NCBI RefSeq assembly: GCF_000016905.1
Contig: NC_009616.1
Location: 248,001 to 312,000, forward strand
Length of the DNA: 64,000 bases
Reading direction: 5' to 3'
Source: Thermosipho melanesiensis BI429
GTDB taxonomy: Bacteria > Thermotogota > Thermotogae > Thermotogales > Fervidobacteriaceae
A program made the translations under genes and the position numbers. This document shows positions 1 through 64,000 of this stretch, piece after piece. Below the pieces are notes generated by a model. The model had not been told where the DNA came from. It did no database searches and was given only the letters and a program-made list of their open reading frames with translations. Position 1 is the stretch's first letter. Every line of letters begins with the position of its first letter.

Positions 1-462
1 TTCTATTATCACCTTTACAGGTTTCTTACAAGTCTCAACAACTTTCTTTATATCTTCATAAACATAGTCATAATCACCACTTTTTAAACGACCTATATGT
101 AAAACCATATCAATTTCATCTGCCCCATCTTCAACTGCAACTTTTGCTTCATATGCTTTCGATTTAGTGGAAGTTGCTCCCAATGGAAATCCAACTACTG
201 TAACAACTTTAACATCTGTCTCTTCCAATTCTTCTTTTACAAGTGAAACAAAGGAGGGATTTACACAGACGCCTCTAAAATTATATACTTTTGCTTCTTC
301 ACACAATTTTTTTATTTCATCATCTGTTGTTGTTGCCTTTAAATTTGTATGTTCAATATAACCATTTACATTTTTCACCTCAATATCGCTCAATTTAAAT
401 CTATACTTTTCTTTATACTCACCTATCTTCTCTTCAATTAACCTCCTTAAATCCACAAACAT
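1..462 (-). CDS. deoC: Deoxyribose-phosphate aldolase, 3' end outside window
   Basis: DeoC cleaves 2-deoxyribose 5-phosphate to glyceraldehyde 3-phosphate and acetaldehyde in deoxynucleoside catabolism. The 154 visible codons show the family signatures VVGFPLGA and GADEIDMV, and an early region containing [14 protein letters not shown], which carries the conserved active-site Asp/Thr neighbourhood. The Schiff-base lysine, expected near the C-terminus, lies beyond base 1. The ATG at 462-460 overlaps the smpB stop (TGATG), so translation is probably coupled and the gene is the distal member of the long minus-strand run that starts at mtnA. The frame is open and uninterrupted up to the window edge. 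Confidence 0.93.
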
Positions 463-905
463 CACCCCTTTAAATATTCCCTTATTCTCCTATTAATTTC
501 TCTCTTCTTTATATCTTCTCTCTTATCGTATTTTTTCTTTCCTTTCGCCACCGCAATTTCAACCTTTACCAACCCTCTATTATTAAAATATATCTTTGTT
601 GGAATTATTGTTAATCCTTGTTCTTTAACTTTCCCAAGAAGTCTATGTATCTCTTTCTTATGAAGCAAAAGCCTTCTGGGCCTTTCCGGGTCATGATTGT
701 TTAAACTCCCATTCCTGTATTGCGGAATATTTAGATTTAACAAAAACACTTCTCCGTTTTTTATCCTACAAAAACTATCTTTAAAATTTGCACCTGACTC
801 TCTTAAGGACTTTACCTCAGTTCCTCTTAACTCTATTCCTGCTTCATAAGTTTCTAAAATTATATAATCTGAGAATGCCTTTTTGTTTGTTGCAATTATT
901 TTCAT
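462..905 (-). CDS. smpB: SsrA-binding protein SmpB
   Basis: SmpB binds tmRNA and brings it to stalled ribosomes for trans-translation. The 147-residue product has the usual length. It opens with the beta-barrel core motif ([24 protein letters not shown], cited here only by its key residues [11 protein letters not shown] at about 24-34) and contains DSFCRI and HKKEIHRL. The C-terminal tail is rich in Lys/Arg ([11 protein letters not shown]), as is typical of the part that enters the decoding centre. The start is ATG preceded by GGAGGG. It lies 10 bases after gatC and its stop overlaps the deoC start. Confidence 0.97.
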
Positions 906-915
906 TTACTCCCTC

Positions 916-1197
916 CTATTTATGAATGCCAGGTACTTTTAGATAATTTTTTTCTCTATCAGGAAAATTATCTCTAATTAAATCTACGTCCTCAAAGAAT
1001 CTACTTTGCCTTTTTTGGGGTTTGTATACATCTTCTATTGGGGTATACATAGGCTCAACATTATCCGTATTTACTTCATTCAACAGTTCAAAATAGTTCA
1101 CAATTTTCTGCATTTCGTTAATAATTTTTTTCTTGTTATCAATCTCAAGCCTTGCAAGAAAAGCTATCTCTTCAACTAACTTTTCATCTATTTTCAA
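916..1197 (-). CDS. gatC: Asp-tRNA(Asn)/Glu-tRNA(Gln) amidotransferase subunit C
   Basis: GatC stabilises the GatCAB amidotransferase, which converts mischarged Glu-tRNA(Gln) or Asp-tRNA(Asn) to the correct amino acid. The 93-residue protein has the family pattern VEEIAFLARLEI near the N-terminus, the MQKIVNYFELLNEV helix and the NVEPMYTP motif, then a C-terminal region ending in KVPGIHK, similar to the conserved VP motif. The start is TTG at 1197, positioned 8 bases after GGAGG, inside the 3' end of csrA (14-base overlap), so the two are translationally linked. gatA and gatB are not in the window. Confidence 0.93.
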   Translation of the reverse strand: MKIDEKLVEEIAFLARLEIDNKKKIINEMQKIVNYFELLNEVNTDNVEPMYTPIEDVYKPQKRQSRFFEDVDLIRDNFPDREKNYLKVPGIHK

Positions 1198-1411
1198 ATT
1201 TACTCACCTCCGAGATATCCTTTATATCAAACTCTATTGCTTTTTTATTCTCCGCCATAATTTCTTCATACAACTCTTTTCGCAAGATTCTTACACTCTT
1301 TGGTGCAGAAATACCAATCTTTACCTCTCCGCCATCTATCTTTAAAATTTTAACTTCTACATCATTACCAATAAATATACTTTCACCAACTTTTCTAGCT
1401 AATACAAGCAC
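1184..1411 (-). CDS. csrA: Carbon storage regulator CsrA
   Basis: CsrA is a small RNA-binding homodimer that represses or activates translation by binding GGA motifs in leaders. The 75-residue product starts with the diagnostic MLVLARKVGESIFIG, followed by VEVKILKIDGGEVKIGI, and has the conserved region around APKSVRILRKELYEEI that supplies RNA-contacting residues. It lies directly after fliW, the usual arrangement in bacteria where FliW sequesters CsrA to couple flagellin synthesis to assembly. The C-terminal tail (about residues 50-75) is slightly longer than in enterobacteria, as expected for species that use the FliW switch. Confidence 0.97.
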   Translation of the reverse strand: MLVLARKVGESIFIGNDVEVKILKIDGGEVKIGISAPKSVRILRKELYEEIMAENKKAIEFDIKDISEVSKFENR

Positions 1412-1420
1412 ATAACCACC

Positions 1421-1855
1421 TCATTTTTTAAAAGAAGATAACTTATGTTTTGTCGTATACTTTTCTGTATTTAAAATTATTTGCTTTCCCTTTCCACTTT
1501 CAAGGTTTACAACAATAGGAGCTAACAAATTCACAGTAGTTTCTTTGGGATTTCCATATGGTATAGTTAAAATTACCCAAACAGCTATTTTTTCTTTATC
1601 TTTTATCTCTAACTCTTCTACATCTTCATCGGAAATCTCAAACTCATAATCTTTTGTTAAAATCCACGGGTCAATTATGGGAAAGGCTATATGTTCATCT
1701 TCTAACGAAACAAGCCACATTATAGGAAGAGTTTCTTTCAAGGAAATTACAGAAAATTTCCTCAATTGTTCAAAACCAGGCATCCCATTTTCAAATACAA
1801 TAATTTCTTTGTCATCTATATCAAGTTCACCCAACTTCGTTTTAAACACCAACAT
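1421..1855 (-). CDS. fliW: Flagellar assembly factor FliW
   Basis: FliW binds flagellin or CsrA in a partner switch: when flagellin is exported, FliW is freed and inhibits CsrA. The 144-residue protein has the family opening (KTKLGELDID), FENGMPGFEQLRKFSVI and the central FPIIDPW, then VNLLAPIVVN near the C-terminus. The ATG at 1855 was chosen because GAGG lies 5 bases upstream; a GTG at 1861 falls inside that ribosome-binding site. It is followed after 9 bases by csrA, which supports a dedicated FliW-CsrA module, although no flagellar structural gene is present in the window. Confidence 0.95.
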   Translation of the reverse strand: MLVFKTKLGELDIDDKEIIVFENGMPGFEQLRKFSVISLKETLPIMWLVSLEDEHIAFPIIDPWILTKDYEFEISDEDVEELEIKDKEKIAVWVILTIPYGNPKETTVNLLAPIVVNLESGKGKQIILNTEKYTTKHKLSSFKK

Positions 1856-1857
1856 GC

Positions 1858-2622
1858 TCACCTCATTTCATACCACTCAAAAATTTTACCAAAAAACTCA
1901 TTTGCAAACTCATCATCTTCAAAAATTTCATGATAAGCCCCTTCAAATCTGTACAACTTTTTATTTTCTTTCATAAGCTGGAGATTGTTAAAGAACAAAT
2001 AACTTCCTTGTGGTGGAGTTACAACATCACCAGTACCTATCAACATCATCGTAGGCACGGATATTAATCCCACCTTTTCATGTGCAATAGCTACATTTTT
2101 TAAAATACTTCTTGCAAGTTTTACGCTTATCCTATCGTGTACAAGCTCATCCTCTATATAATTCTCAACTACTTTCCTATTTCTCGATAAATCATCTGGA
2201 GAAATACCATTTGAAAGAGTTAATGCAGGATAAAAAATCCCAAAAATTGCAAGCAAAAGCTTTTGAGAAAACCTTGCTTTAACATGAAGAGCAGGTGATG
2301 AAACAACTAATGATTTTATCCTATTTGCATTTTCTTGAGTATATCTAATTGAAATAAGCCCTCCAAGACTATGACCAAAAATATGAAACTTATCTAAATC
2401 ACTTGTAAGTTCGTTAATAACATCAATAACTTCTTCCACAGAAGTATGACCTCTCTTACCTGAACTTTTCCCATGTCCAGGAAGATCAAACCCTATTACA
2501 CCATAACCTCTTTTAACAATACCATTAATTAATGTTTCATAACGACCTATATGTTCACCCAAACCGTGAACAACAACGACCCACCCTTTTTCTGGTGTTC
2601 CTCTGGTAAAAGAAAATATCAC
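1858..2622 (-). CDS. Alpha/beta hydrolase, monoacylglycerol-lipase-like
   Basis: A 254-residue cytosolic alpha/beta hydrolase. The nucleophile elbow is GHSLGG (Ser85), the oxyanion-hole region is HGLGEH (about 19-24), and the acid and base are probably Asp199 (GTGDVVTPP) and His231 (AYHEIF). This spacing and the helix-lid region match the Hydrolase_4 / monoacylglycerol lipase and lysophospholipase group (DLPGHGKSSGKRGHT). The substrate cannot be told from sequence. The start is GTG after GGGGGG. The stop overlaps the fliW RBS region, so the gene is part of the same operon. The neighbouring yloV/fakA-like gene hints at lipid turnover, which is inference only. Confidence 0.85.
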   Translation of the reverse strand: MIFSFTRGTPEKGWVVVVHGLGEHIGRYETLINGIVKRGYGVIGFDLPGHGKSSGKRGHTSVEEVIDVINELTSDLDKFHIFGHSLGGLISIRYTQENANRIKSLVVSSPALHVKARFSQKLLLAIFGIFYPALTLSNGISPDDLSRNRKVVENYIEDELVHDRISVKLARSILKNVAIAHEKVGLISVPTMMLIGTGDVVTPPQGSYLFFNNLQLMKENKKLYRFEGAYHEIFEDDEFANEFFGKIFEWYEMR

Positions 2623-2623
2623 G

Positions 2624-3022
2624 TTATCCCCCCTTGAAATGTCTTACATCCAAAATAATTGGTTTAAATTTTTTATCCAATACTTTGTTAATTAAAAATG
2701 AAACACTCATAAATCCCAATCCAATTAAAAAACTATAAATATCCGACAATTTTAAATACACACCTAAACCTATACCAACTACCAACATAATAATGGGTAA
2801 TCCATACAACATAAACGCTAGAAATGCAGGTCTATATTTTAAGTCAAGTACAACAAAATCTCCAGGAAAATAATCAAACCTTTTATCTTTCTCCACCTTT
2901 AACGTAGAAACACTCTGCACACTACACTTTCCAGAAAGGGCACACGAACCACAGGCACTAACATCTCTTTCAAGATAAAGATATTTATCATCTATCTTCG
3001 AAATCCTAAACAATTCTCTCAA
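2624..3022 (-). CDS. RseC/MucC-family membrane protein
   Basis: A 132-residue protein with an N-terminal cysteine cluster (CGSCALSGKC, about residues 22-31), a short soluble part, and two predicted membrane helices (about 65-85 and 92-112: AFMLYGLPIIMLVVGIGLG and SFLIGLGFMSVSFLI). This is the architecture of the SoxR-reducing/RseC family, which in many bacteria is linked to Rnf electron transport or envelope stress. The start is TTG preceded by AGGTGAT. It sits between the FakA-like gene and the hydrolase with spacings below 10 bases. No rnf genes are visible nearby, so its role here is open. Confidence 0.85.
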   Translation of the reverse strand: MRELFRISKIDDKYLYLERDVSACGSCALSGKCSVQSVSTLKVEKDKRFDYFPGDFVVLDLKYRPAFLAFMLYGLPIIMLVVGIGLGVYLKLSDIYSFLIGLGFMSVSFLINKVLDKKFKPIILDVRHFKGG

Positions 3023-3030
3023 ATTATCAC

Positions 3031-4644
3031 CTACTCTATTAATACAAGAAATGGGTAATGCACCTGTCCACCTTCGTACATCTCAATCTCTAAATCTGGG
3101 TATTTTTTGTTAATAAACCTTTCAAAAATGTTTATTTCTATCGGAGTTGCTTCCTTTCCAACAATTAATGTAATTATCTCCTTTTTATCTATATCATCAA
3201 TCTTTTCAAATGTTTTTGACAAAACTTCGTTAAAATCAAAATTATGCTCTACAAATTTATTATTCAAAAACACCAAATACTCGTCTTTTTTTATCTTTTC
3301 ACCCAGTAATTTGGCATTCCTTACGGCTCTGGTAATGGATATAGTATCAACTTCGCTTATTACCTCATTAAAAATTCCCAACAGTTTTTCAGGATCTTCT
3401 TCTGGATTATTTTTAATCATAGAAGCAATACACTCTTGAACATTTTTTGTTTCCACTACGTATACATTTTTATCTTTGACCGTTTCAGCAACTTGTTTTG
3501 CCGCTAAAATTATGTTTGAATTATTTGGAAACACAAAAATATTTTCAGCATTTACACTTTCAACTGCCACTTTTAAATCTGCAGTACTGGGATTCATCGT
3601 CTGACCACCAATTACTACTTCATCAACACCTAAATCTCTCAATATCTTTGAAATACCATCACTGGGAGAAACTGCAACAACACCATTTTTCTTCTTTTCA
3701 ATTTCTTTTTCTTTTTCTATAAAGTGCTCGTGCTGTTCTTTCATATTATCTATTTTTACTTTTAACAATTCCCCTTTAGTTAATAACTTTTCTATTACAT
3801 TTCCGGGATTATTTGTGTGTACATGGAGTTTAACAATATTATCTTGGATAAAGAAAACAACAGAGTCACCTATTTCATGTAAAAAACTCCTTATTTCATT
3901 TTCCTCATTGCTAGACAAGCTTTCAAAGGTACGAACAATAAGTTCCGTACAATACTGAAATTTCAAATCTTCAGGAATCATTTGGATTTCTTCTACTGGT
4001 ATCGAAGTAGTTTTTATATTCAAATCAATCTTTGTATCACCATTTATATACTTAGAAAATCCTTCTGCTATGTAATACAAGCCTTTTGCACCAGCATCAA
4101 CAACACCAGCATCTTTAAGCTTCTTCAACATATTAGGTGTATCTTTCACCGCTTTATCTAAAATACTTAGTACTTCTTCAAAAAAGCTTATAAAATCTTT
4201 TTGCTCTGATAGAACTTCAACATTTTCTGCAAGATACCTTATAGCCGTTAGAATTGTCCCTTCGACTGGTTTCATAACAGCTCCATATGAGACCTCTTTT
4301 GCCGACTTAAAAGCAAATGCAAAGTCCTTTACACCTACTTCAATTTTTCCTTTTAATGCATCAGTAAAACCCCTAAATATTTGAGATAAAATAACACCAG
4401 AATTTCCCCTGGCACCCATAAGCGTCCCATTTTTTATACTATCCAAAACATTATCCATTGTCTCATTATCTAAACTCTCTAGATATTTACAACCTTCCAA
4501 CATAGTTGCAGACATATTAGAACCTGTATCACCATCAGGTACAGGAAAAACATTTAATGCATTTATTTCATCCTTATGAAGCAACAAATTTTCTGTTCCT
4601 TTCATGAACAGATATTTAAGATATTTTCCATTTATCTTTTTCAA
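3031..4644 (-). CDS. DAK2-domain fatty-acid kinase-like protein (YloV/FakA family)
   Basis: A 537-residue protein with an N-terminal DAK2 (DhaL-like) kinase domain (about 1-200), seen in NVFPVPDGDTGSNMS, which holds the Asp residues that bind Mg-ATP, and in GARGNSGVILSQIFRG. This is followed by a middle domain and a C-terminal DegV-like domain ending in EGGQVHYPFLVLIE. The FakA family phosphorylates fatty acids bound to DegV-type FakB partners; one such DegV gene is present in this window at 47306-48127. The start is TTG after GAGGAGG. It follows an Asp23-family gene, the same order seen in Firmicutes (asp23/yloU then yloV), which supports the assignment. Confidence 0.92.
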   Translation of the reverse strand: MKKINGKYLKYLFMKGTENLLLHKDEINALNVFPVPDGDTGSNMSATMLEGCKYLESLDNETMDNVLDSIKNGTLMGARGNSGVILSQIFRGFTDALKGKIEVGVKDFAFAFKSAKEVSYGAVMKPVEGTILTAIRYLAENVEVLSEQKDFISFFEEVLSILDKAVKDTPNMLKKLKDAGVVDAGAKGLYYIAEGFSKYINGDTKIDLNIKTTSIPVEEIQMIPEDLKFQYCTELIVRTFESLSSNEENEIRSFLHEIGDSVVFFIQDNIVKLHVHTNNPGNVIEKLLTKGELLKVKIDNMKEQHEHFIEKEKEIEKKKNGVVAVSPSDGISKILRDLGVDEVVIGGQTMNPSTADLKVAVESVNAENIFVFPNNSNIILAAKQVAETVKDKNVYVVETKNVQECIASMIKNNPEEDPEKLLGIFNEVISEVDTISITRAVRNAKLLGEKIKKDEYLVFLNNKFVEHNFDFNEVLSKTFEKIDDIDKKEIITLIVGKEATPIEINIFERFINKKYPDLEIEMYEGGQVHYPFLVLIE

Positions 4645-4657
4645 GGCACGAACCTCC

Positions 4658-4987
4658 TCATTTTACATCTATTACATGGACATTAACCTCAACACTTTCG
4701 CAACCTGCTAAGTTTTGTAATTTGTGTTTTACGTTTTCAATGATATTTCTTCCAACTTCGGAAATTTTAGTTCCATACTCTAACTCCACATAAGCATCCA
4801 CTTTTATGTGTCCAAATTCATCTTCCTGTATTTTTACCCTACTTTCTTCTGTGCTCAATATTTTTGAAAACCAACTATCAGACGATATACTTACAGGTCC
4901 ATATGTTTCAAGTATAGCAAAATAAACTAATTTCCTTATAGCATTTAACGTAATATCAAGTTCACCGTATTCTGTTTGCATTTTCAT
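4658..4987 (-). CDS. Asp23/Gls24 family protein (YloU-like)
   Basis: A 109-residue Asp23-family protein: an N-terminal TEYGELDITLNAIRKLV, then a central beta-rich part VDAYVELEYGTKI and a C-terminal segment with VEVNVHVIDVK, the classic alternating pattern of the family. These proteins are associated with envelope homeostasis in Gram-positive bacteria, and yloU lies next to yloV in many genomes as here. The ATG at 4987 has GAGGAGG at a proper distance; an upstream in-frame codon at 5005 falls inside the end of dxs and lacks a ribosome-binding site. It overlaps dxs by 26 bases. Confidence 0.87.
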   Translation of the reverse strand: MKMQTEYGELDITLNAIRKLVYFAILETYGPVSISSDSWFSKILSTEESRVKIQEDEFGHIKVDAYVELEYGTKISEVGRNIIENVKHKLQNLAGCESVEVNVHVIDVK

Positions 4988-6803
4988 ATATATTCCTCCT
5001 CTCAAGTACTTTTCTCATACGCCTTTCAATACCTTCTACATCAAGATTTAAATATTTTAAAAGTTCTTTTCTTGAACCATGCGGAACAAATTCATCATCT
5101 ATTGCAATTACTTCAACATTTCCATAACTTAATAATCCTTCACCAAATCCTCCTATTTTTACACCTTCTTCAACTGAGAAAACAACATTATGATTTTCAA
5201 AAACCCACTTCAACATTTCCACATCAATTGGTTTTATACTTCTTGCAAAAACCAAAGTAAAGTTGTTTTTCCTTGCAACTTTTAAAGCTGCTTTTGTGGG
5301 AAAACCCGTAGAAATAATCGCAACATCTTTTCCTTCATTTAAAAGCTTCCACTTATCAACATCTACCATATTTATTTTATCACATAACTCCTCAAAATCT
5401 CCAAATTCATAATCTCTTGGATATCTAATCGCAACAGGTCCTCCAAGTTTTGTATTTAATAAAGTATACAGTGTATTCATCAAATCCTGGACGTCTTTTG
5501 GCGCATAAATTTTGATATTGGGAATCATTCTCAAATACGCTATGTCAAAAACTCCATGATGAGTAGGCCCATCTTCGCCAACCACACCTGCCCTATCAAT
5601 TGCAAAAATAATAGGAAGTCTTTGAAGTGCTATATCATGTATTATCTGATCGAATGCCCGTTGTAAAAATGTTGAGTAAACGGCAAATACAGGTTTCATA
5701 CCTATTGTTGCCAACCCACCAGCAAATGTTACACACATTTGCTCAGTAATTCCAAGGTCAAAAAACCTTTTCGGAAATTTCTCTGAAAATTCTTTTAAAC
5801 CCGTTCCAGATTTCATTGCAGCTGTAATTACTATTATCTTATCATCTTTTTCTGCTAATTTACTAAGTGTCCTTCCAAATGCTTCACTATATGAAATTAT
5901 ACCTTTTTCTTTTAAGAAAGTTCCGGATGATATATCAAATTTCGAAGCACTATGGAACTTTTCTGGATTAGATTCAGAATTTTTAAATCCCTTTCCTTTA
6001 ACAGTATTAACGGTAACAACTGTAGGATAATCATAATCTTTTATTCTTCTAAATTCATCTTCTAATTCTTTAAAATTGTGTCCATCAATAGGTCCAAAAT
6101 GTTTTAAACCCAGGCCTTCAAAAAAATCCTCTCCAGTTAAAGTAACTTTTAGAGCATCTCTTATTTTTTTCAATTCTTCTTCAAATCCCTTTGAAAAAGC
6201 CCTTTTCATTGTTTTTTTAGTATCAAGATAGAATTTACTTGTCCTTAATTTTTCCAAAAAGTGGGAGAGTGCACCCACATTCTTTGATATAGACATAGAG
6301 TTATTATTCACTATTATCTTTAATTTTGAATTCAATGTCTTTATCTGGTTTAAAGCTTCCAAAGACTCGCCAGATGTAAGTGCACCATCCCCAATAACTA
6401 CAACAACATTTGCTTTTTTTCCTTTCAATTCTAAAGCTTTTTCAATACCTAATGCTGCTGCAATAGCCGTTCCTACGTGGCCTGCTCCAAATCTATCATA
6501 TTCCGATTCAAATATATTTGTATATCCACTTAACCCATCAAACTTCCTAATTGTTGGAAATAAATCCCATCTACCTGTCAACAACTTATGAACATATGTT
6601 TGGTGACCTGTATCCCAGATTATGTAATCTTCGTATGGATTAAATACTCTATACAATGAAAGGGTCAATTCCACAACACCAAGATTTGGCGCTAAATGTC
6701 CACCATTTTTCGAAACAACATTAATTATATACCTTCTAATTTCACTGGCAAATCTTTCCAATTCTTGATAATCTAATTTTCTAATATATTCAATATAATC
6801 CAA
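4962..6803 (-). CDS. dxs: 1-deoxy-D-xylulose-5-phosphate synthase
   Basis: DXS makes 1-deoxyxylulose 5-phosphate from pyruvate and glyceraldehyde 3-phosphate, the first step of the MEP isoprenoid pathway. The 613 residues show the thiamine diphosphate motif GDGALTSGE with downstream NNN, GHQTYVHKLLTGR, the transketolase pyrimidine-domain motif DRAGVVGEDGPTHHG with catalytic-type His residues, and FFDLGITEQ, where the glutamate activates the cofactor. The start is TTG at 6803 with GAGGGTG upstream. ispG of the same pathway is in this window at 18808. It lies 10 bases after serS. Confidence 0.96.
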   Translation of the reverse strand: MDYIEYIRKLDYQELERFASEIRRYIINVVSKNGGHLAPNLGVVELTLSLYRVFNPYEDYIIWDTGHQTYVHKLLTGRWDLFPTIRKFDGLSGYTNIFESEYDRFGAGHVGTAIAAALGIEKALELKGKKANVVVVIGDGALTSGESLEALNQIKTLNSKLKIIVNNNSMSISKNVGALSHFLEKLRTSKFYLDTKKTMKRAFSKGFEEELKKIRDALKVTLTGEDFFEGLGLKHFGPIDGHNFKELEDEFRRIKDYDYPTVVTVNTVKGKGFKNSESNPEKFHSASKFDISSGTFLKEKGIISYSEAFGRTLSKLAEKDDKIIVITAAMKSGTGLKEFSEKFPKRFFDLGITEQMCVTFAGGLATIGMKPVFAVYSTFLQRAFDQIIHDIALQRLPIIFAIDRAGVVGEDGPTHHGVFDIAYLRMIPNIKIYAPKDVQDLMNTLYTLLNTKLGGPVAIRYPRDYEFGDFEELCDKINMVDVDKWKLLNEGKDVAIISTGFPTKAALKVARKNNFTLVFARSIKPIDVEMLKWVFENHNVVFSVEEGVKIGGFGEGLLSYGNVEVIAIDDEFVPHGSRKELLKYLNLDVEGIERRMRKVLERRNIYENANRIR

Positions 6804-6813
6804 AATATCACCC

Positions 6814-9137
<2,324 letters not shown>

Positions 9138-9176
9138 ATATAAACCTCCTTCATTTTGTTTTCACCTATTAAATAA

Positions 9177-9185
9177 ATTATATCA
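9177..9185 (-). promoter_or_regulatory. Extended -10 promoter for mtnA operon
   Basis: On the minus strand the string TGATATAAT (extended -10, TGn then TATAAT) lies about 40 bases before the mtnA ATG. No convincing -35 is present because that position is occupied by the terminator hairpin of the upstream leuS unit, which fits a -35-independent promoter. This probably drives mtnA and the tightly packed genes behind it. Confidence 0.55.
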
Positions 9186-9196
9186 TATATATCATA

Positions 9197-9213
9197 GACC
9201 CCTTTTCGGGGTC
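9197..9213 (-). terminator. Terminator hairpin after the SurA-like gene
   Basis: A 6-bp GC-rich stem (GACCCC/GGGGTC) with a 5-base loop immediately follows the SurA-like stop codon. The downstream sequence on the minus strand is AT-rich but only weakly T-rich, so termination may be incomplete and the leuS transcript could partly continue into mtnA. Confidence 0.6.
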
Positions 9214-10200
9214 TCATTTTACTTCGTAATATATCTTTACATCACTTTCTTCTTTAAACTTTTTAAACTCTTTATCAATAAATTCAGACCAAATTGTAGA
9301 TTTTTTACTTGAAAGCATCTCTTCAATAATATCATGTTTTACCTCTTCAAATGGTTTTGATCGCATAGGTATAATCTTTAAAATCTTAAACAAATAAAAA
9401 CCATTTTTATCATCAATCGGGCCCAAAATTGCCCCTTCTGGCGCATTTTTTATGTACATCCACAATTTTTGTGAAAGCTCTTCACCTTCAGACAAACCTT
9501 CATAAAAGTACTTATCAATTCCCAATTCCTTAGCAACTTTTTCAAATGATTCTCCACCACTTATCCTGTTTTTAACATCCCTTGCTACTGAATCACTGGA
9601 AAGCTTTAACAAATACAAATCGTATTGAGTTGGTGTAGCATATTTATCAATATTTTTTTCATAATAATCTCTTGCTTCACTTACTGTAATCGTTGCATCT
9701 TTTGTAACAGCTTTGTATAAATTCTCAATAGACAAATTTACAAGTGTATTCAAATACATTCTCTTTTTAAAATCTTCCAGCGACCCCATATTTGCATATT
9801 CTAGGTAAAAATTAAATGTTTCTTCATCAATTCCCTGATCCCTTAAATAATTACTCAGTTGCTCATCCACTAATTGTTTAACTTCTTCATCACTTGGTCT
9901 TGCGTTGTATTTTTCAGCAAACTGTACAATTAAATACTTATCAACTAGTTGTTCTAAAATTGCCCTCTTGTATCTAAGTATTACTTTTATTCCTTCTTCT
10001 GTATTTGAGAGAATATTAAAAAATGTCTGATCAATCTGACTTATACTCACCATAAGTTTTTGAACATCTGCTACACTGTTTAATGTTTCAAGAGTTATTA
10101 CTTCTTCATTAACAATAGCTACTGTTGAAGTTGCCGGCAATTGTTCTGAAAAAGAAAAAACAGAAATAACTAGTAAAACTAAAAGAAAAAGTTTTTTCAT
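9214..10200 (-). CDS. Exported SurA/PrsA-like foldase (peptidyl-prolyl isomerase family)
   Basis: A 328-residue protein with a clear signal peptide (Lys-Lys followed by LFLLVLLVISVFSFS, cleavage around residue 18-20). Residues about 24-175 match the SurA N-terminal chaperone fold (VAIVNEEVITLETLN, a typical N-terminal strand and helix, then helical segments with KYNARPSDEEV). Residues about 180-300 look like a divergent parvulin domain (YLLKLSSDSVARDV, GPIDDKNGFYLFKI). Several usual parvulin catalytic residues are not obvious, so isomerase activity is uncertain. It follows leuS by 13 bases. Periplasmic folding of outer-sheath (toga) proteins is a plausible role, by inference. Confidence 0.8.
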   Translation of the reverse strand: MKKLFLLVLLVISVFSFSEQLPATSTVAIVNEEVITLETLNSVADVQKLMVSISQIDQTFFNILSNTEEGIKVILRYKRAILEQLVDKYLIVQFAEKYNARPSDEEVKQLVDEQLSNYLRDQGIDEETFNFYLEYANMGSLEDFKKRMYLNTLVNLSIENLYKAVTKDATITVSEARDYYEKNIDKYATPTQYDLYLLKLSSDSVARDVKNRISGGESFEKVAKELGIDKYFYEGLSEGEELSQKLWMYIKNAPEGAILGPIDDKNGFYLFKILKIIPMRSKPFEEVKHDIIEEMLSSKKSTIWSEFIDKEFKKFKEESDVKIYYEVK

Positions 10201-10213
10201 AAATTCATCCTCC

Positions 10214-12685
10214 CTACTTTACAACAATATTGAGTAATTTATTTTTCACATAGATTACTTTAACAATTTCCCTGCCATCAACGTAAGAAGCTATTTTTGC
10301 ATTTTCAAATGCCAATTTCTTTATTTCCCCTTCACTTACATCAACCTTTGTTTGAATTTTTCCCCTTACCTTTCCATTAATTTGGATAATAACTGTAACT
10401 TCATCAACCTTAAGGGCATTTTCATCATAAGCTGGCCATTCCTCATTAACAACAAGTGTATCATTCCCCAAATCATGCCAAATTTCCTCAGCCATATGTG
10501 GCGCAAATGGTGATAAAATAAGTGTTAACTTCTCCACAAGTTCTCTAAGTAATGGTAAATTTAAATCTTTTGCACTATTTAAATATTCAGACAAATTATT
10601 ATTTAATTCCATTAATCCTGCTATAGCCGTGTTAAACTTGAATCCTCCTTCTATATCCTCGGTAATCTTTTTAATAGACTGATGTAATTTTCTTCTTAAA
10701 TCTTTTTCTTGTTTATTTTTCAATTCTATTTTTTCTACTTTCACATCTTTTATCCTTGGTAAAATAGAATAAATATTATTCCAAAGCCTCTTTAAAAATC
10801 TATTTACCCCTTCTATTCCCGCATCACTCCATTCTGCATCCTTTTCAGGTGGAGCCATAAAAAGTATGTAAGTTCTTAACGTATCTGCACCGTACTTTTC
10901 AATCATTTCATCTGGTGAAACTACATTCCCTTTTGATTTACTCATCTTCCAACCATCTTTGTAAATCATACCTTGAGTAAATAAATTTTCAAATGGTTCC
11001 TCAAATTTTAAATACCCTAAATCATATAAAACTTTGGTAATAAACCTCGAATATAGCAAGTGTAAAACGGCGTGTTCAACACCACCTATATACTGATCAA
11101 CTGGCATCCAATAATTTATATCTTCTGTATCAAATGGTTTATCTTCAAGTTTTGGATTTATATACCTTAGATAATACCATGAACTATCTACAAATGTATC
11201 CATTGTATCTGCTTCTCTTTTTGCGGGGCCACCACATTTTGGACATGTTGTATTTAAAAATTGTTCATCTAACGAAAGAGGAGATTGTCCCGTAGGTAAA
11301 AACTCCACATCTTTTGGTAACTTTACAGGTAAATCCTTTTCAGGCACAGGAACAATACCACACTTTTCACAATATACAATGGGAATTGGAGCACCCCAAT
11401 ACCTTTGTCTTGAAATAAGCCAATCCCTTAGTTTGTATTGTACACTTCTTTTTCCTATACCTTTTTCCTCAAGATATTCTATTATTTTCTCAAGCGCCAA
11501 AGTGCTTCTCATACCATTAAAAGGTCCCGAATTGACCATTATTCCTTCTTCTTCGTATGCTTTTTCCATTTTTTCAACATCAATTGATTCTTCTGGATTA
11601 TCTATAACTACGCGAATAGAAATACCATATTTTTTTGCAAAGTCAAAATCCCTCTGATCATGAGCAGGAACTGCCATTATTGCACCTGTTCCGTATTCGT
11701 ATAAAATGTAGTTTGCAACGTATATTGGTATTTTTTCACCTGTTACAGGGTTAATGGCATACCTTCCCAAGAAAAATCCTTCCTTTTCAGCCTCTAAACT
11801 TGTTCTTTTAAACCTATCTTCCAAAGAAACCTTCTTTAAAAATTGCGAAAGTTCATCTTTTCTCTCATCAGTAACCAACATTTCTACTAAAGGTGACTCG
11901 GGAGCAATTGCCATGAATGTTACTCCCCAAATAGTATCAGGTCTTGTAGTAAAAACTTTTATTTTCATATCAAGTCTATCTACAGGAAAATCTATTTCTG
12001 CACCTGTGCTTTTTCCTATCCAATTTTTTTGCATTATTTTTACGTTTTCAGGCCAACCTCTTAACTTATCTATGTCATTTAATAGTTTTTCAGCATAATC
12101 AGTAATTTTAAAATACCATTGTTCAAGATGTTTCATAGTTACTTCCGTACCACATCTTTCGCATTTACCATCTACAACTTGTTCGTTTGCCAACACCGTT
12201 TGACAACTTGGACACCAATTTACCGCTGCTTTCTTTTTGTACGCAAGTCCATTTTCATAAAGTTTCAAAAAAATCCATTGAGTCCATTTGTAATATTCCT
12301 CAGTACAAGTAATTACTTCTCTAGACCAGTCATAACTAATTCCTATCTTTTTTATTTGATTTCTTATTATATCTATATTCTTAAACGTCCAAACCTCTGG
12401 ATGGATCTTATTCTTTATAGCCGCATTCTCCGCAGGAAGACCAAATGCATCATATCCAAATGGATGCAAAACGTTATATCCTTTCATCCTTTTATACCTT
12501 GCAACTATATCGCCAATAACGTAATTTTTAACATGTCCTACATGTAATGTACCTGAAGGATATGGAAACATAACTAAATTATAAAATTTTTTTTTGTCTG
12601 AACGCTGAGGCGTTTCAAATACTTTAGATTCCGCCCAAACTTTTTGCCATTTAGGTTCTATTTCTCCAGGAATATATTCTTTCAT
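10214..12685 (-). CDS. leuS: Leucyl-tRNA synthetase
   Basis: A class I synthetase of 823 residues. The HIGH-type motif is HVGH in YPSGTLHVGHVKNY (about 41-54); KMSKS is intact (WKMSKSKGNVV, about 580). The CP1 editing domain has TTRPDTIWG and the AHDQRDFDFAKKYG region with the editing aspartate. Zinc-type CxxC pairs occur at about 159-180 (CPSCQ, CERCG) and again near 445-490. The C-terminal domain ends in the NKLLNIVV tail. The ATG at 12685 has GAGGGAA upstream. It is expressed from a promoter that overlaps the rsmE promoter. Confidence 0.98.
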   Translation of the reverse strand: MKEYIPGEIEPKWQKVWAESKVFETPQRSDKKKFYNLVMFPYPSGTLHVGHVKNYVIGDIVARYKRMKGYNVLHPFGYDAFGLPAENAAIKNKIHPEVWTFKNIDIIRNQIKKIGISYDWSREVITCTEEYYKWTQWIFLKLYENGLAYKKKAAVNWCPSCQTVLANEQVVDGKCERCGTEVTMKHLEQWYFKITDYAEKLLNDIDKLRGWPENVKIMQKNWIGKSTGAEIDFPVDRLDMKIKVFTTRPDTIWGVTFMAIAPESPLVEMLVTDERKDELSQFLKKVSLEDRFKRTSLEAEKEGFFLGRYAINPVTGEKIPIYVANYILYEYGTGAIMAVPAHDQRDFDFAKKYGISIRVVIDNPEESIDVEKMEKAYEEEGIMVNSGPFNGMRSTLALEKIIEYLEEKGIGKRSVQYKLRDWLISRQRYWGAPIPIVYCEKCGIVPVPEKDLPVKLPKDVEFLPTGQSPLSLDEQFLNTTCPKCGGPAKREADTMDTFVDSSWYYLRYINPKLEDKPFDTEDINYWMPVDQYIGGVEHAVLHLLYSRFITKVLYDLGYLKFEEPFENLFTQGMIYKDGWKMSKSKGNVVSPDEMIEKYGADTLRTYILFMAPPEKDAEWSDAGIEGVNRFLKRLWNNIYSILPRIKDVKVEKIELKNKQEKDLRRKLHQSIKKITEDIEGGFKFNTAIAGLMELNNNLSEYLNSAKDLNLPLLRELVEKLTLILSPFAPHMAEEIWHDLGNDTLVVNEEWPAYDENALKVDEVTVIIQINGKVRGKIQTKVDVSEGEIKKLAFENAKIASYVDGREIVKVIYVKNKLLNIVVK

Positions 12686-12700
12686 AAAATTCCCTCCTCT

Positions 12701-12728
12701 TTGATTTTCATTTTATTTTTATTATACT
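12701..12728 (+). promoter_or_regulatory. Promoter for rsmE
   Basis: TTGATT (12701-12706), a 16-base spacer and TATACT (12723-12728) precede rsmE by about 36 bases on the plus strand. The -10 overlaps the -10 of the divergent leuS promoter, so the two are likely mutually exclusive. Confidence 0.65.
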
Positions 12729-12749
12729 ATAAATACACACACTTAACAA
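12721..12749 (-). promoter_or_regulatory. Promoter for leuS
   Basis: On the minus strand TTGTTA (12749-12744), 17 bases and TATAAT (12726-12721) form a good sigma-A type promoter about 36 bases before the leuS start. Its -10 shares bases 12723-12726 with the plus-strand rsmE -10. Confidence 0.65.
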
Positions 12750-12763
12750 ATAGAGGTGAGAAA

Positions 12764-13444
12764 ATGCCAAACATATTCTTTGGAATACCCAAAAAAGATA
12801 TATTAATTTTTGATGAACATGAAACAATACATTTTAAAACTGTAAGAATAAAAGAAGGAGATATAGTCAAAAGTACCGATGGTAAAGGTGGTGAATTTCT
12901 GGTAAAGATTGAAAAAATAAAAAAAAAGAAATCTTTTGGAACAATTTTAGAGTCTAAATATATAGAGAAAGATGAAAAAAGTAATTTGGTGTTATTTGCT
13001 CCTTCGGGAAAATGGGAAAGACTTCGTTGGCTAATTGAAAAATCCGTTGAATTAGGTGTTGACAAAATCTATATCACAAAGACAAAATATTCTAATAGAG
13101 ATTATCGTGATAAAGAAGAAAAAATTTCGCTGGTAATCAGAAATAGTGCAAAACAATGTATCAGATATCATTTCCCCGAATTTAAGTTTATTAGCTTCAA
13201 AGAAATTGAAAAATATGCAAGTATTAATACATATTTTCTAGACTTTGAAGGAGAAAACATACCAGAAATAATTCACCCAAATACCTCATTTATAGTTGGC
13301 CCAGAAGGGGGATTTTCAGAAGATGAAAAGAAATTTTTAAATGTTAACTTTACACCTGTTGTTTTAGGGAAAAAAACATTGAGATTTGAAACAGCTGCTT
13401 TTGTATTTCTAAGTTACCTTTCCATTAAACTTGAAAAAATTTAA
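12764..13444 (+). CDS. rsmE: 16S rRNA m3U1498 methyltransferase
   Basis: RsmE methylates N3 of U1498 in 16S rRNA; it belongs to the SPOUT class. The 226 residues contain APSGKWERLRWLIEKSVELGV, the AdoMet-knot signatures GPEGGFSEDE and LGKKTLRFETAA, all diagnostic of the family. The ATG at 12764 follows GAGGTGAG by a normal spacing; the longer upstream reading covers promoter DNA and lacks a ribosome-binding site. It is followed after 14 bases by a small conserved-looking gene, with which it forms a two-gene unit ended by a shared terminator. Confidence 0.95.
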   Translation: MPNIFFGIPKKDILIFDEHETIHFKTVRIKEGDIVKSTDGKGGEFLVKIEKIKKKKSFGTILESKYIEKDEKSNLVLFAPSGKWERLRWLIEKSVELGVDKIYITKTKYSNRDYRDKEEKISLVIRNSAKQCIRYHFPEFKFISFKEIEKYASINTYFLDFEGENIPEIIHPNTSFIVGPEGGFSEDEKKFLNVNFTPVVLGKKTLRFETAAFVFLSYLSIKLEKI

Positions 13445-13458
13445 AAAGGGGTGATTTC

Positions 13459-13818
13459 ATGGTAAAAGGTGAAAAAATTTATTCATACGTAAAGTTTGAA
13501 CATGAGTTAGAATCTGAATACAGAGAAAAAATAGCACTTTGTAAAAGAAAATCGGATGTTTTAGAAACATTATTTGAAACTGTTAAAAAACTACTTTCAA
13601 AAATCAACGATGAATTTAAACACTTAACAAGGGATGACACTAAATTAAACAACGAAAAAATAGAATTTTCAGAAAAGTGGAATGAGAAAATTAAAGAACT
13701 TTACAAAAACAGTGATCTCGAAGCAATAATAAATAGACTTACAGAAGTAGCTACACACAGAATCAAAAAATTGGAAAACGATGAAAATGTAGATTATTTT
13801 AATATAAAAACAAAATGA
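13459..13818 (+). CDS. Hypothetical small coiled-coil protein
   Basis: A 119-residue highly charged protein (Lys/Glu-rich) with no cysteine cluster, signal peptide or membrane helix apart from one Cys. Most of the length is predicted helical, with a likely coiled coil around residues 12-65 and another helix near 75-105 (DLEAIINRLTEVATHRIKKLE). I do not recognise the family. ATG follows GGGGTGAT by the spacing common in this genome. It is co-transcribed with rsmE, and its TGA stop lies inside the stem of the terminator shared with the GNAT gene on the other strand. Confidence 0.75.
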   Translation: MVKGEKIYSYVKFEHELESEYREKIALCKRKSDVLETLFETVKKLLSKINDEFKHLTRDDTKLNNEKIEFSEKWNEKIKELYKNSDLEAIINRLTEVATHRIKKLENDENVDYFNIKTK

Positions 13819-13840
13819 GCGGTTAAACCCGCTCATTTTT
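13815..13840. terminator. Bidirectional terminator between convergent genes
   Basis: A stem TGAGCGG/CCGCTCA with a 6-base loop, flanked by T5-6 on the right and an A-rich stretch on the left. It ends both the rsmE unit (plus) and the GNAT operon (minus). The stop codons of both genes (13816-13818 plus, 13825-13823 minus) lie inside the hairpin. Confidence 0.85.
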
Positions 13841-14254
13841 TAAAAGTCCATAAATAAAAATATCATAATACCTACCATTGTGAAATTTTGCTTTTTTTAA
13901 ACGACCTTCCTTTTTGAAACCAAATTTTTCCAACAATTTTATAGACACTTCATTATATTCATATACTTCAGCGGTTAATCTATTCATATTCATTTCCTCA
14001 AATGCATAATCAATAGAATATTTAAGTATTTTTTTACCGTAACCTTTTCCTCTCTTTTCTTTTTTTACATAGTAAGTAATATATGCATTTCTGTTAAAAT
14101 ACCTCATGTTAAAACTAACAAAACCTACAAACTCATCATCAAAAAAGTTCAAAACTATTCTTCTTGGAATTTCTACTATCCTTGTTTCAGAAAAAAACTG
14201 AAAATCTTCCGTCTCAACCTTTATCAGCTCATTTTCACATATTTGAACCTTCAT
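13823..14254 (-). CDS. GNAT-family N-acetyltransferase
   Basis: A 143-residue GNAT protein. The acetyl-CoA binding motif A is visible as RGKGYGKKILKYSIDYAF (about 82-99, Q/RxxGxG/A form RGKGYG), followed by NRLTAEVYEYNEVSIKLLEKFGF, the standard motif B of RimJ/RimL/SpeG-like acetyltransferases, and KEGRLKKAKFHNGRYYDIFIYGLL at the end. The acceptor may be a protein N-terminus, a polyamine or a small molecule; sequence does not decide. It follows the rseP-like gene by 10 bases and ends in the shared terminator. Confidence 0.88.
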   Translation of the reverse strand: MKVQICENELIKVETEDFQFFSETRIVEIPRRIVLNFFDDEFVGFVSFNMRYFNRNAYITYYVKKEKRGKGYGKKILKYSIDYAFEEMNMNRLTAEVYEYNEVSIKLLEKFGFKKEGRLKKAKFHNGRYYDIFIYGLLKNERV

Positions 14255-14264
14255 CTATCCCACC

Positions 14265-15755
14265 TCAGAAAAATCTAGTAAAATCTGCAAACATAAAATA
14301 AAACGCAAGAGCCATAAGTATGAAAAATCCTATTGTATGGACTATAGCTTCTATCCTTCTATTCACTTTTTTACCTGAAATAATTTCAATTAACGAAAAC
14401 ACTATCCTTCCACCATCAAGAGCTGGTAAAGGTAACAAATTAAAAATCCCCAAATTCAATGTAAATAAAGCTACTACGGTTAAAATAGTTTCCCAACCAG
14501 CCCTTGCTGCTTCACCAACTATCACAGCAATTCCCACAGGTCCTGCCACTTGATTCACACCCTCACCCAAAAACAACCTACCAAATGCCTTCCAAATAGT
14601 TATTGCAGCAGAATTACATCTTAAAATTGCTAATTCAAACGTTTCAAAAATATTCTTTGGTTTTAGATATTTTTGCTCTTCCTTAAAGAAACCCGGTGTT
14701 GAAACTATCTTTAAAAACTCTTCTTTATCTAAATCTATTGTCATCTTTTCACCATTTCTTTGAACAACTATTTCTAACCTTTCAGAAAGAGGGTTGAGCT
14801 TTTCTTTTATTTCATCTCCCCAAATATCAATGTATACTTGTTTTTCTTTCAGGGAAAGTCTTGAAATAAGACTTATTAAAGAAACATAATCTTCTATTTC
14901 CATATCATTTACTTTAACTATTCTATCGTTTGACAAAAACGGTTCAATATTTTTATTTGCTACAGGCTTAAATCCCGCATAATAAAACCCTATAGTAGGT
15001 CTTTCATCAACAAATGTAAAACTTAACACAACACCTGATAAAACATTCCCAAATTCATCTTCAATTTCTACAAAATCTTCTTTTTTTACATCTAAATCAA
15101 CTCCCAATTTATAACCATTTATCTTTTTTATCTTTCCATATATTTTCCCTCGTACATCATCCAAAATAAAAACATATTCAGGTGGTGAAATACGTGGAGG
15201 TATAGTTTTTTCTAAAATTTTGTCATCTCTGAGTATAGTAAGCTTTACAACATTCCCTTTCTTTATCTCATTACTTACCTCTATAGAATCAAATACTCTT
15301 TTCCCGTTTACCTTTAAAATCACATCTCCTTCTTTTAAACCATATTCAAACGCTGGTGAATTTTCTATAACCCTTCCTATAGTTACCGCAGGTACACCCC
15401 AGTTATTTACTATTGGAACAAACAATATATACGCAGCAAGTATCGAAAACAAAGGCCCAGCAAAAGCTATTAACAAACGCTGCCATGCGGGCTTTGCATA
15501 GAGACCATCTTCTTCCTCTTCGTTAAAGTCCTCACCTTTTAAACGTACATAGCCACCAAAGGGAATTACATTTATCTTGAAAAGTGTTTCTTTAAATTGT
15601 TTCTTAAAAATTGCAGGACCAAATCCAATAGAAAATTCTAGAACAGTTACTTTAAATATCTTGGCAAACAAAAAATGACCAAATTCATGGACAACCACTA
15701 CAAACATAAAAACTAATATAAATGAAATAAAACTTATAATACTATTCACCTCCAT
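14265..15755 (-). CDS. rseP: Site-2 membrane metalloprotease RseP/RasP-like, PDZ-containing
   Basis: An intramembrane zinc protease of about 496 residues. The zinc motif HEFGH is in the first membrane helix (about residues 24-28), the third zinc ligand is in NLLPLPALDGGR near the C-terminus, and the intervening periplasmic region has PDZ-like features (SPAFEYGLKEGDVILKVNG). Four membrane segments are expected. It normally cleaves anti-sigma factors and remnant signal peptides. The start is uncertain: the ATG at 15755 has a poor ribosome-binding site, while an ATT at 15740 lies 8 bases after GGAGG. It follows a receiver-GGDEF gene in an operon. Confidence 0.93.
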   Translation of the reverse strand: MEVNSIISFISFILVFMFVVVVHEFGHFLFAKIFKVTVLEFSIGFGPAIFKKQFKETLFKINVIPFGGYVRLKGEDFNEEEEDGLYAKPAWQRLLIAFAGPLFSILAAYILFVPIVNNWGVPAVTIGRVIENSPAFEYGLKEGDVILKVNGKRVFDSIEVSNEIKKGNVVKLTILRDDKILEKTIPPRISPPEYVFILDDVRGKIYGKIKKINGYKLGVDLDVKKEDFVEIEDEFGNVLSGVVLSFTFVDERPTIGFYYAGFKPVANKNIEPFLSNDRIVKVNDMEIEDYVSLISLISRLSLKEKQVYIDIWGDEIKEKLNPLSERLEIVVQRNGEKMTIDLDKEEFLKIVSTPGFFKEEQKYLKPKNIFETFELAILRCNSAAITIWKAFGRLFLGEGVNQVAGPVGIAVIVGEAARAGWETILTVVALFTLNLGIFNLLPLPALDGGRIVFSLIEIISGKKVNRRIEAIVHTIGFFILMALAFYFMFADFTRFF

Positions 15756-17133
15756 ACACTTGATTTTTTCCTCTTTTTTTAGCAATATATAGATTCTTAT
15801 CTGCTCTCTTAATAAAGCCTAACATAGATTTCTCAGGCTTGCAACATAAACCTGCACTAAAAGTCACATTGTTCACTCCCAAAGATTTCCAATCTGTGTT
15901 TCTTACTTTATCCAAAATTCTTTCCAATACTTTTTTTGCCTGATTACATGAGATCCCTGGAAGAATTACCAAAAACTCCTCTCCGCCATATCTTCCCACA
16001 TAATCACTTTCCCGCAAATTATCCCTTATTATTTGAGCAACTTTTTTTAAAACTTCATCGCCTTTTAAATGTCCATAAGTATCATTAACCTTTTTAAAAT
16101 CATCTATATCTATCATGGCAACTGACAATGGGATTTTCTGTCTTAAAGATAATTGTAATAACTCTTTTAATTTCTCCATTATAAACGCCCTGTTATATAC
16201 TTTGGTTAACTCATCAAACTCTGTTTTGGACTTACTCAAGTTGTATTCATTTAAAAGTTTAAACACAAGAGCCAATGGCTTTTTTATTACTACAATCGTC
16301 TCTAAAAAATCTCTTTCCTTTTTTAACCCTTCAATTAAAAATGCTGCCTGCTCTTCATTTTTGTATTCTATAACAACTGATATAAAATCCTCGAGAGTTT
16401 CTCCATTTTTTACATAGTTCCCATTATATATTTTCTTTGCAGGTGTAACAGGTTTTTTCAATAAAAGTTCTAAAGTTTTTTCAATTTCTTTTCTATTAAA
16501 AGACCTTTCATCATCTGAAATAGAATAAATCCTTTCACTTTCAACATTAAAAATTAAGGTGTGAAGTGATTTAAATTCAAAAAATTCTTTAAATAGTTTG
16601 TAAATGCATTCAATTAAATACCTTTCATCGTGAATATATTCTAAAAAACTGTAGATTTCTGAAATTACCAATTCATTTCTTAGATTTTCCTCTAGTATAT
16701 CAACAAGCTCTCCAAAAGGCTCTTTTCTAATTTTAAGCACCTCACTAGACCATTCAATATGATAATTTTCGTTTAAAAAACCTTTCAACTTTTCTATAAT
16801 CTCTTTCTTATCTAACGTCTTTTTTATATATAGATTTGCACCACTTTTCTTTGCCCAAAATTTATTAATTGTCTCATTTCCAGCAGTTAAAATAACTATT
16901 CCCACATTTTCAAATTCCGCATATGATCTTATAAACCTAGTTAAATGAATTCCATTCATGTTTGGCATAAGATAATCTGTTATAACAACATCTGGTAAAA
17001 ACGAAAAAAACTTGTTAATTCCATCCAAACCATCAACTGCAACTTCAACTTCATTTCCCATCTTTTCTAGTTCATACTTTAAAAATCTTCTCCAAAGCTC
17101 ACTATCATCAACCACAAGTATTTTTTTACTCAT
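15742..17133 (-). CDS. Response regulator with C-terminal diguanylate cyclase (GGDEF) domain
   Basis: A 463-residue receiver-linker-GGDEF protein. The receiver (1-120) has the acidic pair DD (9-10), phospho-acceptor Asp53 in VITDYLMPNMNG and the Lys near 105. Residues about 130-290 are a linker of unclear fold. The cyclase domain carries GGEEF (383-387), which is the active form, and an RxxD inhibitory-site motif (374-377, RESD) five residues upstream, so product inhibition is expected. The ATG at 17133 follows AGGAGG; it overlaps the preceding HD-GYP-like gene by 8 bases, suggesting that c-di-GMP synthesis and breakdown or sensing are coupled. Confidence 0.94.
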   Translation of the reverse strand: MSKKILVVDDSELWRRFLKYELEKMGNEVEVAVDGLDGINKFFSFLPDVVITDYLMPNMNGIHLTRFIRSYAEFENVGIVILTAGNETINKFWAKKSGANLYIKKTLDKKEIIEKLKGFLNENYHIEWSSEVLKIRKEPFGELVDILEENLRNELVISEIYSFLEYIHDERYLIECIYKLFKEFFEFKSLHTLIFNVESERIYSISDDERSFNRKEIEKTLELLLKKPVTPAKKIYNGNYVKNGETLEDFISVVIEYKNEEQAAFLIEGLKKERDFLETIVVIKKPLALVFKLLNEYNLSKSKTEFDELTKVYNRAFIMEKLKELLQLSLRQKIPLSVAMIDIDDFKKVNDTYGHLKGDEVLKKVAQIIRDNLRESDYVGRYGGEEFLVILPGISCNQAKKVLERILDKVRNTDWKSLGVNNVTFSAGLCCKPEKSMLGFIKRADKNLYIAKKRGKNQVYGGE

Positions 17134-18766
17134 CTTTTTTCCTCCTGACAATTTTTTCCAATTCTTCAACAACTTTTCTATCAAGTTTTCCATTTTCCAC
17201 ATCTTTGTACAATTCATCAAAAATTGTAAAATCATCAAATCCCTTATTTTTCATCGTAAAATATGCATCAACAACTAATATAATTCTACTTTCAAGGGGA
17301 ATTTCTTCACATTTTAATCCAAATATACCTTTTCCATCACATCTTTCATGATGATAAAGCACAATCTTAGATATATCCTTTAAAAATTCGAAACGATTTA
17401 ATATCTCATAACCAATCTTTACATGGTTTTGAATTTGAACTTTTTCAGCATTGGTCAATCTTCCAGGTTTTTTTAAAATTCTATCACTCAAAAACACTTT
17501 ACCAATATCATGTAACATAGCCGCTTCCCAAGTTTTCATCTCATCAACACCGAAAACTTTTGCCAACTTTTTTGATAAATTTGCAACATTCCTTGAGTGT
17601 ATTTTGCCAACCCTTTTATCAACGCTTTCAACGAACATTTTCAAAATTTCAAAAAACATTTTTTTATAACTGTTTTCATAAACCTTTAATATCAAAAAGT
17701 TACCAAATATCTTCCCGAATATATTTACATACTCTGGAATTTTTAATTTATCATTTACAAATGAATCAAGACATATTGACCCTACCTTTTCTTGTTCAAC
17801 ATATATAGGAATTACATATGTTGATTTAATCTTTTCTGAACCAACCTCTTTAAATACTTCATCAAAAACCTCGTTATTTTTGTTTTTTATAACATCCCCA
17901 GAGACATATCCTTCAAATTGTATTGCTATTACATCATTCTCGCAACAAAATTCAATTTCCTTAAGTTTATCTGTATATCCAACTTGTGCAAAGTATTTAA
18001 ATTTATTGTTCTGCTTAAGAATAATACTTCCTGCATTTACATCCTTAAAAATATCTATTAATTCTTCTAATATATATTGAGCAACATCTTCAATTCGATC
18101 TTTAGGATTTACATTTGCTAAAATCTCATATGCTGAAGTTAAAAAGGTATTAATATCTTCCAAATCTTTCTTTGTCTTAACCACCTCATCTATTGAATCT
18201 AATAGTTCCCTTTCATTCCTTACTATAATTTCCTGCAAATAATTTACACTTTCTTTTAAACTTTCTAGTTCTTCAACTTTCATTTTTTTTACAATAGGAT
18301 TATATTCTAAATAATTTTGAAAATATTTTAAATTTCCTTCTATTTTTGCAAGATCCTCACTTATTATTTTAACTTTTTTAATAATCTCTTTTCTTTTAAA
18401 TGTAATAATTCCCATTAAAAATAGAAAGAAAATTAAAGATAATACAGAAAGTACAATAACTTCAAAAGTTAAATCCTTTATAACATAAACTTTCCTACCC
18501 TCAAAATCAAATTCCGCACTAACAAAGAAAGTCTTTTTCTCCTTAACAAAACTAATAGTTAAATCTTTTGTAGAAAAAATTTTTGAAAGTGTTAAAACAC
18601 TTTCATAAGCTAATTTTTCCTTTAGTAAAGAAGTAAAATTTTCAACATTGTGTTTTTCAAAATAAAATAGTAAAATTAAGATGGAAGTAAAAAACATTAA
18701 AAACAAAACAGTTAAGTATAAATACTTTTTATTATCATCTAATAAAATAAACTCGGAGATTTTCAT
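17126..18766 (-). CDS. Membrane GAF/HD-GYP-type protein with altered GYP motif
   Basis: A 546-residue protein: TM1 at about 17-34, an extracytoplasmic segment, TM2 at about 103-123, a helical linker (130-210), a GAF-like domain (about 215-385) and a C-terminal HD domain. The metal motif HD is intact (His419-Asp420, LHDIGK), as are NH and HHE (472-474), but the GYP signature reads GIF (480-482) before GLKCEEIPLESRI. The HD-GYP family hydrolyses c-di-GMP; the altered motif makes activity uncertain. The next gene is a diguanylate cyclase with an 8-base overlap. The start is ATG with GAGGTGAG. Confidence 0.9.
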   Translation of the reverse strand: MKISEFILLDDNKKYLYLTVLFLMFFTSILILLFYFEKHNVENFTSLLKEKLAYESVLTLSKIFSTKDLTISFVKEKKTFFVSAEFDFEGRKVYVIKDLTFEVIVLSVLSLIFFLFLMGIITFKRKEIIKKVKIISEDLAKIEGNLKYFQNYLEYNPIVKKMKVEELESLKESVNYLQEIIVRNERELLDSIDEVVKTKKDLEDINTFLTSAYEILANVNPKDRIEDVAQYILEELIDIFKDVNAGSIILKQNNKFKYFAQVGYTDKLKEIEFCCENDVIAIQFEGYVSGDVIKNKNNEVFDEVFKEVGSEKIKSTYVIPIYVEQEKVGSICLDSFVNDKLKIPEYVNIFGKIFGNFLILKVYENSYKKMFFEILKMFVESVDKRVGKIHSRNVANLSKKLAKVFGVDEMKTWEAAMLHDIGKVFLSDRILKKPGRLTNAEKVQIQNHVKIGYEILNRFEFLKDISKIVLYHHERCDGKGIFGLKCEEIPLESRIILVVDAYFTMKNKGFDDFTIFDELYKDVENGKLDRKVVEELEKIVRRKKDE

Positions 18767-18807
18767 CTTCTCACCTCAATAATATTCTATCACAAAGGAG
18801 GATATAA

Positions 18808-19839
18808 ATGACAAAAGAAATTAATATCGGAAACGTAAAAATTGGTGGAAATAATCCAATTGCAATACAATCAATGACAAACACAAGAACAGAAAATATT
18901 ATTGAAACAATAGATCAAATAAAAAAACTTTATAAAGCAGGTTGTAATTTAGTAAGGGTTTCAGTTCCAACTTATGAAGCTGCGAAAGCACTAAAAACAA
19001 TTACAAAAAACTCCCCTGTACCAATAATAGCTGACATACATTATGATTACAAACTTGCAATTGAAAGTATTAAAAACGGCGCAAAAAAAATAAGAATAAA
19101 CCCTGGAAACATTGGAAACAAAGAAAAGGTAAAAGAAATAGTAAAAGTCGCAAATGAATATGGCATTCCAATCAGAGTTGGTGCAAATTCCGGTTCAATA
19201 TCAAAAGATTTTCAACATTTGGGAAAAGTAGACGCACTCTGTGAATCTACATTAAAAGAAGTAAGATTTCTAGAATCAATGGGGTTTTACAACATTGTAA
19301 TATCCGTAAAAAGTTCTGATGTTGTAGAAACAATAAAAGCGTATGAAAAAATCTCCTCTTTAGTTGATTATCCACTTCATCTAGGGGTTACAGAAGCAGG
19401 CACATACGAATGGGCAATAATAAAATCTTCCATTGCATTAGGGCACCTTCTGTACAAAGGAATAGGTGATACAATAAGGATATCTATATCAGGTGATCCA
19501 GTGAACGAGGTAATTGTAGCTAAAAAAATTCTTATATCATTGAATTTAAGAAAAGGACCTCAGATAATCTCCTGTCCAACGTGTGGAAGGACAAATATAG
19601 ACGTCGAAAAATGGGCCAAATTAATTGAAAAATATTTCATAAATTCAACATCAAATATCAAAATTGCAGTGCTGGGATGTGTGGTTAACGGTATTGGTGA
19701 AGGAAAAGGCGCAGACATCGGTATAGCAGGCATACCAAATGGCTTTATACTCTTTAAAAAAGGAAAGATAATAGGCCAATATAAAGAAGAAGAAATCATT
19801 AAAGTTTTAAAAGAACAAATTAACGCATTGGAAGAATAA
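18808..19839 (+). CDS. ispG: 4-hydroxy-3-methylbut-2-enyl diphosphate synthase (GcpE)
   Basis: IspG reduces methylerythritol cyclodiphosphate to HMBPP in the MEP pathway with a [4Fe-4S] cluster. The 343 residues have the TIM-barrel start ([11 protein letters not shown]), [21 protein letters not shown], and the cluster ligands Cys256 and Cys259 (SCPTCGR), Cys291 and Glu298 (CVVNGIGE). ATG follows AAAGGAGG. It is divergent from the HD-GYP operon with only 41 bases between. Its last 20 bases overlap the 3' end of the convergent DnaN-like gene. dxs at 4962 supplies the first step of the same pathway. Confidence 0.96.
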
Positions 19840-20851
19840 TAAATCTTTTTTTGCTGTTGGTGGTTATAAAAAGAAACATGTTAGATTTCATCAAAAGTAA
19901 ATTTTCACTCCCAAGTCGATTCAGTGAAGCTCTTAAGAAATATGCATTAGTGATCACTTGAAAATCTTCTGGAGAAGGTATTTCAACATGTCCTTTGTAT
20001 TCCATCTTTGAAGAAGATGCATAAAAGAAAATACCGTTTTTATTTCCCATTAGTTTTATACTTGAATTTCTACCAGAAATCATGGCCCTTCTCAAAAACC
20101 TTCTTATACCCTTCAATCCAACTTTTAAAAATTCTTTTGCCCTATAAAGTTCTTCTTCTAACAGATAAAGTGCTTGTTGGTCTAATTCTTCTCCACACAC
20201 ATTAAAAACGTGTTTTGCCTTCAAAACCAAAGCATTTACTCCCGCACCTATCTCAATATCACTGTCATTCAAAAGTTGTAATGATTTAATTAAATGTCTA
20301 GAAGAATAATACGGAATTCTCCATGAAAAAGGTATACTTTTGCCATCTCTTCTTACATAATTTATTATTCCACTATTTTCCGCAACTAATTTAAATGAAT
20401 CACCGAAAAATAGATCCACCATTCCACTTTCGTCAAGATGTGATGAAACAAAATCAAGATCATTCAAAAATTTATTTTTTGAAACATTTAATATTTTTTC
20501 ATATCTTTCCTCAAACTTTTTTATGTGAAACTCCTCCGCTTTTAACTTTAAACTCTCATCTTTTGCTTTCAAAAATACATACCTTCCATCTGAATAAATA
20601 TACACATCACCTGATAATTCGTAAACAAAAAACTTTAAAATATCCAATGGTAAAGTAAAGGAAAGGGTTGTTGGATTCATCTCTGAAACCTCATACTTTA
20701 CAGTTAAACACCCATCACTTCCAAACATATTTAAATATCCATGGTTATACGCAAAACCAACCCTTCGATTGGTCTTTTCGACACTTCCAACAACTTTATC
20801 TATTAATCTTAAAGCTTTCTTTATCTCATTACTATTTACAACTAATCTCAT
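19820..20851 (-). CDS. Divergent DnaN-like (sliding clamp) protein
   Basis: A 343-residue protein that I assign to the beta-clamp fold from its overall pattern: an N-terminal [30 protein letters not shown] with the strand-helix-strand layout of Dna[13 protein letters not shown], an internal repeat with [13 protein letters not shown] and later [14 protein letters not shown], and a C-terminus KRFIILPMR that matches the conserved PMR ending of bacterial clamps. It is diverged and lacks several canonical signatures (such as the ATDG-type and EFP segments), so it is more likely a paralogue than the replicative clamp. Start ATG has GAGGTGG upstream; own promoter at 20869-20896. Confidence 0.6.
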
Positions 20852-20868
20852 AACTCCACCTCTTTAAA

Positions 20869-20896
20869 ATTTTACACCAAAAAAATGTAATATCAA
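20869..20896 (-). promoter_or_regulatory. Promoter for the DnaN-like gene
   Basis: Minus strand TTGATA (20896-20891), 16-base spacer, TAAAAT (20874-20869), about 20 bases before the start codon. It is back-to-back with the pyr promoter; the two -35 boxes are separated by only 7 bases. Confidence 0.55.
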
Positions 20897-20903
20897 ACTA
20901 TGC

Positions 20904-20932
20904 TTGATTATTTTTTCAAAATATGATATAAG
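20904..20932 (+). promoter_or_regulatory. Promoter of the pyrimidine operon
   Basis: TTGATT (20904-20909), 17-base spacer, TATAAG (20927-20932). Transcription should start near 20939-20941, giving a leader of about 120 bases before pyrC that holds a short reading frame and an intrinsic terminator. Confidence 0.7.
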
Positions 20933-20962
20933 ATATATGAAATGGCTTTGGGGGGTTAAAAT

Positions 20963-21013
20963 ATGTACAAAATATACTCGAACAAAAGTAAATATGTAAA
21001 AAATAAATCCTAA
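20963..21013 (+). CDS. Putative 16-residue leader peptide of the pyr operon
   Basis: ATG at 20963 opens a 16-codon frame (MYKIYSNKSKYVKNKS) ending at TAA 21011-21013. A G6 tract lies 7 bases upstream and resembles the GGGGG ribosome-binding site of pyrC. The stop codon directly abuts the 5' arm of the terminator hairpin, so a ribosome at the stop would cover that arm and could prevent termination. It is in the same frame as pyrC. Coding status is inferred from position; the peptide has no recognisable control codons and is Lys-, Tyr- and Ser-rich. Confidence 0.45.
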   Translation: MYKIYSNKSKYVKNKS

Positions 21014-21046
21014 AAATGGGGCTTTTGCCCCCATTTTCTTTATTTT
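21013..21046 (+). terminator. Leader terminator (attenuator) of the pyr operon
   Basis: A 9-bp stem AAAATGGGG/CCCCATTTT with a loop around CTTTTGC, followed by CTTTATTTTAT. It lies inside the leader, 15 bases before the pyrC start, so it must be regulated for the operon to be expressed. The G6 tract at 20950-20955 could pair with the C5 of the 3' arm as a competing structure. Confidence 0.8.
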
Positions 21047-21061
21047 ATAGGGGGTGATTGT

Positions 21062-22180
21062 ATTAAGGTATACGATCCATTCCAAAAAAAAGTATTTTAT
21101 GAAGACATAAAATTACCTGAAAACTTTAAAGGAAAGAATCTGTTATGCATACCAACTTTTTTTGACTTTCATACCCATGTAAGATTAAATAACAACCAAG
21201 AAGATTACAATTCCTTACAAAAAGCATGTATTGCTGGGGGATTCACCGAAGTGTTAATTCAGCCTAACACAAACCCAATTCTTGAAAACAAGCAGGTTCA
21301 CAAATACCATGAAAAACTAGTAGCAGATTCCCATGTAAGATTTTATCGTACCACATCACTTTTTGGAACTCAAAAGCCCTCAGACAACATATTATGTTAT
21401 TCCACAGATGGCATAAAATACACTTACAACGATTTAGTTGAAAATTTCTCCAGAAAAAAACCTGCTCTTGTCTTAGACCATAGTCAACTTTTTGAGCACG
21501 AAGGAATCTTTTACAAGGAAATTCTAGATATACCAAAACGTCCAATTACAAATGAAGCAATAGCAATAGCAAGAACTGTATTAACTGGTTTTGAATTTGG
21601 ATTTAAGGATTTTCATATCCAACATATTTCAACAACTTACTCACTTGAAATGATAGAATTTCTAAAAAAATGCGCAAACATTACCTGTGAGGTTACACCA
21701 CACCATTTGCTAATTTCAAATGAAGAAATATTAAATCCAAACTTTAAAATCAATCCTCCTTTATGTGATAAAAAAACCATCGAAATTCTAAAAGATGCCG
21801 TAAAAACAAATAAAATTGACATTTTAGCTACAGATCATGCCCCTCACCCAGAAAAACCAGCTGACTATAGAAAAGCACCTTATGGAACTTCAAATATAGA
21901 AATTGCATTCTCTGCTTTTTACACAGCACTTAATGACGTATACCTCGTTACAGATAAACTATGCTACGCTCCCCGTAAAAGATTGGGAATAAGTTATAAA
22001 TTTACAAGCGACAACTTAGTGATAGTGGATTTAAACCAAGAATTTACTGTTGAAAGCAAAAGATTCTTTAGTAAAGGAAAAAATTGTGCATTTGATGGTA
22101 TGAAACTCAAGGGAAAAATAATCGGGGTAAAAATAAATGGAAAGTGGGGGTATTGGAATGGAGAATACTTACTTGACTAA
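21062..22180 (+). CDS. pyrC: Dihydroorotase, probable ATT start
   Basis: PyrC closes carbamoyl-aspartate to dihydroorotate in UMP synthesis. The product is about 372 residues. The metal motif FDFHTHVR (about 36-43) lies upstream of the first ATG in frame (21251), so the true start must be further left. After the in-frame stop at 21011 there is no ATG, GTG or TTG before this motif. ATT at 21062 is preceded by AGGGGGTGAT with the same spacing as the ATG genes at 43576-46179 and 13459, and is my choice. Other signatures are IQPNTNP, EVTPHHLL and ATDHAPH. pyrK overlaps its end by 23 bases. Confidence 0.9.
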   Translation: MKVYDPFQKKVFYEDIKLPENFKGKNLLCIPTFFDFHTHVRLNNNQEDYNSLQKACIAGGFTEVLIQPNTNPILENKQVHKYHEKLVADSHVRFYRTTSLFGTQKPSDNILCYSTDGIKYTYNDLVENFSRKKPALVLDHSQLFEHEGIFYKEILDIPKRPITNEAIAIARTVLTGFEFGFKDFHIQHISTTYSLEMIEFLKKCANITCEVTPHHLLISNEEILNPNFKINPPLCDKKTIEILKDAVKTNKIDILATDHAPHPEKPADYRKAPYGTSNIEIAFSAFYTALNDVYLVTDKLCYAPRKRLGISYKFTSDNLVIVDLNQEFTVESKRFFSKGKNCAFDGMKLKGKIIGVKINGKWGYWNGEYLLD

Positions 22181-22802
22181 AAAAGAAACTCTAAAAATAA
22201 ACGAAGACACTTATTTAATAACACTTGAAAATATCAATTTTGAAATTGGACAATTTTTAATGATAGAAACAAACAAATTAGTTAGAAAACCATTTATTTT
22301 AGGTACTTGGGACGGTAAAACAGCTATATCAGTCCAAATTAAAGGAAAAGGAACTAAACATATAGTCGAAACAACCCAAACACTAAAAGCTCATTTTCCC
22401 CTTGGAAATCCTTTTATTCCCCCAAAAGGAAAAGGAATAGTAATAATCTCACCCACATGTTTAACATTAGCAAATTTAATGACTGAAAAATACAATTGTG
22501 ATGTATTGGTTGGTAGTAAAACTCCTTTAAAAATAAAAATTCCTTTTGACTATGCAATTGGTGATGAATATTTTGCACAAAAAATTGATAACCTAAATAC
22601 ATATGATTGGTATCTTATATCTGGCTCAAAAAGTATGGAAGAATTCGTACTTTCTAAAATAGACTCACCAAACGTCTTTGTTTCTTTGGAAGAATATATG
22701 GGCTGTGGTATAGGTGCATGCAAAAGTTGTGCGATATTTACAAAAAATGGCGTAAAACATGTGTGTACCGACGGACCAATATTTAGGAGGGATATGTTAT
22801 GA
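22158..22802 (+). CDS. pyrK: Dihydroorotate dehydrogenase electron-transfer subunit
   Basis: PyrK carries FAD and a [2Fe-2S] cluster and passes electrons from PyrD to NAD+ in the type 1B enzyme. The 214-residue protein has a ferredoxin-reductase-like FAD domain (FEIGQFLMIETN, RKPFILGTW), a nucleotide-binding half that is rather degenerate, and four cluster cysteines Cys183, Cys188, Cys191 and Cys203 (CGIGACKSC and HVC), ending in DGPIF. ATG at 22158 follows GGGGGT; a frame opening at 22137 has no RBS. ATGA overlap links it to pyrD. Confidence 0.93.
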   Translation: MENTYLTKKETLKINEDTYLITLENINFEIGQFLMIETNKLVRKPFILGTWDGKTAISVQIKGKGTKHIVETTQTLKAHFPLGNPFIPPKGKGIVIISPTCLTLANLMTEKYNCDVLVGSKTPLKIKIPFDYAIGDEYFAQKIDNLNTYDWYLISGSKSMEEFVLSKIDSPNVFVSLEEYMGCGIGACKSCAIFTKNGVKHVCTDGPIFRRDML

Positions 22803-23614
22803 ATCTAAAACCACCCCTAATTATTGCATCGGGCCCAGGTGGTAATGGTGAATATCTAAAATTTATAAACCCTGAATACGTAGGTGCATATACACTGAAA
22901 ACAATAACCTACAATCCAAAAGATGGAAATAAACCTCCAAGAATGCGTGACAACGAAAATTTTGTAATTAACAGCATTGGACTTGAAAATCCTGGGATAA
23001 AACATTTTGTAGAAAATATAGAAAAATACGTTTTGAATACAAAAACTATTTTGAGTCTTGGGGGGGATTCAAAGGAAGAATATATAAAAGTTGCAGAAAT
23101 TATCTCACCTTATGCAAAGTATTTTGAAGCAATAGAATTTAACTTTTCATGTCCAAATGTAAAAAAAGGTGGTTTATCAATAATAACCGATAAAAGTGAT
23201 TGGGAAGAAATTTTGAAAAGGGTAAGAAAAATACTCCCAAATACATTCTTGATTGCAAAATTAAGTATTGAAGGACACTTTGTAGAAATCTCATCACAAA
23301 CAGTTGCAAAAAATGCTTGGGATGGTCTAACTTTAATTAATTGTGTAAGGGGGCTGATGTTTGAAGATGGAAAAATAATCACCGGTGGCATATCTGGTCC
23401 ACTTTTAAAACCAATTTCTTTGCGTGCAATTTACGAAGTAAGAAAAAGACTAAGAGATATATATATAATAGCTTCAGGAGGCATTTACTCTAAAGAAGAC
23501 GCAAAAGAATTCCTAAATATAGGTGCCAACGCAATTTCCATAGGAAGTGCATTATTTAAAGATCCACAAATTGTAGAAGAGATTGGAAAATATTTGAAAG
23601 GAGTGGAAAAATGA
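22799..23614 (+). CDS. pyrD: Dihydroorotate dehydrogenase, catalytic subunit (type 1B)
   Basis: Oxidises dihydroorotate to orotate with FMN. The 271 residues form the TIM barrel: SGPGGNGEYL at the N-terminus, TLKTITYNPKDGNKPPRM with the conserved Lys, NSIGLENPGI, EFNFSCPNVKKGG where the cysteine is the type 1B catalytic base, INCVRG, and GGISGPLLKPISL and ASGGIYSKEDA for phosphate binding. The start overlaps pyrK (ATGA) and its stop overlaps pyrF (ATGA), so the three are tightly coupled. Confidence 0.95.
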   Translation: MNLKPPLIIASGPGGNGEYLKFINPEYVGAYTLKTITYNPKDGNKPPRMRDNENFVINSIGLENPGIKHFVENIEKYVLNTKTILSLGGDSKEEYIKVAEIISPYAKYFEAIEFNFSCPNVKKGGLSIITDKSDWEEILKRVRKILPNTFLIAKLSIEGHFVEISSQTVAKNAWDGLTLINCVRGLMFEDGKIITGGISGPLLKPISLRAIYEVRKRLRDIYIIASGGIYSKEDAKEFLNIGANAISIGSALFKDPQIVEEIGKYLKGVEK

Positions 23615-24222
23615 TTCCAGTATTAAGTTTGGATATGGAAAATCCATTGGAATTTATTGAAAAAATGGGAAGCTTTGAAACAGTAAAAGTAGGACATAAT
23701 TTAGCAATATACGGGAAAAAAATACTAGATGAACTTTACCAAAAAAATCTAAAAGTCATTTTAGACCTAAAATTTTGTGATATACCTTCTACGGTGGCTC
23801 GTTCCATCAAAAGTTGGGACCACCTGGCAATAATTGGTTTTACAGTCCACAGTGCAGCTGGTATAGATAGTCTAAAAGCTGCTCTTAACTCTACAGACAA
23901 ACTCATCTTTTCAGTTATTAAATTAACATCCCAAATAGGAAATTTAGATGATTATCTAGAAACAATTAAAATACTTGATAATTTAAATAGCTCTTTTGTT
24001 TTACCTGGGAAATGGGCAATACAACTTAGAAATAAAATAAAAGGAAAATTTTTAGTACCAGGAATTAGAATGGAAATAAAAGCGGATGACCAAAAAGATG
24101 TAATCACCCTTGACCAAGTTAAAGATATAGCAAATTACGTAGTTTTGGGAAGAGAAATATACCTTTCAAAAAATCCAAAAAGTAAAATAGAAAAAATAAA
24201 GGAGGAATTAAAATGTCAATAG
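23611..24222 (+). CDS. pyrF: Orotidine 5'-phosphate decarboxylase
   Basis: Decarboxylates OMP to UMP, the last step of de novo synthesis. The 203-residue protein has the catalytic signature [11 protein letters not shown] (Asp-Lys-Asp array, about 51-61), an early [19 protein letters not shown] and a C-terminal VPGIRME and VVLGREIY phosphate-binding region. Its length is short but within the range of the compact bacterial and archaeal type. ATGA overlap with pyrD and 10-base overlap with pyrE. Confidence 0.94.
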
Positions 24223-24779
24223 AAGAAATTCTTGAAAAATCAGGAGCAATTTTAGAAGGACATTTCATATTATCATCGGGCAATCACTCAGAAAAATACG
24301 TACAATGCGCAAGGTTATTTGAAAATCCCACTTACGGAGAAATGGTTGGAAATATGCTTGCAAAAAAGATAAAAAAGTACAACCCTGACTTAATAATAGG
24401 CCCCGCTATGGGTGGGATACATATTGCATATGTTACAGCAAAATATTTAAACAAAAGAAATATATTCACAGAAAGAGAAAATGGAAAAATGACTCTAAGA
24501 AGAGGATTTAAAATAATACCAGGGGAAAAAGTCGCCATAATTGAAGATGTGATAACTACAGGAAAATCTGTTAAAGAAGTGATAGAAATTGTAGAAAAAA
24601 TGGGTGGAAAAATTTGTTGTATAGCATCAATTATCAATAGGGCAGATGAAAATCCTTTCAAATATCCATATGAATATTTGACAAAAATTGAAATACCAAT
24701 ATACAAGGAAGATGAATGTCCATTATGCAAAAAAAATATTCCACCGGAAAAACCAGGAAGTAGATATCTAAAAAAATAA
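24213..24779 (+). CDS. pyrE: Orotate phosphoribosyltransferase
   Basis: Transfers ribose phosphate from PRPP to orotate to give OMP. The 188 residues have the PRPP-binding motif [13 protein letters not shown] (about 108-120), [15 protein letters not shown], and [11 protein letters not shown]. The C-terminal end carries CPLCKKN, a short Cys pair seen in some thermophilic members. ATG follows AAGGAGG. It is the last pyr gene; pyrB and carAB are not here, so carbamoyl-aspartate must be made elsewhere. Confidence 0.95.
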
Positions 24780-24780
24780 A

Positions 24781-24805
24781 GCAGGCGAGAATGCCTGCTT
24801 TAAAA
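24781..24805. terminator. Shared terminator of the pyr operon and the rrn operon
   Basis: Stem GCAGGC/GCCTGC with a 6-base loop lies between the pyrE stop and the end of the 5S gene. On the minus strand the stem is followed by TTTATTTTTTT, a strong U tract for the rrn operon; on the plus strand only three Ts follow, so it is weaker for pyrE. Confidence 0.75.
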
Positions 24806-24809
24806 AAAC

Positions 24810-24926
24810 CCCGGGCGATACCTACTCTTGCGAGGGGGAGCCCCTCACTACCATCGGCCCAAGGCGGCTTAACGGCCGGGTTCGGGATGGGACCGGGTGG
24901 TTCCCGCCTTGGTATCGTCACCCGGG
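24810..24926 (-). rRNA. rrf: 5S ribosomal RNA
   Basis: 117 bases bounded by a complementary terminal stem (CCCGGG at both ends). The interior has the conserved CCGAAC-type loop (CCATCCCGAACCCGG in the RNA sense) and GAGTAGGTAT near the 3' end. It follows 23S by about 35 bases and is the distal RNA of the operon. Ends were placed from helix I and may be off by a few bases. Confidence 0.93.
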
Positions 24927-24937
24927 ATAGGTCACTC

Positions 24938-24959
24938 AAAAATGCATAGGGATTCTGTA

Positions 24960-24969
<10 letters not shown>
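24938..24969 (-). repeat. 23S processing stem, 3' arm
   Basis: In the RNA this arm (CCTTCACCTCTAC, a short internal bulge, then TCCCTATGCATTTTT) is complementary to 27896-27926 at the 5' end of 23S, forming a stem of about 28 bp that brackets the whole 23S. This is the typical RNase III processing structure. Confidence 0.85.
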
Positions 24970-27895
<2,926 letters not shown>

Positions 27896-27905
<10 letters not shown>

Positions 27906-27926
27906 TACTTCTCCCTATGCATTTTT
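27896..27926 (-). repeat. 23S processing stem, 5' arm
   Basis: Partner of the arm at 24938-24969: the plus-strand sequences CCTTCACCTCTAC and TCCCTATGCATTTTT are the exact reverse complements of the two blocks at the 3' flank of 23S. Confidence 0.85.
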
Positions 27927-27932
27927 CAATGA
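27923..27932 (-). promoter_or_regulatory. boxA-like element in the 16S-23S spacer
   Basis: Minus-strand TCATTGAAAA, within a 17-base repeat (GAGGTCATTGAAAAATG) also found in the rrn leader at 29589-29598. It differs by one base from the TCTTTGAAAA core of Bacillus rrn boxA-type antitermination elements. The 16S-23S spacer is only about 72 bases long and contains no tRNA. Confidence 0.45.
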
Positions 27933-27944
27933 CCTCTGCCACTC

Positions 27945-27962
27945 AAAAATGGATAGCAGCGC
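27945..27962 (-). repeat. 16S processing stem, 3' arm
   Basis: The 18 bases AAAAATGGATAGCAGCGC (plus strand) are the perfect reverse complement of 29575-29592 in the 16S leader, forming the RNase III stem that brackets 16S. Confidence 0.88.
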
Positions 27963-27977
27963 TACTTCTTTCTCCTT

Positions 27978-29544
<1,567 letters not shown>

Positions 29545-29574
29545 TATCTGAAAGGCTCTTCCTTCTCTTCCATT

Positions 29575-29592
29575 GCGCTGCTATCCATTTTT
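29575..29592 (-). repeat. 16S processing stem, 5' arm
   Basis: GCGCTGCTATCCATTTTT on the plus strand, perfectly complementary to 27945-27962. Confidence 0.88.
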
Positions 29593-29598
29593 CAATGA
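29589..29598 (-). promoter_or_regulatory. boxA-like element in the rrn leader
   Basis: Minus-strand TCATTGAAAA, same 17-base repeat as in the 16S-23S spacer. Located between the promoter and 16S, as expected for antitermination sites of rrn operons. Confidence 0.45.
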
Positions 29599-29620
29599 CC
29601 TCCCTAACCACGCATCTCCT

Positions 29621-29649
29621 AATTTACCACGTTTCTTACCCTTTGTCAA
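29621..29649 (-). promoter_or_regulatory. rrn operon promoter
   Basis: Minus-strand TTGACA (29649-29644), 17-base spacer, TAAATT (29626-29621). The start point should be near 29614, about 70 bases before mature 16S. A consensus -35 is typical of strong rrn promoters. Confidence 0.8.
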
Positions 29650-29680
29650 CCCTCTATCTTTGTTAATTTTTATTTACATT

Positions 29681-29709
29681 AAAAAGTCCAGGCTTAAAAG
29701 CCTGGACTT
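29681..29709 (-). terminator. Terminator after the solute-binding protein gene
   Basis: A 12-bp perfect stem (AAGTCCAGGCTT/AAGCCTGGACTT) with a 2-base centre and T5 on the minus strand, 5 bases after the stop codon. It separates this operon from the rrn promoter. Confidence 0.9.
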
Positions 29710-29714
29710 ATAAT

Positions 29715-30974
29715 TTATTCTCCATATTCTTCTGCAAGATATTTCTTAATTTGATCGTCTGCAGTTTTAATTGCAGTTCCCATATCCACTTTACCATTTA
29801 CAAAATCAGAGAACATATTACTTACTACTGTTCTAATTTCATACCATACTCCTATTTGTGGGTCAAATACTGCATTTTCTATTTGCGTTAATGGTACTTC
29901 CGCAAGTGGATCGGATTTTACATTTTCTTTCCAAATATTTGTTTCAAGAGCACTTTTTCTTACCGGAATATATCCAGTATTTACAGACCAAAAAGCTGTT
30001 ACATCTGGTGAAATAAGATACTTCATAAATTCCCATGCTGCTTTCTTTTGTTCTTCCGTTGCATTTGCAAACATAATTACATCTGTTCCTGCAAATGGTA
30101 CATTTCTCGTCTTCCAAACAGGTACAGGAGCCCAGCTCCAATTGAATTTTCCCTTTACTGATCCTTCAACATATTTTCTACCTGCAATTGTACCAATATA
30201 CATAACTACTTTTTGTTGTCCAAATGGATCATTCATATACCCACCTTGATAATATGCAACGCCATCATCTATAAGCTTTCTAACAAATCTTAAAACATCC
30301 CTTGTTTCTGGGCTATCAATGTTTGATACCCATTTACCATCAACATTTTTCAAGATAGAACCGCCTCTTAAAGAAAGTAAGATTTGGAACAAATCAACAG
30401 TCGTTCTAAAACCAAAACCATATTGATCTGGTTTACCATCACCATCAACATCTTCTGTTAAAACTTTCGCTGCATAATACAATTCGTTAATTGATTTTGG
30501 AACATCTACACCATAAAGAGTTAAAAGATCTGCATTGTAATAAAGGACATATAAACTTTTGTTAAATGGTACTGCATAAACATCATTACCCCACATACAA
30601 TTTTTCCTTAATGGCTCATAAACATCTTCCCATTCTTCCTTTGTCAATCCAATTTCTGGATCAAATAGGAAATCGTTTAATTTTTGAACCACTCTACTCT
30701 GAATAAGTTTTGCTGTCCAGTTTGAATAAGCTTGGGATATTGTTGGAAGCTCTCCTGCTTGTGCACCTGCAAGGAGCTTTTGACTTAATGCACCATAATT
30801 TCCTACGTATATAGCTTCAACTTCGATATCTGGATGTGAATCATTAAATGATTTAACAATTTGCTCCAAAGTCTTCCCATGATTTCCACCCATCGCATGC
30901 CAAAATATAACTTTAGTTTTTGCAAAAGAAAAGACAACTAATAATGCTAAAATAATAACCAAAAGTTTTTTCAT
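29715..30974 (-). CDS. ABC transporter solute-binding protein, family 1
   Basis: A 419-residue exported binding protein. The signal peptide is residues 1-18 (MKKLLVIILALLVVFSFA) without a lipobox cysteine. The mature part begins KVIFWHAMGG and has the family 1 pattern (SFNDSHPDIEVEAIYVGNY, AVPFNKSLYVLYYN, WEFMKYLISPDVTAFW, NTGYIPVR), which is closest to the MalE/UgpB type for sugars or glycerol phosphate. A short DVDGDGKPDQYG loop resembles a calcium-binding loop. No permease or ATPase gene is adjacent. The upstream genes encode a flavin dehydrogenase, so the ligand might be its substrate, by inference only. Confidence 0.92.
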   Translation of the reverse strand: MKKLLVIILALLVVFSFAKTKVIFWHAMGGNHGKTLEQIVKSFNDSHPDIEVEAIYVGNYGALSQKLLAGAQAGELPTISQAYSNWTAKLIQSRVVQKLNDFLFDPEIGLTKEEWEDVYEPLRKNCMWGNDVYAVPFNKSLYVLYYNADLLTLYGVDVPKSINELYYAAKVLTEDVDGDGKPDQYGFGFRTTVDLFQILLSLRGGSILKNVDGKWVSNIDSPETRDVLRFVRKLIDDGVAYYQGGYMNDPFGQQKVVMYIGTIAGRKYVEGSVKGKFNWSWAPVPVWKTRNVPFAGTDVIMFANATEEQKKAAWEFMKYLISPDVTAFWSVNTGYIPVRKSALETNIWKENVKSDPLAEVPLTQIENAVFDPQIGVWYEIRTVVSNMFSDFVNGKVDMGTAIKTADDQIKKYLAEEYGE

Positions 30975-30989
30975 GTTCTCCCTCCTCTT

Positions 30990-31013
30990 TATATATATAT
31001 ATATATATATTAT
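30990..31013. repeat. TA dinucleotide tract in the leader of the solute-binding gene
   Basis: About eleven uninterrupted TA/AT units between a TATAAT-like box (31031-31026, minus, overlapping the stop codon of the upstream gene) and the GAGGAGGG ribosome-binding site of the binding-protein gene. Such tracts can vary in length by slippage. Confidence 0.8.
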
Positions 31014-31026
31014 CCGGCTTTATATA

Positions 31027-32148
31027 TTATACCACATTGCGTTCAATTTCTAACTTTCCTTTAAATCTATCCAAATTTAAATGTGAAATATCACTATGAA
31101 GAGTTTTTCCAAATAAAATAAGTTCTGCGATTGCCTCACCTACCGCTGGTGCAAGCATAAACCCATGTCCAGAAAACCCCACAGCATAGAAAAAATTCCC
31201 CTTTGCACCTAAAATAGGTTGTGCATCTGGAGACATGTTATATTCTCCAGACCAATGCCTTAAAACTCTCAATTCATTCAAAAACGGAAAGAAAAATACC
31301 ATTTTTTTTGCCATCTCTTTTTCAAACCTAAACGTAACATTTCTGTTTATTCCTGGCTTTTCATCTTTATCACCTTGGCCCATAATAAAGTTTCCATGTA
31401 AAGTTTGTCTCATATAAAAGTTTTTTGAGAAACTTATTGCCATGAAAGGAAAAAAATACTCAACAGGTTCTGTTACAAAAATCTGATGTCTAAAACTCTC
31501 AGTTGGAAGTTCCACTCCCATCATTTTTCCTATTTCTTTTGACCATGGACCTGCTGCATTCACCAATACTTCACAAATATATTCTCCCTTGTTTGTAATA
31601 ATCCTATAATTTCCTCTTTCTTTTTGTATATCTAATACTTCTTCCCTAGTGTAAATTTTTATTCCAAAATCTTTAGCAGCATTTGCAAAGGCAAAAGTTG
31701 CTTTATGGGGATTTGCATGACCATCTTTTTGACAAAAGGTTGCCATTTTCAATCCATTTGTATTTATAAATGGATACCTTTTTTTCACTTCTCTTTTAGT
31801 TAAAACTTCCACATTTAAACCCTCATTCCTTTGCATTTGAACGTTTCTTTCAAATTGTTCTACTTCCTTTTCATTAAAAGCAAGTAGCAAATAGCCTCCT
31901 TGTCTATATTCAATATCAACTCCAAGTTCTTCTTCAAACCTCTCGAAAAACTTAACACTTCTCTTAGCAAGTCTTACATTTTCTCGAGAACTCCACTGTT
32001 GTCTTATCCCACCGCCACATCTTCCCGTTGCTCCAGATGATAAATAACTCTTTTCAAATAATATTATCGAACTTTCACCTAACTTCCCTAAAAAGTATGC
32101 AATTGCACAACCTATTATTCCTCCGCCAACTATTCCTATCTTATACAT
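31027..32148 (-). CDS. FAD-dependent dehydrogenase catalytic subunit (DAO/sarcosine oxidase beta-like)
   Basis: A 373-residue DAO-superfamily flavoprotein. The N-terminal dinucleotide-binding motif is GIVGGGIIGCAIAYFLG (about 4-20), followed by GATGRCGGGIRQQW, which is typical of sarcosine oxidase beta, proline dehydrogenase beta and HcnC-like subunits. VNAAGPWSKEIG and the C-terminal YAVGFSGHGFMLAPAVGEAIAEL complete the FAD site. The substrate is probably an amino acid or N-substituted amino acid. The ATG at 32148 follows AGGAG; the TTG at 32157 lies in that site. It overlaps the next subunit by a few codons and forms a three-gene enzyme. Confidence 0.88.
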   Translation of the reverse strand: MYKIGIVGGGIIGCAIAYFLGKLGESSIILFEKSYLSSGATGRCGGGIRQQWSSRENVRLAKRSVKFFERFEEELGVDIEYRQGGYLLLAFNEKEVEQFERNVQMQRNEGLNVEVLTKREVKKRYPFINTNGLKMATFCQKDGHANPHKATFAFANAAKDFGIKIYTREEVLDIQKERGNYRIITNKGEYICEVLVNAAGPWSKEIGKMMGVELPTESFRHQIFVTEPVEYFFPFMAISFSKNFYMRQTLHGNFIMGQGDKDEKPGINRNVTFRFEKEMAKKMVFFFPFLNELRVLRHWSGEYNMSPDAQPILGAKGNFFYAVGFSGHGFMLAPAVGEAIAELILFGKTLHSDISHLNLDRFKGKLEIERNVV

Positions 32149-33931
32149 CTTTCTCAACTCCTTTTAAAATAGCCCTAAAAGGAAGTGGAATAGAAGGTGG
32201 TCTTAAAGTTCCCATATCTATTTCCGAAATCGGAATGTTCAATCTTTTAGATAAAATAAACAACGTTTGAAGTCTACAAGTTCGCCCACCGCAAGGTCCC
32301 ATAGAAATTCTTAGATATCTCCTTAGTTCTTCAAAATCCTTAAAACCATTATCAATTGCAATCTCTATTTCTTTTCTAGTAATACCTTCACATCTACATA
32401 CAATTTCATCATCCTTACCTACGAATCTTTTAAAATGTCTTACTTCTTTTTCTAACCCCTTTGGTACTTTTAAAAATATTACATGCGTTTTTCCCTTATC
32501 GTTCTTCATAATCTTCAAAACCGTTCCTTTTCCTAGAAAATTCCCATCCTTATTAAAAAGTTCTACCTCTTCTTTAACTTCGGGCAACTTAAATTCATAA
32601 GGTATTCCAACAATCGAATAATCATCTAACCTTTGAACTAAAAATATGGCAAGACCTGGACATTTCATAACACAAATGCCACAACCAATACACTTTTGCG
32701 CATCAACCATTGGAACATTATTTATATTTTCTCCTATCTTTATAGCAGAAGTTGGACAGGAAGTTTCACACGGATTACATGGAATTGCTTGTGGACATTC
32801 AATCACCGCATGGAGTTTGTTTTCTTTTATTTCTTCTTTTTCAAATTTTTCAATATATGGAAGCTTTTCAAAATGAATTCCAAATTTTTTTAAACCATTC
32901 CTTATTTTTGATGCAAAAGGACCACTTCTAAATATCTTCAATTCATTTTTGTAAAAATTTATCTTATTTTTAAAAGATTTTGATGTAATCTCTTGCGCAA
33001 TATTATACCCAGCTATATACCCTTCAATCATAGCTGTAGTTGCTTCTTCAATCCCCGCCAAATCTCCTGCTATATATACTCTTTCACACGCCTTCATATT
33101 TTCATCTCTAAATGGTACAAATCCTCCAAGTTCCGGAATATATTCTATCTTTACACCTGCTTGTGCGGCAAGCTCAATACTTGGTTGAAGCCCTACTGAA
33201 AGACATATTGTGTCAACAGCAAATTCCATTGTTTCATCCACTGTATCATTCTCATTTAACCTGCCAACTACAGCTCCTCTTACCCTTTCTTCACCAATCG
33301 CTTTTAATATAGTATGTCGTAATAAAATCGGAACTCCCATTCTCCTTATTTTATTTGCATGTACCCTATATCCTCCTATCTTGTTGGAGATTTCAATAAT
33401 TGCTTTTACATTTGCATTTGCTTGAATCAACTGATAAGCTAATATAAGACCGATATTACCAGCACCTACTATTAAAAAATCTACACCCGGAAGTGCTCTG
33501 TACTGATGAATTAAGGTTTGAACTGCACCTGCACCATAAACACCTGGTAAATAATTCTTTTCAAAACTTATAAATTTCTCTGATGCTCCTGTTGCAATTA
33601 ACAAAAAGTCTGCATCTACTTCTTTTACTACATTGTTTTTTCTATCATATATCACTATTGTATCTTCATAAATTCCACTAACTGTTGATTGTAAAAGAAA
33701 TTTAACACCTAATTTTTTTGCTTTGTTGTACAAAATTTTACCAATTTCAAATCCTCTCACTGATGCGAAAAATTTCTCATGTCCGAAAAACTTATGTGTT
33801 TGCTTTGTTAATTGTCCCCCCGGCTTTATTCCTTCATCAACAACCAAAACATCCACATTAGACTCAGCTAATGCAATGGCACCGCACAACCCTGCAGGAC
33901 CAGCTCCAATAATAAGAGTTTGTACTTTCAC
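32141..33931 (-). CDS. NAD(P)/FAD oxidoreductase with iron-sulfur domains (HcnB/proline dehydrogenase alpha-like)
   Basis: A 596-residue electron-transfer subunit. The order is an FAD-binding Rossmann motif (IGAGPAGLCGA, about 8-18), a second nucleotide motif (VGAGNIGLILAYQL), and FAD site YIAGDLAGIEEATTAM; then a ferredoxin-like pair of 4Fe-4S motifs (CNPCETSCP and CIGCGICVMKCP, about 390-440), and a C-terminal BFD-like [2Fe-2S] domain (CRCEGITRKEIE and GPCGGRTCRLQ). This is the HcnB/OoxA/proline-dehydrogenase alpha architecture with added clusters. It overlaps the downstream catalytic subunit and upstream ferredoxin (ATGA). Confidence 0.88.
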   Translation of the reverse strand: MKVQTLIIGAGPAGLCGAIALAESNVDVLVVDEGIKPGGQLTKQTHKFFGHEKFFASVRGFEIGKILYNKAKKLGVKFLLQSTVSGIYEDTIVIYDRKNNVVKEVDADFLLIATGASEKFISFEKNYLPGVYGAGAVQTLIHQYRALPGVDFLIVGAGNIGLILAYQLIQANANVKAIIEISNKIGGYRVHANKIRRMGVPILLRHTILKAIGEERVRGAVVGRLNENDTVDETMEFAVDTICLSVGLQPSIELAAQAGVKIEYIPELGGFVPFRDENMKACERVYIAGDLAGIEEATTAMIEGYIAGYNIAQEITSKSFKNKINFYKNELKIFRSGPFASKIRNGLKKFGIHFEKLPYIEKFEKEEIKENKLHAVIECPQAIPCNPCETSCPTSAIKIGENINNVPMVDAQKCIGCGICVMKCPGLAIFLVQRLDDYSIVGIPYEFKLPEVKEEVELFNKDGNFLGKGTVLKIMKNDKGKTHVIFLKVPKGLEKEVRHFKRFVGKDDEIVCRCEGITRKEIEIAIDNGFKDFEELRRYLRISMGPCGGRTCRLQTLFILSKRLNIPISEIDMGTLRPPSIPLPFRAILKGVEKDV

Positions 33932-34236
33932 TTTAATTTCCCCTTTCCATTTTGTCTTTCAACAACCATTCCGTCAACAACCAACGTTATACAAGCTCTT
34001 ATATTCGGTACCCCATTCACCTTTACAAGACACGAAGAACATTTGCCTATTGCACAAAAAAAACCCCTTGGATATCCCTTTTCCGTATATCCAAATACAT
34101 CGATTCCATTTTTTACTAAAGCACTTGCAATGGTATCTCCTTTTAAAGCCTTTAAAGTCATCCCCTCAAAAACAAATTCAACAATTTCACTTTCTACATT
34201 TTCTAATATAGGATGTTCCAAAATTTCCCTGTACAA
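33928..34236 (-). CDS. Small [2Fe-2S] subunit (HcnA/sarcosine oxidase alpha N-terminal-like)
   Basis: A 102-residue Fer2_4-type ferredoxin. The cluster cysteines are in GFFCAIGKCSSCLVKVNG and IRACIT, the pattern of HcnA and of the N-terminal domain of sarcosine oxidase alpha. The KGDTIASALVKNGIDVFGYTEKGYPRG segment is the family hallmark. The start is TTG at 34236 after GGGGGG. It is the first gene of the dehydrogenase operon; a flavin/Fe-S heterotrimer with the next two genes is the most likely product. Confidence 0.9.
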   Translation of the reverse strand: MYREILEHPILENVESEIVEFVFEGMTLKALKGDTIASALVKNGIDVFGYTEKGYPRGFFCAIGKCSSCLVKVNGVPNIRACITLVVDGMVVERQNGKGKLK

Positions 34237-34361
34237 CCCTATCCCCCCTTTTCAAAACATTCAAATTAATTTTACAATACAATGCATACATTCACACAAT
34301 TGTAAACAAAGACAAAAAATAATCATTTTTAACCTTTATCGTAATTTTTTGTAAAATTTGA

Positions 34362-34367
34362 TATAAT
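34362..34367 (+). promoter_or_regulatory. -10 box for tex
   Basis: TATAAT 21 bases before the tex start, with no convincing -35. The 151-base gap to the divergent ferredoxin gene otherwise holds only AT-rich sequence and a short ACAATTGT palindrome. Confidence 0.5.
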
Positions 34368-34387
34368 TCTTAAAAAGGAGGATTTTA

Positions 34388-36376
34388 ATGGAACATATCA
34401 TTGCTAAAGAATTGGAAATAAAAAGCTGGCAAGTAAAAAATGCAATAGAATTGTTAAAAGAAAACACAATACATTTTGTAAGTCGATATAGAAAAGATCA
34501 AACTGGTGGTTTAAATGAAATACAACTAAGAAAAATTGAAAAAAGATATAAGTACTTACGAAATGTTGAGCAACTTAAGATAAAAATTCTAAAAATTCTG
34601 GAAAAAGATGGTGTTTTAACACCTCAACTAAAGAAAAAAATAGAACATACATTTACTTTAAATGAACTTGAAGACATTTATTTGCCTTTTAAAAAAAGAA
34701 AAAAGACTAAAGCAGATATTGCAATAGAAAATGGTCTTTTACCACTTGCTGAAAAGAGCACCAAAGGCACTATTAATTTGGAATTAGTTAACGAAAAAGA
34801 AAAAATTATTGAAGGAATAACGGATATTTTAGCTCAAAAATTTTCACATAACGATATTGTTAGAAAAAAATTAGAGATATTTTTAATCAAATACGGGTAT
34901 GTGAAATGCAAAAAAAAGGTGAAAAAGAAAACAAAATATGATATGTATGACAATTTCACAAAAAAGCTAAGTTTATTACATCCACACAACATATTATCAA
35001 TAAACCGAGGAGAAAAAGAAGGAGCACTAAAAGTAAAGCTTTATTTACCAGAAAAATTTAAAGAAGATATTTTCAATCTAATGAATTGGAATAAAAATGA
35101 AATAGTTGAAAAAGGGTTGAAAAAGGGTTGGAAAATTTTATTTTCTTCTATTGAAAAGAGGGTAAGAAAGATTTTAACAGAAAAAGCAGAAGAAAGATCC
35201 ATAAAGGTTTTTTCAAAAAATCTAAAACAATTACTATTAACTCCTCCACTAAAAAATACCAGAATACTTGCTATAGATCCCGGAAACAAAACAGGATGTA
35301 AAATAGTAGCATTGGATGAACTGGGTAATCCACTTGAACATGCTGTTATCTATCCAACTGCACCTTATTTTGACACAAAAAATTCTGAAAAAAAGATATT
35401 AAAAATGCTCCAAAACCACAAGCTAAAATTAATAGTAATAGGAAATGGTACTGCATCTAGGGAAACACAACAATTTATAGCAAAAACGATTAAAAAATAC
35501 AATTTAAAAACAAAGTATATATTTTCAAATGAAGCAGGTGCATCTGTATATTCAGTTTCAGATATTGCCATTGAGGAATTTCCAACACTTGATCCAACAA
35601 TTAGAAGTGCAATCAGTATTGGCAGAAGAGTCCAAGATCCTTTGGCAGAATTAGTTAAGATAGATCCTAAGTCGTTAGGTATGGGGCAATACCAACACGA
35701 TATAAACCAAAAAAAATTAGCCGAAGAGTTAAAAAACGCAGTAACAGATATTGTTAACCAACTTGGAATTGATCTAAACAGTGCTTCTTCAAAACTCTTA
35801 GAACATGTCGCAGGAATCACACCTTCTCTTGCAAAAAAAATTGTAAACTTTAGAAAAAAAATAGGGAAATTCACAGAAAGGAAACAATTACTTGAAATAG
35901 AAGGTTTGGGACAAAAGACGTATACACAATGTGCTGGTTTTCTAAGGATAAAAAATGGAAAAAATCCTTTAGAATCTACGGCAATTCACCCAGAACATTA
36001 CAAAATAGCAAATGAAATTCTTAAAAACAATATATATGATTTAGACTATCTATCAAAAAAATTCAATGTGGGAATTTTAACATTGACTGATATTATAAAC
36101 GAATTAAAAAGTATGGGAAAAGAAGATAATTTACCTACTCCCATCTTCTACAACGAAATAACTGATTTTAAAGAATTAAAAATTGGCATGAAATTAAAAG
36201 GCAAGGTTATTAATATAACAGACTTTGGTATCTTTGTAGACATAGGTTTAAAAGAATCTGGATTTATACACAAAAAGTTAATAGATAAAGAAATTAAAAT
36301 AAATGATATAATAGACGTGGAAGTAATCGATATAGACAATGATTTAAGATATATAAAATTAAAATCCAGGAGGTGA
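34388..36376 (+). CDS. tex: Tex-family RNA-binding protein (S1 domain)
   Basis: A 662-residue Tex/YhgF protein. The N-terminal helical part includes FVSRYRKDQTGGLNEIQLR, diagnostic of the family. A YqgF-like RNase H fold starts near 295 (ILAIDPGNKTGCKIVALDE). HhH-type helices are around 475-530 (VNQLGIDLNSASSKLLEHVAGI, IEGLGQKTYTQCAGFLRI). The C-terminal S1 domain (about 590-660) has GKVINITDFGIFVDIG. Tex is linked to transcription or RNA processes and is nearly universal in bacteria. It is somewhat shorter than the usual 720-780 residues. ATG with AAGGAGG; cheW follows after 4 bases. Confidence 0.95.
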   Translation: MEHIIAKELEIKSWQVKNAIELLKENTIHFVSRYRKDQTGGLNEIQLRKIEKRYKYLRNVEQLKIKILKILEKDGVLTPQLKKKIEHTFTLNELEDIYLPFKKRKKTKADIAIENGLLPLAEKSTKGTINLELVNEKEKIIEGITDILAQKFSHNDIVRKKLEIFLIKYGYVKCKKKVKKKTKYDMYDNFTKKLSLLHPHNILSINRGEKEGALKVKLYLPEKFKEDIFNLMNWNKNEIVEKGLKKGWKILFSSIEKRVRKILTEKAEERSIKVFSKNLKQLLLTPPLKNTRILAIDPGNKTGCKIVALDELGNPLEHAVIYPTAPYFDTKNSEKKILKMLQNHKLKLIVIGNGTASRETQQFIAKTIKKYNLKTKYIFSNEAGASVYSVSDIAIEEFPTLDPTIRSAISIGRRVQDPLAELVKIDPKSLGMGQYQHDINQKKLAEELKNAVTDIVNQLGIDLNSASSKLLEHVAGITPSLAKKIVNFRKKIGKFTERKQLLEIEGLGQKTYTQCAGFLRIKNGKNPLESTAIHPEHYKIANEILKNNIYDLDYLSKKFNVGILTLTDIINELKSMGKEDNLPTPIFYNEITDFKELKIGMKLKGKVINITDFGIFVDIGLKESGFIHKKLIDKEIKINDIIDVEVIDIDNDLRYIKLKSRR

Positions 36377-36380
36377 AAAA

Positions 36381-36833
36381 ATGGAACTTAAGGTATTAAC
36401 TTTCATGTTAGGTGATGAAGAATTTGCCATTGACATTATGAAAGTTGACAGAGTAAAGGAGTACGAAAAAACTACAAAACTTCCCAATTCATTAGATTTT
36501 GTAGAGGGAATTATTAATTTAATGGGAGAAGTAATTCCAATAATAAACTTAAGAAAAAAGTTTATGTTACAAGATTTTGATGAAAAGGAAAAAACAAAAA
36601 TAATCGTTATTAGATTTGAAAATGAGAAAAAGATGGGATTTCTTGTTGATGATGTAAAAGAAGTTATTACCCTCTCTGGAGATCAAATAGATCAAACTCC
36701 GGAATACAGTGGTGAATCATCACAATTTTTACTTGGTGTTGCAAAACTGGAAGATAGAATGATACTTATACTCGATGTAGAAAAAATACTCAAAAAAGAG
36801 GAAAAAATAGAAATATCAAACATGGTTAAATAG
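36381..36833 (+). CDS. cheW: Chemotaxis coupling protein CheW
   Basis: CheW links methyl-accepting receptors to the CheA kinase. The 150-residue product has the CheW fold: MLGDEEFAIDIMKVDRVKEY, NSLDFVEGIINLMGEVIPIINLRKKF, which includes the conserved NLRG-type segment, and GFLVDDVKEVITLS. ATG follows AGGAGGTG. It is 4 bases from tex and so probably in its transcript. The last 8 bases overlap the 3' end of priA on the other strand. No other chemotaxis gene is nearby. Confidence 0.94.
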   Translation: MELKVLTFMLGDEEFAIDIMKVDRVKEYEKTTKLPNSLDFVEGIINLMGEVIPIINLRKKFMLQDFDEKEKTKIIVIRFENEKKMGFLVDDVKEVITLSGDQIDQTPEYSGESSQFLLGVAKLEDRMILILDVEKILKKEEKIEISNMVK

Positions 36834-39060
36834 TATATAAAGATGGAGGATTAACCCTCAATTTAATCTTAGTAGGAAATTTTGATATAATTTCCAAAAT
36901 TAGTGTATTTACCCTTTTCACCTCATTCGTCTTTACAATAAAGTGATACAAAAAATTATTTTTTATTTTTGGGATAAAAAATTCAGTGGGACCTAATATT
37001 TCTAAATTGTGCTTGCGAAGTTCTTCAACTATTTTCTTTGTGTTTTCATACCCAAGGTTCTTATCTTTTGAAAACACAATAACTTGTATTATATTTTGAA
37101 AGGGAGGATATCTTAAATCCTTCCTTTTCTTTAACTCATATTCATAATATCCTTCCACATCTTGTTTTAACGCATACGAAATAACCTCACTATCTTTCTC
37201 GTAAGTTTGTACAAATGCCCTACCTCTTTCTTTTCTACCCGCCCTTCCCACAACTTGAACTAACAATCTAAAAAGATTCAATGAAGAATTATAATCAGGA
37301 ATATTTTGTATAGCATCAACATCTATAACTCCTATTAGGTTTACAGTTGGAACATCTAATCCTTTTGTAATCATCTTCGTTCCCACAAGGACATCAATTT
37401 CTCCAGAATACAATTTTTTCAATATCACCTGAAATTTTTTGAAATCTCTAACCACTTCCGTATCAACTCTTACAATATTTCTTCCAGGAAATAATTTCTG
37501 AAATTCTAACTCAATTCTCTCAGTTCCCAAGCCTTTTTCGTAAAACAACACGGAACCGCAATTGGGACACACCATATACCTTGAAGCTTCAAAACCACAT
37601 ATATGACATTTTAGCTTACCTTCTGCTTTGTGATATGTTAATGACACATCACAATTTGGACATTTTAATATATGTCCACAATTTTGACACATGATTAAGG
37701 AATATCCCTTCCTCCTAACAAACAAAATAACACTTTTTCCACTTTCTAATTCCTTTTTCACACTTTCTACAACAACTTCAGAAACATACGGAATAACTTT
37801 TTTTTCTTCTTTCATGTTAATAATTTCAACATTTGGAAGTTTTGTACCATACCTTTCTTTCAAAATACAAAGCTTCATATTACCATTCTTCGCTTCCATA
37901 TAATGATCCAACCGTGGAGTTGCCGAACCAAATATTACAAGTCCCGGAAATCTTTCAATTAAAAAATTTACATCATATATTACTTCCCCATCTTGATAGT
38001 AACTTTCATCATGCTCTTCGTCAACCACTATCATATCCATATCAAATGGCACAAAAAATGCACTCCTTGTACCAACCAATATATCTATATCCCCCTTAAC
38101 TGCTCTCATCCATACATCTATTTTCTGGCTTTTTGTAAGATAACTATGATAAATTCCTACTTTTTTTTCAGGAAGCCTTGCATAAATTCTTCTTACAGTT
38201 TGTTCAATTAATGAAACTTCTGGAACAAGATATAAAGCTTTGTAGTTTGTTTGTTCTATAACTGAAAGGTAGATCTCCGTTTTCCCACTACCTGTAACAC
38301 CATACAACAAAACTTTTGAGGAAGAAGCGTTTAATATATCCTCAACTACTTTTTTTTGATTATCACTTAACAAAACTCTTCCAACTTTTTGAGGAATTTT
38401 TTTATCTATTATCAAAATGTCTTTTCTTTTAAGTTGTAATAAAACATCCTTATTAATTCCCAAAAATTCCCTAAGTTCAGTATATGACACTATATCATTT
38501 ACAAGCAAATAATCTACCACTTTTTTTTGTTTTTTAGTTAATTTTTTTTCTGAAATCTCACTTAAAGATGCCTTTAGATAAACATACAATTCTTTTCTAG
38601 GGTTTGGTGCTTTTAGATTAAAATCTTTCTTTATATATACAGCATCATTTTTTAAAAGCTCTTTTAATTTTTTTTCACCATATTTTTCTACAAATTCATT
38701 CAGATTAATTCCATTAAAATCATATAAAGGATTGTTTGAATAAACCCTTTCAACAAAGTAATTTTCTAATCCCTTGGGAAAACACAAGTCAAACAATTTT
38801 CCAACAGGCGCACCGAAAAAACTGGATGCTTCTACAACAGCATCCACCAACCATCCTCTCAAAAAACTTTTTCCATCAACCTTACTAATTATTTCTCCAA
38901 CAAAATTTCCCTTTTTTCTATCCAAAACATATCCTATTTCTTTTTTATTATTTAACCTAACAAGAACTCTTTCACCTTTTTCAACAACAAATTCAGATTT
39001 TACCAAAAATGTTTTTCTGAAACTTTTGTTTGATATAGCAACTTCATAGTTCAAAATCAT
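36826..39060 (-). CDS. priA: Primosomal helicase PriA
   Basis: PriA is an SF2 3'-5' helicase that restarts stalled forks. The 744-residue protein has a divergent N-terminal DNA-binding domain (about 1-190), Walker A GVTGSGKTE (about 255-263), DEEH (VDEEHDESYY), SATPR, a zinc-binding insertion with paired CxxC motifs (CQNCG, CPNCD, CHICG, CPNCG, about 455-500) and late helicase motifs VGTKMITKGLDVP and QVVGRAGRKERG. The annotated start is ATG at 39060; a TTG at 39054 has better spacing from GGGGTGAT and may be the real one. Confidence 0.96.
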   Translation of the reverse strand: MILNYEVAISNKSFRKTFLVKSEFVVEKGERVLVRLNNKKEIGYVLDRKKGNFVGEIISKVDGKSFLRGWLVDAVVEASSFFGAPVGKLFDLCFPKGLENYFVERVYSNNPLYDFNGINLNEFVEKYGEKKLKELLKNDAVYIKKDFNLKAPNPRKELYVYLKASLSEISEKKLTKKQKKVVDYLLVNDIVSYTELREFLGINKDVLLQLKRKDILIIDKKIPQKVGRVLLSDNQKKVVEDILNASSSKVLLYGVTGSGKTEIYLSVIEQTNYKALYLVPEVSLIEQTVRRIYARLPEKKVGIYHSYLTKSQKIDVWMRAVKGDIDILVGTRSAFFVPFDMDMIVVDEEHDESYYQDGEVIYDVNFLIERFPGLVIFGSATPRLDHYMEAKNGNMKLCILKERYGTKLPNVEIINMKEEKKVIPYVSEVVVESVKKELESGKSVILFVRRKGYSLIMCQNCGHILKCPNCDVSLTYHKAEGKLKCHICGFEASRYMVCPNCGSVLFYEKGLGTERIELEFQKLFPGRNIVRVDTEVVRDFKKFQVILKKLYSGEIDVLVGTKMITKGLDVPTVNLIGVIDVDAIQNIPDYNSSLNLFRLLVQVVGRAGRKERGRAFVQTYEKDSEVISYALKQDVEGYYEYELKKRKDLRYPPFQNIIQVIVFSKDKNLGYENTKKIVEELRKHNLEILGPTEFFIPKIKNNFLYHFIVKTNEVKRVNTLILEIISKFPTKIKLRVNPPSLYTI

Positions 39061-39089
39061 CACCCCATGTCAATTTTATCATACAAATC

Positions 39090-39118
39090 TTGACTAATAT
39101 TAAATGATATAATATATT
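39090..39118 (+). promoter_or_regulatory. Promoter of the zinc-ribbon gene
   Basis: TTGACT (39090-39095), 17-base spacer, TATATT (39113-39118), about 38 bases before the start. A TATAAT at 39108-39113 would give a 12-base spacer and is less likely. Confidence 0.55.
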
Positions 39119-39156
39119 TAAAGAAGAGAAAAAATTGAATCAATGGAGGTGAAAAG

Positions 39157-39366
39157 ATGCCAATGTACAGATACGTATGTAAGAAATGTGGAAACGAAAA
39201 AGTTGAATTGCATTCATTTAATGAAACTTTGGAACTTTTTTGTGATAATTGTGGTGAAAAGATGGAAAAAGCAATTGGAAGGGTCGGAATAGTTTTTAAA
39301 GGTAGTGGTTTTTACATAACAGATAGCAAAAAAATACAAACAAATTCTAATAATTCATCAAAGTAA
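39157..39366 (+). CDS. FmdB-type zinc-ribbon protein
   Basis: A 69-residue protein starting MPMYRYVCKKCG and carrying two CxxC knuckles (CKKCG at about 8-12 and CDNCG at about 28-32), the FmdB/CxxC_CXXC_SSSS family layout; the tail ends in a run of Asn and Ser. These small proteins are common, and their role (zinc site, regulation) is largely unknown. ATG follows GGAGGTG. It has its own promoter and terminator. Confidence 0.88.
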   Translation: MPMYRYVCKKCGNEKVELHSFNETLELFCDNCGEKMEKAIGRVGIVFKGSGFYITDSKKIQTNSNNSSK

Positions 39367-39373
39367 AATTAAA

Positions 39374-39392
39374 AGCCCCCTTTTCGGGGGCT
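39374..39392. terminator. Bidirectional terminator between the zinc-ribbon and cold-shock genes
   Basis: Stem AGCCCCC/GGGGGCT with a TTTTC loop. On the minus strand it is followed by TTTTAATTTTA; on the plus strand the U tract is weaker (AATTGTTATCCTTTTT). Confidence 0.8.
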
Positions 39393-39417
39393 AATTGTTA
39401 TCCTTTTTAATCACCAA

Positions 39418-39615
39418 TTAAAGAGGTTTTACATTTGCTGCTTGTGGTCCTTTTTGACCATCTTGCACTTCAAATTCTACTTCTTGACCTTCCTTTAATG
39501 TCTTAAAACCTTCTGTTTGGATAGCACTCCAGTGTACGAAAATATCTTCTCCATCTTCCTTAGTAATAAATCCATAACCTTTTTTTGCATCAAACCACTT
39601 TACTGTACCTTTCAT
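39418..39615 (-). CDS. csp: Cold-shock domain protein
   Basis: A 65-residue OB-fold RNA chaperone. RNP1 is [11 protein letters not shown] (about 12-22) and RNP2 is DIFVHWSAI (about 24-32), with the usual [16 protein letters not shown] opening and GPQAANVKP end. His29 is replaced normally: the FVHW motif has Trp where many relatives have Phe or Tyr. The start is ATG after GAGGAGG, and the leader of about 50 bases contains a CCCC/GGGG hairpin that may affect translation. Confidence 0.96.
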
Positions 39616-39672
39616 AAAAAAACGCCTCCTCGTAAATCATTTTCCATTCCCCTTTTACCCGGGGTTGTTTAG

Positions 39673-39701
39673 AGTATACACCCATTATTATCTTTTGTCA
39701 A
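39673..39701 (-). promoter_or_regulatory. Promoter of the cold-shock gene
   Basis: Minus-strand TTGACA (39701-39696), 17-base spacer, TATACT (39678-39673). Start near 39665, leaving a 5' UTR of about 50 bases with a CCCCGGGTAAAAGGGG hairpin. Confidence 0.75.
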
Positions 39702-39811
39702 CTACATATCCAATAGATTCTATACAAATAATTTCACGTACAATCATTTCTAATAGATAATAAACTAATAAAAAACAAATGAAGTATGAGAAATATATTG
39801 TTCAAAAACAC

Positions 39812-39947
39812 GTTATTGTTCCTCATAGGTAAACTTTAAACTCCTTTGCAAAAGACTGATGAGCATAACAGTTAGATTCTAAACAATCGAAGAAGAGGAC
39901 TAAAGTCTTCTTTTTTTGTTCCCATTCCTCATAGGTAGATTCTAAAC
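39812..39947 (-). CRISPR. Degenerate CRISPR repeats (relic array)
   Basis: Two 30-base units, 39812-39841 and 39918-39947, match at 23 of 30 positions and share TTCCTCATAGGTA. Read on the minus strand the second starts GTTTAGAATCTACCTATGAG and ends GGGAAC, the style of Thermotogales CRISPR repeats. A third partial copy with TAGATTCTAAAC lies at 39873-39884. The spacing is irregular: 33 bases between the partial copy and the last unit, much less before it. No cas gene is in the window, so this is a relic or orphan mini-array. Confidence 0.55.
39890..39917 (+). terminator. Terminator-like hairpin between the repeat relics
   Basis: An 11-bp stem (AAGAAGAGGAC with GTCTTCTTTTT, two G-U pairs) with a TAAA loop, running into a T7 tract on the plus strand. 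No plus-strand gene precedes it, so it may terminate a small RNA or be part of a decayed spacer. Confidence 0.45.
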
Positions 39948-40272
39948 CGTCACTTTTCCCATAAATATTATAACATTCTATTTTTTTACGAATGCATTTC
40001 CTGGAAGTTGCTAATTTATAAAATTATTTATTCGTGAGGCTTTGCGTACTTTTTGGTTTCGGAAAACCTACCCAATTTTTGGGCTATTTTTCTTGCTTAA
40101 CATAAACGTCACAAACTGTATTTTACAAACCATTTATTAAAGCTACTTTTTTGGTATGTTGTTAAAGGAAAATTACTGTAAATTTCGTAACGATTAAAAA
40201 GTGCATTGATTGCTTAGATTAATAAAAAGTTACTAAAAATTTTTTATTTTTAATATGAAAAATATTAAGGTG

Positions 40273-40932
40273 TTAAATCTTTTTCAAGACAACAGTTATT
40301 TCTCCCTTGGTTTTTTCAGAGAACCTTATTAACGCTTCACTTACTATTCCTTTAAAATATTCCTGATGAACCTTGGTTAATTCTCTTGCAATAAATATTT
40401 CTACATTTCCTAAAATATTTTGAATATCCACTAATGTTTTATTTAATCTTTCAGGATTTTCAAAAAACACAAAAATTTCCACGTCTAATTCTTTTATACT
40501 TCTCAACAACCTTCTTCTTTTTTTATCTCGAGGCATAAAACCTAAAAATAAAAATCTATTTCCATAAAATCCACTTGCAGTAACAGCTGTAGTAAGTGCA
40601 CTAACACCTGGAATAACATCCCACGGTATATTATTTTTATAGCACAAATTAACTAATTCAGCACCGGGATCTGCAATAACTGGCATTCCTGCATCTGATA
40701 AATACACTACATTTTTTCCCTCTTTTAAAAGTTTCGAAATCTTTTCCAATTTTCTTTTTGAGGAATGCTCATTAAATGAATCCAACGGTTTCTTTATAGA
40801 AAAAAAATTTAAGAGCTTCAAAGCTCTTCTCGTATCTTCTGCAAAAATATAATCTCCTTCTTTTAACATTTTTAATGCCCTTAAAGTAATATCCTCAAGA
40901 TTTCCTATTGGTGTCCCCACTATGTACAACAA
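40273..40932 (-). CDS. rsmI: 16S rRNA 2'-O-ribose C1402 methyltransferase
   Basis: RsmI methylates C1402 of 16S rRNA; it is a tetrapyrrole-methylase fold enzyme. The 219 residues have YIVGTPIGNLEDITLRAL, FAEDTRRALKLL, SFNEHSSKRK, YLSDAGMPVIADPGAELV, and IPGVSALTTAVTASGF, all family signatures. The protein lacks the long C-terminal extension of E. coli RsmI. The start is TTG with GAGGAG. It overlaps the lipM-like gene by 13 bases. Confidence 0.95.
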   Translation of the reverse strand: MLYIVGTPIGNLEDITLRALKMLKEGDYIFAEDTRRALKLLNFFSIKKPLDSFNEHSSKRKLEKISKLLKEGKNVVYLSDAGMPVIADPGAELVNLCYKNNIPWDVIPGVSALTTAVTASGFYGNRFLFLGFMPRDKKRRRLLRSIKELDVEIFVFFENPERLNKTLVDIQNILGNVEIFIARELTKVHQEYFKGIVSEALIRFSEKTKGEITVVLKKI

Positions 40933-41633
40933 AACCTTCTCCTCGCTTTCTGAGCCTCTTGCAATACTTTATCCAAATCTTTAAATTTTTTTAAACCAAA
41001 TACTTTATCAAATTCCACATATAAAGCATCTCTAACTTTTAATTCATTTAATATTTTGTATTGATCTAGACCATATTGTGTTATTTTTCTATCCAATTTT
41101 TTAAAACAGCTCTCAACATTATACGTTGTTTTTAAAACAATAGATCCATGTTGCAATACAAATGACTTTGTTCTCATTTGAGCACTACCTACAACCTTTT
41201 TATCATTTAATACAATTTCATACCAAGAAGGAGCATCGAAACAAATATGCGTGTTACCCCTTAAACCACGGCCAACCATTTTAACTGGTAAACCCATGTT
41301 ATTCAACGCATCAACTATTAATTTAGATAAAAACTTATACAACTTCAAAACAGATAATCTATATAAACTATGTCCATTTGGAATTACAACACTGTACGTT
41401 ATCTCATCCTTATGTAAAACAGCACGTCCACCTGTGGGCCTTCTCACACAATCTATGTCATTTTCTTTTAAAAATTCAAAATTAACATCATCTAAAGATT
41501 GATTTTTTCCCAACGATAGCGTAGGTCTTTCCCAAGTATAAAGTCTAAAAAATGGAACATTCAAAGTACCTAAAATATAATCGATTGCCATATTTAAATC
41601 TCCGGGTAAATCCCAAGTCTCGATGTAAAACAT
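40920..41633 (-). CDS. Lipoyl/octanoyl transferase, LipM-like
   Basis: A 237-residue BPL/LplA/LipB-type protein. RRPTGGRAVLH (about 65-75) is the lipoate-binding RRxxGGGxVxHD equivalent. CFDAPSWYEIVLNDKKVVGSAQMR carries a Cys in the context used by octanoyltransferase LipM (Cys followed by F and PSxYE), so octanoyl transfer from ACP is more likely than ATP-dependent ligation; a LplA role cannot be excluded. The short C-terminal tail is basic. It follows the 199-residue gene with no spacer. Confidence 0.82.
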   Translation of the reverse strand: MFYIETWDLPGDLNMAIDYILGTLNVPFFRLYTWERPTLSLGKNQSLDDVNFEFLKENDIDCVRRPTGGRAVLHKDEITYSVVIPNGHSLYRLSVLKLYKFLSKLIVDALNNMGLPVKMVGRGLRGNTHICFDAPSWYEIVLNDKKVVGSAQMRTKSFVLQHGSIVLKTTYNVESCFKKLDRKITQYGLDQYKILNELKVRDALYVEFDKVFGLKKFKDLDKVLQEAQKARRRFCCT

Positions 41634-42233
41634 CTAAACCCTCCTAAACGCATCAAGAACACTTTCAGCTATAGCTTCATATTTATTTTTCTTTAGTTCT
41701 GCTGCACCAATAATACTTTCTTCTTTTTGGTTATACATCTTAGAAATATGTGATACTACAAACTCTTTACCGGCAATTTTTAACTCAACTGCATCATCCA
41801 TTGAAATAGCAAAATCATGAACACTTTCAAGTGCCCTTAAAACGGCATTTCCAATAACAAGAGGTATATTTTTTGTTGTTTTTGGTCCAGAAAATTCACC
41901 AACATACATCTCCTGTCCATGCGTAATTTCAACCTTTACTTTTATGTTACGTTTATCTTCTTCCACTTCAAAATTAGTCAATTTGTATGGAACAACTTTT
42001 GAACTTTCAATTCCCAAATCAACCTGAGCAATGCTTATAACCTTCCTATCGATCTTTAATCCCAAACTTGCATATAAAACTGTTTCAATATCACGCACTA
42101 GTTGTTTTGGACTTTTTTCATCATCTGAAACAATATGTATCTCCACAATCTGGTCTTCTTCCATAACAACCCTTGCAGCTTGGACCCCTGGTATTTTAGA
42201 TAAGATACTTTCAATACTTTCTACGCTAACCAT
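41634..42233 (-). CDS. Uncharacterised protein with an N-terminal ACT-like domain
   Basis: A 199-residue cytosolic protein. The first about 75 residues (IPGVQAARVVMEEDQIVEIHIVSDDEK, PKQLVRDIETVLYASLGLKIDRKVISIAQV) form an alternating alpha/beta pattern that I have seen in other bacterial hypotheticals, with a PKQxxRDIE core. The second half (about 90-190) has VKVEITHGQ, GPKTTKNIPLVIGNAVLRAL and AVELKIAGKEFVV, possibly a second related domain. No catalytic motif is obvious. It sits directly before a lipM-like gene and after the 261-residue gene. Function unknown. Confidence 0.7.
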   Translation of the reverse strand: MVSVESIESILSKIPGVQAARVVMEEDQIVEIHIVSDDEKSPKQLVRDIETVLYASLGLKIDRKVISIAQVDLGIESSKVVPYKLTNFEVEEDKRNIKVKVEITHGQEMYVGEFSGPKTTKNIPLVIGNAVLRALESVHDFAISMDDAVELKIAGKEFVVSHISKMYNQKEESIIGAAELKKNKYEAIAESVLDAFRRV

Positions 42234-42234
42234 A

Positions 42235-43020
42235 CTATCCCCCCAAACCCTTTAAAAAATCCCTAAATTTTTCAAAGTCTTTTACAAAACTCTCTACATA
42301 TTTCCACTTTGCATCTAAATCATTAAGCTCAATCTTAAACATACCTATAACATTATTTCTTAAATCGGAAACAGGAAAATATTTCCCAGATTGAAACATA
42401 TATTTGTTCTTTAAAAACGTAAAGAACTCCGCATATAGATTTCTATTTTCTTCTCCAATTCCAACAAAATAAACACCGTCATCCGTAAGAAAAATTCTTA
42501 AAAAACCATATTTTTTCCCATTTAAATCCAAAAATTTTTCATAAGTTTTATCATCAACCTTTTTTGAAAAACTCAACCAGTTCTTACCAGTTACTTCTTC
42601 TGAAAATAGCTCTTTGGAAATTAAAGATTTCTCTCCACCTAACGCCAAAAAATGGGTTAAAATAGGAAATTTCAATATCCCTGCCGTAATCTTTGGTAAA
42701 CTTCTCTTTGTAAAATTACTTATATATAAATTCTCCAATCCTTCGTTAAAATAATCTTTTAATTTATAAAAAGATGGAGTTTTTAAAAACGGATTTGAAA
42801 GTGATATACCAAAAAAGAATTTTTCTTCAGGTGTATATCCTACATTAAGGGAAAAAACTCCTTCAGAACAAATGGAAACAAGCATTAGATGTTTATGAAA
42901 AACATCCAACACTTCTTTATAGCTATATAAAAACTCAACTAATTTTTTTCTATCTTTTTCAAGAATTTTACGAGTTTCCTCAAAAACAGGTCTTAATTTC
43001 TCAGGGCCAAAATATACCAT
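42235..43020 (-). CDS. Hypothetical protein, 261 residues
   Basis: No recognised family, signal peptide or membrane segment. It is rich in Phe, Lys and Leu. N-terminal part is helical (RPVFEETRKILEKDRKKLVEFLYSYKEVL); the middle and C-terminal parts have mixed strands (FGISLSNPFL, KYGFLRIFLTDDGVYFVGIG). ATG follows GGAG by 6 bases. It follows a small Cys-rich gene and precedes the 199-residue gene by 1-2 bases, in the operon that starts with a GAF/PAS histidine kinase. Function unknown. Confidence 0.6.
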   Translation of the reverse strand: MVYFGPEKLRPVFEETRKILEKDRKKLVEFLYSYKEVLDVFHKHLMLVSICSEGVFSLNVGYTPEEKFFFGISLSNPFLKTPSFYKLKDYFNEGLENLYISNFTKRSLPKITAGILKFPILTHFLALGGEKSLISKELFSEEVTGKNWLSFSKKVDDKTYEKFLDLNGKKYGFLRIFLTDDGVYFVGIGEENRNLYAEFFTFLKNKYMFQSGKYFPVSDLRNNVIGMFKIELNDLDAKWKYVESFVKDFEKFRDFLKGLGG

Positions 43021-43215
43021 TTATTTTCTCCTACTTACAAAATATTCAATACTTCTGTTCCAAGTTTTTTCTTCTTCGTCAGTAAAATAACAAGCAGGCA
43101 ACTCCCCATGTGCTCTATGATAAGCCAAACATTCACAACACTTTCCCTTACGAGGACATCCAGGATAGCTACAATTACAATTATTTAGATTTTTTTCGAA
43201 ATTTTCGCAATGCAT
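43021..43215 (-). CDS. Small Cys-rich protein (DUF6485-like)
   Basis: A 64-residue protein with eight cysteines: [23 protein letters not shown], then PACYF. The layout (CxCxxxxCxxxGxCCxC then HR, then LPACYF) matches the DUF6485 family of probable metal-binding small proteins. Function unknown. It shares a boundary base with panD (43215) and is followed directly by the 261-residue gene. Confidence 0.8.
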
Positions 43216-43574
43216 TAAGTTCCCTCCCTTATTTCAACTACTTCATTATCTTCATTCATTATTAACACCCTTGGTCCTTTGTATTCGTCATTTTCATACA
43301 TTCCAAAGGCCATAATAATTACTCTGTCGCCTTGTTCAACCAATCTCGCAGCTGCACCGTTCACCACTATCTTTCTACTTCCTTTTTCTTCAGGTATAGT
43401 ATATGTAACAAATCTTTGACCATTATTCACGTCTGCAACTAACACTAATTCATATGGCTTTATATTTGACTTTTCCAATAATTCCACATCTATCCCTATA
43501 CTTCCCATATAGTTAATACTCTTATCCGTAACCTTGGCCATGTGAATTTTTGATTTAAGTAAAATTTCTTGCAT
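43215..43574 (-). CDS. panD: Aspartate 1-decarboxylase proenzyme
   Basis: PanD decarboxylates aspartate to beta-alanine for pantothenate and CoA. The 119-residue proenzyme self-cleaves between Gly24 and Ser25 (NYMGSIGID) to make the pyruvoyl cofactor. Other hallmarks are [23 protein letters not shown] and [19 protein letters not shown]. The ATG at 43574 is 8 bases after GAGG, while the ATG at 43583 directly abuts it. It lies immediately after the histidine kinase gene; panB and panC are not in the window. Confidence 0.96.
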
Positions 43575-43575
43575 C

Positions 43576-46179
43576 CTACTCATCCTCGCTTTCTAATGGT
43601 AATTCAAATATAAATGCATTTCCATCTTTATCAGGTTCTACCCAAATCTTCCCATTATGCTCATCCTCAACTATCTTTTTACAGATAGGAAGTCCCAATC
43701 CCGTTCCATGAACCTTTGTTGTAAAAAATGGAATAAACAATTTCTCCAGCACATCCTTAGGTATGGGTGTACCTTGATTCCAAACTTTTACCCTAACTTT
43801 ACTCAAATATTTTCCTACCTCAATTAATATTTTACCACCGTATGGTGTTTCATCAATAGCGTTTTGCAAAAGATTTATCAAAACTTGTTTTATTCTCTGC
43901 TTATCTGCATAAACTTCTATGTTTTCGTTATCTGTTTTGAATTCAAACAATATATTTTTTTCTTTTATTCTATCTTCAAATAAAATATATACTTCCGTTA
44001 TTAATTCATTTAGATTAAATTCAGCAAACTCCATAACTTTTTTGTCCCTACTAAACTCTAAAATTTCACTAACTATCCCTTCCAACCTAACAATTTCATC
44101 TGAAATAATTTTTATATATTTTCTCCTCTTACTATCATCATCTATATATTTTTCAAGTCTTTTAACAAATCCTCCTAAGACTGAAATAGGATTTCTAAGT
44201 TCGTGAACAACCCGCGCCGCCATTTCGCCTAATGCCGCTAATTTTTCTTGTTTTTTTCTCTCTTTCTCTAAAATAACTCTCTCAGTAACATCTTCAAATG
44301 TAACAATAACACCTTTTATCAATAATCTTTCTGCATCCCAAAGCGGCGAAATAGAAACATCAAAATACTTTTCTTGTCCTAAAACCGGAATAAGATAATT
44401 TGAAAGCTTTATTTCTTCCTTCATTTTCAACACTTCAAAAGCCATACTCTCAATATCCTCAAACTCCGTTCCCAAATTTGCCAATCTTTTTTCAAGCATT
44501 TGTTCCTTATTCCTGCCAAAATAATACTCTGCACGTGAATTCCATTCAGTAATAATCCCATCTTTTCTAATAACAACAACTGCCGCAGATAAATTTTGCA
44601 AAATAAGATCTGAAAATTCCTTTAAAAACTCCACTAAACTTTTTTGCTTTTCAAGGTTTAAAGTTTTATCTTTCAATTCCTTGTAATTTAACGCATTTTC
44701 TATTGCAAGGCCTGCACTGTCTGAAATTAACCTTAAAATCTCTATATCAACATTTGAAATCCTATGCCCAGAGTATTTATTATCCAAAATTACAACACCA
44801 ATTGTATCGTTCTTTCCAATAAGCGGTACTATAACAAATTCGTCTACATCCAAAACGGAAATTATATAATCTAATTCATCTTCCAACACCTTCTTATTCA
44901 CATGAACAATCTTTCTTCTAACAACTGCTCTTTCCAAAAACTTGCTAGATCTATATGGAAACATCTTATCTTTTATTTTTTTAGTTAATTCATTACTTAA
45001 ACCAAGTGCCAAAGACTCTTCCCTCAAGTATTGAACAATGTCTGCATACTTCATGGCTCTCTGATTGGCTTTCTTCCAAATTGTATCAACTTCTTCCTCA
45101 TTTGCTGGACCAATCCAAGCCTTTCCAATTAACACATTTTTCTCATTATCTTTTAGCAAAAGAAGTGCTCTGTTAAACCCCAAAGCTCTTCCTGAAGTTA
45201 ATCCAATCATAAATATCTTCAGAACATTACTGGGATCGTTGCTGCTTCTCATTGCCTGATTTAAATAATGCACTATACTCATTTTTCTAAGTTGCTCTTT
45301 TTGATTTTCAATTAATTGTTCGTGCTCTTTCTTTAAATTATTCAATTTCTCAATCTCAGATTTTAGATTTTTGTAAAACGTAAGCCTTGATACTCCTAAA
45401 TTAAATCTTTTAACCGCTGAAATCACTAGATCTAGGTCAAAAACCTCATAACTTTTGTCTGGAATATATCCTTTTCCATGTTTTTTATTTATAAAAACAA
45501 GCCATTTTTCACTATCAACAGGCGTTGTTAATAACGATTTCACCTTCAAATCTGTTCCCAAAAAATTTATATTGGGTTTTATCAATATTTGTGGTTTTTG
45601 TTTAAATACAAAAAGCGCAAAATCAGAGTATCCAGGAATCCTTTTTCCAATAAAATCTTGAGGTTCAGAATATTTTATACGATAATCTTCTCCAATTTTT
45701 TCAACAAACATAACTAAATCACTAGGTAAATACAAGGAAATTTCTTTTACAAAGTTCCTTTCTAACTCATACAGCTCCTTACTTTTTTCAAATACATCAG
45801 TTAACTTCAAAATATTTTCCAGTTTTTCCCTTCTCTTTTCTATTAAAAAAAGGTCATATGTAAGGCAAAAAAGTTTTGAAAATTCATATAAAAATCTTTT
45901 ATCTTTAACCTCTCCTGAAAAAAATATCGCTCCAATTTTTTTCTCATTAAAACATAGCGGGAATATATTTTCCCTACCATCTGCTGGAATCTTGTTACCA
46001 ACATCTTTTCCAGCAATTACTCGATAAACATTTTTTCTCTCCTCATAAATAGAAAGACTCAAATTACTTATTTGCAATTTATCCTCTAAAATCCTAACTA
46101 TTTTCTCCAAATATTCATTTGGATAACCAATCTCAAATAATTCTTTAATTGCATTGTAAACCAAAGAAAACTCTATCAT
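43576..46179 (-). CDS. Soluble histidine kinase with GAF and PAS domains
   Basis: An 867-residue kinase. Its N-terminal 500 residues are sensory with probably two to three GAF-like modules (for example about 330-510, IVPLIGKNDTIGVVILDNKYSGHRI, and a coiled coil at about 275-300). A PAS domain is around 530-640 (AAVVVIRKDGIITEWNSRAEYYFG). The phospho-acceptor is His659 (VVHELRNP), N-box Asn773 (LLQNAID) and G-box GTGLGLP near 825-831. There are no membrane segments, and no partner response regulator is adjacent. ATG after GAGGTGATTGT. It heads a seven-gene operon. Confidence 0.93.
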   Translation of the reverse strand: MIEFSLVYNAIKELFEIGYPNEYLEKIVRILEDKLQISNLSLSIYEERKNVYRVIAGKDVGNKIPADGRENIFPLCFNEKKIGAIFFSGEVKDKRFLYEFSKLFCLTYDLFLIEKRREKLENILKLTDVFEKSKELYELERNFVKEISLYLPSDLVMFVEKIGEDYRIKYSEPQDFIGKRIPGYSDFALFVFKQKPQILIKPNINFLGTDLKVKSLLTTPVDSEKWLVFINKKHGKGYIPDKSYEVFDLDLVISAVKRFNLGVSRLTFYKNLKSEIEKLNNLKKEHEQLIENQKEQLRKMSIVHYLNQAMRSSNDPSNVLKIFMIGLTSGRALGFNRALLLLKDNEKNVLIGKAWIGPANEEEVDTIWKKANQRAMKYADIVQYLREESLALGLSNELTKKIKDKMFPYRSSKFLERAVVRRKIVHVNKKVLEDELDYIISVLDVDEFVIVPLIGKNDTIGVVILDNKYSGHRISNVDIEILRLISDSAGLAIENALNYKELKDKTLNLEKQKSLVEFLKEFSDLILQNLSAAVVVIRKDGIITEWNSRAEYYFGRNKEQMLEKRLANLGTEFEDIESMAFEVLKMKEEIKLSNYLIPVLGQEKYFDVSISPLWDAERLLIKGVIVTFEDVTERVILEKERKKQEKLAALGEMAARVVHELRNPISVLGGFVKRLEKYIDDDSKRRKYIKIISDEIVRLEGIVSEILEFSRDKKVMEFAEFNLNELITEVYILFEDRIKEKNILFEFKTDNENIEVYADKQRIKQVLINLLQNAIDETPYGGKILIEVGKYLSKVRVKVWNQGTPIPKDVLEKLFIPFFTTKVHGTGLGLPICKKIVEDEHNGKIWVEPDKDGNAFIFELPLESEDE

Positions 46180-46207
46180 ACAATCACCTCAATTATATTT
46201 TAACATA

Positions 46208-46239
46208 AAAAAACAAGCAGCACCCAATTGGGTGCTGCT
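46208..46239 (-). terminator. Terminator after hpf
   Basis: A 10-bp perfect stem AGCAGCACCC/GGGTGCTGCT with an AATT centre (46216-46239), followed on the minus strand by TGTTTTTTTATG. It marks the end of the long recJ-to-hpf run. Confidence 0.9.
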
Positions 46240-46256
46240 GAAAAATTTAAACAGAT

Positions 46257-46787
46257 TTATTCTTGAAACTCGTACAACACATAACCTCCATTTTTCCCTT
46301 TAATCAACATATTTATCTCGTTTGTCTCCATGTTTCTAAACACAAAAAACTCATGGTTCATAACATCCATTTGTGCAATAGCCTCTTCTAAACTTGTTAT
46401 CATCAAATTTACTCTTTTCACATTTGAAATCTTTTCTTCAGTTATCTCTTCGGGCATCTCTTCTTTAAATACTTCACCCAAACCCTTGACATTAGCTTTA
46501 TGTGTTGGCCTTACATAATCCCTTTCTCTTTTTATCTTTTTCTCAAATGAATCTGTCAAAAGATCAATCAAATTATATACATCCGTAGATTTCTCACTCA
46601 CCACCAAATCTTTTCCCAAATAATGTACCATAATTTTTCCAACATATTCAGAAGAATCTTTCTCTAATTTGACATCTAAACGAACATTATCTTCCACAAC
46701 CCTATCAATTTTTTCTAATCTTTTTTCCAGATAATTTTTCAAAGCTTCTGTTGTTTCAACACCTTTTGTTGAAATTCGATATTCCAT
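46257..46787 (-). CDS. hpf: Long-form ribosome hibernation promoting factor
   Basis: A 176-residue HPF of the long type that dimerises 70S ribosomes. The N-terminal RaiA domain (1-100) shows ISTKGVETTEALKNYLEKRLEKIDRV and YNLIDLLTDSFEKKIKRERD. The C-terminal dimerisation domain (about 115-176) has VKRVNLMITSLEEAIAQMDVMNHEFFVFRNMETNEINMLIKGKNGGYVL, a conserved layout. ATG after AGGAGGTG. It follows the small membrane protein by 11 bases. Confidence 0.95.
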   Translation of the reverse strand: MEYRISTKGVETTEALKNYLEKRLEKIDRVVEDNVRLDVKLEKDSSEYVGKIMVHYLGKDLVVSEKSTDVYNLIDLLTDSFEKKIKRERDYVRPTHKANVKGLGEVFKEEMPEEITEEKISNVKRVNLMITSLEEAIAQMDVMNHEFFVFRNMETNEINMLIKGKNGGYVLYEFQE

Positions 46788-46798
46788 AAAATCACCTC

Positions 46799-47269
46799 CT
46801 AATGGTTTTCTCGTTTACTCCCAAGTCTAAAGTTTATCTCCGGTGCTAATTCTAAAAGATAAAATGATAAGGTTAATACAACAAATAATACTTTTAAATA
46901 AATATTACTTTTTTCTAACTTTTTACCTACTATCAATATTAATGATATCATAAGTGACCCTGAAATAAAAAACAACAAGGGAAAGAAATATGCTAAAAAA
47001 CTAAAAGCAATAGAAAAAATAATGTAAAAATAAAATATCAATCGGTTATTTTTGCTTATTTCGGGAAACCTAAAACACCACTTCCACAAAATTATCACAT
47101 AACCAAGTACACCAATAATAAATATTGTATTAGAAATTAAAATCTTGTTTAAAACAAAACTAAAAAATAAATTCGATACAAAGCCAATGGAAAATAGTAT
47201 ACTGGTAAATATTACAAAATCATCGCTTGGAAGTTGATATGAAAATAACTTTACAAGTTGCTTTTCCAT
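46799..47269 (-). CDS. Small integral membrane protein, unknown
   Basis: A 156-residue hydrophobic protein with four to five predicted membrane helices (about 17-40, 44-62, 74-95, 98-112 and 122-140), rich in Phe, Ile and Leu. I recognise no family. It lies between a DegV gene and hpf. Its ATG at 47269 has no close ribosome-binding site; the only GGAGG is 15 bases upstream and inside a hairpin (47274-47290), so the start or its regulation is uncertain. Confidence 0.65.
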   Translation of the reverse strand: MEKQLVKLFSYQLPSDDFVIFTSILFSIGFVSNLFFSFVLNKILISNTIFIIGVLGYVIILWKWCFRFPEISKNNRLIFYFYIIFSIAFSFLAYFFPLLFFISGSLMISLILIVGKKLEKSNIYLKVLFVVLTLSFYLLELAPEINFRLGSKRENH

Positions 47270-47273
47270 AATA

Positions 47274-47290
47274 TGGAGGTTGTACCTCCA
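47274..47290 (-). promoter_or_regulatory. Hairpin sequestering the GGAGG before the membrane protein gene
   Basis: Minus strand TGGAGGT, a 3-base loop and ACCTCCA form a perfect 7-bp stem, directly 5' of the putative start of the 156-residue gene. The Shine-Dalgarno-like GGAGG is in the 5' arm. Confidence 0.55.
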
Positions 47291-47305
47291 TTCCCCCCTT
47301 CAAAA

Positions 47306-48127
47306 TCAAAATTGACCTATAACAATTCCAAATACTTCTGGTCCAGTATGAACACCTACTGCTGCACTAATCTGCGCAACATCCTTTATGTTAAAATGTT
47401 CAATTACCTTATCCAAATATTTTCTGTATTTTTCACTACCATATCCAGCAATGATATATGGATTTTTTAAATTTGAAGACTCTATAAACTCCTCACCAAT
47501 TTCTATCAATTTTTCTACGACATTTGTAAATTTTCGTTCCTTTGCAACCACTTCTACTTCACCTTCACTATTCACTGTTAAAATAGGCTTAATCTTTAAA
47601 ATCCTTCCCAACAAAGCTTTTGCTTTTCCTATTCTTCCACCTTTTTCTAAATATTTCAACGACATAACTCCAAAAAATAACTTTGTCTTTTTCCTTAATT
47701 CGTCAACTAACTCCTGTGTTATTTCTTTTCCTTCTTCTAAATAATGAACTATACCTCTAAATATAGCATATAATTCTACACTAGCAGTCTTCAAATCCAA
47801 AACCGTAACTTTATCCTTATACGGTGCACTAATTGCCCTAAACATGTTGTATGTTCCACTCAACTTACTCGATAATGCAAGCATATATACATGCTCATAT
47901 TCATCAATTAGCTTTTTTACTAACTCTTCTGTCTCTTTTGGGTTAGGTAATGATGTGGAAAAATCTTCCGCACTGTCCAACATACTATAGAAATCATCTA
48001 CGGACAAATTCTTCTTATCAATATACTCAACACCATCTATGTAAACCCTCAACGGCGCTAAAAAGATTGGGTATTTTGTTTCAACATTAGGTTTATCAAA
48101 TGAAGAATCAACGATAAAAGCTACCAT
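47306..48127 (-). CDS. DegV family protein (fatty-acid-binding FakB-like)
   Basis: A 273-residue DegV protein. The N-terminal domain (VDSSFDKPNVETKYPIFLAPLRVYIDG), FSTSLPNPKETEELV (the SQPS-like Ser-containing lipid-head-group motif), LALSSKLSGTYNMF and a C-terminal domain with GVHTGPEVFGIVIG, where the His-Thr-Gly-Pro segment contacts the acyl carboxylate in FakB. It probably presents fatty acids to the FakA-like kinase at 3031-4644. It follows atpC by 4 bases and ends the ATP synthase cluster. Confidence 0.92.
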   Translation of the reverse strand: MVAFIVDSSFDKPNVETKYPIFLAPLRVYIDGVEYIDKKNLSVDDFYSMLDSAEDFSTSLPNPKETEELVKKLIDEYEHVYMLALSSKLSGTYNMFRAISAPYKDKVTVLDLKTASVELYAIFRGIVHYLEEGKEITQELVDELRKKTKLFFGVMSLKYLEKGGRIGKAKALLGRILKIKPILTVNSEGEVEVVAKERKFTNVVEKLIEIGEEFIESSNLKNPYIIAGYGSEKYRKYLDKVIEHFNIKDVAQISAAVGVHTGPEVFGIVIGQF

Positions 48128-48131
48128 ATTA

Positions 48132-48407
48132 CTATCCTCCTAAATATTCATGGGGATTTATTTCATTTTTCACATCCTCTGTTAATATTATAACATTTTC
48201 CCCGTCACAATGTAAAAAACCATCATCAATGATATACTCAAACTTTTTATCAAATTTCTTAACTATTATCTTATCAACCCTCAATTTAGCAATAATTGGT
48301 GCCCTGTTTTTTAATATTCCCATTTCTCCCTCCACCGTTCTAACAGTTACTATATCCACCTCTTCATCTAAAAACAAGCCATTTGGATAAAATATTTTTA
48401 AACGCAA
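48132..48407 (-). CDS. atpC: ATP synthase epsilon subunit
   Basis: The epsilon subunit of the F1 stalk, short form of 91 residues, containing IFYPNGLFLDEEVDIVTVRTVEGEMGIL and YIIDDGFLHCDGENVIILTEDV. The C-terminal helical hairpin of longer versions is missing, so ATP-dependent auto-inhibition may be reduced. The start is TTG at 48407 placed 6-7 bases after GGAGGTG; upstream in-frame codons read through a hairpin. The separation from atpD by a terminator-like structure is described separately. Confidence 0.9.
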   Translation of the reverse strand: MRLKIFYPNGLFLDEEVDIVTVRTVEGEMGILKNRAPIIAKLRVDKIIVKKFDKKFEYIIDDGFLHCDGENVIILTEDVKNEINPHEYLGG

Positions 48408-48426
48408 ATTTCCACCTCCAAAAAAT

Positions 48427-50694
<2,268 letters not shown>

Positions 50695-50699
50695 TTAAA

Positions 50700-52223
50700 T
50701 CACTTCCCGTACATTTTCACAAATTCACTTTTGTAATCTTCTATGGCATTTCTTAATTCATTTTCCAATTCCTCGTTTAAATCTTTTGTTTCTCTTATTT
50801 GTTTAAGTAATTCAGATTTATTTTCTTTCAAATATTGTAAAAACCTTTTCTCAAAATCTCTAACCTTTTCGACATCTAAATCATCCAAATAACCGTTAAT
50901 ACCCGCATATAATACGGCAACTTGCTCTTCTACCTCAAGTGGTGAATATTGTTCTTGTTTCATTAATTCCATTAGCCTTTGTCCACGAGTTATCTGGGCT
51001 TGAGTTGCAGGATCAAGTTCCGTTGCAAATTGGGCAAATGTTTCCAGTTCCTGGTATTGAGCTAAATCAAGTTTCAAAGAACCTGCGACCTTTTTCATAG
51101 CTTTTACCTGCGCTGCACCACCAACACGAGAAACGGAAAGCCCTATATTTACAGCTGGCCTTTGCCCCGCATAAAATAGCGAAGGTTCAAGATAGATTTG
51201 TCCATCGGTAATTGAAATTACGTTCGTTGGAATATAAGCTGAGATATCATTTGCTTGTGTTTCAATTATTGGAAGTGCAGTTAAAGATCCACCGCCATAC
51301 TTATCATCAAGTCTAGCAGCCCTTTCCAATAATCTTGAATGTAAATAAAATACATCACCAGGATATGCTTCACGGCCAGGTGGCCTTCTTAAAAGTAACG
51401 AAAGCTGCCTATATGCAACCGCGTGCTTTGACAAATCATCGTAAATTACTAAAGCATCTTTCCCTTTATACATAAAGTACTCACCCATTGCACAACCGGC
51501 ATACGGTGCGATATATTGAAGTGACGCATTATCTGCTGCACTTGCAACGACAACCGTTGTATATTCCATCGCACCATGTTGTTTTAACTTATCAACTAAC
51601 CTTGCCACAGCAGATGCCTTTTGGCCAATTGCAACATAAATACAATAAACCCCTTTACCCTTTTGATTTATAATGGTATCTATTGCTATGGCAGTTTTTC
51701 CAGTTTGCCTATCACCTATTATTAATTCTCTTTGACCTCTTCCAATAGGTATAAGGGCATCTATTAACTTAATACCTGTTTGTAAAGGAGTATCAACTGG
51801 TTTCCTATAAATAACCCCTGGGGCTTTTACTTCAACATCTCTGTATTCCTTTGCATCTATCGGTCCTAAGCCATCTAAAGGTTCCCCTAATGGATTAACT
51901 ACTCTTCCAAGAAGCGCTTCACCAACGGGAACCTGCATAATTCTATTTAATCTTTTTACGGTATACCCTTCTTTAATATCTTTATAATCCCCAAGAATGA
52001 TTATACCCACATTATCTTCTTCCAAATTAAAAGCCATACCAATAGTTCCTGTTTCAACAAACTCCACCATCTCATTTGCCATAACATTGTTCAATCCATA
52101 TGCACGGGCAATTCCATCACCAACTTGTATAACCTTTCCAACATCGTTTAAATTTATTTCTTCCTTAAAACCCTCTATTTTTGATTCCAATACTTTTACA
52201 ATTTCACCGGGATTTATTCTCAA
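50700..52223 (-). CDS. atpA: ATP synthase alpha subunit
   Basis: The non-catalytic nucleotide-binding F1 subunit of 507 residues. Walker A is GDRQTGKTA (about 170-178), the Arg finger is in the [12 protein letters not shown] region (about 375), and [12 protein letters not shown] and [19 protein letters not shown] are typical. ATG after GGGGTGAAATTTTGAG-type context. It is 4 bases from atpH. Confidence 0.98.
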
Positions 52224-52227
52224 AATT

Positions 52228-52767
52228 TCACCCCTTTCTCAAGGAAAAAACTTCCCTGGCAATCTTATTAAGCCTACCACTTACTGAAACATCTATCATT
52301 TTACCAGAAAATTCTATAACAGCACCTGCAATCAATGATTCGTCTATCTTCTCTTCGATTACCGGTACCCTATTTACACACTTTTTAACAAATTCCGAAA
52401 TAGCTCTTAATTCCTCAGATGAAAGTTTTTCCGCTGTTGTTACATTAACAAGTATCTTATTTTCAACATCAATTGATGCGTATCTATAATAAGCTGCTAT
52501 CTGAGGAATAAACTTTTGTCGCTTATTTTCAAAAACCAAGGAAACAAAATTAACAAACACTTTATCTATACTCGTTCCAAAGCTCTCCTTTATGGTCTCA
52601 ACTTTTTTCCAAACTTTAACAGCGGGATTATCAAAAAAATCCTTAAATTGCACATAAACATCACACAATGCTTTTAACAATTCACCATAATCTTCTATCT
52701 TATTCACTTTTTTTCCTACCATCAATAACGCATTAACATATTTTGAGGAAATAGTCGAGTACCTCAT
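52228..52767 (-). CDS. atpH: ATP synthase delta subunit
   Basis: The 179-residue delta subunit links F1 to the b stalk. The sequence is helical in the N-terminal two-thirds ([40 protein letters not shown]) and has the C-terminal strand motif [33 protein letters not shown], the best-conserved region. ATGA overlap with atpF. Confidence 0.95.
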
Positions 52768-53249
52768 TTTTCATGCTCCTTTAAAATTTTCATAAGATAT
52801 TCTCTTTTGGCTTTTTCGTCCAATGTTCCCTTTAATATTTTCATAGCGAGAACAACAGCAATTTCACCAACCCTTTGTTCTACTTCTTTTATCATTGCTT
52901 CTCTTTCGTTTTTAATTTCTTCCTTAGCCGAAACAAGTATTTTCTCTGCTTCTGCCTCTGCCTTTTTCTTTGCATTATTTACTATTTCCTCTGCCTCTTC
53001 CTTTGCCTTCTTTATTATGGAATCTGCGCTTTCTCTGATTTTAATTAACTCACCTTTTGCCTCTTTCTTTAATTCTTCAGCTTCTTTTCTAAGTTGTTCT
53101 GCCTTCTTTATTTCACCTTCTATTTTTTCTTTCCTTGCATCCATAACTTCAAAATATTTGTCATATAAAAACTTCTTTAAAATATACAAAAGCAAGAAAA
53201 AACTCATCAGTTGAATAACTGATGTTATATTAATTTCAAACATATCCAT
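52764..53249 (-). CDS. atpF: ATP synthase b subunit
   Basis: A 161-residue stator protein with an N-terminal membrane helix (about 8-27, SVIQLMSFFLLLYILKKFLY) and a long charged coiled coil from about 35 to 130 (AEQLRKEAEELKKEAKGE, AKKKAEAEAEKILVSAKEE), which is the usual b-dimer stalk. There is one b gene only; no b' is seen. ATG with GAGGCGATATT upstream. Confidence 0.96.
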   Translation of the reverse strand: MDMFEINITSVIQLMSFFLLLYILKKFLYDKYFEVMDARKEKIEGEIKKAEQLRKEAEELKKEAKGELIKIRESADSIIKKAKEEAEEIVNNAKKKAEAEAEKILVSAKEEIKNEREAMIKEVEQRVGEIAVVLAMKILKGTLDEKAKREYLMKILKEHEK

Positions 53250-53263
53250 AATATCGCCTCACA

Positions 53264-54355
<1,092 letters not shown>

Positions 54356-54372
<17 letters not shown>

Positions 54373-54730
54373 TATTTTCACCTCCAAACAGAAAACCAAC
54401 CACGTATGCTCCTATTTTTACATTAATTAATCCAAAAAATACCCCAATAACAGCTAAAGTTTTTTCTGAAAATAACCATCCAGCCAATAAAAATATACTC
54501 GCAGAAAATAAATACCTTATGTAATATCCCTTTTTACTATGTTTTCCTTTTAAATTCAGACAAATTATATCGTGATATAACGAAATTATGTAGAGTAATG
54601 CTCCAACTGTTCCGATAATGTAACCAAAGATAAAACTTTTTTTCCAATTTGTTAATATTCCACCAATGATTACTCCCAAAATTCCTAAAATAATTATAAC
54701 ACTAACGTATTTTCTAATCACGTTTTTCAT
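54356..54730 (-). CDS. ATP synthase subunit I-like membrane protein
   Basis: A 124-residue protein with four predicted membrane helices (about 10-27, 35-52, 68-85, 92-115). Its size, topology and position directly before atpB match AtpI/subunit I, which aids c-ring assembly and ion loading. Sequence similarity of these small proteins is weak, so the call is partly by context. Its start overlaps the preceding 82-residue gene by 17 bases. Confidence 0.72.
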
Positions 54731-54962
54731 GTTTTTCTACCTTTTCTACTTCTTTTAACATTTGCCTAATGGCATTATACAACCCTGATACAGCTCCAAA
54801 AAAAAGAAAAATAACAACAAATAATTTTTCTGTATTAAATAATTCATCCAAAAATTTTCCTATAAAATATGATATTATTATATTTCCTAAAATTGTTGCA
54901 CCAAAAACCGTAACTAAATTTAACTTACTTATTTCCCTAACAAAATTATCTTTCTTTCTCAT
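54714..54962 (-). CDS. AtpQ/gene 1-type small ATP synthase-associated protein
   Basis: An 82-residue protein with two membrane helices (about 17-38 and 46-66: VFGATILGNIIISYFIGKFLDEL and LFVVIFLFFGAVSGLYNAIRQM) and a charged C-terminal tail. The GKFLDEL and SGLYNAIRQM pattern is that of the ATPase_gene1/AtpQ-AtpI family found as the first gene in several bacterial atp operons. It overlaps the peptidase gene stop (4 bases). Confidence 0.78.
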   Translation of the reverse strand: MRKKDNFVREISKLNLVTVFGATILGNIIISYFIGKFLDELFNTEKLFVVIFLFFGAVSGLYNAIRQMLKEVEKVEKHEKRD

Positions 54963-56026
54963 ACCACAAAAATATCTCGTGGAAGACTAGACAAAACTTC
55001 ACAACCACTATTAGTCAATATAATATCATCTTCTATCCTTATACCAAACTTCTTAGGCAAATAAATACCAGGTTCAACTGTAACTACGGCATTTTCAGGC
55101 AATTTTTCCTTATTTGAAAAACTCAATCTTGGTTCCTCATGAACTTCAAGTCCTATTCCATGTCCAAGAGAATGTCCAAAAAACTCTCCATATCCATTTT
55201 GTGAGATATAGTCCCTTGATGCCTTATCAATCTCTGCCCCCGTTAATCCCGCTCTTGCTATATTTATCGCTTCTTGCTGTGCTTTTAAAACAACTTCATG
55301 TACACGCTTTACTTCATCATTAGGCTCACCTATACAAAACACCCTTGTCAAATCGCTTGCATAACCGTTATAATACGCTCCCCAGTCTACAACTACAGGT
55401 TCGCCTATTTCTATTTCTTTTTCTGTTGCAATTCCATGTGGAAGAGCCCCTCTCCAACCGGAAGCAACTATTGTATCAAATGAAAATTTATCGCCACCCA
55501 ACAATTTTATTTGATACTCTAAATACGCCGCTATTTCTTTTTCGGTAATTTTTGGTCTAATTATTTCTAATGTTTTTTTAAATGCTTCTTCTGCAATATA
55601 AATAGCTTTTCTAATTTGTTCAACTTCTTTTTCACTCTTAACCGCTCTCAATTTCAATAGATCAGCTGATACATCTACAAATTCCACATCCAAGTTTTCA
55701 GTTAAATACTCTAAATGATTTGCCAACGTTCTCTCCTTTTCTATACCCACCCTTTTTACTTCCATTTTTTTCAAAAAATCAACTATTATGTCCAAAAACT
55801 TTTTATCAGCTTTATATTTAACAAGTTCAAAATCCGATTCCATCTTCACCTGTTCCCAATAACGGGAATCGGTAATTATAATTCTTCTATCTTTGGAATA
55901 AATTGTACCAGAAAAACTTCCTGTAAAGCCTGAAATAAATCTCGTACTTGGTTTGTTAGAACTTTCAATGTTAAGAACAACAAGTACATCTAAACCTTTC
56001 GAAGCTAACAAATTATCTAAATTCAT
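54959..56026 (-). CDS. Xaa-Pro aminopeptidase/dipeptidase (M24 family)
   Basis: A 355-residue M24B metallopeptidase. The N-terminal creatinase-like domain is residues 1-125. The pita-bread domain carries the five metal ligands in VVDWGAYYNGYASDLTRVF (two Asp), HSLGHGIGLEVHEEP (His), VEPGIYLP (Glu) and GIRIEDD (Glu). It removes N-terminal residues next to proline or cleaves Xaa-Pro dipeptides; the exact specificity is undecided. The start at 56026 follows AGGAGG; frames further upstream run through tRNA-Arg. Confidence 0.94.
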   Translation of the reverse strand: MNLDNLLASKGLDVLVVLNIESSNKPSTRFISGFTGSFSGTIYSKDRRIIITDSRYWEQVKMESDFELVKYKADKKFLDIIVDFLKKMEVKRVGIEKERTLANHLEYLTENLDVEFVDVSADLLKLRAVKSEKEVEQIRKAIYIAEEAFKKTLEIIRPKITEKEIAAYLEYQIKLLGGDKFSFDTIVASGWRGALPHGIATEKEIEIGEPVVVDWGAYYNGYASDLTRVFCIGEPNDEVKRVHEVVLKAQQEAINIARAGLTGAEIDKASRDYISQNGYGEFFGHSLGHGIGLEVHEEPRLSFSNKEKLPENAVVTVEPGIYLPKKFGIRIEDDIILTNSGCEVLSSLPRDIFVV

Positions 56027-56048
56027 CAAACTCCTCCTTTCATATTCT

Positions 56049-56125
56049 TGGTGTGCCTGGCGGGATTTGAACCCGCAACCTCTGGATCCGGAGTCCAGGG
56101 CTCTATCCAATTGAGCTACAGGCAC
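56049..56125 (-). tRNA. tRNA-Arg(CCG)
   Basis: 77 bases with the acceptor stem GTGCCTG/CAGGCAC, D arm with GCTCAATTGGATAGAGC, anticodon loop CTCCGGA (anticodon CCG, codon CGG), T arm GCGGGTTCAAATCCCGC and an encoded 3' CCA after discriminator A. The 5' base coincides with the first base of the TAG stop of the ruvX-like gene, so it is embedded in the operon and must be excised from the mRNA. Confidence 0.97.
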
Positions 56126-56733
56126 TAAACCACTATAATTCTACCATTATTTTTTAAAAATTTTTCTACACTTTCTTTAAAACTTTTCCTTGTAACAGCA
56201 ATTGAAAAGCGTTCATGCACCGTATCTTCATTTCTATAAATAAAATTTCTTTCTTTCATGTGTAAATAAGCAATTGAAAAGTTCTTAGATAAAGCAATAC
56301 CTTTTTTACCTTTCACTGGTGGAACCTCAAAATAAAAAATATCATCATAATCTAAATCTGTTTCCAAATAATCTTCCAAATAAAACTCTTGAGCAATTGA
56401 TGGATTTTCAATATAGTCTATGAAAATCTGTCGTGCACTAAATGCATCGTCATCATTCGCTTGGAATACCTCTGCCATTTTAGTTGTTAGCCTTTCATCA
56501 ATTAAAAAAACGTTTAATCCCATTTTTTTTAATTTAAACGCAAATTTTAATACCTTATAGCTTTGTGTAGAATAATTTCCACTCATTGAAAGCGGAAGCC
56601 CTAGCACAATTTTCTTGAATTGAAAAAGTAAATTCTTCAATTCAGAAGTTTTTATAGTCCCACTCTTTGCAATAAATTCATTTCCAATTGCATACCCCGT
56701 TTTCTTTTCACCATAATCCAATGCTAAAATCAT
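56125..56733 (-). CDS. YqgF/RuvX-like RNase H-fold protein with C-terminal extension
   Basis: The N-terminal about 130 residues are YqgF: ALDYGEKKTGYAIG (catalytic Asp), VLGLPLSMSG, IDERLTT, and DDDAFSARQIFIDY. This family processes pre-16S rRNA 5' ends or acts as a Holliday-junction resolvase. The product is 202 residues, about 65 longer than the usual 138; the tail (about 140-202, FEVPPVKGKKGIALS to NNGRIIVV) is not one I recognise. ATG after AGGAGG. Follows recJ by 8 bases. Confidence 0.85.
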   Translation of the reverse strand: MILALDYGEKKTGYAIGNEFIAKSGTIKTSELKNLLFQFKKIVLGLPLSMSGNYSTQSYKVLKFAFKLKKMGLNVFLIDERLTTKMAEVFQANDDDAFSARQIFIDYIENPSIAQEFYLEDYLETDLDYDDIFYFEVPPVKGKKGIALSKNFSIAYLHMKERNFIYRNEDTVHERFSIAVTRKSFKESVEKFLKNNGRIIVV

Positions 56734-56741
56734 AAAACCTC

Positions 56742-59675
56742 CTATACCTCAAGATAAATATCGTACATATCACGTTCTTCTATCATTTTGTAAATATCTT
56801 TAATAGAAGAACTTAGAAGTAACATGGTATATTTTTCAAAGTATGAAAGTTCTAATTCTCTTTCCAAAAGTCTTAAAATTTTTCTACCATTTTTTTGGTC
56901 TAATATTGCATGTTTCAACACTTTCGGTGAAATATCTAAACTTTTTGAAAAATCGATAAATTTTTCATTGTTATCAATCTTTAAATCGTAAAACTTTGAA
57001 ATTGCATTTTCAACTACTCTTTTGTCTGGAAATATCTTTAAAAGATGCTCTTTTCTTTTCTTTGCATCATCCTGATTGTAAAACAACTGCAAAATCACGT
57101 AAGAATCTCCAGACACTGCATCAATCAACTCCTTTATGCTTAACGGAAAATCAAATAACCTTACTTCTGCTCCATTTTCCAACATAGATGGAAGCCCATC
57201 AGAATTTGTTGAAGATACTATCTTTTTTATCCTACCTTTTTTTATCAAAGTACTAATTGCTTTCTTTTGAAATGGCTTCAATATTGGGCTATAGAAAACC
57301 AAATCCTTAAATTCATATCTTCGGGAAACAAGCTTTTCGTAAAACCTAGTAACATACAAATAATTAGAGAAAAGAAAAGCAATAGATTCAACATCGTGTT
57401 CAACGGTTTTTTTCGAATTTCTTCTATCTTCAAGGCCAAAATTGATCCTTTTCTCATCAAAATACACGGGAATATTACTTTCAAATTTGTAAAGACTTGT
57501 TATTATAAAATCCTTACCTCTAACTTTACGCATTAATCTTTCATAAATTTCATAGGACAACGAAGCCAAAATTTGTGTCTCATTTAATACTACAAAATCA
57601 AAATCATCTAACTTTACAATATCTTCTATAACCAAAATTGGGTTTGTAATAACATGCTTTAAATAATCTCTATTTAATGAATTAACAAAAGAAACATCCT
57701 TTGGAGAATGTCTTGATAAACTTTCATAAACATGCAATGCTTCAATATTGGTCGGATTCACAACCAAAGTTTTTCCCTTTTGCATTAATTTCAATAAAAA
57801 TACATTTCTAGTTAACAAATCAGTTTGTAAAACAAATGGTTTTTCCTTTGAAAAATACTTTTCAACTTTTTCATACCTTTGATTTAACTCATCATCCTCA
57901 AAAAAATGGTCAAAATCATCCTTTTTTTGGTTTTTCCAATTGCTTGCAAAAGAATATATAAAATATTTATCCTTATAGTCTTCTTCATAACTTGACGAAA
58001 TTTTAAAATCCAAAATATTTAAAAATGGTCCAACCCCATTTTGCCTAATATTTGCAACTATATCCAAAGAAGTTAAAACCGCATGAATTGCGGGAATATC
58101 GTAATAATTTTTCCTTAATCCAAAACCTATACCTTCAATTACATTCTTATTTTTCCCCTTTAAAACCATTCTCACGTTGGAAACTACATTTCCAAAAAAC
58201 CTTATTCTGTCAACTAAACTGTTTTTAATCAAAAACACCGGTTCTGGATTACCATGTCCAAAAGGTTCTAAATAACTTAAAGAATTTATCACCTCATCAT
58301 TTACCTCATCTATATCTAAAACCGTATCGATTTCTATTTTTGAATCTACCTCAAAATGACTATCCACAAATTCTTTTGAAATAACATCAATAAGCTCATC
58401 TATTTTTTCTTCTCTTATGCTAAAACCAACTGCCATTGGATGGCCACCTATTTCTTCAAAATATCTTGAAAACGAAGAAAGTACGTCAAAAATATTTACT
58501 CCATCCACACTTCTTCCAGAACCTCTTCCCATACCATCTTCCAAAGAAATCACCAACGACGGTTTATTATATTTCTGAACCAATTTTGTAGCAACTATTC
58601 CCAAAACACCAGCATGCCACTTTTCACCAGAAACTATTAATATAGGAAGATCCTTTATCTTAGATTTTTCTATCTTATAAACAGCTTCGTTAAAGATTTT
58701 ATTCTCTATCTCTTGCCTTGTAAAATTATATCCCATTAGAATTTCTGCAAGCTGCTCTGCAGAAGATAAATTATTCGTGGTAATCAATTTATACGCATCT
58801 TCCGCAGAATACAACCTTCCAGCTGCGTTTAATTTTGGGGCCAATCTATAGCCTATATCTTGACTTGTAATATTCTTTATATTAAGTTTTTTCATAAGTT
58901 GAACAAGCCCAACCCGTTGGGTTTGATTTAACTTTTTTAACCCTTCCTTTACAATATATCTATTTTCATCTACCAAATCCACCATATCCGCAATTGTTCC
59001 AAGTGCAACAATATCCAATAGTTCATTTACTTCATCATCCGGTAAACCAAGTTCCAAAGCTAAAGCAGATATCAACTTATAAGCAACGCCAACACCAGCA
59101 AAATCCTTAAAAGGATATGTCTCATCTTCCCGCTTTGGATCAACAACTGCATGTGCATTCGGAATACCGCTCTTTATAGTATGATGATCTGTTATTACAA
59201 CATACATTCCAAGTTCTCTTGCATGCTTTACCGCATCAAAACTTGTTATTCCACAATCCACACTTAACAATAATCTATACCCTTTTTTAAAATATTCATC
59301 TACAATTTCTGGCTGGATTCCATAACCTACATCCAACCTATTTGGAATAAAATACTTGACTTTCCATCCATGTTTGGAAAGAAATGTTACAAGTGTTGCA
59401 ACACCTGTTATACCATCAACATCGTAATCCCCATACACCAAAATGGGATATTTTTTATTCCGAGCTAAAAGCAGATATTTAACAGCTCTATCCATATCTT
59501 TAAGCAAAAACGGAGAACGTAAATCATTCTTTGAAGGATTTATAAACCTATACGCAGATTCAGGTGTTACATAGCCTCTTGAAACCAGAAGTTGAGCTGT
59601 AAGCAGAGGAATATCTAACTCCTCTGCAAGCTTCTCAGAAGACTCCTTATCAATTTTTTTCAATTCCCATTTCAC
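56742..59675 (-). CDS. recJ: Single-stranded-DNA-specific exonuclease RecJ, with long C-terminal domain
   Basis: A 977-residue DHH-family exonuclease. The motifs are VYGDYDVDGITG (about 78-89), DHHT (ITDHHTIKS), FAGVGVAYKL and GGHPMAVGF (DHHA1). The usual core ends near 560. The extra about 415 residues resemble a degenerate helicase: VVNPTNIEALHVYES, FVVLNETQIL and SSTNSDGLPSMLEN, which correspond to late SF2/RecQ motifs without a Walker A lysine. This is the ssDNA-exonuclease C-terminal domain type known from Firmicutes. The start is GTG after GGAG. A weak TAAAAT box (59722-59717) could be its promoter. Confidence 0.93.
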   Translation of the reverse strand: MKWELKKIDKESSEKLAEELDIPLLTAQLLVSRGYVTPESAYRFINPSKNDLRSPFLLKDMDRAVKYLLLARNKKYPILVYGDYDVDGITGVATLVTFLSKHGWKVKYFIPNRLDVGYGIQPEIVDEYFKKGYRLLLSVDCGITSFDAVKHARELGMYVVITDHHTIKSGIPNAHAVVDPKREDETYPFKDFAGVGVAYKLISALALELGLPDDEVNELLDIVALGTIADMVDLVDENRYIVKEGLKKLNQTQRVGLVQLMKKLNIKNITSQDIGYRLAPKLNAAGRLYSAEDAYKLITTNNLSSAEQLAEILMGYNFTRQEIENKIFNEAVYKIEKSKIKDLPILIVSGEKWHAGVLGIVATKLVQKYNKPSLVISLEDGMGRGSGRSVDGVNIFDVLSSFSRYFEEIGGHPMAVGFSIREEKIDELIDVISKEFVDSHFEVDSKIEIDTVLDIDEVNDEVINSLSYLEPFGHGNPEPVFLIKNSLVDRIRFFGNVVSNVRMVLKGKNKNVIEGIGFGLRKNYYDIPAIHAVLTSLDIVANIRQNGVGPFLNILDFKISSSYEEDYKDKYFIYSFASNWKNQKKDDFDHFFEDDELNQRYEKVEKYFSKEKPFVLQTDLLTRNVFLLKLMQKGKTLVVNPTNIEALHVYESLSRHSPKDVSFVNSLNRDYLKHVITNPILVIEDIVKLDDFDFVVLNETQILASLSYEIYERLMRKVRGKDFIITSLYKFESNIPVYFDEKRINFGLEDRRNSKKTVEHDVESIAFLFSNYLYVTRFYEKLVSRRYEFKDLVFYSPILKPFQKKAISTLIKKGRIKKIVSSTNSDGLPSMLENGAEVRLFDFPLSIKELIDAVSGDSYVILQLFYNQDDAKKRKEHLLKIFPDKRVVENAISKFYDLKIDNNEKFIDFSKSLDISPKVLKHAILDQKNGRKILRLLERELELSYFEKYTMLLLSSSIKDIYKMIEERDMYDIYLEV

Positions 59676-59839
59676 TATTCTACTCCTTTCTATTTTATTT
59701 TTTTCCTTTTATAAATATTTTACCACATTAGGAATGTTTTTAAAATATAGTGTATAATATAGATACAGAAAGTGTTCCAAGTTCCACCAGCACCAAATTT
59801 TAAGCATTAAGAAACGACAAAAACTAAGGAGGTGGAATT
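59676..59839. other. Divergent intergenic region recJ / 69-residue gene
   Basis: 164 bases holding the TATAAT box at 59753-59758 for the plus-strand gene, the folded leader (59772-59850) and a weak minus-strand box (TTTAAA, 16 bases, TAAAAT at 59722-59717) for recJ. Confidence 0.6.
59753..59758 (+). promoter_or_regulatory. -10 box of the 69-residue gene
   Basis: TATAAT, no clear -35. Start expected near 59765, giving a 75-base leader. Confidence 0.55.
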
Positions 59840-59850
59840 ATGAGGAACAC
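59772..59850 (+). promoter_or_regulatory. Start-site-sequestering leader structure
   Basis: Two blocks in the leader, GTGTTCC (59772-59778) and TTCCACC (59782-59788), are complementary to GGAACAC (59844-59850) and GGTGGAA (59831-59837), which flank the ATG and cover part of the GGAGGTGG ribosome-binding site. The ATG falls in a 3x6 internal loop. A large loop of 42 bases separates the arms. It could act as a thermometer or ligand-controlled switch; this is inferred from base pairing only. Confidence 0.5.
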
Positions 59851-60049
59851 CTTTAATTATTGGCTTGTTCTTCTTGGAGACTTTGATTACCACATCTTAC
59901 CAATCCTTTTTGTTCCTTCTCAATCTCATGTTGATGCTTTATTAGAAACCATTTATGAAAACAACTTGATCAATTTCCAAGTCAAAAAAGTAATGTTTTC
60001 AGACAATTTCGAATCAATTAAGGAAGTTACCATGAAATACGTAAACTAA
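59840..60049 (+). CDS. Hypothetical small protein, 69 residues
   Basis: A small mixed alpha/beta protein (MRNTFNYWLVLLGDFDYHI, QSHVDALLETIYENN, KEVTMKYVN). No cysteine, signal peptide or membrane helix is evident. The family is unknown to me. ATG follows AAGGAGGTGG. It leads the hslO-kinase-fhs operon with 12 bases to hslO, and its leader folds onto its start site, so it may be a regulated first gene. Confidence 0.7.
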   Translation: MRNTFNYWLVLLGDFDYHILPILFVPSQSHVDALLETIYENNLINFQVKKVMFSDNFESIKEVTMKYVN

Positions 60050-60061
60050 GGAGTGATTATT

Positions 60062-60925
60062 TTGGTTATAAACGGTATTGCATACAAAGCACTTGTAAGG
60101 TTTTCAGTTATTGATAGCACGGATTTAGTTAAAACTGCCACTAAAAAACATAATCTTTCACCAATTACATCTGTAGCTTTGGGAAGATTATTAACAGGTA
60201 TAGCTCTAATGGTTCCCTGGCTTTCTAAAAATGATACACTAACCTACATTATCGAAGGTTCAAACAAGATAAAATATATAGCAGCTCAATCAAAAAACAA
60301 TGGAAACGTTAGAGGATACATCTTACCAAAAATTGTAGACACCATAACAAACGAAAAGGGAAAATTTGACCTAAAAAGTGCTATTGGTAACGGAACGTTA
60401 AAGGTTGTAAGAGATTTGGGATTAAAAACCCCATATGTTACCCCAATAAAATTAATAAGCGGTGAGATTGCAGAAGATCTTACATATTACTTTACAATTT
60501 CAGAACAAATTCCCAGTGCAATTGCACTGGGAGTTTTAGTTGACAAAAATGGTATTAAACGTGCTGGTGGAATAATAATACAGATTTTAGATCAATCTTT
60601 ACCAAAAAAAGATATTACAGAAATTGAAAAAAAATTCAAAGAAATTACTCCAATAACAAATTTTTTGGAAAAGCATACCCCTATTGATGCTTTAAAACAC
60701 ATATTTGGCAAGAAAATTGAAAAAACAGAAACTCACGAAATAAACTTTAGATGTTCTTGTTCACATCAAAAAGCATTAGAATCTTTAAAATTACTTAAGG
60801 TTGACGAATTAAAAGAGATAATAATCAAAAACGAAATTGTTGAAGTTTCTTGTAAATGGTGTAGCACCACTTATAAAATAAAACCAGAAGAAGTTAAAAA
60901 AATTCTGGAGGAAAAAAATAAATGA
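60062..60925 (+). CDS. hslO: Redox-regulated chaperone Hsp33
   Basis: Hsp33 is activated by oxidation and heat to hold unfolded proteins. The 287-residue product ends with the zinc-binding redox switch: CSC (FRCSCSHQKAL) and CxxC (VSCKWC) in the last 60 residues. The N-terminal part has VALGRLLTGIALM and the ARGYILP-like RGYILPKIVD segment, and GEIAEDLTYYFTISEQIPSAIALGVLV is characteristic. The start is TTG at 60062, 8 bases from GGAG; a GTG at 60053 is inside the ribosome-binding site. ATGA overlap with the kinase gene. Confidence 0.94.
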   Translation: MVINGIAYKALVRFSVIDSTDLVKTATKKHNLSPITSVALGRLLTGIALMVPWLSKNDTLTYIIEGSNKIKYIAAQSKNNGNVRGYILPKIVDTITNEKGKFDLKSAIGNGTLKVVRDLGLKTPYVTPIKLISGEIAEDLTYYFTISEQIPSAIALGVLVDKNGIKRAGGIIIQILDQSLPKKDITEIEKKFKEITPITNFLEKHTPIDALKHIFGKKIEKTETHEINFRCSCSHQKALESLKLLKVDELKEIIIKNEIVEVSCKWCSTTYKIKPEEVKKILEEKNK

Positions 60926-62091
60926 GTATTTCAACAAAAGTAACTTATATTACAACAGTAATTTCGGCAATTATATTAGCAATAGTTTTGATATTTATAT
61001 ACTCAACAATACAAAATCTCATAATAAAATCCACAAAAGCAGACTTACTCGAATCTGCACGCCTTCCCATGATGAGACATATGAGAAAAGATATTTATCT
61101 TTTAAAAGATGGTATATTAATTTCCGATCCTTATGGTTTGGGAATTATGAATAAAAATGGTAAGATAAAAATCAACGATAGAGTTTATTTGTTTGTCAAA
61201 CCATATCAAAATACAATAATTGCAAAAGATATTACATCAATTGAAAATTTCATTTTGAACATAAAGAAAAGATTTATCACATTATTTATCTTTTCAACAC
61301 TTTTAATAAGTTTTTCAACTTATCTTATAACAAAAAACTCGATGAAACACCTCAAAAATTTCGTAATCAAACTCTCAAAGTTAAAAGGTACAGAACTTAA
61401 CTATAGATTTGCAAAACCAAACACAAAGGACGAAGTCGACGAACTAGTTGAAAAATTCAACGAACTAATGGACAAAGTTGAAAAAAATTATAAATTACAG
61501 GAAGAATTTGTTTCAAATGTTTCACATGAATTAAAAACACCAATAGCAAACCTAATTGGCTACTCCAAAATGCTCCAAAGATGGGGCATGAAAGATAAGG
61601 AAATACTAAAAGAAAGTGTAGAAAATATCTTCAATACCGCATTGAACATGAAAGAGTTAGTAGAAAATATGATAATTATATCAAAAAGATACGATCTTGA
61701 AACCGAAAAAGTAAACCTAAAACCTTTTGTAGAAAAGATAGTCCCAAAAGAAGTAAAAATTTCTGGAAATGGTACAATTATTGCAAATAAAGATGCTTTG
61801 GAAATAGTCATTAAAAATCTTGTAAATAATGCACTCACACACGGAAAAGCTCCCGTTGAAGTATATTTGTATGAAAATAAAATAGAAATAAAAGATTCTG
61901 GAAATGGTATATCAGACGATTTAAAAAATAAAATATTTGAAAAATTTTCAAAATCAAGGAAATCAAAAGGCCATGGACTTGGACTGTATATTGTAAAAAA
62001 ACTTTGTGATCAAATGGGACTTAATGTATATTTAAAAGATTGCAAGCATACAACATTTGTTATTGAAAGGGGTGAAAAACATGAAGACTGA
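60922..62091 (+). CDS. Membrane sensor histidine kinase
   Basis: A 389-residue kinase with TM1 (about 8-29), a short extracytoplasmic domain (30-115), TM2 (about 118-137), a HAMP linker (about 138-190), HisKA with His202 ([17 protein letters not shown]) and a C-terminal ATPase domain with [10 protein letters not shown] (N box), DSGNGIS and [13 protein letters not shown] (G box). No response regulator gene is adjacent. It overlaps hslO (ATGA) and fhs (11 bases). The link to hslO suggests an envelope or redox signal, by inference. Confidence 0.93.
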
Positions 62092-63736
62092 CATTGAAAT
62101 TGCAAGGGAGGCTAAATTAAAAAGGATATCGGATATTGCAAAAGATATTGGAATAGAAGAAAAATATCTAGAACCATACGGGAAATACATTGCCAAGGTA
62201 GATCTAAAATTCCTAAAAACATTAAATAATAAAAAGGATGGAAAATTAATCTTAGTAACTGCTATAACTCCAACTCCTGCAGGCGAAGGAAAAACTACAA
62301 CAAGTATTGGTCTTTCAATGGCTTTAAATAGATTGGGGAAAAAGTCGATAGTTACACTTAGAGAGCCTTCCTTAGGACCTGTTTTTGGGATAAAAGGTGG
62401 TGCAGCTGGCGGAGGATATTCACAAGTACTTCCAATGGAAAACATAAACTTACACTTTACCGGCGATATACATGCAATCTCATCAGCACATAACCTCATA
62501 TCAGCGGTAATTGATTCCCACATAAAATTTGGAAATAACTTAAACATAAACCCTACAAAAGTATTTTGGAAGAGAACAATGGATATGAATGATAGAGCAT
62601 TAAGGCAAATAATTGTTGGCTTAGGCGGAAATGCCAATGGACTTCCACGTGAAGATGGTTTTATAATAACAGCTGCATCAGAAATTATGGCAATACTCTG
62701 CCTTGCAAAAGATCTTAAAGATTTAAAAGAAAGACTTGGAAATATAGTTGTTGCAGAAAGTTTTGACAAAAAATTAGTTAGAGTCAAAGATTTAAAAATT
62801 GAAGGAGCTCTAACAGCCCTTCTAAAAGATGCTATCAATCCAAATATCGTTCAAACCATAGAAAATACCCCTGCATTTATACATGGTGGGCCATTTGCAA
62901 ACATTGCACATGGAACAAATAGCATAATCGCAACTAAATTAGCATTAAAATTAACAGATTATGTTGTAACCGAAGCAGGTTTTGCAGCAGATCTTGGAGC
63001 AGAAAAATTCTTAGACTTTGTAACACAAGTAGGAAATTTCGATGTAAATGCTGTTGTATTAGTTGCAACAATAAAAGCGTTAAAATACCACGGTGGAATA
63101 AAAAAAGACGAATTAAACAAAGAAAATGTAGATGCAATGTTGAAAGGAATGGAAAATTTAAAGACACATATTGAAAATTTAAAACTTTACAATGTACCAG
63201 TAGTAGTAGCCTTAAACGTATTTGCATCCGACACTACTAATGAACTAAAAGCCTTCTCCGAGCATTGTAATGCACCTCATGCCCTAGTAAGAGCTTTTGA
63301 AAAAGGAAGTAAAGGCACAATAGAACTTGCAAATACAGTATTAGAAAATATATCAGATTCAAAACATATTCCTATATTAAATCCTGAAATGTCTATCGAA
63401 GAAAAGATAGAAACACTTGCTACAAAAGTATACAGGGCAAGAAAGGTAATTTACACAGATACTGCAAAAAGTAAGTTGAAATTTTTAAAACGTCACGGTT
63501 TTGAGACACTTCCTGTAATAGTAGCAAAAACCCAATCAAGTATATCGGATGATCCAAAAAAACTAAATGCACCAAGAGATTACAATTTTACTATCAGAGA
63601 CTTTGAACTTTCCGCAGGTGCAGGATTTGTTGTTGCTCTGGCAGGTGAAATAATGCGAATGCCTGGACTTTCAAAAATTCCAAATGCGGTGAACATAGAT
63701 GTTGACGAAGATGGAAATATAGTTGGTTTATCTTAA
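62081..63736 (+). CDS. fhs: Formate-tetrahydrofolate ligase
   Basis: Makes 10-formyl-THF from formate, THF and ATP. The 551-residue enzyme has the P-loop [16 protein letters not shown] (about 64-79), the [23 protein letters not shown] segment, [15 protein letters not shown], and [13 protein letters not shown] and [14 protein letters not shown] at 62081 follows GGGGTGAAAAAC; the upstream frame from 62057 is inside the kinase gene without a ribosome-binding site. A strong terminator follows directly. Confidence 0.97.
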
Positions 63737-63762
63737 GCTGGTCGTTAGACCAGCCTTTTTTT
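63737..63762 (+). terminator. Terminator after fhs
   Basis: Stem GCTGGTC/GACCAGC with a GTTA loop and C then T7, right after the fhs stop. Confidence 0.95.
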
Positions 63763-63801
63763 AGTATAAATTAGTAAAAAAAAGAAATTACAAATATTTT
63801 G

Positions 63802-63824
63802 CCTAAAACATGATTTATGTTAGG
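63802..63824. promoter_or_regulatory. Imperfect palindrome upstream of the glutamate dehydrogenase gene
   Basis: CCTAAAACATGATTTATGTTAGG has matching half-sites CCTAA.ACAT and ATGT.TAGG. It lies 21 bases upstream of the TTGAAA -35 box (63845), a typical activator position, and could equally be a repressor operator. Confidence 0.4.
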
Positions 63825-63844
63825 ATTTTCACAAAATATCGAAG

Positions 63845-63873
63845 TTGAAAAAACAATTATTTTAAGCAATAAT
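63845..63873 (+). promoter_or_regulatory. Promoter of the glutamate dehydrogenase gene
   Basis: TTGAAA (63845-63850), 17-base spacer, AATAAT (63868-63873). Start point about 30 bases before the ATG. Confidence 0.5.
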
Positions 63874-63909
63874 TTAGGTGTACTACAACACAATAGGGAG
63901 GTTTAAAAA

Positions 63910-64000
63910 ATGAAATTAAGCGAATTAGGCAGGTTAGAAGCACCAGGTCCACTCTATAAAATGGCACAACATCAATTTTTAAAAGCAGCAAAACTTATGG
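63910..64000 (+). CDS. Glutamate dehydrogenase N-terminus, 3' end outside window
   Basis: The 30 visible codons start ATG after GGGAGG and contain PGPLYKMAQHQFLKAAKLM. This matches the N-terminal helix of Thermotogales NAD(P)-glutamate dehydrogenase (SLYEMAxxQFxxAAxLM pattern). The catalytic part lies beyond the window, so the call rests on a short piece. It has its own promoter and is separated from fhs by a terminator. Confidence 0.65.
   Translation, partial: MKLSELGRLEAPGPLYKMAQHQFLKAAKLM

Follow-up and report, generated by a model that had tools for sequence, protein, structure and literature searches.

The window (the whole 64,000-nucleotide stretch of Thermosipho DNA analysed here) belongs to a genome of one single contig of 1,915,238 bases, and harbours an operon of five genes named by profile, in the order pyrC-pyrK-pyrD-pyrF-pyrE. 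Between the promoter and pyrC lie a short leader frame, preceded by a run of six G residues as its Shine-Dalgarno (SD) sequence, and an intrinsic terminator (Table 1). The operon is adjoined by a divergent gene on the minus strand (19820-20851), whose product of 343 amino acids is without Pfam or NCBIfam match. The locus was compared among four Thermosipho-like genomes, namely the analysed genome (G000), G012, G013 and G014; the last two are near twins, and the set therefore represents three lineages of shared ancestry. A search of the genome contigs for additional Thermosipho loci returned none beyond these four.

Table 1. Features of the pyr leader and operon (positions in the window)
Feature	Positions	Strand	Details
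Promoter	20904-20932	+	-35 TTGATT 20904-20909; 17-nt spacer; -10 TATAAG 20927-20932; TG upstream of -10
G6, SD of leader frame	20950-20955	+	In 4/4 genomes, 6-8 nt 5' of leader ATG
Leader frame, 16 codons	20963-21013	+	MYKIYSNKSKYVKNKS; ATG 20963, TAA 21011-21013
Intrinsic terminator	21013-21048	+	Hairpin 21013-21037 (GGGG 21018-21021, C5 21028-21032); U-rich tail to ~21048
SD of pyrC	21050-21057	+	GGGGGTGA; G-rich SD kept 4-5 nt 5' of ATT/ATA in 4/4 genomes
pyrC (dihydroorotase)	21062-22180	+	NF006840, 622 bits, match from profile residue 5; predicted start codon ATT 21062-21064
pyrK-like (dihydroorotate dehydrogenase electron transfer subunit)	22137-22802	+	Below NCBIfam cut-off; PF10418
pyrD-like (dihydroorotate dehydrogenase)	22799-23614	+	PF01180
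pyrF (orotidine-5'-phosphate decarboxylase)	23611-24222	+	TIGR01740 above cut-off
pyrE (orotate phosphoribosyltransferase)	24213-24779	+	TIGR01367 above cut-off

The promoter block, CTTGAT[TA]A...AAATATGATATAA, was nearly invariant in the four genomes, and its extended -10 element predicts a transcription start at approximately 20939-20940, in agreement with the start near 20940 given by the first-pass annotation of this DNA. The 16-codon frame, its G6 SD and a terminator from 21013, which that annotation had also described, could be read in the sequence, and the layout was kept in all four genomes, with conservation of the terminator hairpin and its U-rich tail.

The first-pass annotation placed the start of pyrC 15 bases behind the terminator. 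The position stood, but the start codon had to be corrected to ATT, as there is no in-frame ATG, GTG or TTG in the analysed genome between the leader stop and approximately codon 63. The corresponding codons in the four genomes are ATT, ATA, ATT and ATT, each with a strong SD 4-5 nt upstream, and the homologous position in relatives carries ATG, GTG or TTG (apparently CTG in locus L104). In the other three Thermosipho-like genomes, canonical upstream codons occur only in the hairpin or the SD and have no SD of their own. Translation of pyrC would begin at ATT/ATA, with the upstream codons as possible starts in three of the four genomes. Conserved AUU/AUA starts with an extended SD upstream are known in Staphylococcus, and in S. 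aureus their output is roughly 10% of that from AUG (PMC13009471); a translational damper on PyrC is for this reason the simplest reading, and the AUU start probably reduces PyrC output compared with that of the genes behind it. Gene finders restricted to ATG, GTG and TTG would miss or misplace this genus-conserved start.

SD-led leader frames of 16, 18, 17 and 17 codons were present in the four Thermosipho-like genomes, and in every case the leader stop ends exactly 4 nt 5' of the GGGGC of the terminator. The leader peptides of the three distinct versions (MYKIYSNKSKYVKNKS, MKILFFNKRENKYYIKNT and MKTFEQKLKINIFHINP) are dissimilar. As the gap is invariant while the peptide is unconserved and its length varies, it appears to be the act of leader translation that matters, and not its product. 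When each leader was shuffled with its dinucleotides preserved, 0.08-0.22% of the shuffles placed a stop at exactly 4 nt 5' of the hairpin and 0.7-2.3% placed one within 8 nt; the four leaders share ancestry and these odds are not independent trials, but frame and gap have outlasted the changes in length. The frames of the near twins G013 and G014 differ by one silent change and the preceding 30 nt by approximately three changes, a weak difference in the expected direction. The hairpin and promoter scans by themselves were not clearly above the shuffles, and the fold of the leader was not unusually stable (z -0.27). It is the geometry of frame and terminator that exceeds chance, and not the hairpin, the promoter or the fold energy. 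The hairpin count and fold energy would suit an incidental short frame, set before an ordinary weak terminator with constitutive read-through; that explanation is very improbable, given that the geometry was kept through length changes at low chance and that parallel frames are found in other genera.

The base rate of this layout was assessed in 20 spread stretches of 20 kb of the genome. A terminator-like hairpin lay at most 60 nt upstream of 11 of 339 sampled genes, and a few of these hairpins abut the stop of an ordinary gene; one of the 11 genes is pyrB itself and another follows an apparent TPP riboswitch. A terminator directly behind a stop codon is uncommon, yet not unique to pyr genes, and the layout at pyrC is in part one that other genes show too.

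A CCT before or at the leader stop (alignment columns 129-140, window approximately 21009-21020) is invariant though its codon phase differs, and shows a weak covarying pairing with the 5' arm of the hairpin. The consensus fold of the four leaders contains small conserved alternative pairings, between CCU at the frame end and GG of the hairpin, and between the C-run and the SD of pyrC. These pairings were given no weight, being negligible or weak at 70 C and drawn from four sequences only. Read-through of leader translation into pyrC was rejected, as the frame is shared in G000 and not in G012.

Outside Thermosipho, the comparison took in 15 terminator-bearing pyrC leaders. In all 15 of these Thermotogota leaders an SD-led frame enters or crosses the terminator ahead of pyrC. 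Nine of them, from Fervidobacterium and a sister genus, have a frame of 65-97 codons that crosses the terminator and starts inside a PyrR-binding hairpin formed by its first codons (for example GGTTAATTTGGTCCAGCGAGGCCAAAACC); this frame reads MVNLV[QL]RG..., or LVQRGQN... from a TTG start. The chance of the frame layout in Fervidobacterium was 0.004-0.04 per leader. A frame start inside the PyrR hairpin would make the best sense if leader translation decides termination. No PyrR box was seen in the other six leaders; in one of these genomes (G021) frame and terminator were present and no match to PyrR was found, and the remaining ones have PyrR. The chance that these six short frames stay open to the terminator was 0.10-0.27 given the start codon; since a single open frame is not rare here, it is the agreement among the leaders that counts. 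With a box in nine leaders and none in six, the common element would be leader translation meeting the terminator, and PyrR an optional gate. The first-pass annotation had proposed a comparison across Thermosipho and Fervidobacterium, in which absence of conservation would count against its reading; frame and terminator were kept in Thermosipho, with equivalent frames in Fervidobacterium. Its suggestion that a ribosome at the leader stop would cover the 5' arm of the hairpin is likewise favoured by the conserved frame, SD, gap and terminator, and by the equivalent frames in other Thermotogota. In four genomes of another genus of the family (G015-G018, genus g4) no match to Thermosipho PyrC was obtained at E 0.001, and three of the four have PyrR.

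A protein for which Pfam reports only a phosphoribosyltransferase domain is encoded in all four Thermosipho-like genomes, and a reading of its sequence identifies it as a putative PyrR. Whether its binding site occurs in the pyrC leader was already doubted by the first-pass annotation, and the searches agreed: RF00515 gave no match at the leader even at E 1, no box with one mismatch was found there, and Rfam over the whole window returned nothing at the leader. The exact PyrR box GTCCNGNGAGGCC is present in one or two copies per Thermosipho-like genome, none of them at pyrC. Above threshold, RF00515 matched only purE in these genomes, with a sub-threshold match at uraA of G000. The purE box (G000:C1:1244839-1244968; loci L032 and L079, also L030, L031 and L033) lies upstream of the gene in all four genomes, and its right flank, AAAGGAG, doubles as SD for a short frame running into or through a terminator; in three genomes this frame has 29-31 codons, crosses the terminator and stops just 5' of purE. 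The purE leader may thus use the actuator of the pyrC leader, gated by PyrR, and PyrR may control purine genes in Thermosipho. One Fervidobacterium genome (L083, G005:C1:1418800-1422500) has a PyrR box lying across the SD of a uracil-permease-like gene, with purK-like and purE-like genes behind it. CarA (TIGR01368) had no match at E 1e-40 in G000, G012, G013 or G014, and there was no carA leader to compare.

The presence of PyrR in all four genomes, the Fervidobacterium pyrC box covering the leader start and the similar purE leader of Thermosipho might indicate that PyrR, in the manner proposed for Thermus, binds a diverged site in the pyrC leader and keeps the frame from being translated. This is improbable: besides the negative RF00515 and motif searches, the G6 SD lies in no stable hairpin at 70 C, and purE and uraA of this genome do carry clear boxes. 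On folding at 70 C the terminator was the sole stable structure of the leader, and with no other such structure, initiation at the leader frame itself seems to be unregulated.

The first-pass annotation had further considered that G6 could pair with the C5 of the terminator as an antiterminator. A switch made of RNA alone, by this pairing or by the poly-G reiterative transcription known from Bacillus subtilis pyrG, would use the G6 and the C-rich arm found in all four genomes, but it hardly deserves consideration. The forced G6:C4 structure was weaker than the optimum by 4.6-17 kcal/mol at 37 C and by 3.1-9.0 kcal/mol at 70 C, and G6 lies approximately 11 nt past the predicted start, and not at it as in the pyrG-type attenuator. 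G-rich SDs are also common in this genome, runs of at least five G preceding 33 of 218 sampled gene starts, and G6 is here an ordinary SD.

The mechanism that these comparisons and the precedents from E. coli point to, with reasonable though far from complete confidence, is a translation-coupled transcription attenuator in which the pace of the polymerase under low UTP and CTP gates the ribosome at the terminator. RNA polymerase would start at approximately 20940, and ribosomes would bind the accessible G6 SD and proceed through the 16-codon frame. With the polymerase ahead of the ribosome, the hairpin would form and transcription would end before pyrC. With the polymerase slowed at low UTP and CTP, the ribosome would reach the leader stop in time to cover the GGGG of the hairpin, and transcription would run on into pyrCKDFE. 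Termination would be the default and read-through the consequence of a slower polymerase, as the stop is 4 nt from the hairpin and the SD approximately 70 nt from it. The frame has a U content of 0.24, which places it at the 15th percentile among gene starts, in accordance with the first-pass remark that the leader is U-poor; the relatives have 0.29-0.33. As the frame is not U-rich, the pausing would have to be at the terminator, perhaps at the pyrimidine-rich stretch CUUUUGCCCCC...UUUUCUUUAUUUU, which begins in the hairpin loop.

In E. coli, termination fell from approximately 90% to less than 10% when a stop codon was shifted from 28 to 5 bp before a terminator, an effect that needed translation; unless the polymerase pauses, terminators lying less than 100 bp into a frame are as a rule not suppressed (PMC4824070). 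The E. coli pyrBI operon works by such transcription-translation coupling with polymerase pausing (PMC5021804). By analogy, a ribosome would suppress a terminator lying 4-5 nt behind the stop codon. The sensor in Thermosipho, we infer, is most likely the pace of RNA polymerase under pyrimidine limitation. The same gate might instead be without pyrimidine sensing and report translation capacity, growth state or a leader amino acid, the peptide being rich in Lys, Asn and Tyr. The SD unstructured at 70 C, the U-poor leader and the failure to find a ligand or PyrR site all speak for this; as the peptides are unconserved, no amino acid is consistently featured, and in relatives this layout is connected with the pyrimidine sensor PyrR, so that we regard it as unlikely, if deserving of attention.

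Judged by the conservation of its layout, the ribosome-gated (pyrBI/rph-pyrE-like) attenuator is real and conserved, with a sensor that varies between lineages. A more tentative proposal, and one we hold as possible rather than probable, is that the order has a single ancient pyr attenuator, gated by the ribosome, whose sensor was exchanged: PyrR would gate the Fervidobacterium leader, and Thermosipho pyrC, without the box that was kept at purE and uraA, would read polymerase pace alone, without a U-rich leader and with the addition of the AUU/AUA start of pyrC. No account of pyr attenuation in Thermosipho was found in the literature searched. Translation-coupled pyr attenuation is known mainly from enterobacteria; the polymerase-paced attenuator would carry it over to deep-branching thermophiles, and would offer a natural series with a fixed actuator (the ribosome on the terminator) and a changing sensor. 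It also yields a testable prediction on transcription-translation coupling in Thermotogota.

Several known systems share parts of this layout. No conserved run of regulatory codons, as in amino-acid leaders of the trp/his type, was found across the three distinct leader peptides. The Bacillus PyrR attenuator (RF00515) likewise controls pyr genes, and PyrR is also encoded in the Thermosipho genome, whereas the pyrC leader has neither a PyrR-binding hairpin nor an antiterminator. In the model reportedly put forward by Van de Casteele in 1997 for the pyr operon of Thermus ZO5, translation of the leader keeps the terminator from forming, and PyrR is the proposed gate. This model suits the leaders of Fervidobacterium pyrC and Thermosipho purE, where PyrR would gate the frame, in contrast to the box-less Thermosipho pyrC leader. 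The AUU/AUA start resembles those of Staphylococcus cvfC1 and ccpN and of E. coli infC and pcnB in combining a strong SD with a genus-conserved non-canonical start; it differs in being a predicted start, and in belonging to a metabolic gene directly 3' of an attenuator.

The leader of E. coli pyrBI, pyrL, has approximately 44 codons, is U-rich and crosses the terminator. The Thermosipho locus shares with it the order of an SD-led leader frame that brings the ribosome onto a terminator ahead of pyr genes, a likeness of layout only, and in pyrBI the ribosome suppresses termination; the Thermosipho frame, however, has 16 codons and ends 4 nt before the terminator, and its leader contains no U-rich pause region upstream of the terminator. 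With E. coli rph-pyrE it shares a translation stop few nt 5' of a terminator that precedes a pyr gene, although the upstream frame at pyrC is a leader of 16-18 codons and not a full gene. The closer match is Thermosipho pyrB. In all four Thermosipho-like genomes, the stop codon of the gene upstream abuts a terminator approximately 30 nt before the pyrB start, and the gap between terminator and pyrB leaves little room for a promoter. The predicted pyrB locus is thus of the rph-pyrE layout, with a full gene upstream and its stop against the terminator.
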